A DNA stretch of 64,000 nucleotides, from contig JACZXB010000004.1 of the NCBI GenBank assembly GCA_022571845.1, positions 1-64,000 of the forward strand. Direction: 5' to 3'. Made by a program: the position numbers and the translations under genes. The stretch comes from Candidatus Zixiibacteriota bacterium. Its GTDB lineage: Bacteria > Zixibacteria > MSB-5A5 > GN15 > FEB-12. The notes beneath the pieces were generated by a model, which was given only the letters and a program-made list of their open reading frames with translations, searched no databases and was not told where the DNA came from. Positions within the stretch are counted from its first letter, which is position 1, and each line of letters begins with the position of its first letter. Below are positions 1 to 64,000 of the stretch, piece after piece.

Positions 1-7
1 AATGATA

Positions 8-93
8 TGCCGGAGGCCGGACTCGAACCGGCACGCCCCGTTAGGAGCAAGGGATTTTAAGTCCCTGGTGTCTACCAATTCCACCACTCCGGC
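8..93 (-). tRNA. tRNA-Leu (anticodon UAA)
   Basis: Read on the minus strand this gives a complete class II tRNA of 86 nt. The acceptor stem GCCGGAG pairs with CTCCGGC. The anticodon stem AGGGA/TCCCT closes a 7-base loop CTTAAAA with anticodon TAA. There is a long variable arm and a T arm containing GGTTCGAGTCC. The discriminator base is A and no CCA is encoded. Confidence 0.96.
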
Positions 94-399
94 AAACGTT
101 GTAGGGTAACGACTTAACTTTCATTCCGCAACATCAATTTAAGACCTTGGGACCATTTGGGGAGCGCTTGTCTGTCCGAACTGATCAAAATCAATCCAAA
201 AAATTATAATTAAATAATTCGCGCGTAGGCCTCTGTATCAAACTTCCATGTATTGTAACTCAATCTCCGCGTCGCAAAACGAATGGGTCACCTGGCCTGA
301 TAATCAAAAATTCGGGTAAATGGCTTGCGTCGAATCGTGCGCAAGCCCATATTTCCAATTGAAATTTCTGAATATCAAATCATGCCTGAGGAGTAAATA
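94..399. other. Intergenic region with one hairpin
   Basis: There is no gene here. An 8-bp inverted repeat, GGCTTGCG at 322-329 and CGCAAGCC at 340-347, lies about 50 nt before the next gene. It has no following T run, so it is not a typical terminator. A Shine-Dalgarno-like GAGGAG sits near 388-393 just before the ATG at 400. Confidence 0.5.
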
Positions 400-2043
400 A
401 TGAAAAACATTTGCAGCGTTTGTGCCACCTTTCTTTTTTTCGCTATAGCTTTTGGGCAAGACAAGCAGCCACAAAAAATCGAGCCCGACAGTAGTATCAG
501 AGCCGAACTAGACGCTGGTGAAATACATAACTTTCAAATCGTGCTGGATTCAGGCCAGTATATTCTCATTGCTGTGCGTCAAATAGGTATTGACCTGGTA
601 GTAAAAGTCTTTGATCCCAATGGAGAACTCGTTTCGGAAATTGACAGACCCACTGGAGACAAAGGCTCCGAATTGGTTGAGCTTGTGCCTACTTTGGCCG
701 GACTTTATGAGCTCCAGTTGACTGCATTCCAAGAAGATTCCGCTAATGGGGAATACGAAATTAAGATACTCATATCTCGCACACCAAAAGAATACAGCGA
801 TTACATTGAAGCCAAATTTGCGAGACGTGAGTTAGGGTTTGCTATTGAAAATGTGCGGATTTTTGATGGAGAGAACGTCCATGAGAACACTACGGTTCTT
901 TTTCAAAACGGCAATATTACGGCCATCGGTAGCGATATTGAAATTCCTGAAAAAGCCGAAGTAATCTCCGGCGAAGGTCGCACTCTCTTGCCGGGACTGA
1001 TAGATAGCCATTCGCACATTGCTAACTCAGTCTCTCTTGAACAGACTCTGGCATTCGGAGTAACTACCTCAATGGGCATGGCTAATGATCCGATAGCTGT
1101 CAGTAAGCTGAAAAGTGAACAGAGTGATGGCAAAGCCTTTGGACGCGCTGATATTTATTCGTCAGGAAATCTTGTGACGGCGCCGAAAGGTCACGGGACC
1201 CAATTTGGCAGAGATATTCCTACAATTGAGCGGGCTGAAGACGCTCAAAATTTTGTCGATGACCGAATCGCCGAAGGTGCGGACTATATCAAAATAGTAT
1301 ATCAGCCCTGCAAAGATTGTTTGCCCTCAATTGACTATGAAACATTGGAGGCGCTCATCAAGGCGGCTCATAAACGGGACAAGCTGGCCATTGTCCATAT
1401 TCATCCCCTTAAATATGCAAAAGACGCTGTCAGGGCAGGCGCTGACGGACTGGCTCATATGTTTGCCGACCATATTCCGGATAGCGCCTTTGTGGAGCAA
1501 ATGAGTCAACAGAACACTTTTGTAATTGTGACGCTAGGTGTCAGCTATTGTTTTGGAGGTCGAGCAGGCGGCGAAGAGCTGGCGACCGATGACCGCGTCG
1601 CCCCGTATCTTGACCCTTCTGCTGCCGAGTGGCTGGCCATCACCAATCCCAATGCAAAACCGGGAGGCTGGTTTGACCCAGATACAGTCAAAATATCGCT
1701 CAAACTTTTGCACGAAAAGGGCATCCGGCTTCTGGCCGGTTCCGACCCGCCTAATAGGGGCACTGCTTTTGGTATCAGCGTTCACAGGGAAATGGACATA
1801 CTGGTTGAGGCCGGATTATCTCCTCTGGAAGCTTTGAAATCTGCTACCTCTCTGCCGGCCTCTGTCTTTAACCTGACCGACAGAGGCCGTATAGGAGTTG
1901 GCCTGCGCGCAGATCTTCTTCTGGTTGAGGGCGACCCGACTACTGATATCGATAAAACCCGGAACATTGTCGCCATCTGGAAAGAGGGCGAACTATTTGA
2001 CCGTGATTTCTACAGAGAGAAAAAGGAATTAGTGAGCGAGTAG
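400..2043 (+). CDS. Secreted amidohydrolase with N-terminal PPC-like domain
   Basis: This is a 547-residue exported metal-dependent hydrolase. The first ~19 residues form a signal peptide ending near AFG|Q. Residues ~30-130 resemble the beta-sandwich PPC (pre-peptidase C-terminal) domain, with FDPNGELV and GLYELQLTA strands. The amidohydrolase barrel follows: metal ligands H204 and H206 in DSHSHI, a Lys near 298 (YIKIVYQP) that could be carboxylated, His near 333/335 and 353 (VHIHP, LAHMF), and Asp near 449 (AGSDPPN). The end GLRADLLLVEGDP is typical of imidazolonepropionase/prolidase-like members. Substrate cannot be told from sequence; a dipeptide or cyclic amide is plausible by family. A GAGGAG RBS supports the ATG. 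Confidence 0.88.
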   Translation: MKNICSVCATFLFFAIAFGQDKQPQKIEPDSSIRAELDAGEIHNFQIVLDSGQYILIAVRQIGIDLVVKVFDPNGELVSEIDRPTGDKGSELVELVPTLAGLYELQLTAFQEDSANGEYEIKILISRTPKEYSDYIEAKFARRELGFAIENVRIFDGENVHENTTVLFQNGNITAIGSDIEIPEKAEVISGEGRTLLPGLIDSHSHIANSVSLEQTLAFGVTTSMGMANDPIAVSKLKSEQSDGKAFGRADIYSSGNLVTAPKGHGTQFGRDIPTIERAEDAQNFVDDRIAEGADYIKIVYQPCKDCLPSIDYETLEALIKAAHKRDKLAIVHIHPLKYAKDAVRAGADGLAHMFADHIPDSAFVEQMSQQNTFVIVTLGVSYCFGGRAGGEELATDDRVAPYLDPSAAEWLAITNPNAKPGGWFDPDTVKISLKLLHEKGIRLLAGSDPPNRGTAFGISVHREMDILVEAGLSPLEALKSATSLPASVFNLTDRGRIGVGLRADLLLVEGDPTTDIDKTRNIVAIWKEGELFDRDFYREKKELVSE

Positions 2044-2062
2044 CGGATTCAACTCAAATGGC

Positions 2063-2091
2063 TTGACAGGAAATGGATTCCTTCCTATATT
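2063..2091 (+). promoter_or_regulatory. Sigma70-type promoter for the dockerin-tailed protein
   Basis: TTGACA (2063-2068) and TATATT (2086-2091) are separated by exactly 17 nt. Transcription would start near 2098, giving a 5' UTR of about 158 nt before the ATG at 2256. Confidence 0.7.
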
Positions 2092-2255
2092 CTTAGCCAG
2101 AAAACAATTTATTATCACATACCTTTCTAACAAAAGGGATTAAGTACTTACTAAAGCAATCGTTAACTTTTCGTCTGTTCAAACATAAGTAGTTATTGCT
2201 TGTTCGGAGTTAGTTTGGGGGAACTTCGAATAAACAACGAAAATGGAGGTAAAGA

Positions 2256-3374
2256 ATGTCCTCACGAAACTCATACCGAAAAGTTACCTGCCTGACGTTG
2301 GTCGCATTATTCCTGTCGGCGGCTTCTGTGATGAATTCTCCGAACGAGAATAGAATTTGCGAAGTGACCATTGATGTCGGCGAAACTACCGCTTTTCCCA
2401 ACACCACCAATAATGTCATTCCGATAACCATCGACAATCCGGTGGATACTATAGTAGGTTTCCAATTATGGATACAGCTTGACCGCCCGCCTGATTTCGT
2501 GATTTTCCAGACCGACACTTTCCTTGAATTCGATACTACTCATTGGAGATGTAATGCTTATAGCGGACCCAATTGCATTGATTCGACTCTTGTTCCATTT
2601 GATAGTGTCTGGGATTTTTTTCACATCGATACTTTTGAAGTTGAAAGGGCCAACATAGATACAGCCGGAACGTTAATAGCCGGATGGGAATTTTTGGTGG
2701 CACAATCGCTAGCCTTAAACGGAACAGACCTGTTAATTACGGGAATTGCGGATCTTCCGGGAGGTCCAATTACGCCGGGATTTGCGCCACAGTCAGGCGG
2801 AACACTGATTAATATGCTCGCCGATGTACTCGACGTTTCTGATACTGTAACCAACCGAATCGCAAATCTGATAATTAATACAGTTTTCATACCTAATTTT
2901 AACATTGTTTTGGCCGATCCCGGTTGGTCACCCTGGGCTTTTGAAACTTACTGGGACACTATCGGTTGGATTTGTACTGATTGGCTTATCGATACCACCC
3001 AGAATCCGCCCGACACAATTGATTGTCTCTCGTGGCAGCATACATCCATCCCACCCTGGGATAGCATCGAAGTTGTCCTTGATTCAATCGCTTCGCTTGA
3101 CACATCAAGAATCTGCATCACTGACGGGTCACTGGAAGTGCTGCTTAGTTATATCTGCGGCGATGCCAACGGTGATGGCACTCCCGGTAACATCCTGGAT
3201 TTGACTTTCCTGGTTGACCGTATATTCAGAGGCGGCCCGCCATCAGATCCACCGGAAGCAGCGGATTTCAACTGCGATGGCTTCTACGGCAATATTCTCG
3301 ATTTGACAATAATAGTTGACTTTGTTTTCAGAGGCGGCGACCCGCTCTGCTCCGCACCGGAATGTTCTAAGTAA
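2256..3374 (+). CDS. Secreted protein with C-terminal dockerin-like double repeat
   Basis: This 372-residue exported protein starts with an N-terminal hydrophobic signal segment (TCLTLVALFLSAASV). The middle (~30-290) is acidic, Thr/Ile-rich and beta-like, and I do not recognise it; it may be a cohesin-like beta sandwich (VGFQLWIQLDRPP). The C-terminus (~298-365) carries two EF-hand-like units, GDANGDG...ILDLTFLVDRIFRGG and ADFNCDG...ILDLTIIVDFVFRGG, a dockerin type I-like pair common in Zixibacteria-like genomes. A GGAGG RBS at 2245-2249 fixes the start, and the promoter at 2063-2091 points to it. Surface display or assembly on a cell-wall partner is inference. Confidence 0.82.
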   Translation: MSSRNSYRKVTCLTLVALFLSAASVMNSPNENRICEVTIDVGETTAFPNTTNNVIPITIDNPVDTIVGFQLWIQLDRPPDFVIFQTDTFLEFDTTHWRCNAYSGPNCIDSTLVPFDSVWDFFHIDTFEVERANIDTAGTLIAGWEFLVAQSLALNGTDLLITGIADLPGGPITPGFAPQSGGTLINMLADVLDVSDTVTNRIANLIINTVFIPNFNIVLADPGWSPWAFETYWDTIGWICTDWLIDTTQNPPDTIDCLSWQHTSIPPWDSIEVVLDSIASLDTSRICITDGSLEVLLSYICGDANGDGTPGNILDLTFLVDRIFRGGPPSDPPEAADFNCDGFYGNILDLTIIVDFVFRGGDPLCSAPECSK

Positions 3375-3522
3375 TTGCTTTTCGTATTGGGAATCCGCCC
3401 TTCTACAGGCTCAGGACAAGCCTAAAAAGTGGACTACCTCACCAATTATATTTGTTGAGCAGGTAACTCCTCGGCGAGACAAGCAATTGATAAAAAACTA
3501 CTGCCTGGCTATACTGTCTTTG

Positions 3523-5614
3523 ATGAAACACCAGAAAAAACCTGCATCTTCAACGGATAAACGACCGCAAGCCAGTCTTTTCATCCTTTATTACCTGTCA
3601 ATTGCCGCAGTTATGGCAGCTTCACTCTATCCTGAAAATAGAATTTGGGGACTAAACCAGTGGGACTTTCTTCCTCAAATCTGGTTTTATCTGTTAGTTT
3701 CTTCGTCGATTTGTTGCCACCGATCTATTCACTTTTAAAAAAGAAAAGAAGCCAGCCAGTAAGTCTGAGAGTCCTGTCATTCTTTGAGTCAAAAAGTGCC
3801 TATTTCATTTTTTCGTCAGCGCTGGTCTGCACGATGGGCCTCTGCTTTTTTCTCTTGCGTGCCAAAACCCATTTTCTGGGTGACGGCTATTTGAATCTCT
3901 CCTCATTAGCTTCGTCAAACCCGTTAATCAAGTTTTCTTCTTATGGGACAGTTCATACTCTCATCTGGCTTAAATCACTAATAGACAGTAGTGGCGATTT
4001 CAGCGCACTATTAAGTTTTCAGTTCGTTTCCATTTTGTCGGGAGTGCTTTTCACTATTGTGACCTGCATTCTTGCTCGCCAGCTGTTTGACAGTCGCTAC
4101 GACACAGCCTCTTGTTCGCTTTGGGTATGATTTCAGGAGGGTACACGCTGCTCTTCTTTGGCTATGTAGAATACTATTCGTTATTTGTTTTGTCTGTGCT
4201 CGTTTATACAATCATTGGTCTGCTGATCGTTAAAGGAAGAGTGAACAGATGGGTTATAATTCCCCTTTTTCTCCTTTCAAATTTTTTTCACGCCTTCGGC
4301 ATAAGTTTGATTCCCAGTACACTTTTCTTGCTCTGGCATGACACAAAAGCCGTCGTCTATTTTGAGAGAAGAACAAAGAGTGTCAAGTGGCGGGCAGCAG
4401 CGATGGCAAGTATGCTGCTCATCGCGGCTTTCTTCTATTTATATATGAACAGTTACGGTTTCAGGTTTTCAGTAGTGCCGATCTTCCCGGACAGGTTTAC
4501 CGTTGAGGGGTATACTCTTTTTTCGTTCAAGCACATCGTAGATTTTTTCAATCTCCTGTTATTGCTATTGCCCGGTCTGCCGGTTTTTTTGCTGCTTCTG
4601 CCATATTTATCAAAACAGAGCCTCAAACAAAGGGCATCCGTATTTCTTTTAATATTGACTGCATCAACCCTGGTAGCTGTCTTTCTGATCGACCCGAAAT
4701 TGGGAATGCCGCGAGACTGGGACCTGTTCTCTTTTGCCGGCATACCGCTCGCTGTTTTTGTTTACTACACTATTCTATCAAACAGGCAGATAGTCAAAAG
4801 GCATGCAGCCATAACATTGGCTATCATGTTAGGATTTTTTTCTCTGGTTCCTCGCGCTGTCCGTCAAAACATTCCCGATCTTGCTATTGCTGAGTTTCGC
4901 AATTATGCAGCTTTAGATCAGACAAAAAACAGGACCGGCCGGATTAGTTTGGGAGACTACTATCGAGACAATGGTGACAGCCTAAAAGCAGAATTCGAGT
5001 ATCGTCAGTTTGACAAGGATTTCCCGGAAAACTCTGTTGTGTTTAAGGTAGACTCTCTGGACAAGGCTGATAGAGGCCAGGAAGCGATAGAATTTGCCCG
5101 CTGGGCGATAAAGAAGAACCCTGCCTTCGCGACTGCCTATTATGCTTTGGGTACACAGTACCTGGAAGGACAGTACACTGACAGCGCAATTTTCTACTTG
5201 GAAATAGCTACTGCGCTGAATCCGCAAAACGCCGTTATTTGGGATGCCTTGGGATTTGCTTTCACTAAAATCGGAGATATGAAAAAGGGCGAGCAGGCAC
5301 TGCGCAATTCGATAGATCTGGACCAAAAATCGATACTTCCCTTTTTGGATTTATTGAAATTGTACGCCACCAGCGATCAAGAAAGGAAGTTTGATTCCCT
5401 TCTATCAATGCTGGCCGAACGCAATGACATTCTCCCCGAAATCCTGGCAAAGTTTGGGACAATTATGATTGAAAAGGGGAAAATAGAAAGCGGCCTCAAA
5501 AGTATCGAAAAGGCCCTTACCAAAGGTTTGGACAGTGTCTATATCAGGCAATTGGAAGAACGGTACCCGCAGCTAAAACTGAAAATCGATGGGGCGCCTG
5601 AAGATTCCCTTTAA
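3523..5614 (+). pseudogene. Membrane protein with C-terminal TPR repeats, two frameshifts
   Basis: One protein is spread over three frames. Frame 1 (ATG 3523) runs to the TTTT at 3685-3688. The next piece continues to the CC at 4108-4109, and the last runs to the stop at 5614. Adding one base at each point restores a continuous protein of roughly 695 residues. The joins read QIWF/LSVSFFVDLL and RYDTA/LLFALGMISGGY. It has about ten membrane segments, a loop HFLGDGYLNL like dolichol-mannosyltransferase-type and DUF2723-like membrane proteins, and TPR units over the last ~200 residues (AFATAYYALGTQYLEG, NAVIWDALGFAFTKIG). Both changes are single-base losses in short homopolymers, so either a sequencing error or a real pseudogene is possible. 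Confidence 0.72.
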
Positions 5615-5787
5615 AGTTGCTTCTAATTTCTTCCTATTCTTTACCAACCTGCCTCACGCGGAGACAGGAGATGGAGAAATGTCTGTTTTGGGTTCAAGTT
5701 ATTGTGTTGCATTGGATAAACAAAATACGTGGGCTAATGACACTAACCCACTATAAATCGTGGTCCACCCGGTGGCCGCGGGGTATG

Positions 5788-6876
5788 TCAATCGCTCATA
5801 TCAAATATTGCAAGTAATGAATCAATTGTTGACAACTCATGTTGGAGTAAAATCGGATCTATTTCCTGGTTTCTAGCTACTTGAACTGAAATCAGCTTTG
5901 AAGAATCGTTTTTACAGCCGATCATAAAGTATATACGTCTTGCAAGTCGATTCTGCTGATGGCACATAATAGCGAACCCCGAGATTTCACGATCATCTAT
6001 CAGGCAACCAAAGTCGTTTTCTACCAATTGATAATATAATATTTCTTTTTGCGCATCAGCGTAAAATGGAAAACTCGCCCATTCCAAATTCAACGGTAAT
6101 TTGTAAGCAGTTATCCATTGACCAGAGTGGTAAGTTGTCATGCACGCATTGGAACCGTAACAGTTTTTACCTGAGGAGATTTCTAGCAATCTTTCCCTTT
6201 TCCTTGCATAACCAATACCCACCCGATCTCTAAATAACAAAATGTCTGAAATCGGATACAGATTACTCAAGAAAATCTCGAGAACATCAACTAAGTGTGG
6301 ATGAACAAAATTGAATGTCGAAACATACACTTCATTCGGATTTGCAGGCCAGCCAGTTACTGTGACCATTGTATCTCCGTTATCGGAACGAATCTCAAAA
6401 ATGTATTTGCCAGCATTCCAATATAAGTATTCAGAACTCACGGCAGCGTTGCTACGGAATATTCTGGTAGTTTTGTGATTTTCTATGTGAGAAACGACTT
6501 CTTTCAATCGAAGAGCATTTTCGATTATTTCTTCGCTATTAACAAGCGAATCGTTTCTAATCTTCATTGCAACACCATAGTCAAACGCTACCCCGTTTGG
6601 CGAGACTTCACCGGGAACGCGAAACCTGACAACAGCAGTGGCCACGCTGTTCTGTCCATATTCATTTACAGAAACAGATTGAAATTCCCACTTTTCATAT
6701 AGTTCGCCCAAGATGTTGTGATTTAAAGCTATGGTTTCAATTTGCTCTGGGTTTTCTACCTTTGTCATAATATAAGACACTTCTGATGGAGTCGCTGAAA
6801 TTGATACGAACTGCAACATAGAAACCATGAAAATGAAAATCGAAAACTTATTCATGATATTCTTCTTGCCTGACAC
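5788..6876 (-). CDS. Secreted protein of unknown function
   Basis: A 362-residue protein with a signal peptide (MNKFSIFIFMVSMLQFVSISA). No family is recognised. The mature part is a mixed alpha/beta sequence with a few cysteines (C238 and C244, in GKNCYGSNACM). Two starts compete: GTG at 6876 preceded by GAGGGA at good spacing, and ATG at 6855, which gives a cleaner signal peptide but has only a weak RBS. The gene stands alone between the damaged TPR gene and the aminotransferase pair. Confidence 0.75.
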   Translation of the reverse strand: MSGKKNIMNKFSIFIFMVSMLQFVSISATPSEVSYIMTKVENPEQIETIALNHNILGELYEKWEFQSVSVNEYGQNSVATAVVRFRVPGEVSPNGVAFDYGVAMKIRNDSLVNSEEIIENALRLKEVVSHIENHKTTRIFRSNAAVSSEYLYWNAGKYIFEIRSDNGDTMVTVTGWPANPNEVYVSTFNFVHPHLVDVLEIFLSNLYPISDILLFRDRVGIGYARKRERLLEISSGKNCYGSNACMTTYHSGQWITAYKLPLNLEWASFPFYADAQKEILYYQLVENDFGCLIDDREISGFAIMCHQQNRLARRIYFMIGCKNDSSKLISVQVARNQEIDPILLQHELSTIDSLLAIFDMSD

Positions 6877-6931
6877 ATTGTCCCTCGTTTGTGTTTAGAC
6901 GTCTATCCCCCTCTAAATGTTTAAGCTCCTA

Positions 6932-8110
6932 TCAAGCGGAAACCGGTTTCTTCGGCGCTTTCAGGCTCATTATAGCCCGCTCTATCATTTCGGTTGGGCA
7001 GGCGTAGGAGAAACGAATCGCTTTTTGGTCATCGTAAAAAACATCACCCGGTACCGAACCCATCGAATAATTATCAATCAAGTAATTGACCAGGTCCCAG
7101 GCCGAGCCGCTCCAGTTGTCTGTGATTTGGGCGTAGAGATAAAAAGCGCCTTTAGGTGGGGTTTCGCATTTTAGCAAATCGGTTGAGTTGACACCATCGA
7201 ACAATAAGTCGCGGCGTTTGCGGTAAGTGTCGCGCATGGTAAAGATATTGTCCTGCGGACCTTCGAGCGCCGCCACTCCGGCATACTGCGAGGGAGTCGA
7301 GACGCCGTTTATCGTATAAAGAATCATTTTTTTCATGTTGTCCGCAAACTCCTGAGAGCTGCAGGTAGTGTAGCCGAGTCTCCAGCCGGTCATGGCGTAG
7401 CTTTTTGAAAAAGTAAAGCAGCTGATGATTTTGTCACGGACTTTGGTCGAACGGTCTTTGGCGACTGCCGCAATACTGTAATGGGTTTCATCGTAGATGA
7501 TATGCTCGTAAGCTTCGTCTGAGACGATGTACAGATCATGCTTTTCGGCTAAGTCCAGTAGGGCTGCCATATCGGCTTTGGTCATAACTCCACCGGTAGG
7601 GTTGTGCGGAGAGTTTATGAGAATTGCTTTTGTCTGGGGAGTGATTGCAGATTTTAAGTCATCCAAATCCCAGCGGTATTCGAGTTCTGGTTTTAGTTTG
7701 ACGCCGATATCTTTGCCGCCCGCTAGACGAATCATCCAGGTGGTAGCAGTCCAGTTGGGCTGGGGGACGATTACTTCGTCGCCGGAGTTTAGAATAGTCT
7801 GCATGGTGCAGTAGAGTGCGTGCATGCCGCCGCTGGTTACGACGATTTTATCGAAGCCGTCAAGATAGTCGATTCCGTTTTGTTCACTGACTTTTTTCAT
7901 GATGGCACTTTTAAGCGGTTTGACACCAGTCGAGGGTCCGTAGTGAGTGTGATTGTCGGCCAATGCTTTGGTCATGGCTTCTTTTATATGGGCGGGGGTG
8001 TCAAAACTCGGCTCGCCGGATTCAAGTCTGATAGCATTATCTACACTCATAAGCCGGTCACGGACTGCAACTATTCCGGAAAAGACGACATCGCGAAGAT
8101 CGTTATTCAT
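6932..8110 (-). CDS. Class I/II PLP-dependent aminotransferase
   Basis: A 392-residue fold-type I aminotransferase of the aspartate/kynurenine-glutamine group. Visible motifs are SGGMHALYCTM (phosphate site), NSPHNPTGG (cofactor/substrate Asn), SDEAYEHIIYD (Asp-Tyr contacting PLP), SKSYAMTGWRLGY (Schiff-base Lys and phosphate Arg), and RFSYACP near the C-terminus (substrate carboxylate Arg). It is the second gene of a two-gene operon: its ATG overlaps the stop of the upstream omega-amidase-like gene by 4 nt. That partner suggests use of glutamine or another amide-bearing amino donor, as in the glutamine transaminase/omega-amidase and methionine-salvage pairs. Substrate is inferred. Confidence 0.93.
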   Translation of the reverse strand: MNNDLRDVVFSGIVAVRDRLMSVDNAIRLESGEPSFDTPAHIKEAMTKALADNHTHYGPSTGVKPLKSAIMKKVSEQNGIDYLDGFDKIVVTSGGMHALYCTMQTILNSGDEVIVPQPNWTATTWMIRLAGGKDIGVKLKPELEYRWDLDDLKSAITPQTKAILINSPHNPTGGVMTKADMAALLDLAEKHDLYIVSDEAYEHIIYDETHYSIAAVAKDRSTKVRDKIISCFTFSKSYAMTGWRLGYTTCSSQEFADNMKKMILYTINGVSTPSQYAGVAALEGPQDNIFTMRDTYRKRRDLLFDGVNSTDLLKCETPPKGAFYLYAQITDNWSGSAWDLVNYLIDNYSMGSVPGDVFYDDQKAIRFSYACPTEMIERAIMSLKAPKKPVSA

Positions 8111-8787
8111 AATTCTACCTCTATTACTGTTTCTGTAGTTTCGTCAGCTTGCTCTAGTACTTTCCCCTGTGCATCTACGACCATACTGCTGCCGCCGAAT
8201 TCGTAGGTACCATCGTCACCGACAGCATTTATGCCTACTATTTTTATGTTATTGTCTTTGGCGCGCTGAACCAGCAGTTCTTTCCAGTCGTTAATACGCA
8301 CTCTGGGAAAAGCAGCCGGTACAAAAATAATTTCGGCGCCTGCGGCTTTGAGATTTTCAAATATTTCCGGGAAACGTAGATCGTAACAGATAGCTGCGCC
8401 AATTTTGCCGAATTTTGTATCAAAAATTCCCGGTTTTGTGCCGGGGGTGTAAACTTTGTCTTCGTTCATCGGACCGAATAGATTGATTTTGTGATAGAGC
8501 TGATACTCGCCGCTGTCGTAATACATATAGCAATTCTGCAGTCCATCATCGCCCGATTTAGGGCAGCCAATCATTATACTGTAGTCAAGGCCATTGAAAC
8601 TCTTGACCAGTTCATCCAGAGCCGGAACTTTGCGCTCGGTATAAATACAGCCGCTGGTGGCCAGTTCTCCAAAACAGACGAGGTCGGTAGATTCCGGGCT
8701 GACATCTTTGAGAAAGCCCCTAAAATCTCGGTTGTTAATATCTTTTTGAATTAGTCTGGCGCGCATCGGTAATCTGAAATTTCTCAC
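8107..8787 (-). CDS. Carbon-nitrogen hydrolase, probable omega-amidase
   Basis: A 226-residue nitrilase-superfamily enzyme. The catalytic Glu-Lys-Cys triad is visible: Glu in CFGELATSG, Lys in LYHKINLFGP, Cys in AAICYDLRFPE. It is slightly shorter than the usual ~260 residues. It is translationally coupled (4-nt overlap) to the aminotransferase downstream. In known pairs, the transaminase makes an alpha-ketoacid amide (such as alpha-ketoglutaramate) that the omega-amidase hydrolyses to ketoacid and ammonia. That role is inferred from family and pairing. Confidence 0.9.
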   Translation of the reverse strand: MRNFRLPMRARLIQKDINNRDFRGFLKDVSPESTDLVCFGELATSGCIYTERKVPALDELVKSFNGLDYSIMIGCPKSGDDGLQNCYMYYDSGEYQLYHKINLFGPMNEDKVYTPGTKPGIFDTKFGKIGAAICYDLRFPEIFENLKAAGAEIIFVPAAFPRVRINDWKELLVQRAKDNNIKIVGINAVGDDGTYEFGGSSMVVDAQGKVLEQADETTETVIEVEL

Positions 8788-8960
8788 TTAAAATATTATC
8801 TTTTGTACTTAACACAGAATCGGAAGCCTGTCAATCTGATTCACTATCAGTAACAAAAATTAGGCAGCCGGCTCTGCTAATCCGTTTAAGATTTAAGCAA
8901 AACCGAGGCCGTCAAAAAAGACTTTGGCTGGCCGGCATATTTGACTACTTTGGGAGCCTT

Positions 8961-11339
8961 ATGAAAAACAGACTGAACAGATTTTGTAACTATGTGCAAT
9001 TTAGGCGATTAGCCGCTCAAATAGCTGCCCTGCTTATTATGGCAGGTTTGGCAGCCAGTTCAAATGCTACTGAACCGGCCAGACCAATCCGGCTGGGCTA
9101 TTTCGAGGGGGGGCAATATATAATCCACAACCGGCTCAGAGATGAATACCTGCAGCAGCTGGAGGCAGTCCTGCCCGAAGATATTAAAGTTGTTTTTGCT
9201 CCCGAAGGCTACCGCAGCGCCGAATGGAACCGGGATAATTCCAAGCGGATGGCTAAAGAACTTAGCGAGCTGGCTACTATCGATATTATCATTGCCGTCG
9301 GTCCCTGGGTGGTCAATGATTTGATTGAGGCCGGCTGCAAAAAACCGATTGTAGCCATGCATCAGTTTGCTCCGGACTCTGAAGGTCTGCTGGATGGTTC
9401 AGGCAAACCTGTAGTAGAAAATCTGACAGTCCATCTAATCCCTGACAAAATAGAAAATGATCTGGCCGTTCTTAATCTATTCAGACCGATTAAGAAACTT
9501 GGTTTCCTGCATTTTCCATCGGGAGATGAATCGGCAGCTGTACTGGCGCGGGTTGAAGCAATTGGAAAGAAATATGGTTTCGAAGTTGTCACGGCCGAGG
9601 GCTACGACAATAAAGGCACTTTTGCATATTTCAAAGCGTATAAGAATTTAGACAGATCTGTTGACGCCATATATCTGGCCCCCTTGTGGGGGCTGGATGT
9701 TACCATGGTCAATCAATTCTTTCTATCGCTGAAAAACGACCGCATTCCGGCTATTGTCAGCGAGGGACGATCGCTGGTAGAGCGCGGCGCGCTGGCTACA
9801 AACTCTGCCTACAACGTTTTTTCCGAAGCTCGCTTTAACGCTTACAAAACTTTTAAGATAATCACCGGCACCAAGCCAGCCGAACTGGCTTTTGAGTTCG
9901 TTGGCGGCAACTCGGTGGCAGTTAATGAAAAGACAGCAAAAATCTGCCGGGTCCCTTTGTCGCGCAGAATCTATAATGAAGCCGATGTTATCCTTGCCGG
10001 AGCTTCCGAAGACGCACCGCTGCTGACAGTAGATGATGCCATACTTCGAGCAATTTCTCTTAATCCCGGCTTTTTGGCAATGTATGACGCACTTGAAGCA
10101 GCGGGACACGCCGCGGGTCAGGCCTACGCCGCATACCTGCCGCAGCTTAGTCTCAGCGCCAGGCTCGGCTACCGCGACGACAACACCGTCAATAACTCCC
10201 GCGATGAATTTGAGCAGGAATATTTCGCAACCAGCCTTGATTTGCATCAGAAACTTTTTTCGCTTGGGACAATTCGTTCAATCAAGGTAGCCTTGAAAGA
10301 AAAAGAACTGGCGCAGGTTAATCTGGAAAGTGCCAGGATAGAACTGGAGCGGGCAGTAGAGCGGATGTTTTTAAATTATGTCAGAGCAGAAAAGTTAGTC
10401 GATATATTTTCACGTATCAGACAGTTAGTTGACCGTAATATTGAGGTCAGCGGTACCCGCCAGATCATAGAAGATGCCGACGAGTACGAGCTCTGGCGCT
10501 GGCAGCAGGAACGTTACAAAATAAGTCAAAAGATTATTGAGTCTAAGGCTAATCTTGAAATCGCCCGGATACTTTTGAATACCGTCCTCAATTACCCCAA
10601 TGAAACTGAATATATTATCTATTCTGAAGCGTTTTCCGAAGAAGCAACTTCGTTGTTTTATGACCGCGTCTACGCTAAGCTGACACAGCCCGGGCAGGCT
10701 TCGAGAATTGCGCAGCTGATGGTAAATTTTGCACTGGACCATAACAGCGGAATCCGGCAATCGGAGCAGAAGCTTGCTATAATAAACGGACTCCGCTCAC
10801 AAAATAAGTCGCGTTATTTGCCATCGCTTGAGTTCCGGGCAAGTTACAGATATGCTGATGAATTAAGAGACACGCCGCCATCGTTCAAAGAAGAAAAAAG
10901 CAGCTGGACTCTGGGGACTGTTTTGAAATTCCCTCTTTTTTTGGGAACAGACAGAATCAAAGAGGGACGGAAGCTGAACGCAAATTTCAGCAGGCTTGAA
11001 TTTGAAACTGATAACCAGCGACTAAAAGTAACCGGCCAAATATTTTCGAAATTTCAAAAAATGACAGCCAGCCTTGATATGCTGCCGTCGGTCTACCGCC
11101 GGCTCGATCTGGCACGGCTTAACCTTGAAACGGTTATAGAGCGTTATGATGCAGGTAAACTGAATATCATTAATCTTCTTGATGCTCAGGACGAGCTGAC
11201 TGACGCTGAGCTTAACGAAATTATGGTTAGAATAAGCTTCTATGAGACTATGTCGGATTTAAGCGGACTTCTCGGTTTCTCGGCCAGCAAAACCGGCACA
11301 GAATTTACAAACAGGATAGAGCAATTCTTTAATCAATAA
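8961..11339 (+). CDS. Periplasmic substrate-binding domain fused to TolC-like outer membrane protein
   Basis: This 792-residue exported protein has two normally separate parts. After a signal peptide (~13-38), residues ~40-345 look like an ABC-type substrate-binding protein of the ABC_sub_bind/YtfQ-like class: alternating alpha/beta, DIIIAVGPWVVNDLIEAG, KKLGFLHFPSGDE, VDAIYLAPLWG. Residues ~355-785 are a TolC/OEP outer-membrane efflux domain: LTVDDAILRAISLNPGFLAMYDAL at its start, AYLPQLSLSARLGY, long coiled-coil helices, and ERYDAGKLNIINLLDAQDELTDAE near the end. The reading frame is continuous and the junction (near ADVILAGAS) lies inside it. It probably acts in the outer membrane or periplasm. 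No inner-membrane pump or adaptor gene is adjacent. Confidence 0.85.
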   Translation: MKNRLNRFCNYVQFRRLAAQIAALLIMAGLAASSNATEPARPIRLGYFEGGQYIIHNRLRDEYLQQLEAVLPEDIKVVFAPEGYRSAEWNRDNSKRMAKELSELATIDIIIAVGPWVVNDLIEAGCKKPIVAMHQFAPDSEGLLDGSGKPVVENLTVHLIPDKIENDLAVLNLFRPIKKLGFLHFPSGDESAAVLARVEAIGKKYGFEVVTAEGYDNKGTFAYFKAYKNLDRSVDAIYLAPLWGLDVTMVNQFFLSLKNDRIPAIVSEGRSLVERGALATNSAYNVFSEARFNAYKTFKIITGTKPAELAFEFVGGNSVAVNEKTAKICRVPLSRRIYNEADVILAGASEDAPLLTVDDAILRAISLNPGFLAMYDALEAAGHAAGQAYAAYLPQLSLSARLGYRDDNTVNNSRDEFEQEYFATSLDLHQKLFSLGTIRSIKVALKEKELAQVNLESARIELERAVERMFLNYVRAEKLVDIFSRIRQLVDRNIEVSGTRQIIEDADEYELWRWQQERYKISQKIIESKANLEIARILLNTVLNYPNETEYIIYSEAFSEEATSLFYDRVYAKLTQPGQASRIAQLMVNFALDHNSGIRQSEQKLAIINGLRSQNKSRYLPSLEFRASYRYADELRDTPPSFKEEKSSWTLGTVLKFPLFLGTDRIKEGRKLNANFSRLEFETDNQRLKVTGQIFSKFQKMTASLDMLPSVYRRLDLARLNLETVIERYDAGKLNIINLLDAQDELTDAELNEIMVRISFYETMSDLSGLLGFSASKTGTEFTNRIEQFFNQ

Positions 11340-11376
11340 AGAGAACTCAGTTGGTAATCGGTACGTTTCAAAATAT

Positions 11377-12687
11377 ATGATGACGGACCAAACGGAAATT
11401 CATCGGGTAGTAATTATAGGTGGCGGCTTTGGCGGTCTTAATGCTGCTAAAGCCTTGAGAAATGCTCCGGTTAAGATAACGCTCATAGATAAACGCAATC
11501 TTCATTTGTTTCAGCCTCTTCTGTATCAAGTTGCCACGGGCGGGCTGTCACCCGCTGACATTGCCTCACCAATTAGAGCGATTCTTCGCAAGAACAAGAA
11601 CACTCGTACTATTATGGCTGAGGTCAAAGATATTGATATTGAATCACAGCAAGTATTCATGGATGATGACCGGGTTGCTGACTATGACAGCCTGATAGTC
11701 GCGGCCGGTTCACGGCACCACTATTTTGGCCATGACGACTGGAGCAGATATGCTCCCGGTTTGAAAACTATTGAAGAAGCTCTGGAGATCAGGCGGCGTA
11801 TTTTGTCAGCCTTTGAAAAGGCAGAATTGACCGAAGATGATACTACCCGCAGACAGCTTCTGACATTCGTCATAGTAGGCGGCGGACCAACCGGGGTTGA
11901 ACTGGCCGGTACCGTCGGCGAAATCACCCGCTACACCATCGGCCGCGAGTACAGTTCTTTTGACCTCAAGACAGCCAGAATAATTCTGGTAGAAGGACAG
12001 ACCAGAATTTTGCCTGCCTTTGATCAAAAACTTTCTGCAAAAGCAACTAAGTCTCTTGAGGAACTCGGTGTTGAAGTATTATCAGGTTCAATGGTTACTT
12101 CAATCGACCGAAATTCAATAACTCTTGTTATAAACGACGGAATAGAAACAATCAAAACAGATACGGTTCTGTGGGCGGCAGGCGTCAAGGCTTCATCATT
12201 AGGCAGAATTATTGCAAAGAATAATTTGAGCTGGCTCGATAGCAGCGAGAGAGTAATTGTAGACAGCAGAATGTCTCTGCCTGGTCATGATAATGTTTTT
12301 GTAATTGGCGATTTAGCCAACTACAGCCACCAAACAGGCGAACCTCTGCCCGGTCTGGCTCCAGTAGCCATTCAACAGGGGAAATATGTGGCGAAACTGA
12401 TAAAAGCTAAGCTAACGAACAAAACCGTCCGGCCGTTCAGATATGTTGATAAGGGAAATTTAGCCACCATCGGCCGCTCCCGAGCGGTTGGTCAAATAGG
12501 CAATCTAAAAGTCAGCGGGCTTTTCGCCTGGCTGGTCTGGTTGTTTGTTCATTTGATGTATCTGGTTGGTTTTGAAAACAGACTTTTGGTTTTCATTCAA
12601 TGGGCCTGGAATTATTTCACCTGGAACCGCAGCGCCCGGATTATTACCAATGTCACTACTATACCTGACGAAAAACCAAAAATTTAG
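11377..12687 (+). CDS. ndh: Type II NADH:quinone oxidoreductase
   Basis: A 436-residue flavoprotein. The FAD dinucleotide fold VVIIGGGFGGLNAAK is at the N-terminus. HLFQPLLYQVATGGLSP is a typical NDH-2 signature. The NADH-binding fold FVIVGGGPTGVELAG lies at ~165-180, followed by WAAGVKAS, VFVIGDLA and APVAIQQGKYVA. The C-terminal hydrophobic helix (~385-415) would anchor it to the inner membrane. It would pass electrons from NADH to quinone without pumping protons. It is convergent with the next gene, with a gap of only 10 nt. The start has no strong RBS, and the second ATG (11380) is equally possible. Confidence 0.93.
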   Translation: MMTDQTEIHRVVIIGGGFGGLNAAKALRNAPVKITLIDKRNLHLFQPLLYQVATGGLSPADIASPIRAILRKNKNTRTIMAEVKDIDIESQQVFMDDDRVADYDSLIVAAGSRHHYFGHDDWSRYAPGLKTIEEALEIRRRILSAFEKAELTEDDTTRRQLLTFVIVGGGPTGVELAGTVGEITRYTIGREYSSFDLKTARIILVEGQTRILPAFDQKLSAKATKSLEELGVEVLSGSMVTSIDRNSITLVINDGIETIKTDTVLWAAGVKASSLGRIIAKNNLSWLDSSERVIVDSRMSLPGHDNVFVIGDLANYSHQTGEPLPGLAPVAIQQGKYVAKLIKAKLTNKTVRPFRYVDKGNLATIGRSRAVGQIGNLKVSGLFAWLVWLFVHLMYLVGFENRLLVFIQWAWNYFTWNRSARIITNVTTIPDEKPKI

Positions 12688-12697
12688 CTGGCAGCTT

Positions 12698-13423
12698 TCA
12701 GCTAAATAAAAACCCATAAAGTTTTATTATCAGTACTAACGATATCAGGGATGTTGTGGTCCACCTCATAAGTTTGAAGATTGGTTTATCATTAAAAGTC
12801 GGGATAGTATTTTCTTTAGCTAAATGTCTTAAAACTCGATAATAGACGAAAATAGAAGCAGCTATCAAAACTATCGTAATTGCTTCTGTGATTTCAATAC
12901 CGAATTCAAACCGGAGTACCGAGCAGGCCAGCAGCACAGATATGGCGGCAAAGGCATATTTGCCGGTGAGACTGGGCGGCACCAGAATTTTTTGTCCTCT
13001 GAGTAAAATCCCAGCAACTATTAATATTAAAAGGTCCCGTCCGAGAATTATGACTGCCAGCAAAATTGGGAAATCCCGATAAATTATGAGAAGAATTACC
13101 AGAGCTCCTGCAAAAACTTTGTCAGCAAAAGGGTCGAGAATCATCCCCAGCCGGCTTTCTTCGTTGCGCAGTCTGGCAATGAAGCCGTCAAGCCCATCTG
13201 AAAGAGCGGCCAGTAACACGATGGAAAATGCTATCAGTGCCGGTTCCCTGCCTGGCTCAGACAGAAAATACCATAATAGAGGAATAACCATAATGCGAAA
13301 GAGACTCATTAAGTTGGAAGCCTTTAATAATTCCCTTAGCTGCACGATTCTGCTCTGACTATTCCGACTATAATGACAATGCTCATATTTTAATCTAAGC
13401 CCTGTTGATGCTATTCTCAACAA
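12698..13423 (-). CDS. CDP-alcohol phosphatidyltransferase (PgsA-like)
   Basis: An integral membrane enzyme that transfers a phosphatidyl group from CDP-diacylglycerol to an alcohol, most like phosphatidylglycerophosphate synthase. The signature is complete: D76-x2-D79-G80-x2-A83-R84-x8-G93-x3-D97-x3-D101. About six membrane segments are predicted. The 241-residue call has ~30 extra N-terminal residues compared with PgsA proteins, which usually start just before the NLxxxxRI segment (here NLMSLFRIM). An in-frame GTG at 13345 is a plausible true start. Confidence 0.88.
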   Translation of the reverse strand: MLRIASTGLRLKYEHCHYSRNSQSRIVQLRELLKASNLMSLFRIMVIPLLWYFLSEPGREPALIAFSIVLLAALSDGLDGFIARLRNEESRLGMILDPFADKVFAGALVILLIIYRDFPILLAVIILGRDLLILIVAGILLRGQKILVPPSLTGKYAFAAISVLLACSVLRFEFGIEITEAITIVLIAASIFVYYRVLRHLAKENTIPTFNDKPIFKLMRWTTTSLISLVLIIKLYGFLFS

Positions 13424-13561
13424 TGATGTTTCTGCTTAGTTTTCTATTCGGGAGGCAGTAGAATCTATCTTAATTCTTCAGTGCTAACATCTTGCCCGAA
13501 GTGAAACTTAGTCATATATTCGGCATACATATACTCAACAGACTTTTGTTCGGGAGAAGTT

Positions 13562-16198
13562 ATGAATTCGACGATACAGCGTTATGGTATGATTCTTGGG
13601 ACAGTATTCGCGATTTTAGCGGTTTTGGCAATAGGCTTTTCACCGGTATTGGCCGCCGATACAATCCGGCTCAAAAAAGAGGTTGTCCCTACATTTCAAA
13701 CAATTGATTTGAAAATTGATGCCAGGGAGGCCGATTATTCGGGCACGGTTTCAATTGATCTCGAAGTATTAAATTCAACCAACGAATTTATTTTTCATGC
13801 TGAAGATATCGAACTAAACAAGGTGCTGCTTACTAGTGGTGAAAAGGAAATGGACTACACTATTAATAAGGGAGAAAAAGGCCGCGTTACACTTACTACC
13901 AGTGACACAATGAAGAAAGGCAGCTACAAACTTGAGATAGACTTCACCACCTCTTTTAACACTCAAGCCGTAGGCCTTTATAGAACCGAAGTGGACGGTG
14001 AGAGTTATCTCTTTACACAGTTTCAAGAAAGCGATGCCCGCAAAGCTTTTCCCTGTTTTGACGAACCAGCCTTCAAGTTCCCCTATCAAATGACCTTGAG
14101 AATTCCTGAGGAGCACATAGCAATTGCTAATACACCGGTAGCAAAAGAAACCTCAGCAGATGGCTGGAAAATATATGAGTTCGAAAAGACCAAACCGCTG
14201 CCGTCGTACTTGCTGGCAATCGCCGTCGGACCGCTTGAGACTGTCGAAGTTCCTGATATGCCGATTCCTACTCGCATCGTAACGGTCAAAGGCAAAACTC
14301 ACTTGGCTTCTCAGGCGATAAAATCCACACCGCCTATATTAAAAGAACTGGTTGCATTTTTTGGCAGACCCTACCCCTACAAGAAACTTGATTTGATAGC
14401 CGTGCCGGAGTTCTGGCCGACGGCAATGGAAAATGCCGGCGCCATTACATTCCGGGAAAGTCTCTTGCTGTTTGACAAGACTCCTACTACCAGCCAGTTG
14501 AGACGTCAGGCAAGTGTTACCGCCCATGAACTGGCCCATATGTGGTTTGGCAATCTGGTGACCATGGCATGGTGGGATGATTTATGGTTGAACGAATCTT
14601 TTGCCACCTGGATGGGCACAAAAGTTTCTCACAAAGTTTTCCCTGACTATGGTTTGGGAATTAGATCGATTCGCCGGGGATTGGGAGTAATGACAAGCGA
14701 TGCCCGACCTACTGCCATTGCCATCCGTCCTCCCGGAAGTGAAACAGCTGATTTGCTGAGAAATATCGGGGCGATCTACTCCAAAGGTCAGGCTGTGCTA
14801 TCGATGATTGAGAACTGGGTCGGTGAAGAAAAATTTCGACAGGGTGTAATTAATTATATCAATGATAATGCCTGGGGAAATGCTACGGCATCGGATCTGT
14901 GGGGTTCTCTAACTAAATCGTCCGGCAAAAATGTCGACAGCGTCCTGATGACTTTCATTGTGCAGCCCGGTGTGCCTCTTATTACCATCACAGCCGGAAA
15001 AAATAATGAAATAATTCTCACGCAGAGCCGCTTCTCCAATTATGAAGTTGAAGTTGTCGAACAAATCTGGCAGATACCGGTAACATTAAAATATTTTGAT
15101 GGCCAGTCGGTTAAGCAAAAATCACTTCTTCTGACAGAAAGAGATCAAATAGTTTCACTAGATACCAAGACCGCTCCAAAATGGATATTCCCCAATGCCA
15201 GCGCCACCGGCTACTACCGCTGGCAGGTATCCGAAGAGATGCTGGTCAATCTGATGGATAACGCCAGAGAATATCTAAACCCCAGCGAACGTATCGGCCT
15301 GTTAAGCAATCTTTCGGCGCTGCTTGATGCCGGTGAAATCGAAGGCAGCGACTTTCTGGAAGCATTAAGTATGTTTGCCGAAGACGAGGATCCGGCTGTT
15401 ATTGGAAGCTTAATTTCGAGCCTGAGCAAGGTCGAGCATGCTTTTACACCCGATGAACTCAAGAGTGATTTTGCAGTCTATGTCAATCACCTGCTTATGC
15501 CATCATTTGAGCGTTTGGGAATGGAAGCAAAGAATGGTGAAAAAGAAGAGGAATCGCTTCTGCGCCCTCGTCTTATTGGCTGGCTGGCGGATGAAGGAGA
15601 AAACGAAGAAGTTCGCAGCTATCTGAAAACCCTGGCCAGGAAGTACCTGGAAGAGCCGTCGTCAATAGACCCATCGCTGATTGGCGTCTCCCTTAGCAAT
15701 TACGCCAAAGAAGGTGACTCTGTTCTGTTCGAAGATTTCAAGAACCGCTTTCTGGCGGCCAAAATACCAGCCGTGCGTTCCCGTTTCTTAAGAGCCTTAG
15801 GACAATTTAGAGATTCGGCGCTCATTAATCAGGCGCTGGACTACACTCTGAACGGGGAGTTATATCCACAGGAGATGTTTTCAATTCCTTTTGCAGTCAG
15901 CAGTCACTCAGAACAAAAGGATCAGTTTATTTTTGAATGGTTCCTTGAAAACTATGACGTGCTAATCGCAAAACTTCCGGAGACTTTCACCACCAGAATG
16001 GTCTTTATTGCCGGAGGCTGCTCTCTGGATAAATTTAAGATGGGCCAAGAGTTTTTCACGGACGAAGATAGAGTTGCAGAAGGAACCCACCAGCAACTAG
16101 CCAGAGTAGAAGCCCAGGTGAACGACTGCGTCAATTTGCGTTCCCGTGAAGGTGAATCGGTAGCTGAATATTTAAAAAAGTTTGCGGCGACAAAATAA
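13562..16198 (+). CDS. M1 family zinc aminopeptidase, exported
   Basis: An 878-residue aminopeptidase N-type enzyme. An N-terminal hydrophobic segment (~10-32) is a signal peptide or anchor. The exopeptidase motif is TAMENAGAITF (usual form GAMEN, so Gly is replaced by Thr). The zinc site is HELAH at 322-326 followed by NESFATW carrying the third ligand Glu ~345. The C-terminal ~350 residues form an ERAP1-like helical domain. Cleavage of N-terminal residues from peptides in the periplasm is expected. The following gdhA is 45 nt downstream on the same strand, so nitrogen scavenging from peptides is a reasonable joint role. Confidence 0.93.
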   Translation: MNSTIQRYGMILGTVFAILAVLAIGFSPVLAADTIRLKKEVVPTFQTIDLKIDAREADYSGTVSIDLEVLNSTNEFIFHAEDIELNKVLLTSGEKEMDYTINKGEKGRVTLTTSDTMKKGSYKLEIDFTTSFNTQAVGLYRTEVDGESYLFTQFQESDARKAFPCFDEPAFKFPYQMTLRIPEEHIAIANTPVAKETSADGWKIYEFEKTKPLPSYLLAIAVGPLETVEVPDMPIPTRIVTVKGKTHLASQAIKSTPPILKELVAFFGRPYPYKKLDLIAVPEFWPTAMENAGAITFRESLLLFDKTPTTSQLRRQASVTAHELAHMWFGNLVTMAWWDDLWLNESFATWMGTKVSHKVFPDYGLGIRSIRRGLGVMTSDARPTAIAIRPPGSETADLLRNIGAIYSKGQAVLSMIENWVGEEKFRQGVINYINDNAWGNATASDLWGSLTKSSGKNVDSVLMTFIVQPGVPLITITAGKNNEIILTQSRFSNYEVEVVEQIWQIPVTLKYFDGQSVKQKSLLLTERDQIVSLDTKTAPKWIFPNASATGYYRWQVSEEMLVNLMDNAREYLNPSERIGLLSNLSALLDAGEIEGSDFLEALSMFAEDEDPAVIGSLISSLSKVEHAFTPDELKSDFAVYVNHLLMPSFERLGMEAKNGEKEEESLLRPRLIGWLADEGENEEVRSYLKTLARKYLEEPSSIDPSLIGVSLSNYAKEGDSVLFEDFKNRFLAAKIPAVRSRFLRALGQFRDSALINQALDYTLNGELYPQEMFSIPFAVSSHSEQKDQFIFEWFLENYDVLIAKLPETFTTRMVFIAGGCSLDKFKMGQEFFTDEDRVAEGTHQQLARVEAQVNDCVNLRSREGESVAEYLKKFAATK

Positions 16199-16243
16199 AA
16201 ATTAAAAAGTACTTAACCAGTCTATTTCAAATGGGGAAATAAG

Positions 16244-17605
16244 ATGTTCGAATACGTTGCAGAGATACTGGAACTGGCCAAAGCCAAAAATCCGGGAGAG
16301 ACAGAGTTTCTTCAGACAGTACAGGAAATTGTCGAGTCACTTGCTCCGGTACTGGAAAAAGAACCGAAATACCGCCAGGCAAAAATCCTGGAGAGGATGA
16401 TTGAACCGGAAAGAATTATAACTTTCCGGGTTCCCTGGGTCGATGACAAAGGCGAGGTTCAGGTCAATCGCGGCTATAGAATTGAGATGAACGGAGCCCT
16501 GGGACCGTACAAAGGGGGACTTCGCTTTCACCCCAGCGTAAATTTGAGCATCTTAAAATTTCTGGCGTTCGAGCAGGTCTTAAAAAACAGCCTGACTACT
16601 CTGCCCATGGGCGGCGGCAAGGGCGGCTCTGATTTTAATCCCAAAGGGAAAAGTAATAACGAAGTCATGCACTTTTGCCAGAGTTTTATGAGCGAACTCT
16701 TTCGTCATATCGGTCCCAACACAGACGTCCCGGCCGGCGACATTGGGGTCGGCGCCAGAGAGATTGGTTTTCTTTTTGGACAATACAAAAAACTACGCAA
16801 TGAGTACAGCGGAGTGCTGACCGGCAAGGGCATCGGCTGGGGCGGCTCATTGCTGCGCACCGAAGCAACCGGCTATGGCTCGGTTTATTTTGCTTCCGAA
16901 ATGGTAGGACAAAATGGCGGATCTCTTTCAGGTAAAACCTGCCTGGTCTCCGGTTCAGGGAATGTTGCCCAGTATACGGTAGAGAAACTTATCGAAATAG
17001 GCGCCAAAGTTTTAACCATGTCGGATTCGAGCGGATTCATCTATGACCAGGCCGGATTTGATTCTGAAAAACTGTCGTTTATTAAAGAGCTAAAAAATGT
17101 CCGCCGCGGCAGAATAAACGAATACGCCGATAAATTTAAAGGCTCAGAGTTCAAAGCAGCAGACAGAAGCCTGGACCACAACCCGCTCTGGTCGATCAAG
17201 GCAAACTGCGCTTTTCCATCTGCTACTCAAAACGAAATCAGAGGCAAAGATGCCGATAACCTGATGTCAAACGGCATAGAACTTGTCTGCGAAGGTTCCA
17301 ATATGTCGACCGACTACGAAGGCGTGCAGAAATTTTTAAATAGTAGTATTTTGTACTCGCCCGGCAAAGCTTCCAACGCCGGCGGGGTGGCTGTATCGGG
17401 ACTGGAGATGTCGCAGAATTCTCTCAGAGTCGGCTGGACAAGAGAAGAAGTTGACAACCGCTTAAAGATTATTATGAAGAGTATTCACAAATCGTGTGTG
17501 GATGCTGCCGACAAATATGGAACTGCGGGCAACTATGTTCATGGCGCCAACATCGCCGGCTTTATCAAAGTCGCCGACGCTATGCTTGACCAGGGCGTGG
17601 TTTGA
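16244..17605 (+). CDS. gdhA: Glutamate dehydrogenase, probably NADP-dependent
   Basis: A 453-residue hexameric-type glutamate dehydrogenase that interconverts 2-oxoglutarate plus ammonia with glutamate. Signatures include GPYKGGLRFHPSVN, LPMGGGKGGSDFNP (catalytic Lys region), VPAGDIGVGAREIGF and the Rossmann turn SGSGNVAQYT. Length and motif spelling match the bacterial 450-residue GdhA type. ATG at 16244 is preceded by GGGGAAATAAG. It lies 45 nt after the M1 peptidase and may be co-transcribed. A GTGGTT/AACCAC hairpin overlaps the stop codon but has no T run. Confidence 0.95.
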   Translation: MFEYVAEILELAKAKNPGETEFLQTVQEIVESLAPVLEKEPKYRQAKILERMIEPERIITFRVPWVDDKGEVQVNRGYRIEMNGALGPYKGGLRFHPSVNLSILKFLAFEQVLKNSLTTLPMGGGKGGSDFNPKGKSNNEVMHFCQSFMSELFRHIGPNTDVPAGDIGVGAREIGFLFGQYKKLRNEYSGVLTGKGIGWGGSLLRTEATGYGSVYFASEMVGQNGGSLSGKTCLVSGSGNVAQYTVEKLIEIGAKVLTMSDSSGFIYDQAGFDSEKLSFIKELKNVRRGRINEYADKFKGSEFKAADRSLDHNPLWSIKANCAFPSATQNEIRGKDADNLMSNGIELVCEGSNMSTDYEGVQKFLNSSILYSPGKASNAGGVAVSGLEMSQNSLRVGWTREEVDNRLKIIMKSIHKSCVDAADKYGTAGNYVHGANIAGFIKVADAMLDQGVV

Positions 17606-17654
17606 TAACCACCACTTAGTTTGGCGAGGGATGACGATTGGTAGAATCGGGAGT

Positions 17655-17691
17655 AGATTGCCACGTCACCCTATTAAAATCGGGGCTCCTC
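17655..17691 (-). repeat. Palindromic repeat family A, outer left copy
   Basis: A degenerate copy in inverted orientation: AGATTGCCACGTCACC then CGGGGCTCCTC. It relates to the family consensus GTCATTGCGAGGAGCG...GACGCGGCAATCTC. Confidence 0.65.
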
Positions 17692-17714
17692 TTAATAAAA
17701 TTATGTAGAGGATA

Positions 17715-17754
17715 GTCATTGCGAACCCCGATTCCTTCGGGGTGCGGCAATCTC
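17715..17754 (+). repeat. Palindromic repeat family A, inner left copy
   Basis: It starts GTCATTGCGAACCCCG and ends GTGCGGCAATCTC, with a central CCCCGA/TCGGGG hairpin. It overlaps the likely GTG start of the GIY-YIG gene at 17742. Confidence 0.8.
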
Positions 17755-18053
17755 ATATTATATTTATACCTAAACGTAGTTTTGTTTACATAATGACAAA
17801 CAAGTCTAAAAAAGTGCTCTATACTGGAGTAACGAGTGATCTCGTCAGGCGAGTTTATGAGCATGTGCAGGGAATAGGAAGTGCTTTTACTTCAAAATAT
17901 AAGCTCACAAGGCTGGTTTATTATGAAGTTGCTGATGACATCCAGTATGCTATTGCAAGAGAAAAGCAGATAAAGGCAGGGTCAAGAGCCAAGAAAATCA
18001 AGCTAATTGATGAATTTAATCCTGAATGGAAAGATTTGGCTGGAAAGCTATAA
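17742..18053 (+). CDS. Small GIY-YIG nuclease nested between repeats
   Basis: A 103-residue single-domain GIY-YIG endonuclease of the UPF0213/YhbQ-like group. The first strand FVYIM and VLYTGVTSDLVRRVYEH correspond to the GIY and YIG strands and the catalytic Arg. It also has KLTRLVYYE, AIAREKQIKAGSRAKKIKLI (catalytic Glu region) and the NPEWKDL ending. The start is unusual: the only start codon keeping strand 1 is the GTG at 17742, inside the flanking palindromic repeat, so the first ~10 residues are repeat-encoded. ATG 17793 would delete that strand. It is flanked by inverted copies of repeat family A, and the same repeat lies elsewhere in the window without the gene. Confidence 0.85.
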   Translation: MRQSHIIFIPKRSFVYIMTNKSKKVLYTGVTSDLVRRVYEHVQGIGSAFTSKYKLTRLVYYEVADDIQYAIAREKQIKAGSRAKKIKLIDEFNPEWKDLAGKL

Positions 18054-18057
18054 AGAT

Positions 18058-18107
18058 GAGATTGCCACGTCGTCCCAACTAAAGTTGGGATTTCCTCGCA
18101 ATGACGG
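18058..18107 (-). repeat. Palindromic repeat family A, inner right copy
   Basis: It reads GAGATTGCCACGTCG...CCTCGCAATGAC, the inverse of the left copy, with its own hairpin CCCAACT/AGTTGGG in the centre. It begins 4 nt after the nuclease stop. Confidence 0.85.
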
Positions 18108-18181
18108 AGTTTTGTATTTCGCAATAATAATTGATTGTAACTTGTAATGACGAAATTTTTAGCAAAGAAATCTAAAAGATA

Positions 18182-18211
18182 GTCATTGCGAGGAGCGACG
18201 CGGCAATCTCA
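18182..18211 (+). repeat. Palindromic repeat family A, outer right copy
   Basis: The short form GTCATTGCGAGGAGCG plus ACGCGGCAATCTC. It closes the nested arrangement around the nuclease gene. Confidence 0.85.
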
Positions 18212-18266
18212 ACTTGTAGGCCAAAACTTTCCTGTTTGGTGTGGTCCTTGACGCTTAAAAGCAAGA

Positions 18267-18289
18267 GTCAGGAGTGCAAGACTCCTGAC
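18267..18289. repeat. Palindromic repeat family D (single copy)
   Basis: GTCAGGAGT and ACTCCTGAC form a 9-bp stem around a 5-nt loop, followed by CTACAAG. The same core is at 28662-28684. Confidence 0.7.
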
Positions 18290-18310
18290 CTACAAGAAAA
18301 ACAGATAAGC

Positions 18311-19495
18311 TTACTGCAGCCGCCAGGCAACGACGTTTATTTTTCCGGTAGTTCCCTTGGTGTAGCTGCCCAGGGTACGGTCATAGTGGAAACAGGCGTC
18401 CTGAAACATAGTAATATTTCCGGCTACCACCGAGCCATACATGCCCATATCCTGCCTGCCCTTGAAGACGACGTTCGGGCCGTAGAAAGCACCATAGAAC
18501 TGGCTATCCTGAAACATTGAAAACTTAGCGCCTTTGGAAAATATAATCAGGGCCGACGGCGCCCCGCCTGAGTTCATGGTGGCATCCTGAAACAGGCTCA
18601 AGTTGCCGGTCAGGTAAATTGTAGCAGTCGCGCCCGGTGCGATATTCAGCTGGCCGTTTTGTTTTAAATCTATTTGCGTAAAGTAGTAAACGCCGTCGGC
18701 TAAGATAACATTACCATTGCCTTTTACATTAAGCGTATTGTTGATTGAATTATAGGTGTAATTCGTTCCCGAAAGCCCGGCTGAAGCATTGCTGACGGTC
18801 TGCGCCCAGACAAATTCCGAATCAGAGATAATGCTAAGGTCAAGCGAGTCTGCGCCGGTTATAGTATCTCCCAAAACCTGGGCATTCTGGCCAAAACCAA
18901 TTCCTCCCGGGACGGCTGCGATAGCGTCCCCGCCGACTGTAGCATCCTGGCTCAAGGTAATTGTGGCGTTGGTGCCAATATTACCCAGTATAGCAACCAC
19001 AGTAACGACGTAAGACCCTGAATCCGAATTGTATGAATCGGTACAGGCGCCTTGTCTCATGGCAATGCCTGACTCGCTAAAAAGAGCGTAGGCAAACGGG
19101 TTCAGCATTTCGGACGTAACCCACATCTCTACGTTGACTACTGCTTTGGTAAAATAGCCGAGACTTTGAATAATTAATGTATCACCCAGAGCCGGGTCAA
19201 TTGTTGAATCTATAATTGATGTCGTATAATAGCCGTCATCTAAGACCTGCCGGTAAAATCCATCACGCCAGCTATCGTCATTTCTAAGTTCGGCTATAGC
19301 GCGCTGCAGGCCAGCTTCCGCAATGTAAAAGGCTCTGTCACCCTGTAGCTGGTTATAGGCTAAATCAATATCAGTAGTGGCTCTGTCAACCGACATTATC
19401 CCCACGCCTGTCAGCATGCCTATTAAGGCTATGACTATTAAAATAGCGCTGCCCTTTTGATTTGCTGTAAGTCTTGTAAGTATGCTCTGCTCCAT
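18311..19495 (-). CDS. PilX-like pilus assembly protein, paralogue 3
   Basis: A 394-residue protein with a PilX-type N-terminus (QKGSAILIVIALIGMLTG, a single membrane helix after a short basic stretch), then ...DLAYNQLQGDRAFYIAEAGLQRA, typical of PilX/GspK-like pilin accessories. The C-terminal ~200 residues are Gly/Asn/Thr-rich and strand-turn repetitive (QLNIAPGATATIYLTGNLS, YGSVVAGNITMFQDACFHYDR), suggesting a beta-helix as in the DUF7305-type domain. It is the last of five minus-strand genes and similar along its length to the next two. A role in type IV pilus tip or type II-like secretion assembly is inferred. Confidence 0.78.
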   Translation of the reverse strand: MEQSILTRLTANQKGSAILIVIALIGMLTGVGIMSVDRATTDIDLAYNQLQGDRAFYIAEAGLQRAIAELRNDDSWRDGFYRQVLDDGYYTTSIIDSTIDPALGDTLIIQSLGYFTKAVVNVEMWVTSEMLNPFAYALFSESGIAMRQGACTDSYNSDSGSYVVTVVAILGNIGTNATITLSQDATVGGDAIAAVPGGIGFGQNAQVLGDTITGADSLDLSIISDSEFVWAQTVSNASAGLSGTNYTYNSINNTLNVKGNGNVILADGVYYFTQIDLKQNGQLNIAPGATATIYLTGNLSLFQDATMNSGGAPSALIIFSKGAKFSMFQDSQFYGAFYGPNVVFKGRQDMGMYGSVVAGNITMFQDACFHYDRTLGSYTKGTTGKINVVAWRLQ

Positions 19496-19545
19496 CGTAA
19501 CCTACCCCCTGTTAGCGCGTCTATTCTATTGGCATTCGCTATCTA

Positions 19546-20733
19546 TTAATTCTGTCTCCAGGCCACGGCTTCCATCTCGCCGGTTGAACGACCCTTTATT
19601 TCATAGAGGGATTGGTCATAATGAAAACAGGCGTTCTTATCAAGCGTGAGGGAATTACCGATTAAAGATCCGTATACCTGGGTTGTTTGGTCATATTGAA
19701 TATCAGCGTTCGGGCCATAAAATGTCCCATAAAACGTATTATCCTGCTTAAATGTCAGTGATCCGTATTGCGAAAAGATTTCCAAATCCCTCGGTACGCC
19801 GCCATCATTTATAGTGGAACCTTGACCGAAAATAATATTACTGTCGACATAGATGGTGACATTGGCACCCGGCGCAAGAGTCAGATTTGATAGCTGTCCC
19901 AGGTCGATTGAAGAAAAGTAATATACTCCGCTTTGAAACTCCACGCTTCCTGACGCATCGGTAGTCAGTGTTTGAGTCATAGCGTCATAAGTATAGCCCG
20001 AACCGGAAAGTCCGGCCGGTGCATTGCTCACCGACTTAGCCCAGTCGTATTCCGATTGCGGAATCATGTCCAGACTGACAGAGTCCTTCGTGGTTGATGT
20101 ATCTCCATTTATCACAGACCCCACATCAACAAATAACGAGCCACCAAGCGCAGTATTAGCATCGCCGCCAATCGTTACAAATTTTCCGATATTTATGTTA
20201 CCATTGGCGCCAATGTCACCGTCTTCGTTAAACTGGGTTTCGGCATAAGTGCCCGAATCAGAGTTAAAAGCGTCTACGCAGGCGTTCCTTGCAATGTTCA
20301 GGTTCTGACCGGCGAACAATCCGTATCGATACGGATAATAATAGACGGGCGTTATCCAGACTTCAAGGTTAGAAATTGATTGGTCATAATACCCCTTGGC
20401 GGACAGTACTATGGTATCAGCCAGAGTAGTGTCTGTCAGAGTATCGACCAGCGATATATTATAATAACCGCCATCTAAGACCTGTTTGTGAAAGCCGCTT
20501 CTCCAGCCGTTATCTTTATTTAATTCTGCCAATGCCCTCTGCGTACCTGCTTCGGCTACATAAAATGCTTTGTCTTCGTGCAGCTGATTATACGACAGGT
20601 CAATATCAGTCGTAGAGCGGTTGACAGACATAATCGCCACGCTTGTCAGCATGGCAATAAGCGCCATTACTATTAAGATGGCGGTGCCTTTCTCAGAGGC
20701 TTTAACTTTTTTGATATATTTTATTCCTATCAT
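19546..20733 (-). CDS. PilX-like pilus assembly protein, paralogue 2
   Basis: 395 residues with the same architecture as its neighbours. The N-terminus EKGTAILIVMALIAMLTSVAI is followed by STTDIDLSYNQLHEDKAFYVAEAG. The C-terminal part is a beta-helix-like region (VYYFSSIDLGQLSNLTLAPG, YGSLIGNSLTLDKNACFHYD). It begins 36 nt after the upstream paralogue stops. Sequence is clearly diverged from the other two copies at DNA level, so the triplication is not recent. Confidence 0.78.
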   Translation of the reverse strand: MIGIKYIKKVKASEKGTAILIVMALIAMLTSVAIMSVNRSTTDIDLSYNQLHEDKAFYVAEAGTQRALAELNKDNGWRSGFHKQVLDGGYYNISLVDTLTDTTLADTIVLSAKGYYDQSISNLEVWITPVYYYPYRYGLFAGQNLNIARNACVDAFNSDSGTYAETQFNEDGDIGANGNINIGKFVTIGGDANTALGGSLFVDVGSVINGDTSTTKDSVSLDMIPQSEYDWAKSVSNAPAGLSGSGYTYDAMTQTLTTDASGSVEFQSGVYYFSSIDLGQLSNLTLAPGANVTIYVDSNIIFGQGSTINDGGVPRDLEIFSQYGSLTFKQDNTFYGTFYGPNADIQYDQTTQVYGSLIGNSLTLDKNACFHYDQSLYEIKGRSTGEMEAVAWRQN

Positions 20734-20769
20734 AACAATTTAACCCTTCATGAAGTTAATACACATAAT

Positions 20770-21933
20770 TTACATTTGGCGCCAGGCGACTATGTCCATG
20801 CGAGTAATCTCTGTAGTAATGAGTTTCAAGAGAGATCGGTCGAAGTGAACACAGGCGCTATTCTCTATGGTAACCGAAGCGCTAATTATCGAACCATATA
20901 CGTTGGTGTTATTCTCTACAATTACGTTTGTTGTCGGCCCCCAGAAAGCGCCATTGAACTCAGTATGGTTACGAAGTTCTAGCATGTTGCCTTGAGAGTA
21001 AACAGTGAGGTCGACAGCGGAACCGCCGGGATTCACTGAAGAAAACTGACCTATTGTCAGGTCACCTGTCATATATATTGTCACATTTGCTCCGGGCGCT
21101 ATCTGCAGGCTTGCTGTCTGCCCCAGAGTTATAGATGAAAAATAGTAAACACCGTCAGAAAGTACCAGCGTGTCATCATTGTTGATAGCAAGCGCATCTG
21201 TAGTCGGGTCATAAAAATACGAACCGGTAAAACCCGATGGCGCCAGGCTATTTGTTTCCGCCCAGGCGTAATCAGAGACGTCAACCACCGTAAAGTCCAA
21301 TGGATCTTCTGAAGTACTGGTATCACCGTGAATTACTGCGGAACCGTCGAGAGTAATCGTGCCGCCAGATGTAGTGGCGTCGCCATAAACATTGGCAGTT
21401 TGGGCCATCACGATATAACCATTTGTGCCGATATCCCCGCCTTCAGGCAGTACTGTGGAATCATAAGAGCCGGAGTCCGAATTGTAAGAGTCTATACAGG
21501 AGGTATTTCTCATTATGATACTGTCGGCGCCGTAAGCTGCATATATGAATGGTTGAAAGTAATATGGCGCAATCCAGACTTCGAGGTTGACCGCTGCGCC
21601 CTCGCGATTGGCGGTTGAACGAATAATAACAGTGTCGGCCAGGGTGGAATCCCAGGTAGAGTCTAAGACTATGACTGTGTATTTGCTGCCTCCCAGCTGC
21701 TCGCCTACGATAGGACCTCTCCAGCTGAAGTTTTTGTTGAGCTCAACCATCGCTCTGGCGATGCCCGCCTCGGCGCCATAGAATGACTGCTCTTCGTGAA
21801 GCTGGTTGTACGACAACTGTATATCTGTGGTTGAACGGTCAACTGACATTATGCCGACTGCAACCAACATTGCAATCAGGGCTAAAACTATTAGTATGGC
21901 CGTTCCTTTTTGATTTGTTAAAAACTTTTTCAT
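20770..21933 (-). CDS. PilX-like pilus assembly protein, paralogue 1
   Basis: 387 residues. The N-terminus NQKGTAILIVLALIAMLVAVG precedes STTDIQLSYNQLHEEQSFYGAEAG. The same beta-helix-like C-terminal part follows (VYYFSSITLGQTASLQIAPG, YGSIISASVTIENSACVHFDR). All three paralogues end with a conserved CxHxDxS-like segment and AWRQ near the stop. It lies directly behind the PilW-like gene (15-nt gap), so all are probably co-transcribed. Confidence 0.78.
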   Translation of the reverse strand: MKKFLTNQKGTAILIVLALIAMLVAVGIMSVDRSTTDIQLSYNQLHEEQSFYGAEAGIARAMVELNKNFSWRGPIVGEQLGGSKYTVIVLDSTWDSTLADTVIIRSTANREGAAVNLEVWIAPYYFQPFIYAAYGADSIIMRNTSCIDSYNSDSGSYDSTVLPEGGDIGTNGYIVMAQTANVYGDATTSGGTITLDGSAVIHGDTSTSEDPLDFTVVDVSDYAWAETNSLAPSGFTGSYFYDPTTDALAINNDDTLVLSDGVYYFSSITLGQTASLQIAPGANVTIYMTGDLTIGQFSSVNPGGSAVDLTVYSQGNMLELRNHTEFNGAFWGPTTNVIVENNTNVYGSIISASVTIENSACVHFDRSLLKLITTEITRMDIVAWRQM

Positions 21934-21948
21934 AAGTTTTGTTCCGCT

Positions 21949-22536
21949 TTAACTGATGTTTCTGATATTTATTCTCTCACTCACTCTATATGTCCGGAAG
22001 CCGTCATTGGGCTGGTAGGAGTCATCTTTTAGTAATGAATGCACGCCTATCGATACAATCATGTTCGCGGCATCGACTTGATTGTAAATTATATCCACGA
22101 TGTAATCCGCAAACAAAGCAGGAGCATCGCTGTTAACTTTCTTATAAAGCTTGTACAGCCGGTGAGTGCTGGGCAGCTCGGCTATTGCGGCGTATTCAAA
22201 GTCGGTGTACTCTTCTAAGTAATACAATATCGTATCGACCGGCTGAGTGTCCGAGTAGTATACTGCCAGGGTATCTCCTTTGACTTCATAGGCAGGGTGC
22301 CCCGTCAGCTTAAAACCGGCCTGCATTAGAGATTTCTTGATATCATAAAGACTTGTTCTGCACAACTGGTGCATCTCTGAGATATTGAACTGATGTTCGG
22401 ATTGTTCACTCATCTTGGTATAGAAACTGAAAGCCGAGGTTGCGATAATACCGGTTATGATAGCGGCAATGAGAACTTCGAGTATCGAAAATCCGAACTG
22501 ATTGTTTCTTTTCTTCAATATTTTTATAAATTTCAT
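21949..22536 (-). CDS. PilW-like prepilin
   Basis: A 195-residue prepilin with the cleavage/methylation motif QFG|FSILEVLIAAIITGI (Glu+5 present) at residues ~13-35. It is processed by the prepilin peptidase and assembled by the type IV pilus or a type II-like machine. The C-terminal part is a small alpha/beta domain (KGDTLAVYYSDTQP). It lies between PilV-like and PilX-like genes, the common order of minor pilin operons. No FimT/GspH gene is present here. Confidence 0.82.
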   Translation of the reverse strand: MKFIKILKKRNNQFGFSILEVLIAAIITGIIATSAFSFYTKMSEQSEHQFNISEMHQLCRTSLYDIKKSLMQAGFKLTGHPAYEVKGDTLAVYYSDTQPVDTILYYLEEYTDFEYAAIAELPSTHRLYKLYKKVNSDAPALFADYIVDIIYNQVDAANMIVSIGVHSLLKDDSYQPNDGFRTYRVSERINIRNIS

Positions 22537-22548
22537 AACAACTAATTC

Positions 22549-22929
22549 CTATTTTTGAATGTAAGTCGAATAAGACGTGGAACGATCTACGCCGGTTTTA
22601 TCTATCCAGGTGATATAGATAGCTACTTCGTAAAGTCCCCCGGGAATAGAGGCGTCGCTCACGCTGTCCCGAATAGAGGTATAGCGATTGTAACCGCCGT
22701 AGATGCTTGTCTCCGCCTCGTAATAGGGAACTGCCGGGAAAAGGTCAACGCCCTTGTAAAACTCAATTTTTTCTTTGGCCATTTCCGATACTGTCATGAC
22801 ATCGCGCGAAATATTGTTTCCTTCAATGGACAACACTATCATTGGAGCCATAGCAAGAAGACCCAGCGCCAGAAGAATCATGCTTATCATAACTTCTAAC
22901 AGGCTAAGTCCGTTTTGATTTAATTTCAT
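22549..22929 (-). CDS. PilV-like prepilin
   Basis: First gene of the minor pilin operon. The ATG at 22929 (MKLNQNGLSLLEVMI) is preceded by AAGGAG at 7-8 nt and puts the peptidase site NG|LSLLEV near residue 7, as usual. A longer reading to 22962 adds 11 unlikely residues and has no RBS. The protein is 126 residues with one hydrophobic helix, then a segment with TVSEMAKEKIEFYKG typical of PilV, and a short beta domain with YEVAIYITWID. Confidence 0.85.
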   Translation of the reverse strand: MKLNQNGLSLLEVMISMILLALGLLAMAPMIVLSIEGNNISRDVMTVSEMAKEKIEFYKGVDLFPAVPYYEAETSIYGGYNRYTSIRDSVSDASIPGGLYEVAIYITWIDKTGVDRSTSYSTYIQK

Positions 22930-23390
22930 AAAAACACTCCTTAAAATCACGCTGGATTTCAACTGCCTTGATTGTGTTGCAATATCCTTGCCCGACAGCC
23001 TCAGACCCTATGTTGCGGCCACAACATCAAACACGTCAACGACTTAACTGTTTACTCCATCGGCAGAAATGACTCAAAAATATAGGAAATAACCCATAGT
23101 TGCTCCCCCAGTCTCCAACACAAAACCACAAATGGAAAAGTAAATTCTATCCTCTGTTTTGCCCAAAAAATGGGGCTGCAAAAGCCGTTTGATTCAAAGC
23201 AAGAACAATAATATACTTGCGCCCAGGTTCGGACTAAGTCATATTTGCGGCGATTGCCAGTAGTAGTTATGAGAGTAAAACAGTAAAACATAACCGCGGT
23301 GTTTGAATATACTCTTGAATACCTTTTCTTTACCCGCTTTTATTCCCAGGAAAATTTATCAAGGGACAAAAACTCTATTTCTGGTAACTC
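22930..23390. other. Divergent intergenic region
   Basis: 461 bp separate the pilin operon (minus) from the phosphate transporter (plus). I see no convincing gene. A near-perfect dyad GTTGCGGCCACAAC lies at about 23014-23027, upstream of the pilin operon, and could be an operator. Nothing else is recognised. Confidence 0.4.
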
Positions 23391-24518
23391 ATGCCTGATA
23401 ATAAGCATAGACAGCGACTCGGTCTAACCGCAGCTACCGAAAGCATACTTGAGATTGCCGTCCGCTTACTTTTGCTTTTCGTTCTGCTTTATATTTTTGT
23501 CATCGCTATTAAGCTGTTGGGCGTATCGTTTAAGCTGATGGGCAAAGAAGCGGCCGAGGCTATCTTTCAGGCCACGACCAACCCCATAGTTGGTTTGTTG
23601 ATCGGAGTTCTGGCTACTTCTATTATCCAGTCGTCTTCTACTACAACTTCTATCATTGTCGGCATGGTAGGCACTGGATCTATTTCATTCGAGAGCGCTG
23701 TTCCGATGATCATGGGAGCCAACATTGGTACCTCGGTGACAAACACAATTGTATCACTGGCACATATTTCAAGAGGCGAAGAGTTTAAGCGCGCCTTTGC
23801 AGGCGCTACAGTTCATGATTTCTTTAATTTATGTAGTGTGGTTGTTTTCCTGCCTCTGGAGATAATGTTCGGTTTTATTTCGAAATCTGCCAGATTCGTC
23901 GAGGGCTTTCTGACAGGATTTAGCGGCGCCGAGTTTTCATCGCCGGTGGCAGCCCTGACCGGTCCGCCGGCTAAGGCAATCGCACATTTATTGGGAGACA
24001 GCGGCGCTCTGACGGCGGTAGTGGCCCTGATTCTCATTTTTCTGGCCTTGCGCTACATTGTAAAATTTCTCAAATCGTTAATTCTGTCAAAGGTGGAAAA
24101 TTTCTTCCAGCGTTTTATATTTCGTGCCCCTGCCCTGTGTCTGGTCCTGGGCATAGGCTTGACGGTGCTGGTACAATCTTCTTCGATTTCAACATCTTTG
24201 GTAATACCCCTGATTGGCGCCGGGGTGGTAACGTTGCGGCAAATTTACCCTTATATGCTCGGCGCCAATATCGGCACGACTGTAACAGCATTTCTGGCGG
24301 CTCTGGCCACCGGTTCTCACGAAGCTGTTTCTATAGCCTTTGCTCATTTGCTGTTTAACGTTTACGGCACCTCGATATTCTGGCCGTTAAAAAATATCCC
24401 CATCTATCTTGCCGAGAAGCTGGCAGAGTTAACTCAAAAATCACGTTCAATTGCATTTGTATACATACTGGTCACTTTTTTTGTGGTGCCGGCAGTCCTA
24501 ATTTATATATTGAAGTAG
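23391..24518 (+). CDS. Na+/phosphate cotransporter (NptA/PNaS family)
   Basis: A 375-residue membrane protein with two inverted Na_Pi_cotrans (PF02690-type) halves. Each half carries the Gln-Ser-Ser signature: IIQSSSTTTSIIVG (~75-90) and VLVQSSSISTSLVIPL (~258-275), each followed by GANIGTSVT / GANIGTTVT. It has about 8-9 membrane segments and would import phosphate with sodium. It is followed after 10 nt by a PhoU-domain protein, the common partner of this family. Confidence 0.93.
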   Translation: MPDNKHRQRLGLTAATESILEIAVRLLLLFVLLYIFVIAIKLLGVSFKLMGKEAAEAIFQATTNPIVGLLIGVLATSIIQSSSTTTSIIVGMVGTGSISFESAVPMIMGANIGTSVTNTIVSLAHISRGEEFKRAFAGATVHDFFNLCSVVVFLPLEIMFGFISKSARFVEGFLTGFSGAEFSSPVAALTGPPAKAIAHLLGDSGALTAVVALILIFLALRYIVKFLKSLILSKVENFFQRFIFRAPALCLVLGIGLTVLVQSSSISTSLVIPLIGAGVVTLRQIYPYMLGANIGTTVTAFLAALATGSHEAVSIAFAHLLFNVYGTSIFWPLKNIPIYLAEKLAELTQKSRSIAFVYILVTFFVVPAVLIYILK

Positions 24519-24528
24519 GTAACAAAAT

Positions 24529-25203
24529 ATGTTTAAGAAATTCAGAGAATTATTCGGCTCCGAAAACCTGTTAGATCAGGCTTACGAAACAACAGTGGAA
24601 ATGCTGGAGACTGATTTTGAAATGTACAAAGCCGCCAGGCACAGTCTGCGCGAGTCTGAAACAGCCGAACTACCGTTTGATGTCAGAAAAAAAGACAAAC
24701 AAATAAACAAGTTTGAGCGGCAGGTCAGGCGCAATGTTCTGACTCATCTTACCGTAGCAGGCAATGCTAATCTGGTACCGGGACTGATACTGGTTTCTAT
24801 CGTAATCGATGTTGAGCGTATCGGCGACTACACCAAGAACATTGTTGGTCTGGCCGAACGCCACCCGGGCAAACTGCTGGGCGGCTCTTTTGAAAGCACT
24901 CTTAACGATATAGAAACCGCTGTCATCGAAAACTTTGACCTGGCCATTACGGTTCTGAAAACTCAGGACAAGAAGCATGGTCAGCAGATTATGAATTCAG
25001 AGGAAGGTATCTCCAGACAGTGCGAGAATATAGTTGTGGATTTGCTGTCGAAACCTAATGATAGTATTAATCAGCAGGACGCCGTAGCAGTTGCGCTTTA
25101 TTCAAGACATCTCAAGCGAATAAACGCCCATATTACAAATATTGTCAGTTCGATAGTTAATCCTTTCCCCAGAATCGGCTTCAGAGAAAAACCTAAAAGT
25201 TAG
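24529..25203 (+). CDS. PhoU-domain regulator of the phosphate transporter
   Basis: A 224-residue all-helical cytoplasmic protein with two PhoU three-helix units. Metal-binding-type acidic motifs are seen, e.g. IDVERIGDYTKNI (classic PhoU E/D-x-x-R-x-x-D) and SRHLKRINAHITNIV at the second unit. It lies 10 nt after the Na/Pi cotransporter gene on the same strand and probably controls its activity. It is a stand-alone form, not the C-terminal fusion seen in some NptA proteins. Confidence 0.9.
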   Translation: MFKKFRELFGSENLLDQAYETTVEMLETDFEMYKAARHSLRESETAELPFDVRKKDKQINKFERQVRRNVLTHLTVAGNANLVPGLILVSIVIDVERIGDYTKNIVGLAERHPGKLLGGSFESTLNDIETAVIENFDLAITVLKTQDKKHGQQIMNSEEGISRQCENIVVDLLSKPNDSINQQDAVAVALYSRHLKRINAHITNIVSSIVNPFPRIGFREKPKS

Positions 25204-25267
25204 TCATTGAAATAGGTCTGCAACGACTGGAGTTACTCACCCACCGACCTCTTGGACCGAGATTTTT

Positions 25268-25325
25268 GTCTGTCTTTCCAGCTTTAGTCCCGTGTAGTCA
25301 CGGGGCGAAGGCGGAACCCATCTTT
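25268..25325 (-). repeat. Palindromic repeat family C, long form
   Basis: Core CCCGTGTAGTCACGGGG flanked by GTCTGTCTTTCCAGC and CCCATCTTTA. The first 40 nt (25268-25307) are an exact reverse complement of 60685-60724, 35 kb away. Confidence 0.85.
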
Positions 25326-25332
25326 ATATAAT

Positions 25333-25382
25333 CGTCACCTTGAGTGGACATAGTCCCGCGTACTCGAGGGAGTCGAAGGGTG
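25333..25382 (+). repeat. Palindromic repeat family B
   Basis: GTCACCTTGAGTGGACATAG ... CGAGGGAGTCGAAGGGTG, the family consensus being GTCATNCTGAGCGGACAAAG...GGGAGTCGAAGNATGAC. Confidence 0.8.
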
Positions 25383-25395
25383 GGCCACCCAAAAA

Positions 25396-25587
25396 AATGG
25401 GTTCGTTTTGTCATATACTGAAACAAGTTCAGCACAAGTTTAACATCTTTTTTTTAAAGGCTTCCATATTAGTGGTTCGACCGCACCCTTCGATCCCCAT
25501 CCGCCGAGGCGGACTCAGCAGCCACCATAAATGGCAAAGTCCCGTGGGGTGGGGCACCCAGCCTCAAATGGGTTCGTTTTGTCATAT
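25396..25587. repeat. 21-nt direct repeats plus family E element
   Basis: An exact 21-nt direct repeat containing GGGTTCGTTTTGTCATAT occurs at 25396-25416 and 25567-25587. Between them, 25526-25560 is an exact 35-nt reverse complement of 57426-57460 (core ATGGCAAAGTCCCGTGGGGT). The stretch from 25204 to 25969 has no gene that I can support. Confidence 0.8.
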
Positions 25588-25975
25588 TTAACTTTCCCTC
25601 TATCAAAAGTTGTTGTGTTTTTGCTCTGGTCGCAATGGCTGCGAGGCATAGTCATAGCCGCTTTATTTTAAGGTGGCGGAAGTATTTTGCTGTGATTTAA
25701 GAGTTTATTTGCGATGGCTCTGAGTAGGCTATTCGAGGGGAACCTTCCAAAAATGGAAGTTCACCCCGGCTTGAGTCTGACTGAAAGCTTACAAATCCCA
25801 CCGCAAGCGGGTGGGGCACCCCGGAGTTTCAAGACAGTGTCACATTGCACAATCAGCTCACTTTTTACTGACAGAATCTGTCACTTTAACCCGGATTCAT
25901 GTACTGGGAGACTAACGAAATTGGAGGAAAACAGTATCTCATACGTTATGTTATATATTAGGGCGTGGATTGATT

Positions 25976-28594
25976 ATGTCAAATATGGTTCCAAAGTGCT
26001 TATTAATGGTCTTCTTGTCTATTGTCTTCCCGGGGGCTGACAAGGCTAAGGCCCAATGGATAATCCCAAGAAATGCCTGGGAACTTCCTGTTCCCTGTGT
26101 TTCGGCCCATGACGTAGGTAAATTCGTATTGGGTATATCCAACAAAGGCTATTTCGGAAATGGCGTAAATCCTAACTATTATGACTGCCTGGTGGGAAGT
26201 AAGCATATACACGGGAGTGAATACCCGGCCAGGTCGGGCATAGAATTCGTAAGATACGGCTCAATTTGGGTAGGAGGCATTCTGGGACAGGACACGCTCG
26301 TAACAGAAGGTTTCTATAGCTATTTTTTTGAGACGGAGTCTCATAATCACCCTCCTTTATCAGAGTTTAATCCGGACGATCTTCCATTAGTGGGGCTTCA
26401 AAGAAAATCAAGCATGAGGGGTTCATCATATTATGATGAGGATGCTGTCTCCGAGCAGGATGTGATTGCTGTTTATACTGATACCATCGTGGTAGACGTA
26501 AATATGATTCACTTTCACCACGGTTACAGAGACACTTTAGACTTTCGCTTACATCAACCACTTTTTATTGAAGTAACCCAGCGTTCGTATGCCTGGTCGT
26601 TGTCCTATGCAGAAGACCTGGTACTATTTGATCTGTCTATTACCAATATAGGAGAGCAATCAATTCGGAATTTTAGTGTTGGCCTAAATTTTTACGTAGA
26701 AGCAGGCTATCGTCCTGATACTCCGAATAGTCGGCGAGGCCTTGATAATATGACAGGCTTTGTTAGACATTTCCGAGCCGAAAGCGAATGCGAGTTTCTT
26801 GATACTTTTAATCTGATGTGGATGGCTGATAATGACGGCGACCCCATAAACGGTAGTTTTACCGAACAGCCCTTGCCCAACAGTATGGGAATTCTTACCA
26901 AATCAGTCAAGGATGTACTGGGAGTTTCTTTTATCTCTCTGCCAAATGAAAAAGAAGTTGGTTTTAACTGGTGGACATTCATTCCCGATATTGGACCAAC
27001 AATGCGCGGAAACCTGCGCAATTTTATAACCGGCGGCAGCGGCCAGCCGTTAGGGGACAGAAATAAATTCTTCCTGATGAGCAACGGTGAAGTAGACTAC
27101 GAAACCGCCCATGCCAAAAAGATAACTCCCTACAATTTGAATTGGATTTTTCCCGACCAGTCCTGGGCGGCAGATGTGGCAGACGGGGCTCCGTTTTTAC
27201 AATGTTTACTTTCTTTTAGTGATGGGTTCGTGACTCCAGGCGGTAGTTTCAAAGTAGCCTTTGCCGTAACTATGGGCGAAAACTTTCATACTACACCCGT
27301 TAATCTAAAAAACCTTCCTGATGACCCCGATGCCTACTACGCCAATCTTGATTTTTCTGATTTGGTCAAAAACGCCCAATGGGCCAGATGGATATATGAT
27401 AACCCCGGAATTGATACTGACAACGATGGCTACGCCGGAGAGTTTCGGGTCTGCGTTTTTGATTCTGTGCTCGATGCTAATTCTAACTGGATTGCAACCG
27501 TTGCCGAGACTACCTGGTACAAAGGTGACGGCGTGCCGGATTGGCGGGCCGCTCTACCACCGCCGGCACCAAAGATGTGGGTTAAACCGACTTTCAAAGG
27601 AATAAATATCAGATTTAACGGGCAGGAGTCGGAGACTACGCCGGATATCTTTACCAAGTTATTAGATTTTGAAGGGTATAAAATATATATCGCCCGCGAT
27701 GACCGCGAGACAAGTTATTCGTTTATCGCATCGTATGATATTGAAAACTATGACAAATATGTTTGGAATTATGAGAAGCAGCCTTTTGCAGACTGGGAGA
27801 TTCTCGACTTTCCCATGACATTAAAACAGATCCGATGTGCCTATGCCGACAGCTGCAACGATAGTCTGTTCGATATTTTCAAATACCGGCCGAGCTTTCC
27901 ATTCTCTCATCCGAACTACCCTGAATCACTCTTCTACTTTGTCAAACATGAAGACAATGTTTCAGAGTTCGGAGTTACCACTCCTATAACAAAAAGATTC
28001 CCCAATGCCCCCGACCCACGGAGACTTCCGGCAGATTCGATCACCGCCGACTTTTACACCACTGACGGCTATCTGAAGTTCTTTGAGTACGAGTTTACCA
28101 TCGAAAATATAATTCCGACTGTGGCCTATTACGTCAGCGTGACAGCAATTGATTTTGGCTGGCCAAAGTCAGGACTTGAGCCATTGGAAACATCTATTAC
28201 AGAGAATGCCCAACAAGTTTATGCGAAAATAGTTGACCCGGCAGTCGGCGCGGACAGCTTGCAAATAGTTGTCTACCCTAATCCCTATCGCATAGATGCA
28301 AATTACCGCGCTCGTGGCTTCGAAGGCTTAAATCAGGATGACCGCTGGAGCGAACGAGTAAGAAGAATTCATTTTGCTAATATACCGCCCAAGTGCACTA
28401 TCAGCATTTTTTCACTCGATGGCGACTTGGTCAGAGAGATTCGTCATGACAAAGACCCCAGCGACCCGACCGCCAGACATGCCGAATGGGGGCTGATCAG
28501 CCGCAATGGTTTGAGAGTAGTCTCCGGCTTGTACTACTGGGTGGTCGAGTCCGACAGCCGGACGGAGATAGGAAAACTGGTAATTATTTTGTGA
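25976..28594 (+). CDS. Large secreted protein with FlgD-like C-terminal domain
   Basis: About 872 residues. The N-terminus is a signal peptide (LLMVFLSIVFPG...KAQW). No enzyme family is recognised. The body is rich in aromatic and Asp residues, with repeated YYD/WWT turns typical of FCB surface proteins. Near the end, LQIVVYPNPYRIDANYRARG and ISIFSLDGDLVREIRHD...GLYYWVVESDSRTEIGKLVI form a FlgD-Ig/Por-secretion-like C-terminal domain, used for surface export in FCB bacteria. The start is unsure: TTG 25970, ATG 25976 and ATG 25985 are in frame and none has a good RBS. The gene is bordered by repeats on both sides. Confidence 0.8.
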   Translation: MSNMVPKCLLMVFLSIVFPGADKAKAQWIIPRNAWELPVPCVSAHDVGKFVLGISNKGYFGNGVNPNYYDCLVGSKHIHGSEYPARSGIEFVRYGSIWVGGILGQDTLVTEGFYSYFFETESHNHPPLSEFNPDDLPLVGLQRKSSMRGSSYYDEDAVSEQDVIAVYTDTIVVDVNMIHFHHGYRDTLDFRLHQPLFIEVTQRSYAWSLSYAEDLVLFDLSITNIGEQSIRNFSVGLNFYVEAGYRPDTPNSRRGLDNMTGFVRHFRAESECEFLDTFNLMWMADNDGDPINGSFTEQPLPNSMGILTKSVKDVLGVSFISLPNEKEVGFNWWTFIPDIGPTMRGNLRNFITGGSGQPLGDRNKFFLMSNGEVDYETAHAKKITPYNLNWIFPDQSWAADVADGAPFLQCLLSFSDGFVTPGGSFKVAFAVTMGENFHTTPVNLKNLPDDPDAYYANLDFSDLVKNAQWARWIYDNPGIDTDNDGYAGEFRVCVFDSVLDANSNWIATVAETTWYKGDGVPDWRAALPPPAPKMWVKPTFKGINIRFNGQESETTPDIFTKLLDFEGYKIYIARDDRETSYSFIASYDIENYDKYVWNYEKQPFADWEILDFPMTLKQIRCAYADSCNDSLFDIFKYRPSFPFSHPNYPESLFYFVKHEDNVSEFGVTTPITKRFPNAPDPRRLPADSITADFYTTDGYLKFFEYEFTIENIIPTVAYYVSVTAIDFGWPKSGLEPLETSITENAQQVYAKIVDPAVGADSLQIVVYPNPYRIDANYRARGFEGLNQDDRWSERVRRIHFANIPPKCTISIFSLDGDLVREIRHDKDPSDPTARHAEWGLISRNGLRVVSGLYYWVVESDSRTEIGKLVIIL

Positions 28595-28595
28595 T

Positions 28596-28644
28596 GTGAC
28601 CCTTCGACTCCCGAGACTGCGCTCGGGACTATAGTCAGGGTGAC
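28596..28644 (-). repeat. Palindromic repeat family B
   Basis: GTGACCCTTCGACTCCCGAG...CTCGGGACTATAGTCAGGGTGAC. It starts 1 nt after the stop codon of the large secreted protein and may serve as its transcript-end hairpin. Confidence 0.8.
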
Positions 28645-28655
28645 GGGTGTGGCTC

Positions 28656-28840
28656 TTGTAGGTCAGGAGTCTTGTACTCCTGACTTCGCGTCAGGACCAC
28701 GCCCAAGAGGCGGGTCCTGACCTACAGGAACTTTTGTGGTTGAAACGTCAGGACCGCGCCAAGGAGGCGGGTCCTGACCTACAGGAACTTTGTGGTTGAA
28801 GCGTCAGGACCACGCCAAGGAGGCGGGTCCTGACCTACAG
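28656..28840 (+). repeat. Family D array: one inverted repeat plus three tandem units
   Basis: It begins with the GTCAGGAGT/ACTCCTGAC hairpin (28662-28684). Three tandem copies follow of a 56-57 nt unit starting CGTCAGGACC at 28689, 28746 and 28802. Each unit is itself a palindrome, GTCAGGACC...GGTCCTGAC, with loop ACGCCAAGGAGGC and spacer CTACAGGAACTTTGTGGTTG. The units differ at only a few positions. Confidence 0.9.
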
Positions 28841-28860
28841 GGGACTCTAAATACAAAACT

Positions 28861-30360
28861 CTACTTTTTCGATCTTATCGACTGCAGCCAGTTTTTTATT
28901 TCTTCAGCGGCAATTTCCCGGCCACCAATACCAACCGCCAGAGCTACTGCCACAGCAAGAGTGCCTACTATCAAGCCAAAGGCCATACTGATAATTTCAT
29001 TGGCAAGACCCATTTGACGCAGCGCCATGGCGCTGGTTAAAACCAGGATTGCAATCCGGGCGAATAGTGCAAGTATACCGGCATGCGCCATCTGGCTGGC
29101 GATCAAGGACCTAGCCACCAGATTGGCTAAAAAGAGACCAACTCCAAAAATTATCAGGCCGAGTATAACCTGTCCGCCAAAGACCAGAAAACGCGAGAGC
29201 AGATCTGCCGCCCAGTCAAATTCCATTAAGCCCGCGGCTTCGGTAGCAGCAAAAAGCATGATGGCTAGTAGCGAGATGCCGCCGACAATTTCGGATGGGG
29301 TGCGTTTCATATTAGCTGTTTCTTTGACCAGTCCTAAGCGCCTCAGAACCCCGTCAAATCCAGCTCCCGACAAAACTCTGGTGATGAGTCCTGCCACGAC
29401 TTTTGCCACTACGTAAGCGATCACCAGGACTACTAGGGCTGCAAATATCGCAGGCACCGCACCCAGAAAGGCATCAAGCATATTACTGGCTGGGGCAGTT
29501 ATGGCATCTAACTTAAGAACATTAAGTGCTGCAATCAGGACCGGAATGAAAACCATCACATAAACAATTAGTCCGATAAAGCCCGACAATTGCTGTTTTC
29601 CGGTAAATGCGCTCAGTCCTGCTTTCTTGCCGATATTATCGGCACCGACTGAGATGAGCAGGTTAGTGACAACCCGCTGCAGTACCCGTGCTACGAACCA
29701 ACCGACAAGAAGTATAAGTCCGGCAGCAAATAGATTTGGCAGAATTCCCAGGACTTTGCCCAGCATCCCCCGCACAGGTTCCAAAAGTCCTTGTAATCCC
29801 ATGGCGTCAAGTACTCCCGGTAAAAACAGCAGGAAAACCAGCCAGTAGACTGCTTCAGCCAGCGACTTGGTCAGCGGCACCCGGCGATCCTCTTCAAGAT
29901 CAGTTTTAGCTACCAGTCTCTCTTCAATTTTACTGGCAGTCATAGCCCTGATAACTACAAACCTCAAAAGAGTTGCAACTATCCAGGCAACTACCAGCAG
30001 CATAGCAGCGCCGAAAACGCGCGGAGCATACTGGAAAACCTGGTTTAAGAGTTCATTAAGTGGTACCGTAATAAGTGTAAGTTCGAGCACCTGGAAAAAG
30101 CCAATCAAGACAAACAGCATCACCAGCCAAAAAACAGTCCTGGCCACCCACCTTTCGAGCTTGATCGAATCGGTTACTTCCTCGCCCGATATCCAGGTAG
30201 CCATCTTATTGCCTATGTTTGTCTTTCTGAGGCTTCTGCCAACCAGGCCGGAAAATATCCGGGCAACCAGCCAGCCGATTATCAGAATTGCCAGGGCTGC
30301 TAGTAGTACCGGAATATACCCCCCTATCAGCTGCTGCATCTGTTCCCATATTTCCTGCAT
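28861..30360 (-). CDS. TM-helix-repeat membrane protein, mechanosensitive-channel-like
   Basis: A ~499-residue integral membrane protein built of repeated units of the conserved TM-helix family (PF05552-type, as in CmpX). The recurring pattern is LLILLVGWFVARVLQRVVTNLL, LVVAWIVATLLRFVVIRAM, LVIAYVVAKVVAGLITRVL. Roughly 11-12 membrane segments occur in 4-5 repeats. Such proteins resemble MscS-type channels without the cytoplasmic cage, and function is not proven. The ATG at 30360 is preceded by AAGGAGGGTG at good spacing; the GTG two codons upstream lies too close to it. Confidence 0.85.
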   Translation of the reverse strand: MQEIWEQMQQLIGGYIPVLLAALAILIIGWLVARIFSGLVGRSLRKTNIGNKMATWISGEEVTDSIKLERWVARTVFWLVMLFVLIGFFQVLELTLITVPLNELLNQVFQYAPRVFGAAMLLVVAWIVATLLRFVVIRAMTASKIEERLVAKTDLEEDRRVPLTKSLAEAVYWLVFLLFLPGVLDAMGLQGLLEPVRGMLGKVLGILPNLFAAGLILLVGWFVARVLQRVVTNLLISVGADNIGKKAGLSAFTGKQQLSGFIGLIVYVMVFIPVLIAALNVLKLDAITAPASNMLDAFLGAVPAIFAALVVLVIAYVVAKVVAGLITRVLSGAGFDGVLRRLGLVKETANMKRTPSEIVGGISLLAIMLFAATEAAGLMEFDWAADLLSRFLVFGGQVILGLIIFGVGLFLANLVARSLIASQMAHAGILALFARIAILVLTSAMALRQMGLANEIISMAFGLIVGTLAVAVALAVGIGGREIAAEEIKNWLQSIRSKK

Positions 30361-30567
30361 AATCACCCTCCTTGGTGTTGTCAGTTAGATTTCCATTTAT
30401 ATTTTATATTATAATTACCTAAACCTGAAAATGTACATCAACAAACATTTTTGGGGGAAGGTGGGTCAGTTCAAAATAATAGGGAGGTGAGTCAGCGTAA
30501 GTGCCACCTACTTCTTGAGATTTACCCAAATTAGGCTAAGACCTAAACCATTTTACTATAGAATAAT

Positions 30568-30590
30568 TACCCTTTTACCGATAAAGGGTA
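30568..30590. promoter_or_regulatory. Inverted repeat, likely HigA operator
   Basis: TACCCTT (30568-30574) and AAGGGTA (30584-30590) form a dyad that abuts the -35 hexamer of the toxin-antitoxin promoter. This is the expected place for autorepression by the HTH antitoxin. Confidence 0.6.
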
Positions 30591-30619
30591 TTTACAAAAA
30601 GGAACAATTTAGCTATACT
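30591..30619 (+). promoter_or_regulatory. Promoter of the higB-higA operon
   Basis: TTTACA (30591-30596) and TATACT (30614-30619) are separated by 17 nt. The predicted transcription start (about 30625-30628) is only a few bases from the ATG at 30630, and no RBS is present. The message would be leaderless or nearly so. Confidence 0.65.
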
Positions 30620-30629
30620 CTCGTTATAA

Positions 30630-30935
30630 ATGGATATAGAGTTTAGTCATCCAGACTTAAAGCGGCTCGCCTTTGAGGCCGATTTCTTGGCGGGCCACGA
30701 ACCGGGAATAGTCAGAAAGTACCGAAAAATAATGGTCTATATGCAGGCGATGGAAAATCGGACATCTCTTTACGATTGGAAAGGTCTACACTGCAAAAAA
30801 CTTAAGGGAGACCGCAAAGGGCAATACTCCGTAATGATAAATGACCAATGGAGAGTAATTTTTACGATTCGTAAAGATGGGAATAACAAAAAGGAAGTAA
30901 TTGTAATATTAGGAATAGAGGACTATCACAAATGA
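30630..30935 (+). CDS. HigB-family type II toxin
   Basis: A 101-residue RelE/ParE-fold ribosome-dependent mRNA interferase of the HigB type. Visible features are YDWKGLHCKKLKGDRKGQYSVMINDQWRVIFTI, where the basic Lys/Arg cluster and the WRVIF strand are typical, and the C-terminal VILGIEDYHK. The stop overlaps the antitoxin ATG by 4 nt (30932-30935). It is unusually ordered toxin-first, as in other higBA loci. The start codon is supported only by the promoter position, because no RBS is seen. Confidence 0.9.
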   Translation: MDIEFSHPDLKRLAFEADFLAGHEPGIVRKYRKIMVYMQAMENRTSLYDWKGLHCKKLKGDRKGQYSVMINDQWRVIFTIRKDGNNKKEVIVILGIEDYHK

Positions 30936-32086
30936 CAACAAACATTGTACCCGAGCCATTCCCACCAGGCGAGTTCATTCAGGCAGAGCTTGAAGCTCGT
31001 GATTGGAAACAGGTAGATTTGGCAGAAATTATGGGCGTTTCAAATAAGGTTGTAAGCCAGCTTGTACAAAATAAAATCCGGGTCACTACAAAGAGAGCCC
31101 AACAGTTGGCTACGGCATTCAATAGCAAACCCGAAGAATGGCTAAAAATTCAAATGCTATATGATTTGGCTAAATCAAAACTCCCACCTGACGAAAGAAG
31201 CAAAAGAAAGTCACGGCTATGGCAACTTGCGCCAATTACACAAATGATTAAAAGGGGCTGGTTAGTAGAGACAGAAAATATCGATTTTTTAGAAGGTCAA
31301 TTCAAGCAATTCTATAAGAAGAATGATCTAACTTCAGACATTAAACTGGATTTTGCGCCTCGTAAATCAACTGATGATACCGGCCTCACAAAAGAACAAC
31401 AAGCGTGGTTTCAGAGAGCTTTGAATCTTGCTGAGGCAATGCAGATTAAAACAGCGTATTCGCCCAGCAAATCATCTTGGAGTAATTTTTATAAGGAAAT
31501 TGCGAAACTGTTCACCGAACCTGAGGAAATTAGACACATACCCAAAGTTTTAATGAAGTATGGGATACGCCTGATAATCGTAGAACACCTTCCCAGTTCA
31601 AAAATAGACGGCATTTGCTTTTGGCTTAACAGGAAAAGCCCGGCCATAGCACTATCATTAAGGTATAATCGCATAGATTGGTTCTGGTTTACATTATGTC
31701 ATGAATTGGCACACGTGCATTATGGAGACGGTATAGATAGTAAAGTCAGTTTAGATGTGGAATTAGTAGGTTCCGGAGCACAGCCAACAAAAGATAAGGG
31801 AAAAGAAGAAAGACGTGCAGATGAATTTGCAGCAAACTTTTTGGTCAACCAAGATTTATTAAAGAACTTCTACACACGAAAAGCCAGAACAATATCAAAC
31901 GCTGATATAGCAAATTTTGCTGATCGTGTTGGAGTTCATCCGGGAATAATTGCTGGGCAATTACAGCACAAAGGGAAAATAGCTTATAGTCAAGGAAGGA
32001 ATATGTTAGTGCAAGTCAGAAATATAATAATCGAAACAGCCTTAACTGATGGTTGGGGTCAAGTCGTTACAATTCAGGAGGAATGA
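30932..32086 (+). CDS. HigA antitoxin fused to ImmA/IrrE-type metallopeptidase
   Basis: 384 residues with two domains. Residues ~8-75 are a HigA/XRE helix-turn-helix (PPGEFIQAELEARDWKQVDL, VSNKVVSQLVQNK, AFNSKPEEWLKIQ) that should bind the operator and neutralise HigB. Residues ~200-330 form an ImmA/IrrE (peptidase M78-like) domain with zinc motif HELAH at 257-261 and ERRADEFAANFLV carrying the third ligand. In known systems such proteases cleave a repressor, so self-contained control of antitoxin activity is a reasonable inference. It overlaps higB by 4 nt, and the next gene starts 5 nt later. Confidence 0.88.
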   Translation: MTTNIVPEPFPPGEFIQAELEARDWKQVDLAEIMGVSNKVVSQLVQNKIRVTTKRAQQLATAFNSKPEEWLKIQMLYDLAKSKLPPDERSKRKSRLWQLAPITQMIKRGWLVETENIDFLEGQFKQFYKKNDLTSDIKLDFAPRKSTDDTGLTKEQQAWFQRALNLAEAMQIKTAYSPSKSSWSNFYKEIAKLFTEPEEIRHIPKVLMKYGIRLIIVEHLPSSKIDGICFWLNRKSPAIALSLRYNRIDWFWFTLCHELAHVHYGDGIDSKVSLDVELVGSGAQPTKDKGKEERRADEFAANFLVNQDLLKNFYTRKARTISNADIANFADRVGVHPGIIAGQLQHKGKIAYSQGRNMLVQVRNIIIETALTDGWGQVVTIQEE

Positions 32087-32090
32087 AACA

Positions 32091-32651
32091 GTGAATTACA
32101 GCAAGCAAATGCAAAGGATTGTCCGCCACTTTGAAGAAGAGACGGGAAAATCTTCTTACTCAGCTAAAGAGGTTGCGCGATGGGCGATTGAAAATGATGA
32201 ATGGGTCGCCCAACCCGAAATGCTCATAGGGCGATGTGCAGAAGAAGTAGCGAAAGCATTACGAGAAGAATATGTAACAGACCCGCAAGGTAGAAGAGCC
32301 AGAGTAAAACACTCGGCATTAATTAAACAAGAGGGACAACAATTAAAGATTTCCATTTGGTTTGATAGCCGTAGAGCCACCCACGACCAAATGGAACTTT
32401 CTTTTCAGCAACGGCCCAAAGGTGTTGTAAGCGATTGTCGGCAACTCAAGACAGATGTAGATAGCTATAATGACAATTACAATAATGGAGAGCAGATTAA
32501 AATTGTCTTTGATTTTACTACGGACTTGTTAGAGGCTGAAATGGCAAATTCAAAGAAGAAGATTTCCACGAACCAGTCTCAGTCGTCTTCTCGGAAATTT
32601 TCTGACGTCGTTCGGCGATCAGGTTCTTCGCACGTTCCTTCCCGCCCTTAA
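32091..32651 (+). CDS. Third gene of the toxin-antitoxin operon, unknown function
   Basis: GTG at 32091 with AGGAGG at 32076-32081 is the best start (186 residues); the longer reading to 32049 overlaps the antitoxin gene. It matches, in my recollection, a family of small proteins found beside HTH-ImmA genes, with blocks EEETGKSSYSAKEVARWAI, KISIWFDSRRATHDQMELSF and QRPKGVVSDCRQLKTDVDSY, ending at IVFDFTTDLLE. The last ~35 residues (rich in Ser/Lys) look like a non-homologous extension; they overlap the antisense small gene at 32518-32789. Biochemical function is unknown. Confidence 0.7.
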   Translation: MNYSKQMQRIVRHFEEETGKSSYSAKEVARWAIENDEWVAQPEMLIGRCAEEVAKALREEYVTDPQGRRARVKHSALIKQEGQQLKISIWFDSRRATHDQMELSFQQRPKGVVSDCRQLKTDVDSYNDNYNNGEQIKIVFDFTTDLLEAEMANSKKKISTNQSQSSSRKFSDVVRRSGSSHVPSRP

Positions 32652-32789
32652 GACCACCTAATCGTCCTGATTTTACGGCTGTGGGGCCTCATTGGGGTCA
32701 ATTTCTTGAAGGGCTTCTTCACCAGTAGCCTTTTCGACTATATCTATCGCAAGAACGTTGCTATCCTTTTTCCCCTTCTTTTTTGGCAT
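32518..32789 (-). pseudogene. Small basic GRLGGLKGGKERA-type protein, frameshifted
   Basis: ATG at 32789 gives a Lys-rich start (MPKKKGKKDSNVLAIDIVE). The frame then stops in a premature TAA just after the GGGG (plus strand) at 32683-32686. Adding one base to that run restores PNEAPTAVKSGRLGGLKGGKERAKNLIAERRQKISEK, split here as PNEAP and GRLGGLKGGKERA. This is the hallmark of a widespread family of ~60-residue basic proteins often near HTH/ImmA genes. The 3' part lies antisense to the third operon gene. One-base loss in a homopolymer: pseudogene or sequencing error. Confidence 0.7.
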
Positions 32790-33118
32790 AACAGGATCTG
32801 CTATTTTGTCAAATTGTGCAGGCTCACAAATTTTTCCACTTGGGCCACTACCACATTTTTTGGGCAAAATTAACGAAATTCTGCATTTGGAGGCTGGCCA
32901 TAGCCGCCATGTCAATTCTAATTCTTGGATAATTTCAAAAATTCGTTATATTTGGAAACCAAAATGAACGATGATTCTATATTATCTGAAGATGTCAGCG
33001 ACAGTCCGCCAGGGACTGGCCTAGCGGCATGTTTGGTAACTTATCCTGAAGCAATGTCAATCGGCAATAATCAAGCCAAAGCAATTTTCTGCTTGAAAGC
33101 GAGGTAATAAAACTCAAA

Positions 33119-34186
33119 ATGATAGAGTTAATTATAATTGTAACAGCGGTGATAATAGTCTCTGCTCTCTGTTCGGTGATGGAAGCAATCCTCTATGCCG
33201 TACCGCTGAGCCATATCGAGGCGATGGTAGAGCAGGGCAAGAAAAGCGCCAAGATACTGCAAAAACTAAGACAGCGTATAGATCAGCCGATTACCGCTAT
33301 CTTAACACTAAACACTTTCGCCAATACAGCCGGTGCAGCTTTTGCCGGCGCTGTCGCAGCCAGAGTTCTGGGAAACGTCTGGATGGGTCTGTTCTTGGGG
33401 ATTCTGACTCTGGGGATTTTACTTCTTTCAGAAATTATCCCGAAAACAATCGGGGTGGTTTATTCGCGACAGTTGTCAGCTGTCATCGCCCGGCCATTGC
33501 TGGTCTTAGTCTGGGTTTTAAAACCTTTCGTCTGGCTGGCGAGCCTTATGACAGCGGTTATCGCCCGAGGTTCGGAGCATGAAAAAATCTCACAGGAAGA
33601 AATAATTGTAATGGCAAGAATGAGCCTGCGCAAAGGCGAAATTGACACTTCAGAAATGCAGGTCATCCAGAATATACTATCCTTGGAAGATAAAACAGTA
33701 GAAACGGTGATGACTCCCCGAACCGTTGTCTTTGTTCTGGGAGCCAAAAAGACTGTAAAAGAAGCCCAGTCCCGTAAAGAGATTCTGACACATAGCCGGA
33801 TTCCTGTCTTTTTCGACAATAGTGAAGATATTGAAGGCATAGTCCACCGCCGTGATATTTTGAACGCTGTTGCAAAAGATGAAATTCACATAAAGCTTGA
33901 GGAGCTGATGAAACCGGTGCACTTCGTTCTTGAAAAAGACCGCCTTGACAAAGTGCTCCAGTTGTTCCTGGACAGGTCAGAGCATCTGTTCATTGTCATT
34001 GACGAGTTTGGCGGACTGGCCGGTGTGATAACTCTGGAGGATGTGCTCGAGGAGATTCTTGGCCAGGAGATTGTAGATGAATTTGACGAAGTGACCGATA
34101 TGCGCGAATTGGCACAGCGCCGGCGTCAGGAACTGATTCACAAAGCGCAAAACCTGCCCCCGATAAGAAGAGATCGCAGAAAGTAG
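33119..34186 (+). CDS. CNNM/DUF21 membrane protein with CBS pair
   Basis: A 355-residue protein. The N-terminal ~180 residues form the CNNM (DUF21) transmembrane domain with 3-4 helices and motifs LNTFANTAGAAFAG and LLLSEIIPKTIG. Two CBS domains follow (~195-320: VMTPRTVVFVL, HSRIPVF, FGGLAGVITLEDVLEEILG). It lacks the C-terminal CorC/HlyC transporter-associated domain of longer homologues and ends in a basic tail. The family (CorC/YrkA/CNNM) is linked to magnesium or cobalt homeostasis; transport direction is not decided by sequence. Confidence 0.9.
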   Translation: MIELIIIVTAVIIVSALCSVMEAILYAVPLSHIEAMVEQGKKSAKILQKLRQRIDQPITAILTLNTFANTAGAAFAGAVAARVLGNVWMGLFLGILTLGILLLSEIIPKTIGVVYSRQLSAVIARPLLVLVWVLKPFVWLASLMTAVIARGSEHEKISQEEIIVMARMSLRKGEIDTSEMQVIQNILSLEDKTVETVMTPRTVVFVLGAKKTVKEAQSRKEILTHSRIPVFFDNSEDIEGIVHRRDILNAVAKDEIHIKLEELMKPVHFVLEKDRLDKVLQLFLDRSEHLFIVIDEFGGLAGVITLEDVLEEILGQEIVDEFDEVTDMRELAQRRRQELIHKAQNLPPIRRDRRK

Positions 34187-34314
34187 TAAAAAAGGCTGTT
34201 TTTCCCATAAAATTTATGGCTAAAAAACACAAAAATAGGTATGATATTTATATGCAAAATTGATAACTCGCCTAAACTAAAACTGTCAACTCACTTCTAT
34301 TTTAAAGGAGTAGT

Positions 34315-35382
34315 ATGATGAAAAAGCAAGTTGTCTCCTTAGCCGTCTTAACCGCTTTTTTTCTGGCTGGATGTGCTCAAGAGAGAAGCTCTCCTGTCAG
34401 TTCAGAAAACAACACCCCTCAGATCGAAGAAATTCCATCCGACGTTAGTATTCTTCTCGATCAGTATGCAGTAGAAGAAGAAATTGATATTTCCGAAATA
34501 GCCCAGTTACCGGCCGACTTTGATAACTCAATGCTGTCGGATTCTATGTATGATTTCTACATCGTAACATTTTTGTGGGGAAAATTGTCGCATACATCTC
34601 CTCCGACTGACCTGATTACCGACTGGAGCGGCTCACTCTCTGTCAACGGACCATCAAAAGTTTTTGCCTTGCTTCCGATCAATTTTGAACATAACGAAGA
34701 CTCTCTGATACCTGAGGACCAACCCTTTGGAGAGATGTGGGCCTCATCGACCCAAAATGATTTCGATGGAATTCTGTTTCTGGTTCTCTACGATAAGATT
34801 ACGCCCACTTTTGCACCGCAAATTCTTACCTTTGATACTAATCCTATCGAACTTCAATTTGATTTTCAGCAGTTAATACACATGCAGGCATTTTACCAGG
34901 TCGACAGTGTCAATAGTGTTGCTGTTAGTTCTCAAAGAATACGGCCGGTAGTCTGTCCCGAAGGTCATTTTGCCGGCAGCTGGATAAAGGCTGACAGCTC
35001 GCAAAGTCATGGTAGTTTTGAAGGTCTTTGGTTTAGTCATGCAGGAGATACTGTCGGCTACCTTAACGGAATTTTCTGGACCAATGAAGAGGGGCATGGT
35101 CTTCTGGCAGGCGAAGTTTCAGGATACTATTCTGACCAGGTGATTATAGAACTGTACGGCACCTGGTTCTATGACGATTATAGATTGTGCCCCATTTGTG
35201 GAATGGGACACGGCCAATTTAAAGGACATTTCTCGTTCTTAGAGAATGACGTAGTTGGCTATTTCAAGGGAGAATTCGGCAATTTCGAATTACCACCAAA
35301 TGACCAGATCATGCCTTTCCACGGAAGATGGCACTTTAACTGTGTTCACATTATGACATATGACTTTCCAACTTCACTTTAG
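34315..35382 (+). CDS. Lipoprotein of unknown function
   Basis: 355 residues with a lipoprotein signal peptide: MMKKQ..., lipobox FLAGC with Cys20. The mature domain is not recognised. The second half (~215-350) has repeated GxxxG/W-rich turns such as GHFAGSW, GSFEGLWF, GYLNGIFW, GLLAGEVSGYY, GQFKGHFSF and GYFKGEFG, an internal beta-repeat with ~20-residue spacing suggesting a beta-meander or barrel. RBS AAGGAG lies 8 nt before ATG 34315, and a good terminator follows. It is a single-gene transcript. Confidence 0.8.
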   Translation: MMKKQVVSLAVLTAFFLAGCAQERSSPVSSENNTPQIEEIPSDVSILLDQYAVEEEIDISEIAQLPADFDNSMLSDSMYDFYIVTFLWGKLSHTSPPTDLITDWSGSLSVNGPSKVFALLPINFEHNEDSLIPEDQPFGEMWASSTQNDFDGILFLVLYDKITPTFAPQILTFDTNPIELQFDFQQLIHMQAFYQVDSVNSVAVSSQRIRPVVCPEGHFAGSWIKADSSQSHGSFEGLWFSHAGDTVGYLNGIFWTNEEGHGLLAGEVSGYYSDQVIIELYGTWFYDDYRLCPICGMGHGQFKGHFSFLENDVVGYFKGEFGNFELPPNDQIMPFHGRWHFNCVHIMTYDFPTSL

Positions 35383-35417
35383 TCTCTCCTGTTTGCCAAA
35401 CTGAATTGATAATTGAC

Positions 35418-35442
35418 AAGCCCGCTCTTAGGCGGGCTTTTT
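35418..35442 (+). terminator. Intrinsic terminator after the lipoprotein gene
   Basis: Stem AAGCCCGC (35418-35425) and GCGGGCTT (35432-35439), a 6-nt loop, then a T run. Confidence 0.88.
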
Positions 35443-35492
35443 GTTAACCCTTATATGGAACAAATAACTCAATCATTTCGTTAATAATTCAA

Positions 35493-36611
35493 ATGGCCTT
35501 AACTTGTAAAACCAAATTCAATTTCAGACTTATCTCACTACTCGCTATTATATTATCAATAACTATCTTTAATGCGAGCGCCCAGCGAGCCGAGTTAGGA
35601 ATTCTGGGGAAACCTGCACCGTCTTGGATTGTTGATAACTGGACAAACCTCCCAGCTGATGCTGAATCTATCAATGTCAGTGATTACCGGGGTAAAGTTA
35701 TCTATCTTTATTGTTTTCAGTCCTGGTGCCCCGGTTGCCACAAGTACGGTTTCCCGACACTTCAAAAATTAATTGCCTCCTATAAAAATAATAAGGACGT
35801 AGAGTTTGTGGCGGTGCAGACTACTTTTGAAGGCTATCATACCAACACTTTCGAAAGCGCCCAACGGACAGCAAAGCAATATGAGCTTAATATACCGATT
35901 GGTCATAGCGGCACAGCTGGAAAACGCTCACAACTGATGCGCGACTACCGCACCGGCGGCACTCCCTGGACAATCATCATCGACCAAGCAGGTGTTGTGC
36001 AATATAACGATTTTCATATAAAAGTCGCTCAGGCTACTGACTTGATTGATAAACTCATTCTCAATGAGGAAAAACCAGTGGATAATATAAATTCGACTAT
36101 GCCTCTTTCGCGCGGTGGCCGCGATATGATTGGAAAGAAGTTTGATATATCTGAACTTCAATTTACAAACGAAAACAATGCGTTTAAACTTGCAGGAAAA
36201 GTGTCACTTATCCGCTGGTGGACAGACACCTGCCCGTTCTGTTCGGCCTCACTTCCGGCAATCGAAAATCTAAGAGAGACATTTGCAGCAGACGCTTTTC
36301 AAACGCTGGCAGTCTACCATCCTAAACCACCACGAGCGGTCGAAACCAAAGATATCTTAAGCACTGCCAAAACACTTGGCTATACTGGCGATGTTGCCAT
36401 TGACATAAACTGGGACGTGCTTACTAACAATTATCTTTCTACTGGTGACCGTTCGGCAACCAGTGTCAGTTTTATACTCGACCAGCAGGGCATTGTCAGA
36501 TTCGTGCATCCCGGTCCGGAGTTTCAAAAGAGTGCTGACCTGGGCAAGACCCAGGAAAATAAAGATTACCAGGACATAAAATCAGCTATTGAATTTCTAC
36601 TCAGAGAATAA
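35493..36611 (+). CDS. Secreted protein with two tandem thioredoxin (TlpA-like) domains
   Basis: 372 residues with an N-terminal signal peptide (~12-31). Domain 1 has QSWCPGCHKYGFP (C79/C82) and TGGTPWTIIID with the cis-Pro. Domain 2 has TDTCPFCSASLP (C247/C250), then the SVSFILD region. Both active sites are intact CxxC, so it is a double redox protein of the TlpA/ResA/AhpC-TSA type, probably periplasmic. The pairing could let one domain reduce the other, which is inferred. It is convergent with the symporter gene, separated by 1 nt. Confidence 0.87.
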   Translation: MALTCKTKFNFRLISLLAIILSITIFNASAQRAELGILGKPAPSWIVDNWTNLPADAESINVSDYRGKVIYLYCFQSWCPGCHKYGFPTLQKLIASYKNNKDVEFVAVQTTFEGYHTNTFESAQRTAKQYELNIPIGHSGTAGKRSQLMRDYRTGGTPWTIIIDQAGVVQYNDFHIKVAQATDLIDKLILNEEKPVDNINSTMPLSRGGRDMIGKKFDISELQFTNENNAFKLAGKVSLIRWWTDTCPFCSASLPAIENLRETFAADAFQTLAVYHPKPPRAVETKDILSTAKTLGYTGDVAIDINWDVLTNNYLSTGDRSATSVSFILDQQGIVRFVHPGPEFQKSADLGKTQENKDYQDIKSAIEFLLRE

Positions 36612-36612
36612 T

Positions 36613-37947
36613 TTAAATACCCATCCGCCTGTAATAGTCTTTTAAGGCCTCGATTACTTTGCGTGACAGCAGCAGTGTTGATATCAAAGTCGGCACAGCC
36701 ATAAATGCAAAACAAGTATCTATTATATTTATGACAGTATCTTCTGTTAAGTAGGCCGCCACCGGCAAAGTTAACAAATAGGGATAGATATACCACTGTC
36801 CTCTTATGTTACCGAAAAGATATTTGGCGCATTTCAGACCATAGTACGAATAAGAAATCATGGTAGATATCGCAAACAGCGATACTATAAGTACCAGAAT
36901 AGGCTTGCCAAAGCCCGGCATGGCTGTTGCAAAAGCATTGGCTGTCATCACCACCCCATCGCTTTCGGCACTTACCCCGGTGCTCAAAATTACCAGGGCC
37001 GTCAGGGTGCAGACGATATTAGTATCAATGAACGGTCCCATCATGGCGACCAGGCCTTCGCGAACCGGCTCTTTGGTTTTGGCGGCGCCATGCGCCATCG
37101 GTGCGGTGCCGATTCCGGCTTCGTTTGAGAATGCTGCACGTTTTATGCCGGTTACCAGAACTTTGCTAAAGGCAACTCCGGCCGCGCCGCCAACTACTGC
37201 TTCCTGACCAAAGGCAGATTTGACAATCGTAAGCAGAATTTCCGGCACCATCGCGGCGTTTAACAAAACTATATAAAGCGCTGTCACAAAATAAAGTATA
37301 GCCATCACCGGCACCAGTCGCGCGGTGACTTTGCCAACCCGCACTATGCCGCCAATAATAACAATGCCGACAATTATCATGGAAATAACGCCTATGCCAA
37401 TTCGAATGGTGGTGTCATCGCCTGCTACTATGGCCGCTAATTGATTGACCTGATAAAGCGCCAGACATCCGACCATACCGCAGACAGCAAAGACGATCGC
37501 CAGCGGCTTGAAAGCTTTGCCAAGGCCGACCTCGATAAAATACATCGGTCCGCCCTGTTCGATGCCGTCTTCGTCTTTTTTGCGATACATACACGAGAGG
37601 GTACAGGTGAAAAACTTAGTGGCCATGCCAATTAAGCCCGCTATCCACATCCAGAAAATCGCCCCGGGACCGCCAACCGAAATCGCCAGCGCCACTCCCG
37701 CGATATTGCCCATTCCGATTGTAGCCGAAAGAGCAGAAGTCAGGGCTTGAAAATGGGTAATCTCCCCCGGGTCATCAGGGTTATCGTATTTACCGCGCAA
37801 TATCTCTATGGCGTGGCGAAGCGCTCTGAACGGCAGGAATTTTGAACTGATTGTAAAATATATACCGGATGATACTAATAGAACTACCAGCGGTAAGCCC
37901 CAGGCGATGTCAACTGCACTTGACCAGAAATCTGCGAAGGCCTGCAA
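36613..37947 (-). CDS. Sodium:alanine symporter family protein (AGCS)
   Basis: A 444-residue secondary transporter that imports alanine or glycine with Na+. Signatures: FQALTSALSATIGMGNIAGVALAIS, GPGAIFWMWIAGLIGMATKF, EQGGPMYFIE, and AFSNEAGIGTAPMAHGAAK. About 10-11 membrane helices are present and length is usual for the family. It is a single gene; the 3' end abuts the thioredoxin protein gene. Confidence 0.94.
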   Translation of the reverse strand: MQAFADFWSSAVDIAWGLPLVVLLVSSGIYFTISSKFLPFRALRHAIEILRGKYDNPDDPGEITHFQALTSALSATIGMGNIAGVALAISVGGPGAIFWMWIAGLIGMATKFFTCTLSCMYRKKDEDGIEQGGPMYFIEVGLGKAFKPLAIVFAVCGMVGCLALYQVNQLAAIVAGDDTTIRIGIGVISMIIVGIVIIGGIVRVGKVTARLVPVMAILYFVTALYIVLLNAAMVPEILLTIVKSAFGQEAVVGGAAGVAFSKVLVTGIKRAAFSNEAGIGTAPMAHGAAKTKEPVREGLVAMMGPFIDTNIVCTLTALVILSTGVSAESDGVVMTANAFATAMPGFGKPILVLIVSLFAISTMISYSYYGLKCAKYLFGNIRGQWYIYPYLLTLPVAAYLTEDTVINIIDTCFAFMAVPTLISTLLLSRKVIEALKDYYRRMGI

Positions 37948-38042
37948 ATAATATCCTTTTTAGTTAACCGGTTAGATTGGCAATGTGAGAGTCTACGAAA
38001 TTTTTTGAGTCAGGACAACCGAAAAGTTTTGTACTTAGATTG

Positions 38043-38243
38043 GTCATTGCGAGGAGCGAAGCGACGCGGCAATCTCACTCTTTAGCATAACAAAAGAATC
38101 CCAAATCTGTCATTCCCGCGTCTGCGGGAATCCAGCCGCCTAATATTTGAAAATAAATTTGACATAGGCGAAAGTATTGCTCATTTGAGCGTCGTACTGA
38201 GCGGACAAAGTCCCGAGTGTAGCCGAGGGAGTCGAAGTATGAC
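38043..38243. repeat. Cluster of repeat families A, C and B
   Basis: Family A is at 38043-38076 (GTCATTGCGAGGAGCGAAGC...GCAATCTC). Family C is at 38109-38135 (GTCATTCCCGCG/TGCGGGAATCCAG). Family B is at 38191-38243 (GTCGTACTGAGCGGACAAAG...GAGTCGAAGTATGAC). The gap between the symporter gene and the next gene contains nothing else. Confidence 0.85.
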
Positions 38244-38252
38244 GTTGTATCT

Positions 38253-38777
38253 TTAGTCTTTAATTACCCACCAATGATCGTCTATAGCATATCCTCTCCA
38301 ACCGCCATCCCTAAAGCATTCTTCAGGATCATCAGATGAACAATAAGCTAAAGCAGTATGCTTTACCGGAAATCCACCTCCCCACCAGTATATGACTTTG
38401 ATATTTTCATTTTCCATTCTATATGGATGTATCGCATATCCATTCCAACTGGACTTCGGATACTTTCCACTTATTTGGTACTCATGTATTTCACTTTCGA
38501 GTTGTGGAATAACAGAATGGAAGTAGGTGTTTCTAGCCCAACTACCAACTATGAAGGGAGTGAAAAAAGCAATGCAACACACCAAAAGTGGAAGCAGGGC
38601 GTACCAACGCTTTATTTTCCAGGAACGCTTTAAATATACGATGGATAAGACAAAACAAATAAGCAAAATGAGGATAAATCTGACAGAAAGAAATTGAAGA
38701 ATAACTGATTCTTTGAATCTGAAGAATCCAACGATAATCGTAAACGCGAAACAAAGTATGTATATGGTGATGGCCAA
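38253..38777 (-). CDS. Small membrane protein of unknown function
   Basis: 174 residues with three predicted membrane helices in the first ~80 residues (AITIYILCFAFTIIVGF, FLSVRFILILLICFVLSIVY, WYALLPLLVCCIAFFTPFI). An extracytoplasmic C-terminal domain of ~90 residues is rich in Trp/Tyr (YWWGGGFPVKHT, WRGYAIDDHWWVI). No family is recognised. Its sequence and low GC look unlike neighbouring housekeeping genes. It is surrounded by repeats, so transfer is possible but unproven. Confidence 0.68.
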   Translation of the reverse strand: MAITIYILCFAFTIIVGFFRFKESVILQFLSVRFILILLICFVLSIVYLKRSWKIKRWYALLPLLVCCIAFFTPFIVGSWARNTYFHSVIPQLESEIHEYQISGKYPKSSWNGYAIHPYRMENENIKVIYWWGGGFPVKHTALAYCSSDDPEECFRDGGWRGYAIDDHWWVIKD

Positions 38778-38858
38778 TATATTTATCCCTCTTTATTTTA
38801 TTATCGGAATAAACAATAATTAGCTTGAGCCTACTTCGGGCTGATGATATTAGGCCCC

Positions 38859-38891
38859 TACTTCTCCTCTGCCAACTTCTTCCTGAGAGCT
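38859..38891 (-). repeat. Duplicate of the last codons of rarA
   Basis: 33 nt matching 39211-39243 (rarA 3' end) with one mismatch (A for G). In the copy the rarA stop TAA becomes TAG. The two copies are direct repeats with a 319-bp block between them. Confidence 0.9.
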
Positions 38892-38895
38892 CTTG

Positions 38896-39204
38896 TGGGC
38901 GGCAGACGTCTCGTCTGCCCCTTTAACGAACTATTCCACAGCTACGAACCCATTGAATTTGCTCATGATGACGAAATAAAACGGCTCCATTATTGTGCTC
39001 TGTTTTCGGTATCGTCATTGCGAGGAGTCCCGATTTCAATCGGGATGACGCGGCAATCTCGCCTTTGTCGAAACCACACCAAGGAGGCGGGTTTCGACCT
39101 ACTCACACAACGTCATACTGAGCCTGCTATAGTCCCGAACGAAGCCGAGGGGTCGAAGTATGACACGAAAAAAGATGGATCCCGGATCAAGTCCGGGATG
39201 ACGG
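38896..39204. repeat. Block of five palindromic repeats inserted after rarA
   Basis: In order: family F at 38896-38929 (GTGGGCGGCAGAC...GTCTGCCCCTTTAA), family A at 39014-39060, family D at 39067-39098 (GTCGAAACC...GGTTTCGAC with loop ACACCAAGGAGGC), family B at 39112-39164 and family C at 39172-39204. No gene is present. Confidence 0.85.
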
Positions 39205-39209
39205 ATGCC

Positions 39210-40547
39210 TTACTTCTCCTCTGCCAGCTTCTTCCTGAGAGCTTTATACTTGTTCAAATACTCGACCAGCCTGCTCTCGCGGCCGACGTCTTTGGGATGG
39301 AAGTACTCGCGGCCTTTTAGTTCATCAGGAAAATACTGCTGGTCGGTGATGGCTTCTTCGTATTCGTGAGCGTACTTGTAATCCTTGCCATAGCCGAGAG
39401 CTTTCATCAGCTTTGTCGGGGCGTTGCGGATATCAAGAGGCACCGGCAGCGAACCTTTTTCTTGGGCGTCATCCATCGCCTTACTGAAGGCGGTGTATAT
39501 AGAATTCGATTTTGGCGCACAGGCCATATAGACCACCGCCTGGGCAATGGCCAGTTCTCCTTCGGGCGAACCTAAGAAAAGATAGGAGTCACGGGCATTG
39601 AGTGTAAGTGTCAAGGCATAGGGGTCGGCCAGTCCGATATCTTCAGAGGCAAAGCGCACTAAGCGGCGAATTATATATTTCGGGTCTTCGCCGCCGTCAA
39701 GCATCCTTGCTAACCAGTAGAGCGATGCATCCGGGTCGCCGCCGCGAATTGTTTTATGTAACGCCGAAATAAGATTAAAATGGGCCTCGCCCGATTTGTC
39801 ATACAGCGAAAAACTCCGCTGCGAAATGACTTTGAGATTTTCGTGAGTTACTTTTCCATTATCCCCCACAAAATCTGCCGCCAGTTCTAAAAGTGTCAGG
39901 GCTTTGCGGGCGTCGCCGTCAGCTGCTGTTGCCATCGCTTCGATTACGTCATCGGCTATTTTTATTTTCTGGTCGCCTATCCCCCGCTCTTTATCGCTCA
40001 GCGCACTTTTGATTATCTCTTTTAACGAATCGTTGGACAACCTCTCCAGCACATAAATCCGAACGCGCGACATGAGCGCCGAGATAACTTCAAATGACGG
40101 GTTCTCGGTGGTCGCTCCTATCAAGACGATATCCCCTTTTTCGACATACGGCAGAAAAGCATCCTGCTGGGCTTTGTTGAAACGGTGGATTTCATCGACA
40201 AAGATGTAAGTCCGTTTGCCGCTCAGTTTGAAATAGCCGTCGGCTTTGGATATCACTGCTTTGATTTCTTTAATACTCGAGGACACCGCCGAAAATGGCA
40301 CAAACTGTCCCTTGGTGCTTTTTGAAATCAATCTTGCTAGAGTAGTTTTGCCGGAGCCGGGCGGCCCCCAGAAAATCAGCGAACCGACATTGTCGGTTTC
40401 AATTGCTTTACGAAGCGGCGTACCTTTGCCGACAATTTTTTCCTGCCCGACGAAATCATCAAGCGTCTGCGGCCGCATCCGGTCAGCCAGTGGCACCGTT
40501 TTTATGTTTTCTTTTGATTGGTCTTTGTCCTGTTCAAACAGCTCCAT
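39210..40547 (-). CDS. rarA: Replication-associated recombination protein A (AAA+ ATPase)
   Basis: A RarA/MgsA/WRNIP1-family clamp-loader-like ATPase that acts at stalled forks. Walker A GPPGSGKT (~61-68 from the ATG at 40547), Walker [19 protein letters not shown], sensor 1 [11 protein letters not shown], and the RarA-specific C-terminal part [21 protein letters not shown] and [16 protein letters not shown] are visible. The frame is open to 40679, but homologues start close to MELFEQ, so ATG 40547 is preferred. The last 11 codons are duplicated downstream at 38859-38891. Confidence 0.94.
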
Positions 40548-40716
40548 ATGGGCAATATAGCAGGGCAGCGAAACAGATGGAATCACAAAAGTAGGTATGT
40601 CAACCTGAGCGTAGTCGAAGGCATGCCACCAAGGTCGATTATTCTGTATTATTATTGCATTTTTTTTGGAAATTGTCATATATTTACGTGTAGCGATCTA
40701 AAACACATGGTGTCAT

Positions 40717-42283
40717 ATGTTGCAGTCAAAAATCAGATACAAGGCCGTCGTTTTTGTCATTTCGTTTTGCTTTGCTGTAGCTGGTAATAATTGCAAAGCC
40801 GAGTCCTGGATGGATTCTGTAGATATTCTATTTCATTTCCATGGGACTACAGATTCTTCTCTCATCGGAACTAGGGTAAAAGCATTAGGAGATATCAACA
40901 ATGATGGCTTTGATGATATAGCGTTCAATTCAAGATCTCCTATAGGAGCTTATATTTTTTATGGAAGTAATTCTCCTGATTCCACTCCAGATTTATTTAT
41001 TAGAGGCGGTGTATCAGGAGACAAGATGCTTGATTTTACTGGAGACAATATTGCTGACTTAGTCACAGTTTGGGCATCGCAGGAAAAAGTGTTTCTTTAC
41101 AGAGGCTACAATGACTCCCTTGAGGGTGTAGCCAGTGACTCGATAGCACCTGATAGCGGTACATTCCTTTTCGGTAGTTCGGCTGCCTCTGGGCTTGTTT
41201 CTGATGATAATATAGCTGATTTATTGGTCAGAGATATCAATAATCCCGGAGGCGGAAAACTCTATTATTATGAAAACCCGTTCACAACAGATAAAGCCTC
41301 CGATTGGACATTTGAAATTAGTGACCTTTCTCACTCTATTTTCTCGATCGCTATGGTAGATTTTAATGGTGACTCTTATCAAGATGCAATAATTGCTCTT
41401 AAAGCGGACATGGACACGATTAGCTATGTGTATATATTTTTAGGTCCGCAGTTTTCAGATAGTCCTAATGTAGTGTTAACAGCTCCACCAGGATTTGAAT
41501 CTCTTGACCAAGAGAGATTTGGGGACGCCGTGTTCAATATCGGAGATGTTAATGGCGATAACTGGGAAGATTTAGCAATTATATTCCACTCAAGGGTCTT
41601 GATATATTTGTGTGGTCCAGGCGCAGATTCTCTGTACGATTTTTATCTTCTGGGTGGAGCCAAATCCATGTCATCTGCTGGCGATGTTAATGGGGATGGA
41701 GCTAATGATATAATTGCTGGAGATGGTCGTACTTTACATGGAGCAGTTGATATTTACCTGGGTGGAAGGAACTTTGACATTTACTCCGATAAATCTATTG
41801 TCAGATCAGATCTCCCCCCCCTTGTTCTTAAATCGCATTGGTTATGACGTTTCTTCGGCCGGTGACTTCAATAATGATGGATATGATGATATTCTATTTT
41901 CTTGTCAGAACTTCTTTGGTGGAGACCCAGGTGATGTGTTCGTCGTTTCAGGTTCCCCAAACATTACTACAGATATTGAAGATGAAGCTGAAGTAGTCCT
42001 ACCTGACCAATATGAGCTATCTCAAAATTATCCTAATCCTTTCAATCCCTCCACTACAATAGAATTTAGTTTGCCGACTCGCAGTGATGTTGCGCTGAAA
42101 GTGTTCAATGTCTTGGGTCAAGAAGTAGCTGTGCTTCTTAACAAAACCATATCGGCCGGTACATACAAAGTTATTTGGGATGGACACAATCAAAACGGCA
42201 ACGAGGTAGCTTCGGGGGTCTATTTCTATAAACTTGAGACGACTGAGTTTGTTGAGACTAAGAAGATGATATTGCTGAAGTAG
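40717..42283 (+). pseudogene. FG-GAP repeat protein with Por-type C-terminal sorting domain, frameshifted in a C8 tract
   Basis: An exported protein (signal ~8-28) with FG-GAP/VCBS-like calcium-loop units: DINNDGFDDIAF, DFNGDSYQDAII, DVNGDNWEDLAI, DVNGDGANDIIA, DFNNDGYDDILF. Its end (YELSQNYPNPFNPST...GVYFYKLETTEF) is the FlgD/Por secretion C-terminal domain of FCB bacteria. The 5' frame ends at 41847; the 3' frame (to 42283) continues after removing one base from the run of eight C at 41814-41821, giving SDLPP/LFLNRIGYDV. In the present form the sorting domain is lost. Phase variation, true decay and sequencing error are all possible. Confidence 0.8.
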
Positions 42284-42290
42284 TCCGCAT

Positions 42291-42530
42291 GTCACCCTTC
42301 GACAAGCTCAGGGCGACGCAAACGCTTTCGGCACGTCATGCTGAGCGGACGCCGTCCTGAGCATGTCGAAGGAGTCGAAGTATGACAAGGGAAAGATGGA
42401 TTCCCGACTGCTCCCCTCTTAGGGACTAAACCGGGAATGACAAATGGGACGGGAAGGCAGGGTGCCCCACCATTTATGGTGGGTTACCGTGTAATGCTCG
42501 CGCACCCCTCGACTCCACTCAGGGTGACGC
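42291..42530. repeat. Repeat cluster: families B, B, C, E, B
   Basis: B is at 42291-42317, B at 42335-42386 (GTCATGCTGAGCGGAC...GTCGAAGTATGAC), C at 42392-42442 and E at 42460-42485 (GGGTGCCCCACCATTTATGGTGGGTT). A short B form lies at 42505-42530. Confidence 0.8.
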
Positions 42531-42615
42531 AAACTCGCAGCGAAAAGCCCACTACGTGCGCCGGCGCAGAATCTGAGTCGGCACAAAAGAAAAGGCGAAC
42601 ATCTCTCCTTTACCC

Positions 42616-42644
42616 TTGACCGATAGATAGCAGAAGTATATTTT
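42616..42644 (+). promoter_or_regulatory. Possible promoter of a non-coding transcript
   Basis: TTGACC (42616-42621) and TATTTT (42639-42644) are 17 nt apart. An overlapping TATATT gives 15 nt. No protein gene begins within the next 700 nt. Confidence 0.4.
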
Positions 42645-42650
42645 CAGAGT

Positions 42651-43143
42651 ACAAACTTCACCGAACCGAATCCCCGCATATCCAAACCGCCCACCGCCCA
42701 AAATAATTTTGCCGTTTTATTTGTTTTGGAAAAATACCGGCGAAAGTCGGACTCGAGTCCCTTTGTAACAGCTACACCTTCGCTGCAAAAAGTGACAGAA
42801 CATTTTATTGAAGGGAGGGAACGCGTATGGTTGTAGCGCTCGATAAGCAGCCTTCGAGTTGACAAAATCGAGCAGGAGGAAAGTTCACCACAATCCAAAG
42901 TCGTACCGTGGTGAAATAACGCCAAAGGGCGTAATACAGGATGTTTCGCCCAAACGGCTCTTTTGAAACCTCCAAATCTTGCCGAGAAACTCCCATCCCA
43001 GTCGCCTATCATCCAAGACCAGGTGCTGGCGGCAGATTTTGAAGTTCCAGGAGACAGCCAGGAGGGAGAATCAACAGGCAATCTTAACTTGTCCGTTAAT
43101 TGCGGTTGATAGGCCCCGTAGTCAAAAGACTGCGGGGTTTTAA
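42651..43143 (+). ncRNA. Candidate structured non-coding RNA, family not recognised
   Basis: About 490 nt lie between a possible promoter and a strong terminator, with no convincing plus-strand reading frame. Stable hairpins include CCGGC-GAAA-GTCGG (42737-42750), CTCGA/TCGAG (42839-42858), TTCACCAC/GTGGTGAA (42884-42915), ACGCC-AAAG-GGCGT (42919-42932) and GGGCG/CGCCC (42927-42951), the last enclosing ACAGGATG in its loop. The two hairpins at 42919-42951 are mutually exclusive. Several GGA motifs (GGGAGGGA, AGGAGGAAAG, ACAGGATG, CCAGGAG, CCAGGAGGGA) recall CsrA-binding RNAs, but I could not match it to CsrB, 6S, tmRNA, SRP or RNase P RNA. The call rests on context and folding by eye. Confidence 0.4.
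43114..43143 (+). terminator. Strong intrinsic terminator
   Basis: CCCCGTAGTC (43114-43123), loop AAAA, GACTGCGGGG (43128-43137), then TTTTAATTT. It is plus-strand directed and has no protein gene in front of it. Confidence 0.88.
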
Positions 43144-43355
43144 TTTAGCCAACAGTGTACGGGATTTTCCCTATATACTAACCCAGTCTCAAGCCAGCTT
43201 TATAAGCCCTCTGATTGTTCAATTTATTTACAATTTTTCATGTAAGTCATTGCAGCCCAAGGGGCTAATCTGTCCGGTTCAGATATGTCCGTCTTTGGCA
43301 CTTCCGTTGCAATTCTGATGGGTGAGAAACGCCCTAGTGATAAGGACGGACTATT

Positions 43356-43583
43356 ATGAAAGTGAAATTTATACTGACAATGGATGACCTGGTTGTGGAC
43401 GACCAGAATATCGATCAGGTAGTGCTCGACTGGGAGTGCGAGGTAGACCAAAACGAGATACTTGAGCTGTCTCACCGCTGGATTACATCACGCAATTTCC
43501 TGACTACCCGGATGGTCGGACTTACCAGAGTCGGCGAATCCTCATTAACAATCGAACCAATGGACGAAGTAGAGAATGCCTGA
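43356..43583 (+). CDS. Small acidic protein of unknown function
   Basis: 75 residues (MKVKFILTMDDLVVDDQNID...), acidic, no membrane segment. AAGGA lies about 10 nt before the ATG. The stop overlaps the next gene start by 8 nt (ATGCCTGA), which supports coding. No family is recognised. It is first in a run of small genes leading to dciA-gyrB. Confidence 0.6.
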   Translation: MKVKFILTMDDLVVDDQNIDQVVLDWECEVDQNEILELSHRWITSRNFLTTRMVGLTRVGESSLTIEPMDEVENA

Positions 43584-43911
43584 TAAAGCTCTACTCGCAG
43601 AAGCGAAGAACATCTTCGACCAGGCCTCTGTCTCAATCGAGCATTACAGCGGTCTCTTGGGGCAGGTACAGCAGTTGATAGTTGATAACTTCGGCGAGAC
43701 CGGCCTTTACGCTGCCTATTTCTCGCTGGCGGCTCTGTCGCTTCTTTTGGTCTGGAAACTTATCAAGCTCTCTTTGTCCGCTTTAAAATATATGGTACTC
43801 CCGGCGGTAGGGCTGGCCGTTATCGGCGCCTTCTTTATGCCTTACTCGTTTACATCACTTCTCCCCGTAACCGCAACCGGCTGCTCTTTAGTGCTCCTAT
43901 TCAAGGGGTAA
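43576..43911 (+). CDS. Small membrane protein of unknown function
   Basis: 111 residues. An amphipathic N-terminal helix (~1-40) is followed by two to three membrane helices (LYAAYFSLAALSLLLVWKLI, YMVLPAVGLAVIGAFFMPY, ending LVLLFKG). It overlaps the preceding gene by 8 nt, so translation is probably coupled. It is unassigned. Confidence 0.62.
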   Translation: MPDKALLAEAKNIFDQASVSIEHYSGLLGQVQQLIVDNFGETGLYAAYFSLAALSLLLVWKLIKLSLSALKYMVLPAVGLAVIGAFFMPYSFTSLLPVTATGCSLVLLFKG

Positions 43912-43955
43912 GCGGCGGAGTCACTTCTTCTCTTAAACAACGATGGTAATCGAAA

Positions 43956-44435
43956 ATGGAAGATCTGCACAACAACGAAACTGACTTTAAGAAAACCTGT
44001 GTTAACTGCGGCCGCAAACTGATTGAACGCAAAGGCGCTCTGCTCTGCCTGCAGTGCAACCCCGAAGAGTTTGAATACACAGAGCTTTTTGAAGATAGTA
44101 TAGAAGACGGCGACTATGTTTTTATAGAATGCCCCGGCGCAAGTTTGTACCAGCCCGGCACCAACGAGGTAGTGGCCGGCGCCAGATTTATTGAAAACGG
44201 TAACCTGGAAACTGACTTTGAAATAATCAAAGAGCCGGTCTTTGCACCGACCCACAAAAAACGCCGCCGTATTAAACGTGAGGCTCTGGGTAGAATTCGC
44301 CGCTGTCAGGGCTGTCAGGACTACACCGTCCGCATGCGCCGCCCCGAGGGAGCAGATTTCTTCATCCCCTCCTACAAACATCCCAACCGCAAAAAACTCA
44401 AAACTATCGAGCATACCAGCTACGAACCGAAGTAG
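43956..44435 (+). CDS. Zinc-ribbon protein of unknown function
   Basis: 159 residues. An N-terminal zinc ribbon with C15-x2-C18 and C31-x2-C34 (CVNCGRK...CLQCN), an acidic middle, a very basic stretch KKRRRIKREALGRIRR (~101-116) and a second CxxC pair (C117/C120, RCQGCQDY). The basic region with metal knuckles suggests nucleic-acid binding, which is inferred. It lies 45 nt after the membrane protein gene and 157 nt before dciA. Confidence 0.65.
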   Translation: MEDLHNNETDFKKTCVNCGRKLIERKGALLCLQCNPEEFEYTELFEDSIEDGDYVFIECPGASLYQPGTNEVVAGARFIENGNLETDFEIIKEPVFAPTHKKRRRIKREALGRIRRCQGCQDYTVRMRRPEGADFFIPSYKHPNRKKLKTIEHTSYEPK

Positions 44436-44591
44436 TTTTCTATTTATAGCATCATAAGATGCATCAATTGAAAAGCCTCAATCACAACATATAAAACCCG
44501 CTTAACCCTGTGTCTCTCAACGGCATATATACTGTTTTTTACTTGCTTTAACTCGTCTTTTTGGCGTTATTTGAGTATAAAATAGGACGTC

Positions 44592-44906
44592 ATGCAAACA
44601 CGAAAAGCGAGAAAAACAGCCAGAGTCGAACCTCTGCCAATATCGCCGGTTATTGATAAAGTAATCCGGGGGCTGGGTTTAACCAAACGTTACCATGGCT
44701 GGCAGGTAGTCACTAAGTGGCCTGAGATAGTGGGCGAAAATATCGCCGCCGCCTCAAAAGCTGAACGTTACGATGATGGCATCCTGTTTGTAAAAGTTAA
44801 AAGCGACACCTGGCGGATGGAAATTCATATGAAAATAGATGCCATCATGTCGGAGATTAAAAAATTACCTTATGGAAAGTCTATCAAAGAGATTAGACTG
44901 GCCTGA
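44592..44906 (+). CDS. dciA: DciA-like (DUF721) protein
   Basis: 104 residues with the DUF721 core: VIDKVIRGLGLTKRY, WQVVTKWPEIVGENIAAASKAE, DGILFVKVKSDTWRMEI and LPYGKSIKEIRL. DciA is the ancestral loader or operator of the replicative helicase DnaB. Genes of this family very often lie between recF and gyrB, and here it is 22 nt upstream of gyrB, so co-transcription is likely. Confidence 0.88.
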   Translation: MQTRKARKTARVEPLPISPVIDKVIRGLGLTKRYHGWQVVTKWPEIVGENIAAASKAERYDDGILFVKVKSDTWRMEIHMKIDAIMSEIKKLPYGKSIKEIRLA

Positions 44907-44925
44907 ACGTTTTTATAGAAAGTAA

Positions 44926-46881
<1,956 letters not shown>

Positions 46882-46915
46882 TCGGTTCGACAACAATTCT
46901 GTCTAATCTCACTAT

Positions 46916-46966
46916 GTCATGCTGAGCGGACATAGTCCCGAGTACCCGCGGGAGTCGAAGCATGAC
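46916..46966 (+). repeat. Palindromic repeat family B
   Basis: GTCATGCTGAGCGGACATAG...GGGAGTCGAAGCATGAC, a long near-palindrome 35 nt after gyrB. Confidence 0.85.
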
Positions 46967-47062
46967 TAAGCAATACTTATAGTCCGCACACTTCTACTGA
47001 CAACACGGCTCCGGGCCGGTGCCGTTTATGAATGCGGCCAGATAGGTGATGTCAGCCTTCTC

Positions 47063-48550
47063 TTAATGACACACCCCCGGTGGCGGCCCGCCGCGGAAGA
47101 TAAAGTCGACCAGGAAAGTTAAATCAAGAATGTCGGCTGAATCGCCATCTCCGTTTACATCAGCTTCTTCAAGACAAGCGGCTTCAGTTCCGCCCCTAAA
47201 TATGAAGTCTACCAGAAAAGTCAAATCAAGAATGTTGGCGTCCTTCCCGTCGTAGTTTACATCCCCACGGAATCCACAAGGTGAAAAAACATACGCACGC
47301 CCGGCGTCAGTAGCAGGAGCTCCCACAATCAGATCATCAAAACCATCGTTATTCAGATCACCGACCGAAGCAACCGAAGAACCGAACGCGTCCCCTGCTG
47401 TCTCGCCAGTAAGAACATAAATCTTATCACCCGTCTGTCCGGAAAAAACATAGGCCCGTCCGGCACCATTGCCGCCAGCGTCATTACCATTAGCTCCCAC
47501 AATCAGGTCATCAAAACCGTCGTTATTCAGATCACCGGCCGAAGCTACCGAAAAACCGAAGAAATCATTTGCGGCTTCGCCAGTGAAAGTATAAATCTTA
47601 TCACCGGTCTGACCGGAAAAAACACATGCCCGCCCGGCGTCAAATCCACCGGCATCGTTAAACGGAACTCCCACAATCAGGTCAGCAAAACCATCGTTAT
47701 TGACATCACCGGCCGAAGCTACCTGCCGACCGAACTGTTCACCTACCGCCTCGCCGGTGAAAACATAAATTGTATCACCCGTCTGACCGGAAAAGACATA
47801 AGCCCGCCCGGCAGAAGTGCCGCCAGCGTCATTACCATTAGCTCCCACAATCAGGTCATCAAAACCATCGTTATTTACATCACCGGCCGAAGCAACCGAA
47901 CCACCAAAATTGTCCTCTGCCGCCTCGCCGGTGAAGACATAAATTGTATCACCAGTCTGACCGGAAAAGACATAAGCCCGCCCGGCATTATTGCCGCCAG
48001 CGTCATTACCATTAGCGCCCACAATCAGGTCATCAAAGCCGTCATTATTTACATCACCTGCCGAGGCCACCGACCAACCGAAGAAGGCATATGCCGCCTC
48101 GCCGGTAAAAACATAGATTGTATCACCGGTCTGACCGGATAAGACATAGGCCCTACCGGCGAATTCGCCACCGGCGTCATTACGCCAGGCGCCCACAATC
48201 AGATCAACAAAACCGTCGCTATTTACATCACCGGCTGACGCAACCGACCAACCGAACCAGTCACCAGCCGCCTCGCCGGTGAAAACATAAAGAGTGTCGC
48301 CAGTCTGTCCGGAAAAGACATAGGCCCTCCCGGCACTGAAGCCGCCAGCGTCATTAGACCAAGCGCCCACGATTATGTCATCAAAACCATCGTTATTGAC
48401 ATCACCGGCCGAAGCTACCGAAAAACCGAAGCGGTCATCTACCTCCTCGCCGGTGAAGGTATAAACCGGCGGGCACTGGGATTGGGCAGTTGAATCAGCC
48501 GCGATTAGAATAATTATGGATAGCGAGAAAATAAGATTAGTGAACTTCAT
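47063..48550 (-). CDS. Secreted seven-bladed FG-GAP propeller with dockerin-like tail
   Basis: 495 residues. Signal peptide MKFTNLIFSLSIIILIAADSTA. Seven consecutive 58-residue FG-GAP units follow (YxFTGE...FGxSVASAGDVNNDGFDDLIVGAxxNDAGG, split here: SVASAGDVNNDGFDD and LIVGANGNDAGG). Seven is the exact number for an integrin-alpha-like beta-propeller, with DxNxDGxxD calcium loops in each blade. The last unit is shortened (ATDAGRAYVF). The C-terminal ~75 residues are two EF-hand-like dockerin units ending in FIFRGG, related to those of the gene at 2256. The 174-nt DNA units are very alike. It is likely a cell-surface adhesin or anchored scaffold. Confidence 0.9.
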   Translation of the reverse strand: MKFTNLIFSLSIIILIAADSTAQSQCPPVYTFTGEEVDDRFGFSVASAGDVNNDGFDDIIVGAWSNDAGGFSAGRAYVFSGQTGDTLYVFTGEAAGDWFGWSVASAGDVNSDGFVDLIVGAWRNDAGGEFAGRAYVLSGQTGDTIYVFTGEAAYAFFGWSVASAGDVNNDGFDDLIVGANGNDAGGNNAGRAYVFSGQTGDTIYVFTGEAAEDNFGGSVASAGDVNNDGFDDLIVGANGNDAGGTSAGRAYVFSGQTGDTIYVFTGEAVGEQFGRQVASAGDVNNDGFADLIVGVPFNDAGGFDAGRACVFSGQTGDKIYTFTGEAANDFFGFSVASAGDLNNDGFDDLIVGANGNDAGGNGAGRAYVFSGQTGDKIYVLTGETAGDAFGSSVASVGDLNNDGFDDLIVGAPATDAGRAYVFSPCGFRGDVNYDGKDANILDLTFLVDFIFRGGTEAACLEEADVNGDGDSADILDLTFLVDFIFRGGPPPGVCH

Positions 48551-48738
48551 AGTTTATCCTCTATCTGAAGTTGACCTAATACCTTATATCAGGCTGCAAA
48601 GGTCTGATTCTTGATGAAATATCAGCAGCCCATTGGATTAGTAATAAAAGAACTTGCCCTCTAATTTACAAAAAGAGGTCTTATTGTCAAGGCATTGCTT
48701 GGGTGATAGGTCAGAGGGAGCCGAGGCGGGAACTTGGA

Positions 48739-49206
48739 CTAAATGCTGGGCGGTAAGTCCTTATTTGAGGACGGGTTGAGAACTTCATCAGGCAGTTCAA
48801 CTTTGGGGGTGGCGATACCTAACCAGCGTTGGTACCATTTCCACTTTTTTCTTTCGGTCTTCAGAAATTTCTTCATGCGTTTTTCTTTGACAAGCGCAAT
48901 GGCATCATATTTTTCAATCTTGGTCAAAAGTATTTCAAGCGTTTCGCGTTTCTCCAAAGCGGTGCGAAGCGTGTCGTAGTCTCTGAAGTTAAAAATGGTC
49001 TGTACCATTGGTTCGAAAAAGACCATCGTCTGTGAACCGATATAATTTAGCGGCTTGACCGATTCCACAAACAGGATAGCCGGCACAGTCCAGCCTTTGT
49101 CGACTACTTTGTGGGCCAGTTTATCGAGCACAGCGTCCTCTTCTTCGGGCAGCCGCTTTTCTTCGGGGTCAGGAAATTCAATACTGCCGCGTGAGAAAAA
49201 CCCCAT
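48739..49206 (-). CDS. Conserved-looking protein of unknown function
   Basis: 155 residues, acidic at the N-terminus (DPEEKRLPEEEDAVLDKLA) and basic in the second half (KEKRMKKFLKTERKKWKWYQRWLG), with no signal peptide or full membrane helix. The middle contains ILFVESVKPLNYIGSQTMVFFEP. I do not recognise it. It is on the same strand as, and 197 nt from, the previous membrane protein gene, with family B repeats between them. Confidence 0.65.
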   Translation of the reverse strand: MGFFSRGSIEFPDPEEKRLPEEEDAVLDKLAHKVVDKGWTVPAILFVESVKPLNYIGSQTMVFFEPMVQTIFNFRDYDTLRTALEKRETLEILLTKIEKYDAIALVKEKRMKKFLKTERKKWKWYQRWLGIATPKVELPDEVLNPSSNKDLPPSI

Positions 49207-49284
49207 CAGCTATTTTCCTCAACTTGCGGCCGCCAGACGTCCTGAGAATTTCTCATTAGCATGTCTTTTAAAGCAGTAAAGGTC

Positions 49285-49375
49285 GTCATCCTGAGCGGAC
49301 AAAGTCCCGTGGGAGTCGAAGGGTGAGGACTATGAGATAATCGCTCGGTCATGGTTCGACTCCGCTCACCATGAC
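49285..49375. repeat. Two family B repeats
   Basis: GTCATCCTGAGCGGACAAAG...GAGTCGAAGGGTGA at 49285-49326 and GTCATGGTTCGACTCCGCTCACCATGAC at 49348-49375. Confidence 0.8.
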
Positions 49376-49402
49376 ATTCGAATATTCCTAATACTTCACT
49401 CA

Positions 49403-49885
49403 TTAACTACTCATTCCATTTGGGGACTTTTCCTGTTCGCCAATGTACTGACCTATGAGAGATAATATTTGTTCACGTTTACCGCCGTACATCAGATAAA
49501 TGCCGCGGAAATTTTCCAGTCTTGATGGCTCAGCGAATGGCGAAAGCAGCACGCCGTTTTTATCGGGATAAAAGCTGCGGTATTCTGACCATTGTTTGGA
49601 AATTGTTTGAGTGGGGGTTTTGATTGTTACTCCTTTTTCACTCAAACGGTAGTGGGTAGGGAAATAATATCTGGCCAGCGAAAGTGAGAATACAATAAAA
49701 GTCAGCAGAGCAAAGCCCACCGAATCAAACGAGTAGTAAACATAGGCCACTGCCAAGATCACAAACAGCGTCACCAGAACGGATACCAGCGGACGCTTTC
49801 TTAACGGGTGGCAGCTCCAATGAAAAGCAGCGGCCTCAGCAGAGACTTCAGTATTACCGGAGATTTTGCTTGAATCGTCCATCAC
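49403..49885 (-). CDS. Small membrane protein, PH-like, unknown function
   Basis: 160 residues. Two membrane helices (~33-72: LVSVLVTLFVILAVAYVYY, VGFALLTFIVFSLSLARYYF), then a beta-rich C-terminal part (HYRLSEKGVTIKTP, WSEYRSFYPDKNGVLLSPF), a layout reminiscent of bacterial PH/YdbT-like membrane proteins. The start overlaps the stop of the upstream small gene by 4 nt, so the two are translationally coupled. Confidence 0.72.
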   Translation of the reverse strand: MMDDSSKISGNTEVSAEAAAFHWSCHPLRKRPLVSVLVTLFVILAVAYVYYSFDSVGFALLTFIVFSLSLARYYFPTHYRLSEKGVTIKTPTQTISKQWSEYRSFYPDKNGVLLSPFAEPSRLENFRGIYLMYGGKREQILSLIGQYIGEQEKSPNGMSS

Positions 49886-50091
49886 TTTTTATCTTCAAGA
49901 GGGCGATAACGTTCTTTTTTGACTGTTTCCATCATCTTCAGCAGTTCTTTAGGCTCAAACAGTTTTTTTTCAATCAAAACCCGCACCAGCGCTTCCTGCG
50001 CCAGGTTGTTGGAAAGAGCCAGTTCTTCGTAGGAAACATCGCGCTCTTTACCGTCGATAACCATTTTCAAAGCTACTTTTGGATCACTCAT
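49882..50091 (-). CDS. Small helical protein of unknown function
   Basis: 69 residues (MSDPKVALKMVIDGKERDVS...). A short beta hairpin is followed by helices EELALSNNLAQEALVRVLIEKKLFEPKELLKMMETV. The length, the coupling overlap (4 nt) with the next gene and the regular helical pattern support a real gene. The LxxxLxxxLIEKKLF pattern resembles winged-helix-like or regulator-type small domains; no function is assigned. Confidence 0.65.
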   Translation of the reverse strand: MSDPKVALKMVIDGKERDVSYEELALSNNLAQEALVRVLIEKKLFEPKELLKMMETVKKERYRPLEDKK

Positions 50092-50193
50092 ATTGTTAAC
50101 TCTCTTTTTCCGTTTTGGCCTTGTAGTTTCAGATGAGTAATATAATCAATCACAAAAATAACGAAACAGGCAGAAAGTCTGCCGGTCGAAATT

Positions 50194-51987
50194 TCAATTT
50201 TCCGGCTCAACCAGCTCAGCAGTGCTCTGCTCTGCAGTAATCAAGATTGCCCGGCCGTTTTCAATCCTATAAAGAGGCATCTCTATGTTTTCGCGGAATT
50301 TCCCGAATGAAATTCTACCCGATGCGCCCTGAAATTCGCGCAAGTCAGACAAACTTTCTACCAGTCTTTTGCGGTTGTTGCCTGACTTCTTTATTGCCAT
50401 CCCCAAAATTTTCAGAGCATCGTAGCCTAAGGCGGCCAGTCTCTCGGGGCGCTTACCGTAGCGGATATCATAAGCTGCCGAAAATTTCAGATTTGCCTCA
50501 GAATTTTCGCTTCCTAAAAATGGTGACGGAAAGACCGCCTTTTTGGTAACGTTGTCGCCTAATCGGAAAACCTTTTCGTCCCCCCAGCCATCGGAACCAA
50601 GATAGGCCGCGTTCAGATTATAAAATCCAATCTGTGCCACCAGCAGTTTTATCTGGTCGGCACTACCTGGCAGATAGAGACAATCCAGATGCGCCGGGAT
50701 ATCATCGAGATCCAGGGTGTCGCCGCCGGGATTAATATAATAAATTGAATCGGGGAATTCTCCAAGAAGTTCCGTTTTGATGTCGGCGATTTGAGGGCCA
50801 AAATCTTTATCGCGCGGACGATAATATTCGATCGCTACAATCGTGCCGCCTAACTTTTCGAATCGCTCAACAAATGCTCGTGACATTTTCAGATGTTCAG
50901 CGGCCGTTGAAGTAATTATGGCGGCTGAGTCGGCCTGCAAGTAAATTGCGGCATACTCGGCCATGATGGCGCCTTCGAGTTCAATATTGGGAGAGAGTTG
51001 AAAAGAAGTCTCAGACAGCCCCGTCAAACCAGCCTGAGTAGCCGCCGGAATCAAGAGCGGCAGGTCGCTGCAAATGAGCGAAGCTGCAGCTACCGCAGCC
51101 TCTTCTGATGTCAGCGGTCCAATAGCTGCAATATAAGTCTTGTCCGCAGCAATCTCTGCTATCAGACTGGCAGCATCAATAGGATCAGCTTTGGTGTCCA
51201 CAGCCGTTATATTGATAACAATTCCGTATTCATTTCTGATCTGCTCGGCGGCTATTACCGCGCCGTTATAAATTTCGTCAGCATACTTTTGAAGTTCTCC
51301 CGAAAACGGCAGCGCTATAGCAATCGAAACTTCCCCCCGGCTCGGTCTGTAATCTGAGACATCTCTGGTGTTATCTGGCTGGCTGCAATGTGAAAGAATC
51401 TCTCTGGCGTAGACAGAATCATTTTTCTCATAAAGGGCACGGGCGACAGTTTCAGCCAGCAGGCAGCGTCTGTCTCCTTTAATCGATTCAAATTCGCCTT
51501 CAGCAAATCTTACAGAACTTGCGTGCTTGACCGCTTCGTTAATTGAAGAGATAAGAATCTGGTTAAGCCGCCGGTCCTGGGAAGTTCGGTATGACTGAAA
51601 ATAATATAGTACTGCCCGGTCAACGTCTCCTTTTAAGTAATAGACGTTGCCCATATAGAAATAGACGAAAGGGAGTTCCGGAGAGTTTTCAAAGCGTGAG
51701 ACAAAATATTTGAAACTGCTTATGGCGTCGCTATATTCACCCAGATAGTACTTGGCTTTGGCCCGGTGAAAAACGTAGAGGTCTAAGTAATCTGAATTTG
51801 CAAAACGACCTGAGAGTTGTTCGAAAATTCTGGCTGCCCCAAAAAAGTCGCCCTGTTTCATCATCCTTTTGCCGTCGGCATACAGAGCCCGTGCTTCGGG
51901 CGAGTCGCCCGTGTTCTCGGCATAGATAGACGAAACTGCCGCCAAAATCAAAAGACCGACGACTATTCGCAATCTAAATGAGCGCAT
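50194..51987 (-). CDS. TPR domain fused to LivK/LpoA-like periplasmic binding protein
   Basis: 597 residues. Signal peptide ~1-23. Residues ~30-200 contain TPR units (ALYADGKRMMKQGDFFGAARIFEQL, YLDLYVFHRAKAKYYLGEYSDAISS, FVYFYMGNVYYLKGDVDRAVLYYF). Residues ~215-585 form a type I periplasmic binding fold of the Leu/Ile/Val (Peripla_BP_6) class: VSIAIALPFSGELQKYADEI, AAIGPLTSEEAAVAA, AYLGSDGWGDEKVF. The arrangement resembles E. coli LpoA (TPR plus LivK-like), an activator of peptidoglycan synthase. No ABC transporter genes lie nearby, in line with a non-transport role, which is inferred. Its ATG overlaps the bifunctional nuclease stop by 1 nt. Confidence 0.83.
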   Translation of the reverse strand: MRSFRLRIVVGLLILAAVSSIYAENTGDSPEARALYADGKRMMKQGDFFGAARIFEQLSGRFANSDYLDLYVFHRAKAKYYLGEYSDAISSFKYFVSRFENSPELPFVYFYMGNVYYLKGDVDRAVLYYFQSYRTSQDRRLNQILISSINEAVKHASSVRFAEGEFESIKGDRRCLLAETVARALYEKNDSVYAREILSHCSQPDNTRDVSDYRPSRGEVSIAIALPFSGELQKYADEIYNGAVIAAEQIRNEYGIVINITAVDTKADPIDAASLIAEIAADKTYIAAIGPLTSEEAAVAAASLICSDLPLLIPAATQAGLTGLSETSFQLSPNIELEGAIMAEYAAIYLQADSAAIITSTAAEHLKMSRAFVERFEKLGGTIVAIEYYRPRDKDFGPQIADIKTELLGEFPDSIYYINPGGDTLDLDDIPAHLDCLYLPGSADQIKLLVAQIGFYNLNAAYLGSDGWGDEKVFRLGDNVTKKAVFPSPFLGSENSEANLKFSAAYDIRYGKRPERLAALGYDALKILGMAIKKSGNNRKRLVESLSDLREFQGASGRISFGKFRENIEMPLYRIENGRAILITAEQSTAELVEPEN

Positions 51988-52481
51988 CAGAGTGAATATT
52001 TTCCGAAATCTTCGGGATTAAGATTTTTTAGCCGCTCCCGTAAGGACTCAGGGTCGGTCGGCAGACTTGATGTTTCTGATTTATCCTGAGCTGCGGCCTT
52101 GAATAATTCTTTGCTGACGAAAATTTTGGCGCTCATTCGCAGCGCCAGAGCAATTGAATCCGACGGGCGGGCGTCTATTTCGAATTCCTTACCGTTGCAC
52201 TTAATAAACAGTTTGGCATAAAATGTTTCTTCTTTTAACTCGGTAATCTCTACCCGTGTCAGTTTCGCATCCAGTTTCGTTATTATTTCTTTTAAGAGGT
52301 CATGAGTCATCGGACGCTTTGATTCGACTCCGGAAAGAACCATGGCAATTCCCATGGCTTCGGCCTGCCCAATCCAGATTGGCAGAACCTTTTCCATTCC
52401 CACCGGTGATAGTATAACCACCGGCGACTTAGTGGTCATATCCAGCGCCAGACCTTCGACTGTTGCTTCAACAAGTTCCAT
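51987..52481 (-). CDS. Bifunctional nuclease family protein (DUF151)
   Basis: 164 residues. The DUF151/BFN domain fills the protein: VILSPVGMEKVLPIWIGQAEA near the start, GVESKRPMTHDLL, and EIDARPSDSIALALRMSAKIFVS. Family members are small proteins of the BFN type, common in bacteria beside translation or central genes; some have nuclease activity. It starts 3 nt after the rplI stop and overlaps the next gene by 1 nt. Confidence 0.9.
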   Translation of the reverse strand: MELVEATVEGLALDMTTKSPVVILSPVGMEKVLPIWIGQAEAMGIAMVLSGVESKRPMTHDLLKEIITKLDAKLTRVEITELKEETFYAKLFIKCNGKEFEIDARPSDSIALALRMSAKIFVSKELFKAAAQDKSETSSLPTDPESLRERLKNLNPEDFGKYSL

Positions 52482-52484
52482 ATT

Positions 52485-52931
52485 TCAAGTCTTCTTTACT
52501 ACCCATAGTTTAAGGTCGGCTTTAACATCTCTGGAAACTTTTACCGGCAGTGTGTATACACCCAGCGCTTTGATAGGGTTCTCCAGTTCAATCATTCTTT
52601 TGTCCACAGTTATGCCTTCTTTGGCCAGAAGTTCAGCGATATCACCATTGGTAACAGAACCGAATACCTTATCTTCTTCACCTACTAAAACTTCGGTGGT
52701 CAAAGAAATCTTCTCAATTCTATCTTTGATAACTTCTGCTTCTTTGCGAAGTTTCCTTTGTCGCTGCTCAGACTGTTTTTTTACTTCTTCAATGGCGTTC
52801 ATACTTGCTTTGGTGGCAGGTATGGCCATATTTTTGGGAAACAGAAAATTGCGTCCATAACCGTTTTTAACTTCGACTAATTCTCCGGCGCTGCCCAGTT
52901 CCGGAACATCCTGACGTAAAATTACTTTCAT
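52485..52931 (-). CDS. rplI: 50S ribosomal protein bL9
   Basis: 148 residues, the full two-domain length. The N-domain MKVILRQDVPELGSAGELVEVKNGYGRNFLFPK (given in part) is the classic bL9 signature with GYGRNFL. The long connecting helix (~45-75) is followed by the C-domain with VFGSVTNGDIAELL. It binds 23S rRNA. It is part of the rpsF-rpsR-(DUF2232)-rplI cluster. Confidence 0.96.
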   Translation of the reverse strand: MKVILRQDVPELGSAGELVEVKNGYGRNFLFPKNMAIPATKASMNAIEEVKKQSEQRQRKLRKEAEVIKDRIEKISLTTEVLVGEEDKVFGSVTNGDIAELLAKEGITVDKRMIELENPIKALGVYTLPVKVSRDVKADLKLWVVKKT

Positions 52932-52961
52932 TTTTATACCTTCCGATAAATTAAATAAATT

Positions 52962-53990
52962 CTATTTAAGACCTATTGGCAACGGATATTTCTGCCTCCA
53001 GTCAAAAAAGCTGTCTACAAAACCTAAGAGCGCCAAAAAGGCCAGACCATATATATGAGACAGGAAAAGCATCAGATATACTATCAATTTAAGATAAATG
53101 CTAAGCCGGCCTTTCTGCAGAAGAAAACCCAGCAGTGATATCCCGGTAAGTGAATAAAGCAGAGTCAGAAACAAGAGCAGGTTGTCAGCAATAATTGTCA
53201 TTGAATCATTACCAAAAAGGCGCAGCAAAACTCCTGATAATACAAGCGGCGTAAAAGAAAAAGGTATCCTCCAGGAACTAAAAGGCGGCAGCTTGAGATT
53301 CTTATTACCCCTGATAAATTGCCATCTTGCAAAAAGCCAGAAGCCAAGTGCAAACTGCATTATAATTGACATGACAGTCAAGGCAGGCAGAACTCTCAAG
53401 AAGAACGTAAGAAACTCTTTAATCTGTCCGGCGTTTTCAGCCGAGTAACCCGAGGCAGACAGGGCCGGCTCTGTTTCCAGAATCAATTGAGCAATTTCCT
53501 CAGATGATGCCAGCACCTGCCACATTGGAATCATCTGCAGTGATCCAAATAATACCAGAGCTACAACCGAAGCCAGGAATATTCTGGAAATTGAGTGGTT
53601 ATGTAGTGCCAGTCGGCCACAGAGAACCGAAGGCGCCAGAACCGCCGACCAGCCAGCCATCGCAACCCAGACCATATCAGATTTTATTAACAGTAAGCTC
53701 ATAAGAATGGCAGGAAGAACTACCAGCGAAAGCTGAAGATTTTTCCGGTAGTAGATTACAGTACTGATGCTGCAAAACAAAAAGACTACTACTACAAAAT
53801 TTACGGTTCCTAAAAGAAGTTCAACCGGCACACCAAGTTCAAACGGCCGCTTTGAATAGGCAATGAAGCCGTGCAGAAAAGAGGCAATCAAAACTGATAG
53901 CAGCAATTGTACCGGGATAGCCGGCTTTGGTCTGCCTTCCACGACGCTTGAAGCAGATGACCTGCCTAATTGTTCAACGATATGACTCAC
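52962..53990 (-). CDS. DUF2232/YybS-like membrane protein
   Basis: About 342 residues with roughly 8-9 membrane helices. Proteins of the YybS/DUF2232 family are commonly encoded between rpsR and rplI, exactly as here, which supports the assignment. The frame is open to 54023, but the first codons overlap rpsR. GTG at 53990 (reading [10 protein letters not shown]) limits the overlap to 17 nt and is preferred, although no clear RBS is visible. Function is unknown; an S-component-like transporter role has been proposed for the family. Confidence 0.78.
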
Positions 53991-54201
53991 TCGCAAAGGC
54001 CATAATTGCCATAACGCGGGCACGTTTGACAGCCCTTGTCAAATTGCGCTGGTGAATAGCGCAATTGCCTGATATACGCCGGGCCAAAATCTTGCCGCGC
54101 TCATTCGTAAAACGGCGCAACATCTTTTCATCTTTATAATCCAAATAATAGATTTTGTTCTCACAAAACCGGCATATTTTACGTCTTCTCATCATTGCCA
54201 T
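53974..54201 (-). CDS. rpsR: 30S ribosomal protein bS18
   Basis: 75 residues. Signature [12 protein letters not shown] at the N-terminus, with a CxxC as in zinc-type bS18, then [25 protein letters not shown] and [20 protein letters not shown]. It binds 16S rRNA with bS6. It is located 35 nt after rpsF; no ssb lies between them, unlike many bacteria. Confidence 0.96.
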
Positions 54202-54236
54202 TTATTTAATCCTCACTGACTATTCCAAGTTTTTCT

Positions 54237-54935
54237 TTACAGTTCTTCATCTTCCGGCTTCTCATCGGCAGGTTTTTGCTCTTTGACCGCAGCTTCGTCT
54301 GTTGAAGAAACAATCTCGATTTTTGTGGTTTCGCTTTCACTATCTGCCGTTTCGGTAACTGCTGCAGGCACAAACTTGATTTCTGCGGTTTCGCTGGCGC
54401 CGTCTGCTGTTTCGGTAACTGCTGCAGGTGCAATTTTGATTTCTGCGGTTTCGCTGGCGCTGTCTGCCGTTTCGGTAACTGCTGCAGGCACAATTTTGAT
54501 TTCTGCAGTTTCGCTTAGGCTGTCTGCTTCTTCTGTGGCCGGAGTTTCAGAGACCGGCTCTTTTTTGGAGTCTGAGTCTGGCTTGCGCTTCGTAATTTCT
54601 CTGGGCGCTTTGTAATCTTCCTTCTTGTCGCCATAGACTCTTTCCGGATCAGCTTCAAAGCGGATAGTAAGATGCCGCATGTATTCTTCGCCAAGCTTCA
54701 TATGCCGGTCCAGAAGCGGAAGAACCGACTTGTCTGATTCATGAAGAAAAGTTGCGTAATATCCCTGATGCAGTTTGTTGATGGGATAGGCCAGGCGGCG
54801 GGTACCCATTCTGTCCTCGCGGACAATTTTTCCGCCGTTGGACAAAATCAGCTCTGAGATAGCTTTGACTTTCTCCTCAATTACGGCGTCCTCTGATTGG
54901 GGATTTACAATGAACGTTGTTTCGTAGAGAATCAA
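54237..54935 (-). CDS. rpsF: 30S ribosomal protein bS6 with long repetitive acidic tail
   Basis: 232 residues against the usual ~95-135. Residues 1-95 are a normal bS6 domain (YETTFIVNPQSEDAVIEEKV, GTRRLAYPINKLHQGYYATF). The tail has about four 20-residue tandem units SETAEIKIVPAAVTETADSA (variants GA/SE, KIAP, KFVP), then an acidic end EKPEDEEL. The start codon is TTG (54935), fixed by GGGAGG 6 nt before. The tail is encoded by 60-nt DNA repeats (54327-54536). Confidence 0.94.
   Translation of the reverse strand: MILYETTFIVNPQSEDAVIEEKVKAISELILSNGGKIVREDRMGTRRLAYPINKLHQGYYATFLHESDKSVLPLLDRHMKLGEEYMRHLTIRFEADPERVYGDKKEDYKAPREITKRKPDSDSKKEPVSETPATEEADSLSETAEIKIVPAAVTETADSASETAEIKIAPAAVTETADGASETAEIKFVPAAVTETADSESETTKIEIVSSTDEAAVKEQKPADEKPEDEEL
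54327..54536 (-). repeat. 60-nt tandem repeats inside rpsF
   Basis: The marker GGTTTCGCT (plus strand) recurs at 54327, 54387 and 54447, and as AGTTTCGCT at 54507, giving an exact 60-nt period. Units are about 90% alike and all in frame. Confidence 0.92.
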
Positions 54936-54988
54936 TTTTTACCTCCCTTTGGACGTTTTGGTCTCTCAACGGCTTGAGACTATAGTCC

Positions 54989-55561
54989 TCAAGCAGGGTT
55001 ATAGTTATATTTCGTCATAGCCAGTTCTAGTCCATGGCCGAGGGCAAATATAACGGCTTCTGCGGCAACTCCAAGCATTTTATTTAGCTCTGATTGCTCT
55101 TTCTGATCGAACTTAGCCAGTACAAAATCCACTTCATTAATATCGTCAGGAATCGGACCAATCCCCAGACGCAGCCGGGGGAAATCTTCGGTCTGAAGTT
55201 CCTCAATTATCGATTCCAGCCCGTTATGCCCTCCTGCTGAGCCTCCTGCCCGAAACCGGATAGCACCCAATGGCAGATTGAAATCGTCGACAATTACCAT
55301 CAGATTGTCTGGCTTTAGCTCATAGCTCTCTAATATCTCCCTTGCAGAATAGCCGGAGCCATTCATCATCGTAGTAGGCTTGACCAGATAAATCGGGCTG
55401 TCCTGATAATCTGCATTACTGATTGTTGAATACTTCAATTCTGCAGGCATTGATGATTTTAATTCCTGCCCCAAAAAGAAAATAACTTCGAACCCGACAT
55501 TATGCCGGCTGCCTTGATATTTCTCCCCGATATTCCCTAATCCGATAATAGCCTTAATCAT
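54989..55561 (-). CDS. pth: Peptidyl-tRNA hydrolase
   Basis: 190 residues from the ATG at 55561 (MIKAIIGLGNIGEKYQGSRH); the TTG at 55582 adds 7 doubtful residues. It recycles peptidyl-tRNA released from ribosomes. Active-site elements: GLGNIG...YQGSRHNVGF (Asn and His), YLVKPTTMMNGSG (Asn), VDDFNLPLGAIRFRAGGSAGGHNGL. Length is as expected. It lies upstream of rpsF, with which it is often linked. Confidence 0.94.
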   Translation of the reverse strand: MIKAIIGLGNIGEKYQGSRHNVGFEVIFFLGQELKSSMPAELKYSTISNADYQDSPIYLVKPTTMMNGSGYSAREILESYELKPDNLMVIVDDFNLPLGAIRFRAGGSAGGHNGLESIIEELQTEDFPRLRLGIGPIPDDINEVDFVLAKFDQKEQSELNKMLGVAAEAVIFALGHGLELAMTKYNYNPA

Positions 55562-55642
55562 TGCGGGAGTATTAATCCGCAATTTTAGACTACTAAATCA
55601 ATAAAAAGAAAATCTGCTGAATTCTTGAATTTGTAAGTGAAT

Positions 55643-56641
55643 TTAGCGCTTGGTAGAGGCGAAATCCGACATATCGTTCAAAATATATTTCTGAGGATTT
55701 AAGAATTTACCGTTTCGGATAATTTCGTAATGCAGATGAGGGCCGGTGGAATAACCGGTTGAACCCATCAATCCAATTACCTGACCACGCTTTACGCTCT
55801 GACCTCTTTTGACAAGTACCTTGGCGAGATGGCCGTAACGGGTACGGTAGCCGTAACCATGATTGATAGTTATCAGCTTACCCAGGGCAGTACTACTCGA
55901 GATAATTTTAATTTTACCGTCGGCGGTTGCGATAATAGGTGTATTGGTATGATTGGCGATATCTGTGCCCCGGTGCATCTGTTTATAGCCGGTGAAAGGG
56001 TCATATTTCAAGCCGTAGCCGCGGGAGCTCCAGCCGTTGGTTGGCCAGATTGACGGTGTATGTCTCAGTTTGGTTTTTATATTCAAGAGAGCATTTTCAA
56101 CTTCTTCATATTTCTCTAATTCGAACTTAGATAAACGAAGCAGACGGTCAACTTCCATCTCGGTAATGTAGGCTTCCTTTTCGATAATAGAAAGTTGGGC
56201 GATCTGATCCGGTTCCGGTCCGCCGATACCTAACTGCCGCTCTTCGGGATTAATCTCAGGTAGATTAAAAAGCGCTCTCAGCTTCACTTCTTTGGAGACT
56301 AACTCTGTATAACGGTCTTCAACTTCGACCAGATTCCAGCGAAGCTGCTCATAGCTTTCTGAGAGCTTTTTGTTTTCGGCCTGAAGCTGGCTGAGCTGTC
56401 CTGCGGAAACTTTATTACTAAAGAAATTTGCTGAAAAATAGAAACTGCCCACTAAAAGCAGCAATGCAAAGCCCAAAACAGTATAGACTGTTGATTTGGC
56501 AATGCTCAACTCTCTGGGAGTACCCGAAGAATCCGGAATATAAAGAAATGTAAGTCTGTTATTCTTCAATTTTCTGGCTCTAAACTTAATTATTCTGACT
56601 CTTTCCAACCTACTGTCTTTCCTTTCAACATTAAACTGCAA
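55643..56641 (-). CDS. Membrane-anchored M23 (LytM-type) peptidase
   Basis: Up to 332 residues. A membrane helix (~51-72), a coiled coil (~80-190), then a LytM zinc peptidase domain: H223-x3-D227 (MHRGTDIA) and H302-x-H304 (GPHLHYE), preceded by SSRGYGLKYDPFTG. All metal ligands are present, so it is probably an active peptidoglycan endopeptidase. The first codon shown is a TTG at 56641. The promoter at 56656-56684 would leave only ~8 nt of leader, so an internal start (e.g. TTG 56608 after GAAAGGAAAG) is possible. Confidence 0.9.
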   Translation of the reverse strand: MQFNVERKDSRLERVRIIKFRARKLKNNRLTFLYIPDSSGTPRELSIAKSTVYTVLGFALLLLVGSFYFSANFFSNKVSAGQLSQLQAENKKLSESYEQLRWNLVEVEDRYTELVSKEVKLRALFNLPEINPEERQLGIGGPEPDQIAQLSIIEKEAYITEMEVDRLLRLSKFELEKYEEVENALLNIKTKLRHTPSIWPTNGWSSRGYGLKYDPFTGYKQMHRGTDIANHTNTPIIATADGKIKIISSSTALGKLITINHGYGYRTRYGHLAKVLVKRGQSVKRGQVIGLMGSTGYSTGPHLHYEIIRNGKFLNPQKYILNDMSDFASTKR

Positions 56642-56655
56642 TTACACAGCTGCTG

Positions 56656-56684
56656 AAAGTAGGCTAGAGGTTGCTATCTGTCAA
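56656..56684 (-). promoter_or_regulatory. Promoter for the M23 peptidase / pth-rpsF run
   Basis: On the minus strand TTGACA (56684-56679) and TACTTT (56661-56656) are separated by 17 nt. Confidence 0.55.
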
Positions 56685-56703
56685 GAAATTTGTCCTATGT
56701 CAA

Positions 56704-56850
56704 CTATTTTACCAGATTGTATTCCCGGCTAAGTATCTTATTGACAACCTTTACCAGTTTTTCGGATTCAAGATTCTGCAAACTGTATAGATGCCAATAG
56801 GTTTTCTTAGCTACCGGAAATCTAACCTGCTTTTTCTTTTCTTCTGGCAC
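56704..56850 (-). CDS. 48-residue small basic protein, unrecognised
   Basis: An unreported short frame that looks coding. GTG at 56850 is preceded by AAGGA with 7 nt spacing. The translation MPEEKKKQVRFPVAKKTYW continues into a regular amphipathic helix (LESEKLVKVVNKILSREYNLVK) and stops at TAG 56704. Leu/Lys/Glu composition and heptad spacing fit a folded helix-turn-helix or coiled coil rather than random sequence. It lies upstream of the M23 gene. An imperfect inverted repeat (about 56917-56945, GGTTGGACTG...AGTTCCAATCC) lies in front of it and could be its operator. No family is recognised. Confidence 0.5.
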   Translation of the reverse strand: MPEEKKKQVRFPVAKKTYWHLYSLQNLESEKLVKVVNKILSREYNLVK

Positions 56851-57001
56851 AGGTCTATCCTTTCTGAGTGTCCTCCACCCCAAAGGATTTGCTATGCACT
56901 AATACTTAATCGGGCGGTTGGACTGAATAATTTAGTTCCAATCCGACTAATGCACAGATTATGCCAAAAAAGGTCGCCAGTCCTCTTTTTTTGAAATTTA
57001 A

Positions 57002-57045
57002 CTTGTTGCTATACAACAAGATAGGCTGTTCAAAATATGAACAGC
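57002..57045. other. Two adjacent perfect hairpins, function unknown
   Basis: CTTGTTG/CAACAAG (7 bp, 57002-57020) and GCTGTTCA/TGAACAGC (8 bp, 57025-57045) stand side by side and are followed by TAACTTTT. They could be a terminator or part of an RNA. The rest of 56851-57167 shows nothing I can name. Confidence 0.35.
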
Positions 57046-57167
57046 TAACTTTTGAGCCTCATTAAGCTGATTATTATGGCAATCTCCCCATTAATTGAAG
57101 CTAAAACGGCAGTATATGCTATTTGAGCCAATTGACGGCCGGTCGGAATAGCTGTAGATTCGGCTCA

Positions 57168-57208
57168 TTAAAGGGGCAGACGGGGACACGCTTAGGTGGC
57201 CGCCCACG
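57168..57208 (+). repeat. Palindromic repeat family F
   Basis: TTAAAGGGGCAGACGGGGAC...GGTGGCCGCCCACG. Similar copies are at 58535-58574 and, inverted, at 38896-38929. Confidence 0.75.
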
Positions 57209-57240
57209 CAATAGAGTCATACTGAGCGGAGTCGAAGTAT

Positions 57241-57360
57241 GAGCGGACATAGTCCCACGTATTCGAGGGAGTCGAAGTATGAGCGGACAAAGCCCCACGT
57301 ATTCGAGGGAGTCGAAGTATGAGCGGACATAGTCCCACGTATTCGAGGGATTAGATGTAT
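57241..57360 (+). repeat. Three exact-period 40-nt tandem repeats (family B derived)
   Basis: Unit GAGCGGACATAGTCCCACGT followed by ATTCGAGGGAGTCGAAGTAT. Copies at 57241, 57281 and 57321 differ by 2 and 3-4 bases. A truncated family B element (from 57216) precedes the array. Confidence 0.93.
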
Positions 57361-57370
57361 GCGATAAATT

Positions 57371-57510
57371 GTCATTCCCGCTTTAGTCCCTATGAGGGGA
57401 GCAGTCGGGAATCCATCTTGTCGTCTGGGTGCCCCACCCCACGGGACTTTGCCATTTATGCCGGGTTCTTGAGCGAAGCCGAGGGGCGTCACCCTGAGCT
57501 TGTCGAAAGG
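57371..57510. repeat. Repeat cluster: families C, E and B
   Basis: C is at 57371-57419 (GTCATTCCCGCTTTAGTCCC...GGGAATCCATCTT). E is at 57426-57460, an exact 35-nt inverted match to 25526-25560. A short B is at 57488-57510. Confidence 0.85.
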
Positions 57511-57523
57511 GGCAAATAAAAAC

Positions 57524-57566
57524 AATTGGAGAAATTTATAATATGACTGAGCTAAAAGACAAAACC
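57524..57566 (+). repeat. Duplicate of the SDR gene start
   Basis: 43 nt about 84% identical to 57611-57653. It includes the RBS region AATTGGAGAAATT and the first eight codons (MTELKDKT versus MTNLKDKT in the gene). A family E repeat interrupts it and a stop follows at 57606. Confidence 0.88.
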
Positions 57567-57569
57567 TCC

Positions 57570-57598
57570 GGGGTGGCCCACCTTTTAGGTGGGTTCCC
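57570..57598 (+). repeat. Palindromic repeat family E
   Basis: GGGTGGCCCACC-TTTTA-GGTGGGTTCCC, lying between the duplicated and the real start of the SDR gene. Confidence 0.8.
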
Positions 57599-57629
57599 GT
57601 CAAAATAGAAAATTGGAGAAATTGAAAAT

Positions 57630-58391
57630 ATGACCAACCTCAAAGACAAGACCGTACTCATAACCGGAGCCTCGGCCGGAATCGGTGAAGCCATTGCCCG
57701 GGAATTTGCTTCAAACGGCTCTCGGCTGATTTTAATAGCCCGCCGGTTCGAACGGCTCGAGAAACTAGCCGAAGAATTAAAGACCGAAACTCATCTGATC
57801 AAACTCGATATCAGAAACCGTGAAGCTGTCGAAAAAGCTCTTTTATCCCTGCCCGAAAGCTATCAGTCGATTGATATTCTGGTTAATAACGCCGGTCTTT
57901 CGCGAGACCTGGGCAAAATTTACGAAGCCAACCCCGACGGCTGGGAAGATATGATAGACACTAATATCAAAGGTCTGCTCTATATCAGCCGGGTGGTCTT
58001 AATCGGCATGGTCGAAAGAAACAGCGGGCATATTATAAATATCGGCTCGATTGCCGGACACGAAGTCTATCCCAAAGGCCATGTTTATTGCGCCACTAAG
58101 TTTGCCGTTGATGCAATTACTAAAGGCATGAGAATGGATTTGTTTGACAAAAATATCAGAGTTTCGACAATCGACCCGGGACTGGTTGAAACGGAGTTTT
58201 CCGAAGTCCGCTTTTACGGCGACAAAGAACGCGCCAAAAAAGTCTATCAGGGCTACAAAGCGCTGGAAGCAAAAGATATTGCCGAGTCAGTCGTCTGGGT
58301 AGCTTCGCGCCCCTCCCATGTCCAGATCGCCGAGATGATAATATTACCGTCTGACCAGGCCTCCGCCGCGGTGTTGAACCGGAGGGAGTGA
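57630..58391 (+). CDS. Short-chain dehydrogenase/reductase (YdfG-like)
   Basis: 253 residues of the classical SDR family, closest in motif spelling to YdfG/serine 3-dehydrogenase-type NADP enzymes. Cofactor fold TGASAGIGEAIAREF, with RR at 38-39 (IARRFERLEKLAEEL) suggesting NADP preference. NNAG is at ~86-89, catalytic Ser in INIGSIAGHEVYP, and Tyr/Lys in YCATK. The C-terminus PSHVQIAEMIILPSDQAS is typical of the YdfG group. Substrate is not decided by sequence. A near-copy of its start lies 87 nt upstream. Confidence 0.92.
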   Translation: MTNLKDKTVLITGASAGIGEAIAREFASNGSRLILIARRFERLEKLAEELKTETHLIKLDIRNREAVEKALLSLPESYQSIDILVNNAGLSRDLGKIYEANPDGWEDMIDTNIKGLLYISRVVLIGMVERNSGHIINIGSIAGHEVYPKGHVYCATKFAVDAITKGMRMDLFDKNIRVSTIDPGLVETEFSEVRFYGDKERAKKVYQGYKALEAKDIAESVVWVASRPSHVQIAEMIILPSDQASAAVLNRRE

Positions 58392-58397
58392 AATATT

Positions 58398-58574
58398 CAT
58401 CCTGAGCTTGCCTTGGTCCTGAGCGAAGTCGAAGGGTCGAAAGGAGTCTTCATCTGGGTGCCCACTTCATTCCGTCATTCCGGCGTATGCGGGAATCCAG
58501 CCGGTAATAAGAGCAGGAAAGTTGGAATCAAAGTAAAAGGGACAGATGGAGACACGCCATGGCGGCCGCCCACG
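58398..58574. repeat. Repeat cluster: families B, C and F
   Basis: B is at 58398-58440 (CATCCTGAGCTTGCC...GAAGTCGAAGGGTCGA), C at 58474-58500 (GTCATTCCGGCG/GCGGGAATCCAG) and F at 58535-58574 (AAAGGGACAGATGGAGACAC...GGCGGCCGCCCACG). There is no gene between the SDR and the lipoprotein. Confidence 0.8.
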
Positions 58575-58692
58575 AAACTGATTCCATTATTGATTAATTC
58601 AAAAGACCCTGCCATAAAGTTGCATTAATTTTGTACTGTCTACAGTATCACCTCCCTTGTGATTTCTAAGGAATCGCAATCGCAACACCCGT

Positions 58693-59664
58693 TTACATAG
58701 TAACCTGCTGCAGCCCTGTGCCATCAAGGTTAATTCGCCATATGTGAATCAGGAAGTCGCTTGCAACACGTGCGAATAATAAGGTTGAACCATCGGGTGA
58801 GATATCCATGCTGCCTTGACCATCTACCAGATACCTCGTATTCCCGCTCAAATCCGCAACGAATATTTCCCCTTTTGAATTGTTATAAACAATACTCTGA
58901 CCATCATGAGTCCATATAGGATGTCTTCCTTGAAAACCAGTACATTGCTGTGAGGAATCATTGAATAGATAATAGCATATTGTTTTCCCGCTGAAAACCA
59001 ACTTGCTTCCATCTTGAGAAACGGAGGGCTCGGTGCCATCTGTAATTGCCTCAACACTACTATCTATGAGCGAATATCGATAGATACCAGAGGAGTGAGT
59101 TGAGTCAATTGTAGGTCCAACGTAAAACAGATATTTTCCGTCTTTTGAAACATCAAATGCAGGCAAGTATGTCGATATGCCAAGTGACCTGACGATTTGT
59201 GAACCCAGATGATACAAAACAAGCTCACCGCCACCGTACAGTCCTGTGTTAATTATGAGCTCACTGTCCCCAGTTAACCATTCCACTTTGGGACCTAGGA
59301 CACCAGTTGGAAATTTTTGTTCGCCGGTTGAATCACTAATGTAAATGCCAAGTGCTGCATTTCCCATGCTATCAAAAGCGCTCAAAAATGCTATCCGTTC
59401 GCCATTGTTGGAGAAAGCTGGATTGGTTTCGGCTATATTGGGTACAGGCGTCGGAAGAAAAGAACGTGGTTCGTCATCTTCGCAGCCACAGGCGAGCCCG
59501 AAGGTGAGCATTATGGGGAAAATCAACAGAGATGATAAAAGCTGTTTGAAGCAAGTGGCTGGGTAAATGTACTCTTTCATGTGAAACCTAGAGGAGCGCA
59601 GAATTTTCTCGAAATGAGTTCCCATAAGCGTAGTATAGCCGGATGCGGATTTGCGCACTAACAT
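58693..59664 (-). CDS. PD40/TolB-like beta-propeller lipoprotein
   Basis: 323 residues. PD40/WD40-like repeats of the TolB type: NPAFSNNGERIAFLSAFD, PAFDVSKDGKYLFYVG, PSVSQDGSKLVFSG, PIWTHDGQSIVYNN, MDISPDGSTLLFARV. A lipobox is present (FGLACGC, Cys59 or Cys61). A perfect AGGAGG 7 nt before ATG 59664 supports the long start, yet this leaves an unusually long ~40-residue N-region. ATG 59580 (MKEYIY) would give a normal signal but has no RBS. The C-terminal IWRINLDGTGLQQVT is also typical of TolB-like proteins. Confidence 0.8.
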   Translation of the reverse strand: MLVRKSASGYTTLMGTHFEKILRSSRFHMKEYIYPATCFKQLLSSLLIFPIMLTFGLACGCEDDEPRSFLPTPVPNIAETNPAFSNNGERIAFLSAFDSMGNAALGIYISDSTGEQKFPTGVLGPKVEWLTGDSELIINTGLYGGGELVLYHLGSQIVRSLGISTYLPAFDVSKDGKYLFYVGPTIDSTHSSGIYRYSLIDSSVEAITDGTEPSVSQDGSKLVFSGKTICYYLFNDSSQQCTGFQGRHPIWTHDGQSIVYNNSKGEIFVADLSGNTRYLVDGQGSMDISPDGSTLLFARVASDFLIHIWRINLDGTGLQQVTM

Positions 59665-60088
59665 TAGAACACCTCCTGTATCCGTAGATTTTTAGTTCTT
59701 TAGAGAATCATTAACATCGATTTTTCACTGATTCTCTGATTCTCTGAATTTCCTTATTTGCCGGGTAGCCCACCATTTATGGCATGGTCCTGAGCGTAGC
59801 CGAAAGGTGAGTTTCAATATCTGCAATAAATATAATCCCTTTGAGACGGTTGTCCCAGCAAAATCCCCACCAAATCGCTACAAAATGCCTCGCTGCACCT
59901 AAATTGTGAGCAATCATCTTCAGAACAAAAAACATATGAAAAATAATATGAGAAAAGTAAAATATGACAAAACGAACCCAATTTGCGGGGTTAGCACCTA
60001 GGCCGACATTGAACATTTCCTTGACGATCTTCGTCTCAATAATTAGGTTGGATTGTATCTAATATCACTTTTTTCAAAGTAGGTCAAG
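59665..60088. other. Intergenic region with a hairpin and a repeat remnant
   Basis: A 9-bp stem AGAGAATCA/TGATTCTCT (59702-59737) lies just upstream of the lipoprotein gene. A family E/B fragment is at 59763-59810. A 79-codon minus-strand frame (59777-60016) is open but has no RBS and no recognisable family, so I do not call it. Confidence 0.4.
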
Positions 60089-60568
60089 ATGAGAGCAATT
60101 GTATTTCTAGTGACTTGCCTGGCTATCTTAATAACGACTTCATGCGGCGATAAGGCTGTAACTCCCTATCAACCATCTGAAACTGAAACACAAATAATCG
60201 GCAATTGATTATGGCAAGAATCATGCGGGGGAATCGCCGGTACTTGCACCGACAGTTCCGCATTCGGTAGTGAGGGTATCACTTTCACAAAAGAGGGCTT
60301 ATCTTTTCAGTGGTGTCCCGTTTGTTATCCACTTTTGGTTGACTACAAAATAGTACAAAAGAAATCCTATACTTATGGTCAGGATACTATTGTAACAGCA
60401 ATCGTAAGAACATTTGAAGATTCGCCTCTTATCGATTTGATTATTAAACAGCTTGATGACACCGCACTTACTCTTATACAAGACTGTGGCGACTGTTATG
60501 TAATATCTTATTCCAGGATTCGAACTTCAGATATAACTATAGTTAACCCGGGTGGTGTCGGCCCCTAG
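60089..60568 (+). pseudogene. Lipoprotein gene interrupted by an in-frame TGA
   Basis: ATG at 60089 gives a lipoprotein signal (MRAIVFLVTCLAILITTSC, lipobox Cys19). The frame reaches TGA at 60206-60208, then stays open in the same frame to 60568: ...IIGN*LWQESCGGIAG...IVNPGGVGP, 160 codons in all. Related FCB lipoproteins have a Trp in IxGxWxWxxSxGGIAG, so TGG to TGA is the simplest explanation. Other genes in the window use TGG normally. It may be a pseudogene, a sequencing error or readthrough. Confidence 0.65.
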
Positions 60569-60571
60569 GCC

Positions 60572-60724
60572 GGGTGGCCCGCTATTCATGGTGGGTTGCT
60601 GGGTCACCCTTCGACCCCCTAGAAATACTAGGGACCAAGTAGGCAGGCTCAGGATGACGAATAGAAAGATGGATTCCCGCCTCCGCCCCGTGACTACACG
60701 GGACTAAAGCTGGAAAGACAGACT
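60572..60724. repeat. Repeat cluster: families E, B and C
   Basis: E is at 60572-60597 (GGGTGGCCCGCTATTCATGG). B is at 60603-60659 with a CCCCTAG/CTAGGG loop. C is at 60667-60724, whose last 40 nt are exactly inverted relative to 25268-25307. Confidence 0.85.
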
Positions 60725-60735
60725 TCGTATATACG

Positions 60736-61932
60736 CTAATTCACGCTCTGTCTTATATCGCCGAAGTGGTCGGTGTCGCCGTTCTGTTCGTAATAGTCGT
60801 TATGATAACCATGAATCGGTTTTAACTGGTCCAGCCAGTAGGCCTTGTCGTCGCGATGGCAGACAATCATGCGCTGTTCGTCGCGCGCACTTTTGGCGCG
60901 GTGATATTTGAGATAAATATGCCTTTCATCCACGGCAACTATTTCAATTTTGCCCGACTCGTGAGACATGGCATATTTCAGGCGCTTTGATAAACCGGAG
61001 CATTTTTTCTTGGCCTTTTCAATTTTCTGGTAAGCTTCGACTATCGGCACTTCAAACGGCTCGTTGCCTTCGGTCGGTCTCCCCTGAAAAACATAATACT
61101 GCGGCACGCCCATATAAGAAAGTTCGTTCCACAGCTCAGCCATGACGTCGGGGTCATCGGAGATACCGCGGATAATAGGATTCTGATTAACGCAGATAAC
61201 GCCGGCATCAATTAGCATTGCGACTGCCTCACGTGATTCCGCGGTCAGTTCGCGGGGATGGTCATAGTGGCACATCATATAGATACGTTTATCCGCCGTA
61301 GAATATTTCTTGAACAGCTCCATCAGAGCCGGGTCGTTTATGAATCTGAAGGGGTTAAAGGCCGGCATTTTGGAGCCTATCCTGATAATCTTGAGATGGT
61401 CTATCTCTCTTAGCGAGGCGAAGATTTTTTCTAACTTAGGCGTCTGTAAAATCATCGGGTCACCGCCAGTCAGAAGCACGTTTGAGACTTCCGGGTGATT
61501 TCTGATATATTCCAGACCGCTGCTGATGTCATAGGTGACTTCATCGTTATCGTTCATGAACAGCCGTTTGCGGAAACAATAGCGGCAGTAGGCACCGCAG
61601 ACCTCGTTGACCAAAAGCAAAACAGTCGTGCCATATTTGTGCTGGACACCTTTTTCGACTGTTATAGATTCTTCGTTGGAGGCATCGAGAATCCCCCACT
61701 CATTTAGTTCCCGTTCATCGGGGATGACCAACCTACGAATAGGGTCGTTGGGGTCTTTCCAGTCAATTAGTGAGACATAATAGTCGTTGGTTCTGAAGGC
61801 AAATTTCTGGGCAACTTCTTTGAGCTTTACTTTTTCAGCATCAGATAGGCCCGGCAGCTTGTCAATTTTGAGAATATATTTTGCTCTTTTTCTCTTCTCC
61901 GTACCGTCTTTGATTGGGGGGCTTGAGCTCAT
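60736..61932 (-). CDS. KamA-family radical SAM aminomutase
   Basis: 398 residues. The radical SAM cluster is C112-x3-C116-x2-C119 (CGAYCRYC), followed by FRKRLF. Further lysine 2,3-aminomutase features are NVLLTGGDPMIL, RIGSKMPAFNPFRF, MCHYDHPRELT and VCVNQNPIIRG. It resembles the KamA/EpmB group that uses PLP and S-adenosylmethionine to shift an amino group, but the second half is divergent, so substrate (lysine, glutamate or beta-lysine-type) is open. RBS AAGGAGG lies 8 nt before the ATG. Confidence 0.87.
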   Translation of the reverse strand: MSSSPPIKDGTEKRKRAKYILKIDKLPGLSDAEKVKLKEVAQKFAFRTNDYYVSLIDWKDPNDPIRRLVIPDERELNEWGILDASNEESITVEKGVQHKYGTTVLLLVNEVCGAYCRYCFRKRLFMNDNDEVTYDISSGLEYIRNHPEVSNVLLTGGDPMILQTPKLEKIFASLREIDHLKIIRIGSKMPAFNPFRFINDPALMELFKKYSTADKRIYMMCHYDHPRELTAESREAVAMLIDAGVICVNQNPIIRGISDDPDVMAELWNELSYMGVPQYYVFQGRPTEGNEPFEVPIVEAYQKIEKAKKKCSGLSKRLKYAMSHESGKIEIVAVDERHIYLKYHRAKSARDEQRMIVCHRDDKAYWLDQLKPIHGYHNDYYEQNGDTDHFGDIRQSVN

Positions 61933-62274
61933 CTCCTAAGCCTCCTTTCATTAGATCAAAAAGTTCTACGACTCATTTTATTAGAAGGTCACCGATAATT
62001 TTGCTTCCGGACGCTCGTCATTCGCCGCGGAATTTCCGTGATATTACCCAAGGCGATAAACCTTCCAGTGGGGTTGACCATCTTCGGTCAATAATGAGAA
62101 TCAGGCCAGATAGCTAAATTGAAGCTCTTTATTATTATTCGCCTGTCTATCGTTCTAATATACTAACCAATTGGCGCTCTGGCAAGCTTTGCGGCACAGA
62201 AATCAGCCAGAATCAGGTTGATTTAAGGGCTATATCTATGGAGTTAAGAGAGTTAACCTCATGCGGTAGTGATT
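61933..62274. other. Intergenic region upstream of the KamA-like gene
   Basis: No gene is seen. A 6-bp stem TTGACC/GGTCAA (about 62079-62096) is the only structure I can point to. Confidence 0.35.
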
Positions 62275-64000
62275 TTAGCGTCTGATCGGGTCGATTTGGA
62301 TACCGGTTGCCCCAAGTATCTGCCGCACAAAGGGATCATCGAGATTTCGCTTATATTCCGAATGCATCAGAGCCGCTCTTTGAATCTGCTGATACTCTCT
62401 TTTTTGCTGCAGAACCGCCACTAATTTACGGAATGAATAGGTATTGTTGGCGTTGGCTTTAAAAGAGTCCCATAGAAGTTTCAGACCTTCATCGTACAAC
62501 AGCGCATCTCCGTTGCGTTTACTGATCTCAACTTTGATCAACCCCAAATCCTGAGAATAAAACATGTTTTCGGGATTGGACTCTGAGAATGACTTAAGGG
62601 TATCATGAACAAGCTGCAGGATTGAATCCCCTTTGGTGCTGTCTCCTCTGACATCATAAAGGGCAGTCAATAAAAGCGCAGTTTGCCAGTATTCCGGATA
62701 AACATTGATAATTTTTCCTGCCAATTTCATAGCCCGGGTAGTATCTCCATTCTTCAACAGAGCATCGTAGATGCGGATAGCGTTGACCCCCATTGTCACA
62801 TACACGCCGGTGGCATTGTCATCACGATAGACCGAGGCATCGCTGTAGCCATCGTACTTATATTCGTTCATATAAAGGTCATAGCCCTTGTCAATATCGA
62901 CAAGCCCCTCTGGCGGGTTGCGATCGAGTCTATACACCACTCCTGTCGCAGTTGCCCTGCTTCTTAAATTGAGAGGAGAGGCGGCATAAGGTGGGGAACT
63001 GAAATATATCGGGTTTTCCCATTTGTTTTCTAAAACTATACGGTCAACCAGCATATCCTGAACTTTGACAATCTGGCCATTGTAGCGTGTGGCCTGAAGA
63101 TAGGTTTGACGACGGTTCCGGGGAATATCAATGAACATCCTTTTAGGTCTGAATGTTATGTTGCCTGAACCATCAATGTATTCGTCCCAGAGAATCTGGT
63201 CTTTTGAAAGATTTATCGGCACATTAAAACGGTTTTGTTGCTGTTCAGCGTACCAGTCAGTATTGAGAAGCGACAGATTTACGACTCTAATATCTGTGCG
63301 GTAGCCGTAAACTTCCTGCATGCACCATAGCGGAAAAGTGTCGTTGTCACCGGAAGTAAACAAGATTGCGTTTTCAGCGCAGCTATCTAAAATATTTGCA
63401 GCATACAAGTAGGGGATATAATTGTTTGAGCGGTCGTTATGGTGGTAGCTGTGCCCAAATGATATTCCGGGCAAGAGCGCCAGAATAGCAGAAACATAGA
63501 CGATTTTTTTGCCAAGCTCCGGTGAGGAAGCCGCCAGTTTGTCACGGATAATCATTATCAGGGCGGAGATGCCCATGCCCATGGCAATGCCAAAAAAGAC
63601 AAAGGCCGGCGTAAAGAAATAGTCACGGTTGCGGACTTCCTGATAAGCGTCGGTGGTTCTAAAATCATACTGGGTGCCGTCGGCAAAATTCATATAGAGC
63701 ACCAGACCGGCTGAGCATATTAAGAAAAGTGTAAAAAATGGCAGACCAATTTCCAGCCGTTTTTTTATGGCCACAACCATTCCCAGTATGCCTAAAGAGA
63801 AGAAAACGCTCAAGAACAGCCAGCCGCCGGGAGAATACTGTTCTTCGAAATACGACCAGAAGCCCATATTGGCGTGACGACCGAACTGGTTTTCCCATTT
63901 GCCGCGGCGGTCAAACATGCGGTCCGTCATTGAAGTCTGTCCGTACTGTTTGCGGTCGAGGAAATCTATAAAAGTCTTAAAGCTGCGGGAGGGATTGTTC
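62275..64000 (-). CDS. DUF2723 membrane protein with C-terminal TPR-like region (5' end outside window)
   Basis: The frame is open to the window edge: codons before the internal ATG at 63930 read NNPSRSFKTFIDFLDRKQYGQTS, split as NNPSRSFKT and FIDFLDRKQYGQ, so the gene starts outside. At least four membrane helices, then a large extracytoplasmic domain. ENAILFTSGDNDTFPLWCMQEVYGYRTDI and VVNLSLLNTDWYAEQ are the DUF2723 signature found in Bacteroidetes and related phyla. A helical, TPR-like end follows (YPEYWQTALLLTALYDVRG). A function in envelope glycan or lipid transfer is suggested by similarity to GT-C-type proteins, and is inference. Confidence 0.88.
   Translation of the reverse strand, partial: NNPSRSFKTFIDFLDRKQYGQTSMTDRMFDRRGKWENQFGRHANMGFWSYFEEQYSPGGWLFLSVFFSLGILGMVVAIKKRLEIGLPFFTLFLICSAGLVLYMNFADGTQYDFRTTDAYQEVRNRDYFFTPAFVFFGIAMGMGISALIMIIRDKLAASSPELGKKIVYVSAILALLPGISFGHSYHHNDRSNNYIPYLYAANILDSCAENAILFTSGDNDTFPLWCMQEVYGYRTDIRVVNLSLLNTDWYAEQQQNRFNVPINLSKDQILWDEYIDGSGNITFRPKRMFIDIPRNRRQTYLQATRYNGQIVKVQDMLVDRIVLENKWENPIYFSSPPYAASPLNLRSRATATGVVYRLDRNPPEGLVDIDKGYDLYMNEYKYDGYSDASVYRDDNATGVYVTMGVNAIRIYDALLKNGDTTRAMKLAGKIINVYPEYWQTALLLTALYDVRGDSTKGDSILQLVHDTLKSFSESNPENMFYSQDLGLIKVEISKRNGDALLYDEGLKLLWDSFKANANNTYSFRKLVAVLQQKREYQQIQRAALMHSEYKRNLDDPFVRQILGATGIQIDPIRR

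Follow-up and report, generated by a model that had tools for sequence, protein, structure and literature searches.

What does a substrate-binding domain do on a TolC-type outer membrane channel? The question is raised by a gene in the window, as we call the whole stretch of 64,000 nucleotides of Candidatus Zixiibacteriota DNA that was analysed here: positions 8961..11339 of the plus strand encode, from an ATG start, one protein of 792 amino acids that consists of a signal segment, a substrate-binding domain (SBD), a linker and a TolC-type outer membrane factor, all described below with plus-strand coordinates. The motif GGGAG (8952..8956), Shine-Dalgarno-like by eye, lies 4 bases ahead of the ATG; a scan of the window for promoters and terminators gave matches only modestly above shuffled sequences, and PADLOC gave no match. 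Residues 1-39 (8961..9077) are hydrophobic and resemble a signal peptide, judged by eye and with a simple pattern. A simple lipobox pattern has no match in the window protein and only two, neither convincing, among 40 fusion N-termini. The SBD is a class I domain and spans residues 40-345 (9078..9995), the TolC-type half spans residues 357-792 (10029..11336), both according to Pfam and profile alignments, and the linker between the halves consists of residues 346-356 (9996..10028, from the alignment).

Both halves can be assigned to a family. Residues 84-342 match PF04392 (ABC_sub_bind) with 35.2 bits at a Pfam cut-off of 25.9, and the TolC half is complete, with two OEP repeats (PF02321; window ~10032-10592 and 10719-11276) that score 117 bits at a cut-off of 22. 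A profile built from 40 fusions was compared with solved structures: the SBD half matched 3lkv (1.2e-21), 6hni (1.2e-18) and 3lft (1.3e-16) and aligns along most of 3lkv, the TolC half matched 5bun (9e-40) and 1ek9 (3.9e-39) and aligns with residues 3-178 and 209-407 of the latter. NCBIfam models stayed below cut-off for both halves: the TrpX equivalog scored 32.3 bits against a cut-off of 390, and the TolC-family models were far below their cut-offs. AlphaFold reached a mean pLDDT of 32 for the full-length fusion (from an alignment of 4 near-identical rows) and of 46 for the SBD alone (5 rows); Foldseek searches with the latter model returned 3lft, 6hni and 6hnj on top, with E-values of ~7e-6 to 8e-6 and a TM score of only ~0.27. 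A preliminary description of this DNA had proposed a continuous frame with two complete halves, limited to residues 40-345 and 355-785. Both the limits and the completeness hold: there is a single open reading frame of 792 amino acids with neither stop nor frameshift, and PF04392 and the two OEP repeats all score above cut-off.

An assembly or sequencing artefact that joined two genes is extremely improbable. Among the 132 genomes searched in Candidatus Zixiibacteriota, 72 match the fusion at E<=1e-15, most of them over nearly the full length and with no internal stop, and this recurrence rules out that a stop or frameshift close to residue 350 was overlooked. The matches are distributed over the window's own family (f1, 51/54 genomes), f3 (3/4), f4 (13/15) and five other members of the class, one of which (G119) has a stand-alone OEP protein; f2 has none (0/7). 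Outside the phylum, the same layout is present on complete plasmids of Sulfuricurvum kujiense and Cetobacterium somerae, which belong to two other phyla; the viral contigs that were scanned contained no relatives of the fusion. Comparison with three Candidatus Zixiibacteriota relatives of 89-94% identity yielded low dN/dS values for the SBD (0.11-0.13) and the TolC half (0.10-0.16), and both halves are thus under purifying selection. The PF04392 domain and the full TolC-type outer membrane factor in one gene are a real, ancient and conserved fusion. The pairing is indeed unusual, as had been noted; the accompanying statement on a lack of known precedent does not hold as it stands, as the proposed search for other fusions recovered it across Zixibacteria and on the Sulfuricurvum and Cetobacterium plasmids, there within operons of export pumps. 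One locus differs: in G085 (L078:8811-11149, plus strand), which has a receiver gene upstream, the fusion frame is broken in two within the TolC half, at about residue 443-462 of the window protein (P0001), and is either a pseudogene or the result of a sequence error.

The TolC half shares sequence features with the outer membrane factors (TC 1.B.17): its two OEP repeats run along 1ek9 and both barrel hairpins can be aligned. TolC builds a 12-strand barrel from two beta-hairpins per protomer, and the strand limits are likewise taken from the TolC structure. By alignment, the first hairpin corresponds to residues 394-433 (10140..10259) and the second to residues 621-662 (10821..10946). Unlike TolC, the fusion has a binding domain of 306 residues ahead of its first helix. 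In TolC, both chain ends are located at the equatorial belt of the periplasmic tunnel, and the SBD should therefore hang beside the tunnel rather than at its periplasmic mouth, where the preliminary description had placed it as a sensor.

Two relatives have no barrel. The proteins of G030 (L055:8587-10443, minus strand, 619 amino acids) and G087 (L076:8281-10128, minus strand, 616 amino acids) are in frame and have an intact SBD, but miss the regions equivalent to residues 378-460 and ~599-688 of P0001, that is, both barrel hairpins with their flanks, save a few aligned residues at ~661-664. The two proteins come from two species of one genus and are only 43.7% identical, indicating that the barrel-less state is old and has been kept. 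At E<=1e-5 neither genome has a second fusion copy; another member of that genus, G086, carries the full form, and no further barrel-less example was found among 129 genomes. An SBD with TolC-derived helices can thus be retained without a pore.

To which system does the fusion belong? The neighbourhoods of ten distant fusions were opened: Zixibacteria L057, L058 and L071-L075, Sulfuricurvum L066 and Cetobacterium L069 and L070 (the Cetobacterium matches H10 and H12 are outside this set). All ten are linked to a pump: in nine, an adaptor and next an RND permease come after the fusion (for L071 the adaptor was identified from its translation by eye), and in one it is followed by HlyD, RbbA and an ABC-2 permease. 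The latter is L066 on Sulfuricurvum plasmid pSULKU01, with the gene row TetR, fusion, HlyD, RbbA and ABC-2 permease, which reads as an RbbA-type exporter with an SBD-bearing outer membrane duct; the fusion protein, SULKU_RS13415, is ~20% identical to the window protein. The Cetobacterium somerae proteins VSU16_RS11725 and MKD34_RS13590 (L069/L070) are encoded in plasmid RND efflux operons as a 'TolC family protein' of ~725 amino acids with an extra, divergent N-terminal half. The plasmid proteins thus share the two-part layout with the window protein but, unlike it, stand in operons with HlyD, RbbA and ABC-2 permease or with adaptor and RND permease. The N-terminal halves of the Cetobacterium proteins are shortened and divergent and have no PF04392 match, and neither has the divergent N-terminal half of L073, the N-terminus of which is cut by a contig end; their assignment as putative SBDs rests on the alignment to the Sulfuricurvum protein.

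The window's own gene belongs to a second, orphan branch. No adaptor and no RND permease was found near any of 44 orphan loci, searched over up to 9 kb with four adaptor and two RND queries at E<=1e-8; at 25 of these loci the flanking sequence reaches at least 4 kb in both directions, and divergent genes could be missed by these queries. Two loci were left out of the 44: L024, which is the same locus as L026, and L053 (G056), which has no fusion frame when frames with long runs of X are discarded. Quick trees were built for each half from 23 orphan, 9 pump-linked and 18-20 free rows (long-branch warnings apply). In both trees, each of the three groups is separated from the rest by one branch, which allows a single fusion event.

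The two branches also differ in what is conserved. In pairwise comparisons of 35 orphan fusions, the SBD exceeds the TolC half in identity in 593 of 595 cases, with means of 38.6% and 25.7% (the set of 40 without the near copies L026 and L003 and the pump-linked L057, L058 and L066). In nine of the ten pump-linked fusions (without L074, which is cut by a contig end) it is the other way round: the SBD is ahead in only 3 of 36 pairs, with means of 25.6% versus 31.8%, and in 3 of 21 pairs when Cetobacterium is excluded. Adaptors dock at the periplasmic tips of TolC-type ducts. In the pump-linked branch, conservation at the two tips (0.637/0.684) exceeds the overall value of 0.511; in the orphan branch the tips fall below average in f1 (0.418/0.427 versus an average of 0.456, 23 sequences) and f4 (0.481/0.489 versus 0.585, 9 sequences), and only tip 1 is above average in f3 (3 sequences). 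With no adaptor found nearby and no raised tip conservation in f1 and f4, the orphan branch differs in these respects from the TolC family, although its adaptor may be encoded at a distance.

We give about an even chance to the reading that the window protein is a ligand-recognising outer membrane duct whose ancestor was the exit of a tripartite exporter and which is here uncoupled from a dedicated pump. The fusion would trimerise like TolC, with three SBDs around the periplasmic tunnel, and each SBD may close on a small periplasmic ligand and thereby load the duct or alter its opening. An RND or ABC exporter of the pump-linked branch would thereby gain an exit duct that is substrate-selective. 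In the orphan branch, dedicated adaptor and pump appear to be gone and selection seems strongest on ligand recognition, so that the protein is most likely an outer membrane conduit or receptor that would open or signal depending on the bound ligand. Gated export and uptake, the two functions first proposed, are both possible, and the pump operons of the sister branch favour an export ancestry.

The main rival, which we consider rather less probable, is a conventional shared exit duct: docked on distantly encoded adaptors, as E. coli TolC is, the orphan fusion would use its SBD only to capture or screen the exported substrate. A missing adjacent adaptor does not prove a missing adaptor, because the tolC gene of E. 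coli also lies apart from the genes of its pumps, and the sister branch is embedded in RND and ABC pump operons. Of the tip residues of the pump-linked branch, the arginine is kept in 22 and the tryptophan in 16 of 23 f1 sequences, which would fit residual docking. Against a shared duct, tip conservation in orphan f1 and f4 does not exceed that of the remaining TolC half, and the barrel-less relatives retain the SBD. The genome of the window even has a candidate partner: an RND-adaptor pair (C5:77496-80651; L120:7494-11783, minus strand) with no OEP among the matches and open reading frames around it. The three other OEP proteins of the genome adjoin adaptors. As dedicated partner this RND is plausible in the own genome, but its orthologue, present in 25 of 129 genomes, does not track the fusion: no f4 genome has it, many f1 genomes with the fusion lack it, and in G037 and G043 an OEP match follows right behind it.

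If the orphan duct recognises a ligand, which one? The solved PF04392 relatives of the SBD bind phenylalanine, tryptophan or tyrosine, as far as described in the available parts of two reports (PMC6816091, PMC9382623). The fusion SBD is of the same family as TrpX, CD0873 and VC_1101 (3lft, 6hni and 3lkv) and matches their profile over nearly the full length; it differs from them in being covalently joined to a channel, with no importer genes beside it: nine neighbouring window proteins were scanned, and none is an importer permease or ATPase. It also differs in the pocket. The S-T-P of CD0873 aligns with a GPW motif (residues 114-116, 9300..9308, plus strand) that is invariant in all 35 orphan fusions, and the T-D-N stretch is replaced by L-W-G; both loops of CD0873 presumably touch the ligand. 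Aromatic-amino-acid binders carry serine or threonine where the GPW of the orphan branch is invariant. Identical in 35/35 orphan fusions are G114, P115, W116, N154, L155, Y238, I300 and G303; W243 is present in 27/35 and E268 in 28/35. E268 aligns with Glu-263 of CD0873, which holds the tyrosine hydroxyl according to the part of PMC6816091 that was available. We infer that the pocket of the orphan branch has been kept but remodelled, and the ligand is therefore unlikely to be a free aromatic amino acid that is held in the way of TrpX or CD0873.

The changes at positions that coordinate aromatic amino acids could also mean that the SBD has lost ligand binding and now serves as a structural collar, and the shortened Cetobacterium N-terminal halves with no PF04392 match would agree with this. 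We consider such a collar very unlikely: the changed positions are invariant or nearly so in the orphan branch, and the SBD is its best conserved part.

A conduit that depends on a ligand could open, or it could signal. Directly upstream of the fusion and on the same strand, 16 of the 44 orphan loci have a single-domain CheY-like receiver (at L037, which is not counted among the 16, the receiver match is inside an extended open reading frame start). Both acidic residues, the phospho-acceptor aspartate and the lysine are present in 14 of the 16, and the alignments of the other two (L035, L061) are incomplete. These receivers are the basis for a two-component receptor, in which the SBD would sense the ligand, the TolC half would mainly be an outer membrane anchor and the upstream receiver would be the output. 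The barrel-less forms, which keep SBD and receiver, are in line with this, and so is a free PF04392 protein of the own genome (G000:C8:86661-87383): it is of the same SBD family as the fusion but unfused, and its gene forms a row with those for a histidine kinase (559 amino acids) and a receiver (127 amino acids; L102:6581-9627, minus strand), likely a ligand-sensing two-component set. The same set is found in G001 (L119). We nevertheless regard this receptor as unlikely: a non-systematic look identified no histidine kinase beside the fusions, no receiver was found directly upstream in 28 of the 44 loci, the window and f4 among them, receiver genes are abundant in general, and the barrel is retained everywhere seen save in two species.

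We put forward a more far-reaching reading as tentative. In this Zixibacteria branch the fusion may have become an adaptor-independent, ligand-operated outer membrane receptor or valve, with three SBDs that control the TolC conduit directly or report to a two-component pathway. Genus g29 would then have lost the barrel, with the SBD and the TolC-derived helical hairpins persisting as a soluble periplasmic receptor: an export duct turned into a sensor.

TolC ducts are viewed as passive exits, with specificity in the inner-membrane pump. A duct with its own binding domain would move specificity or gating to the outer membrane, and the two branches described here differ in exactly those features that would separate a selective pump exit from a ligand-operated receptor. 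The pump-linked form is carried by named species with sequenced plasmids, Sulfuricurvum kujiense and Cetobacterium somerae. Both parts of the fusion are known families; no description of an SBD-TolC fusion was found in the open-access literature. Fusions of outer membrane pore proteins are rare and none with TolC is named in the accessible part of PMC4827864, and the accessible part of PMC8277102 mentions no such fusion of an outer membrane factor. Public annotation is misleading as it labels the proteins by one half: the Sulfuricurvum and Cetobacterium genes are called 'ABC transporter substrate binding protein' or 'TolC family protein'.

The fusion has other recurrent neighbours too. In the window, a divergent carbon-nitrogen hydrolase (PF00795; 8107..8787, minus strand) and a class I/II aminotransferase (PF00155; 6932..8110, minus strand) precede it; homologues are found near 15 and 7 of the 44 orphan loci, respectively. 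An NDH-2-type pyridine nucleotide oxidoreductase starts 38 bases downstream (11377..12687, plus strand; homologues near 5/44 loci), followed by a convergent CDP-alcohol phosphatidyltransferase (12698..13423, minus strand) with homologues near 28/44. A divergent ABC exporter pair is near 13 of the 44 orphan loci and a membrane protein near nine, in f4. At 5788-6876 (minus strand), the window encodes a protein of 362 amino acids without Pfam or PADLOC match, which has a relative at the same place in G001.
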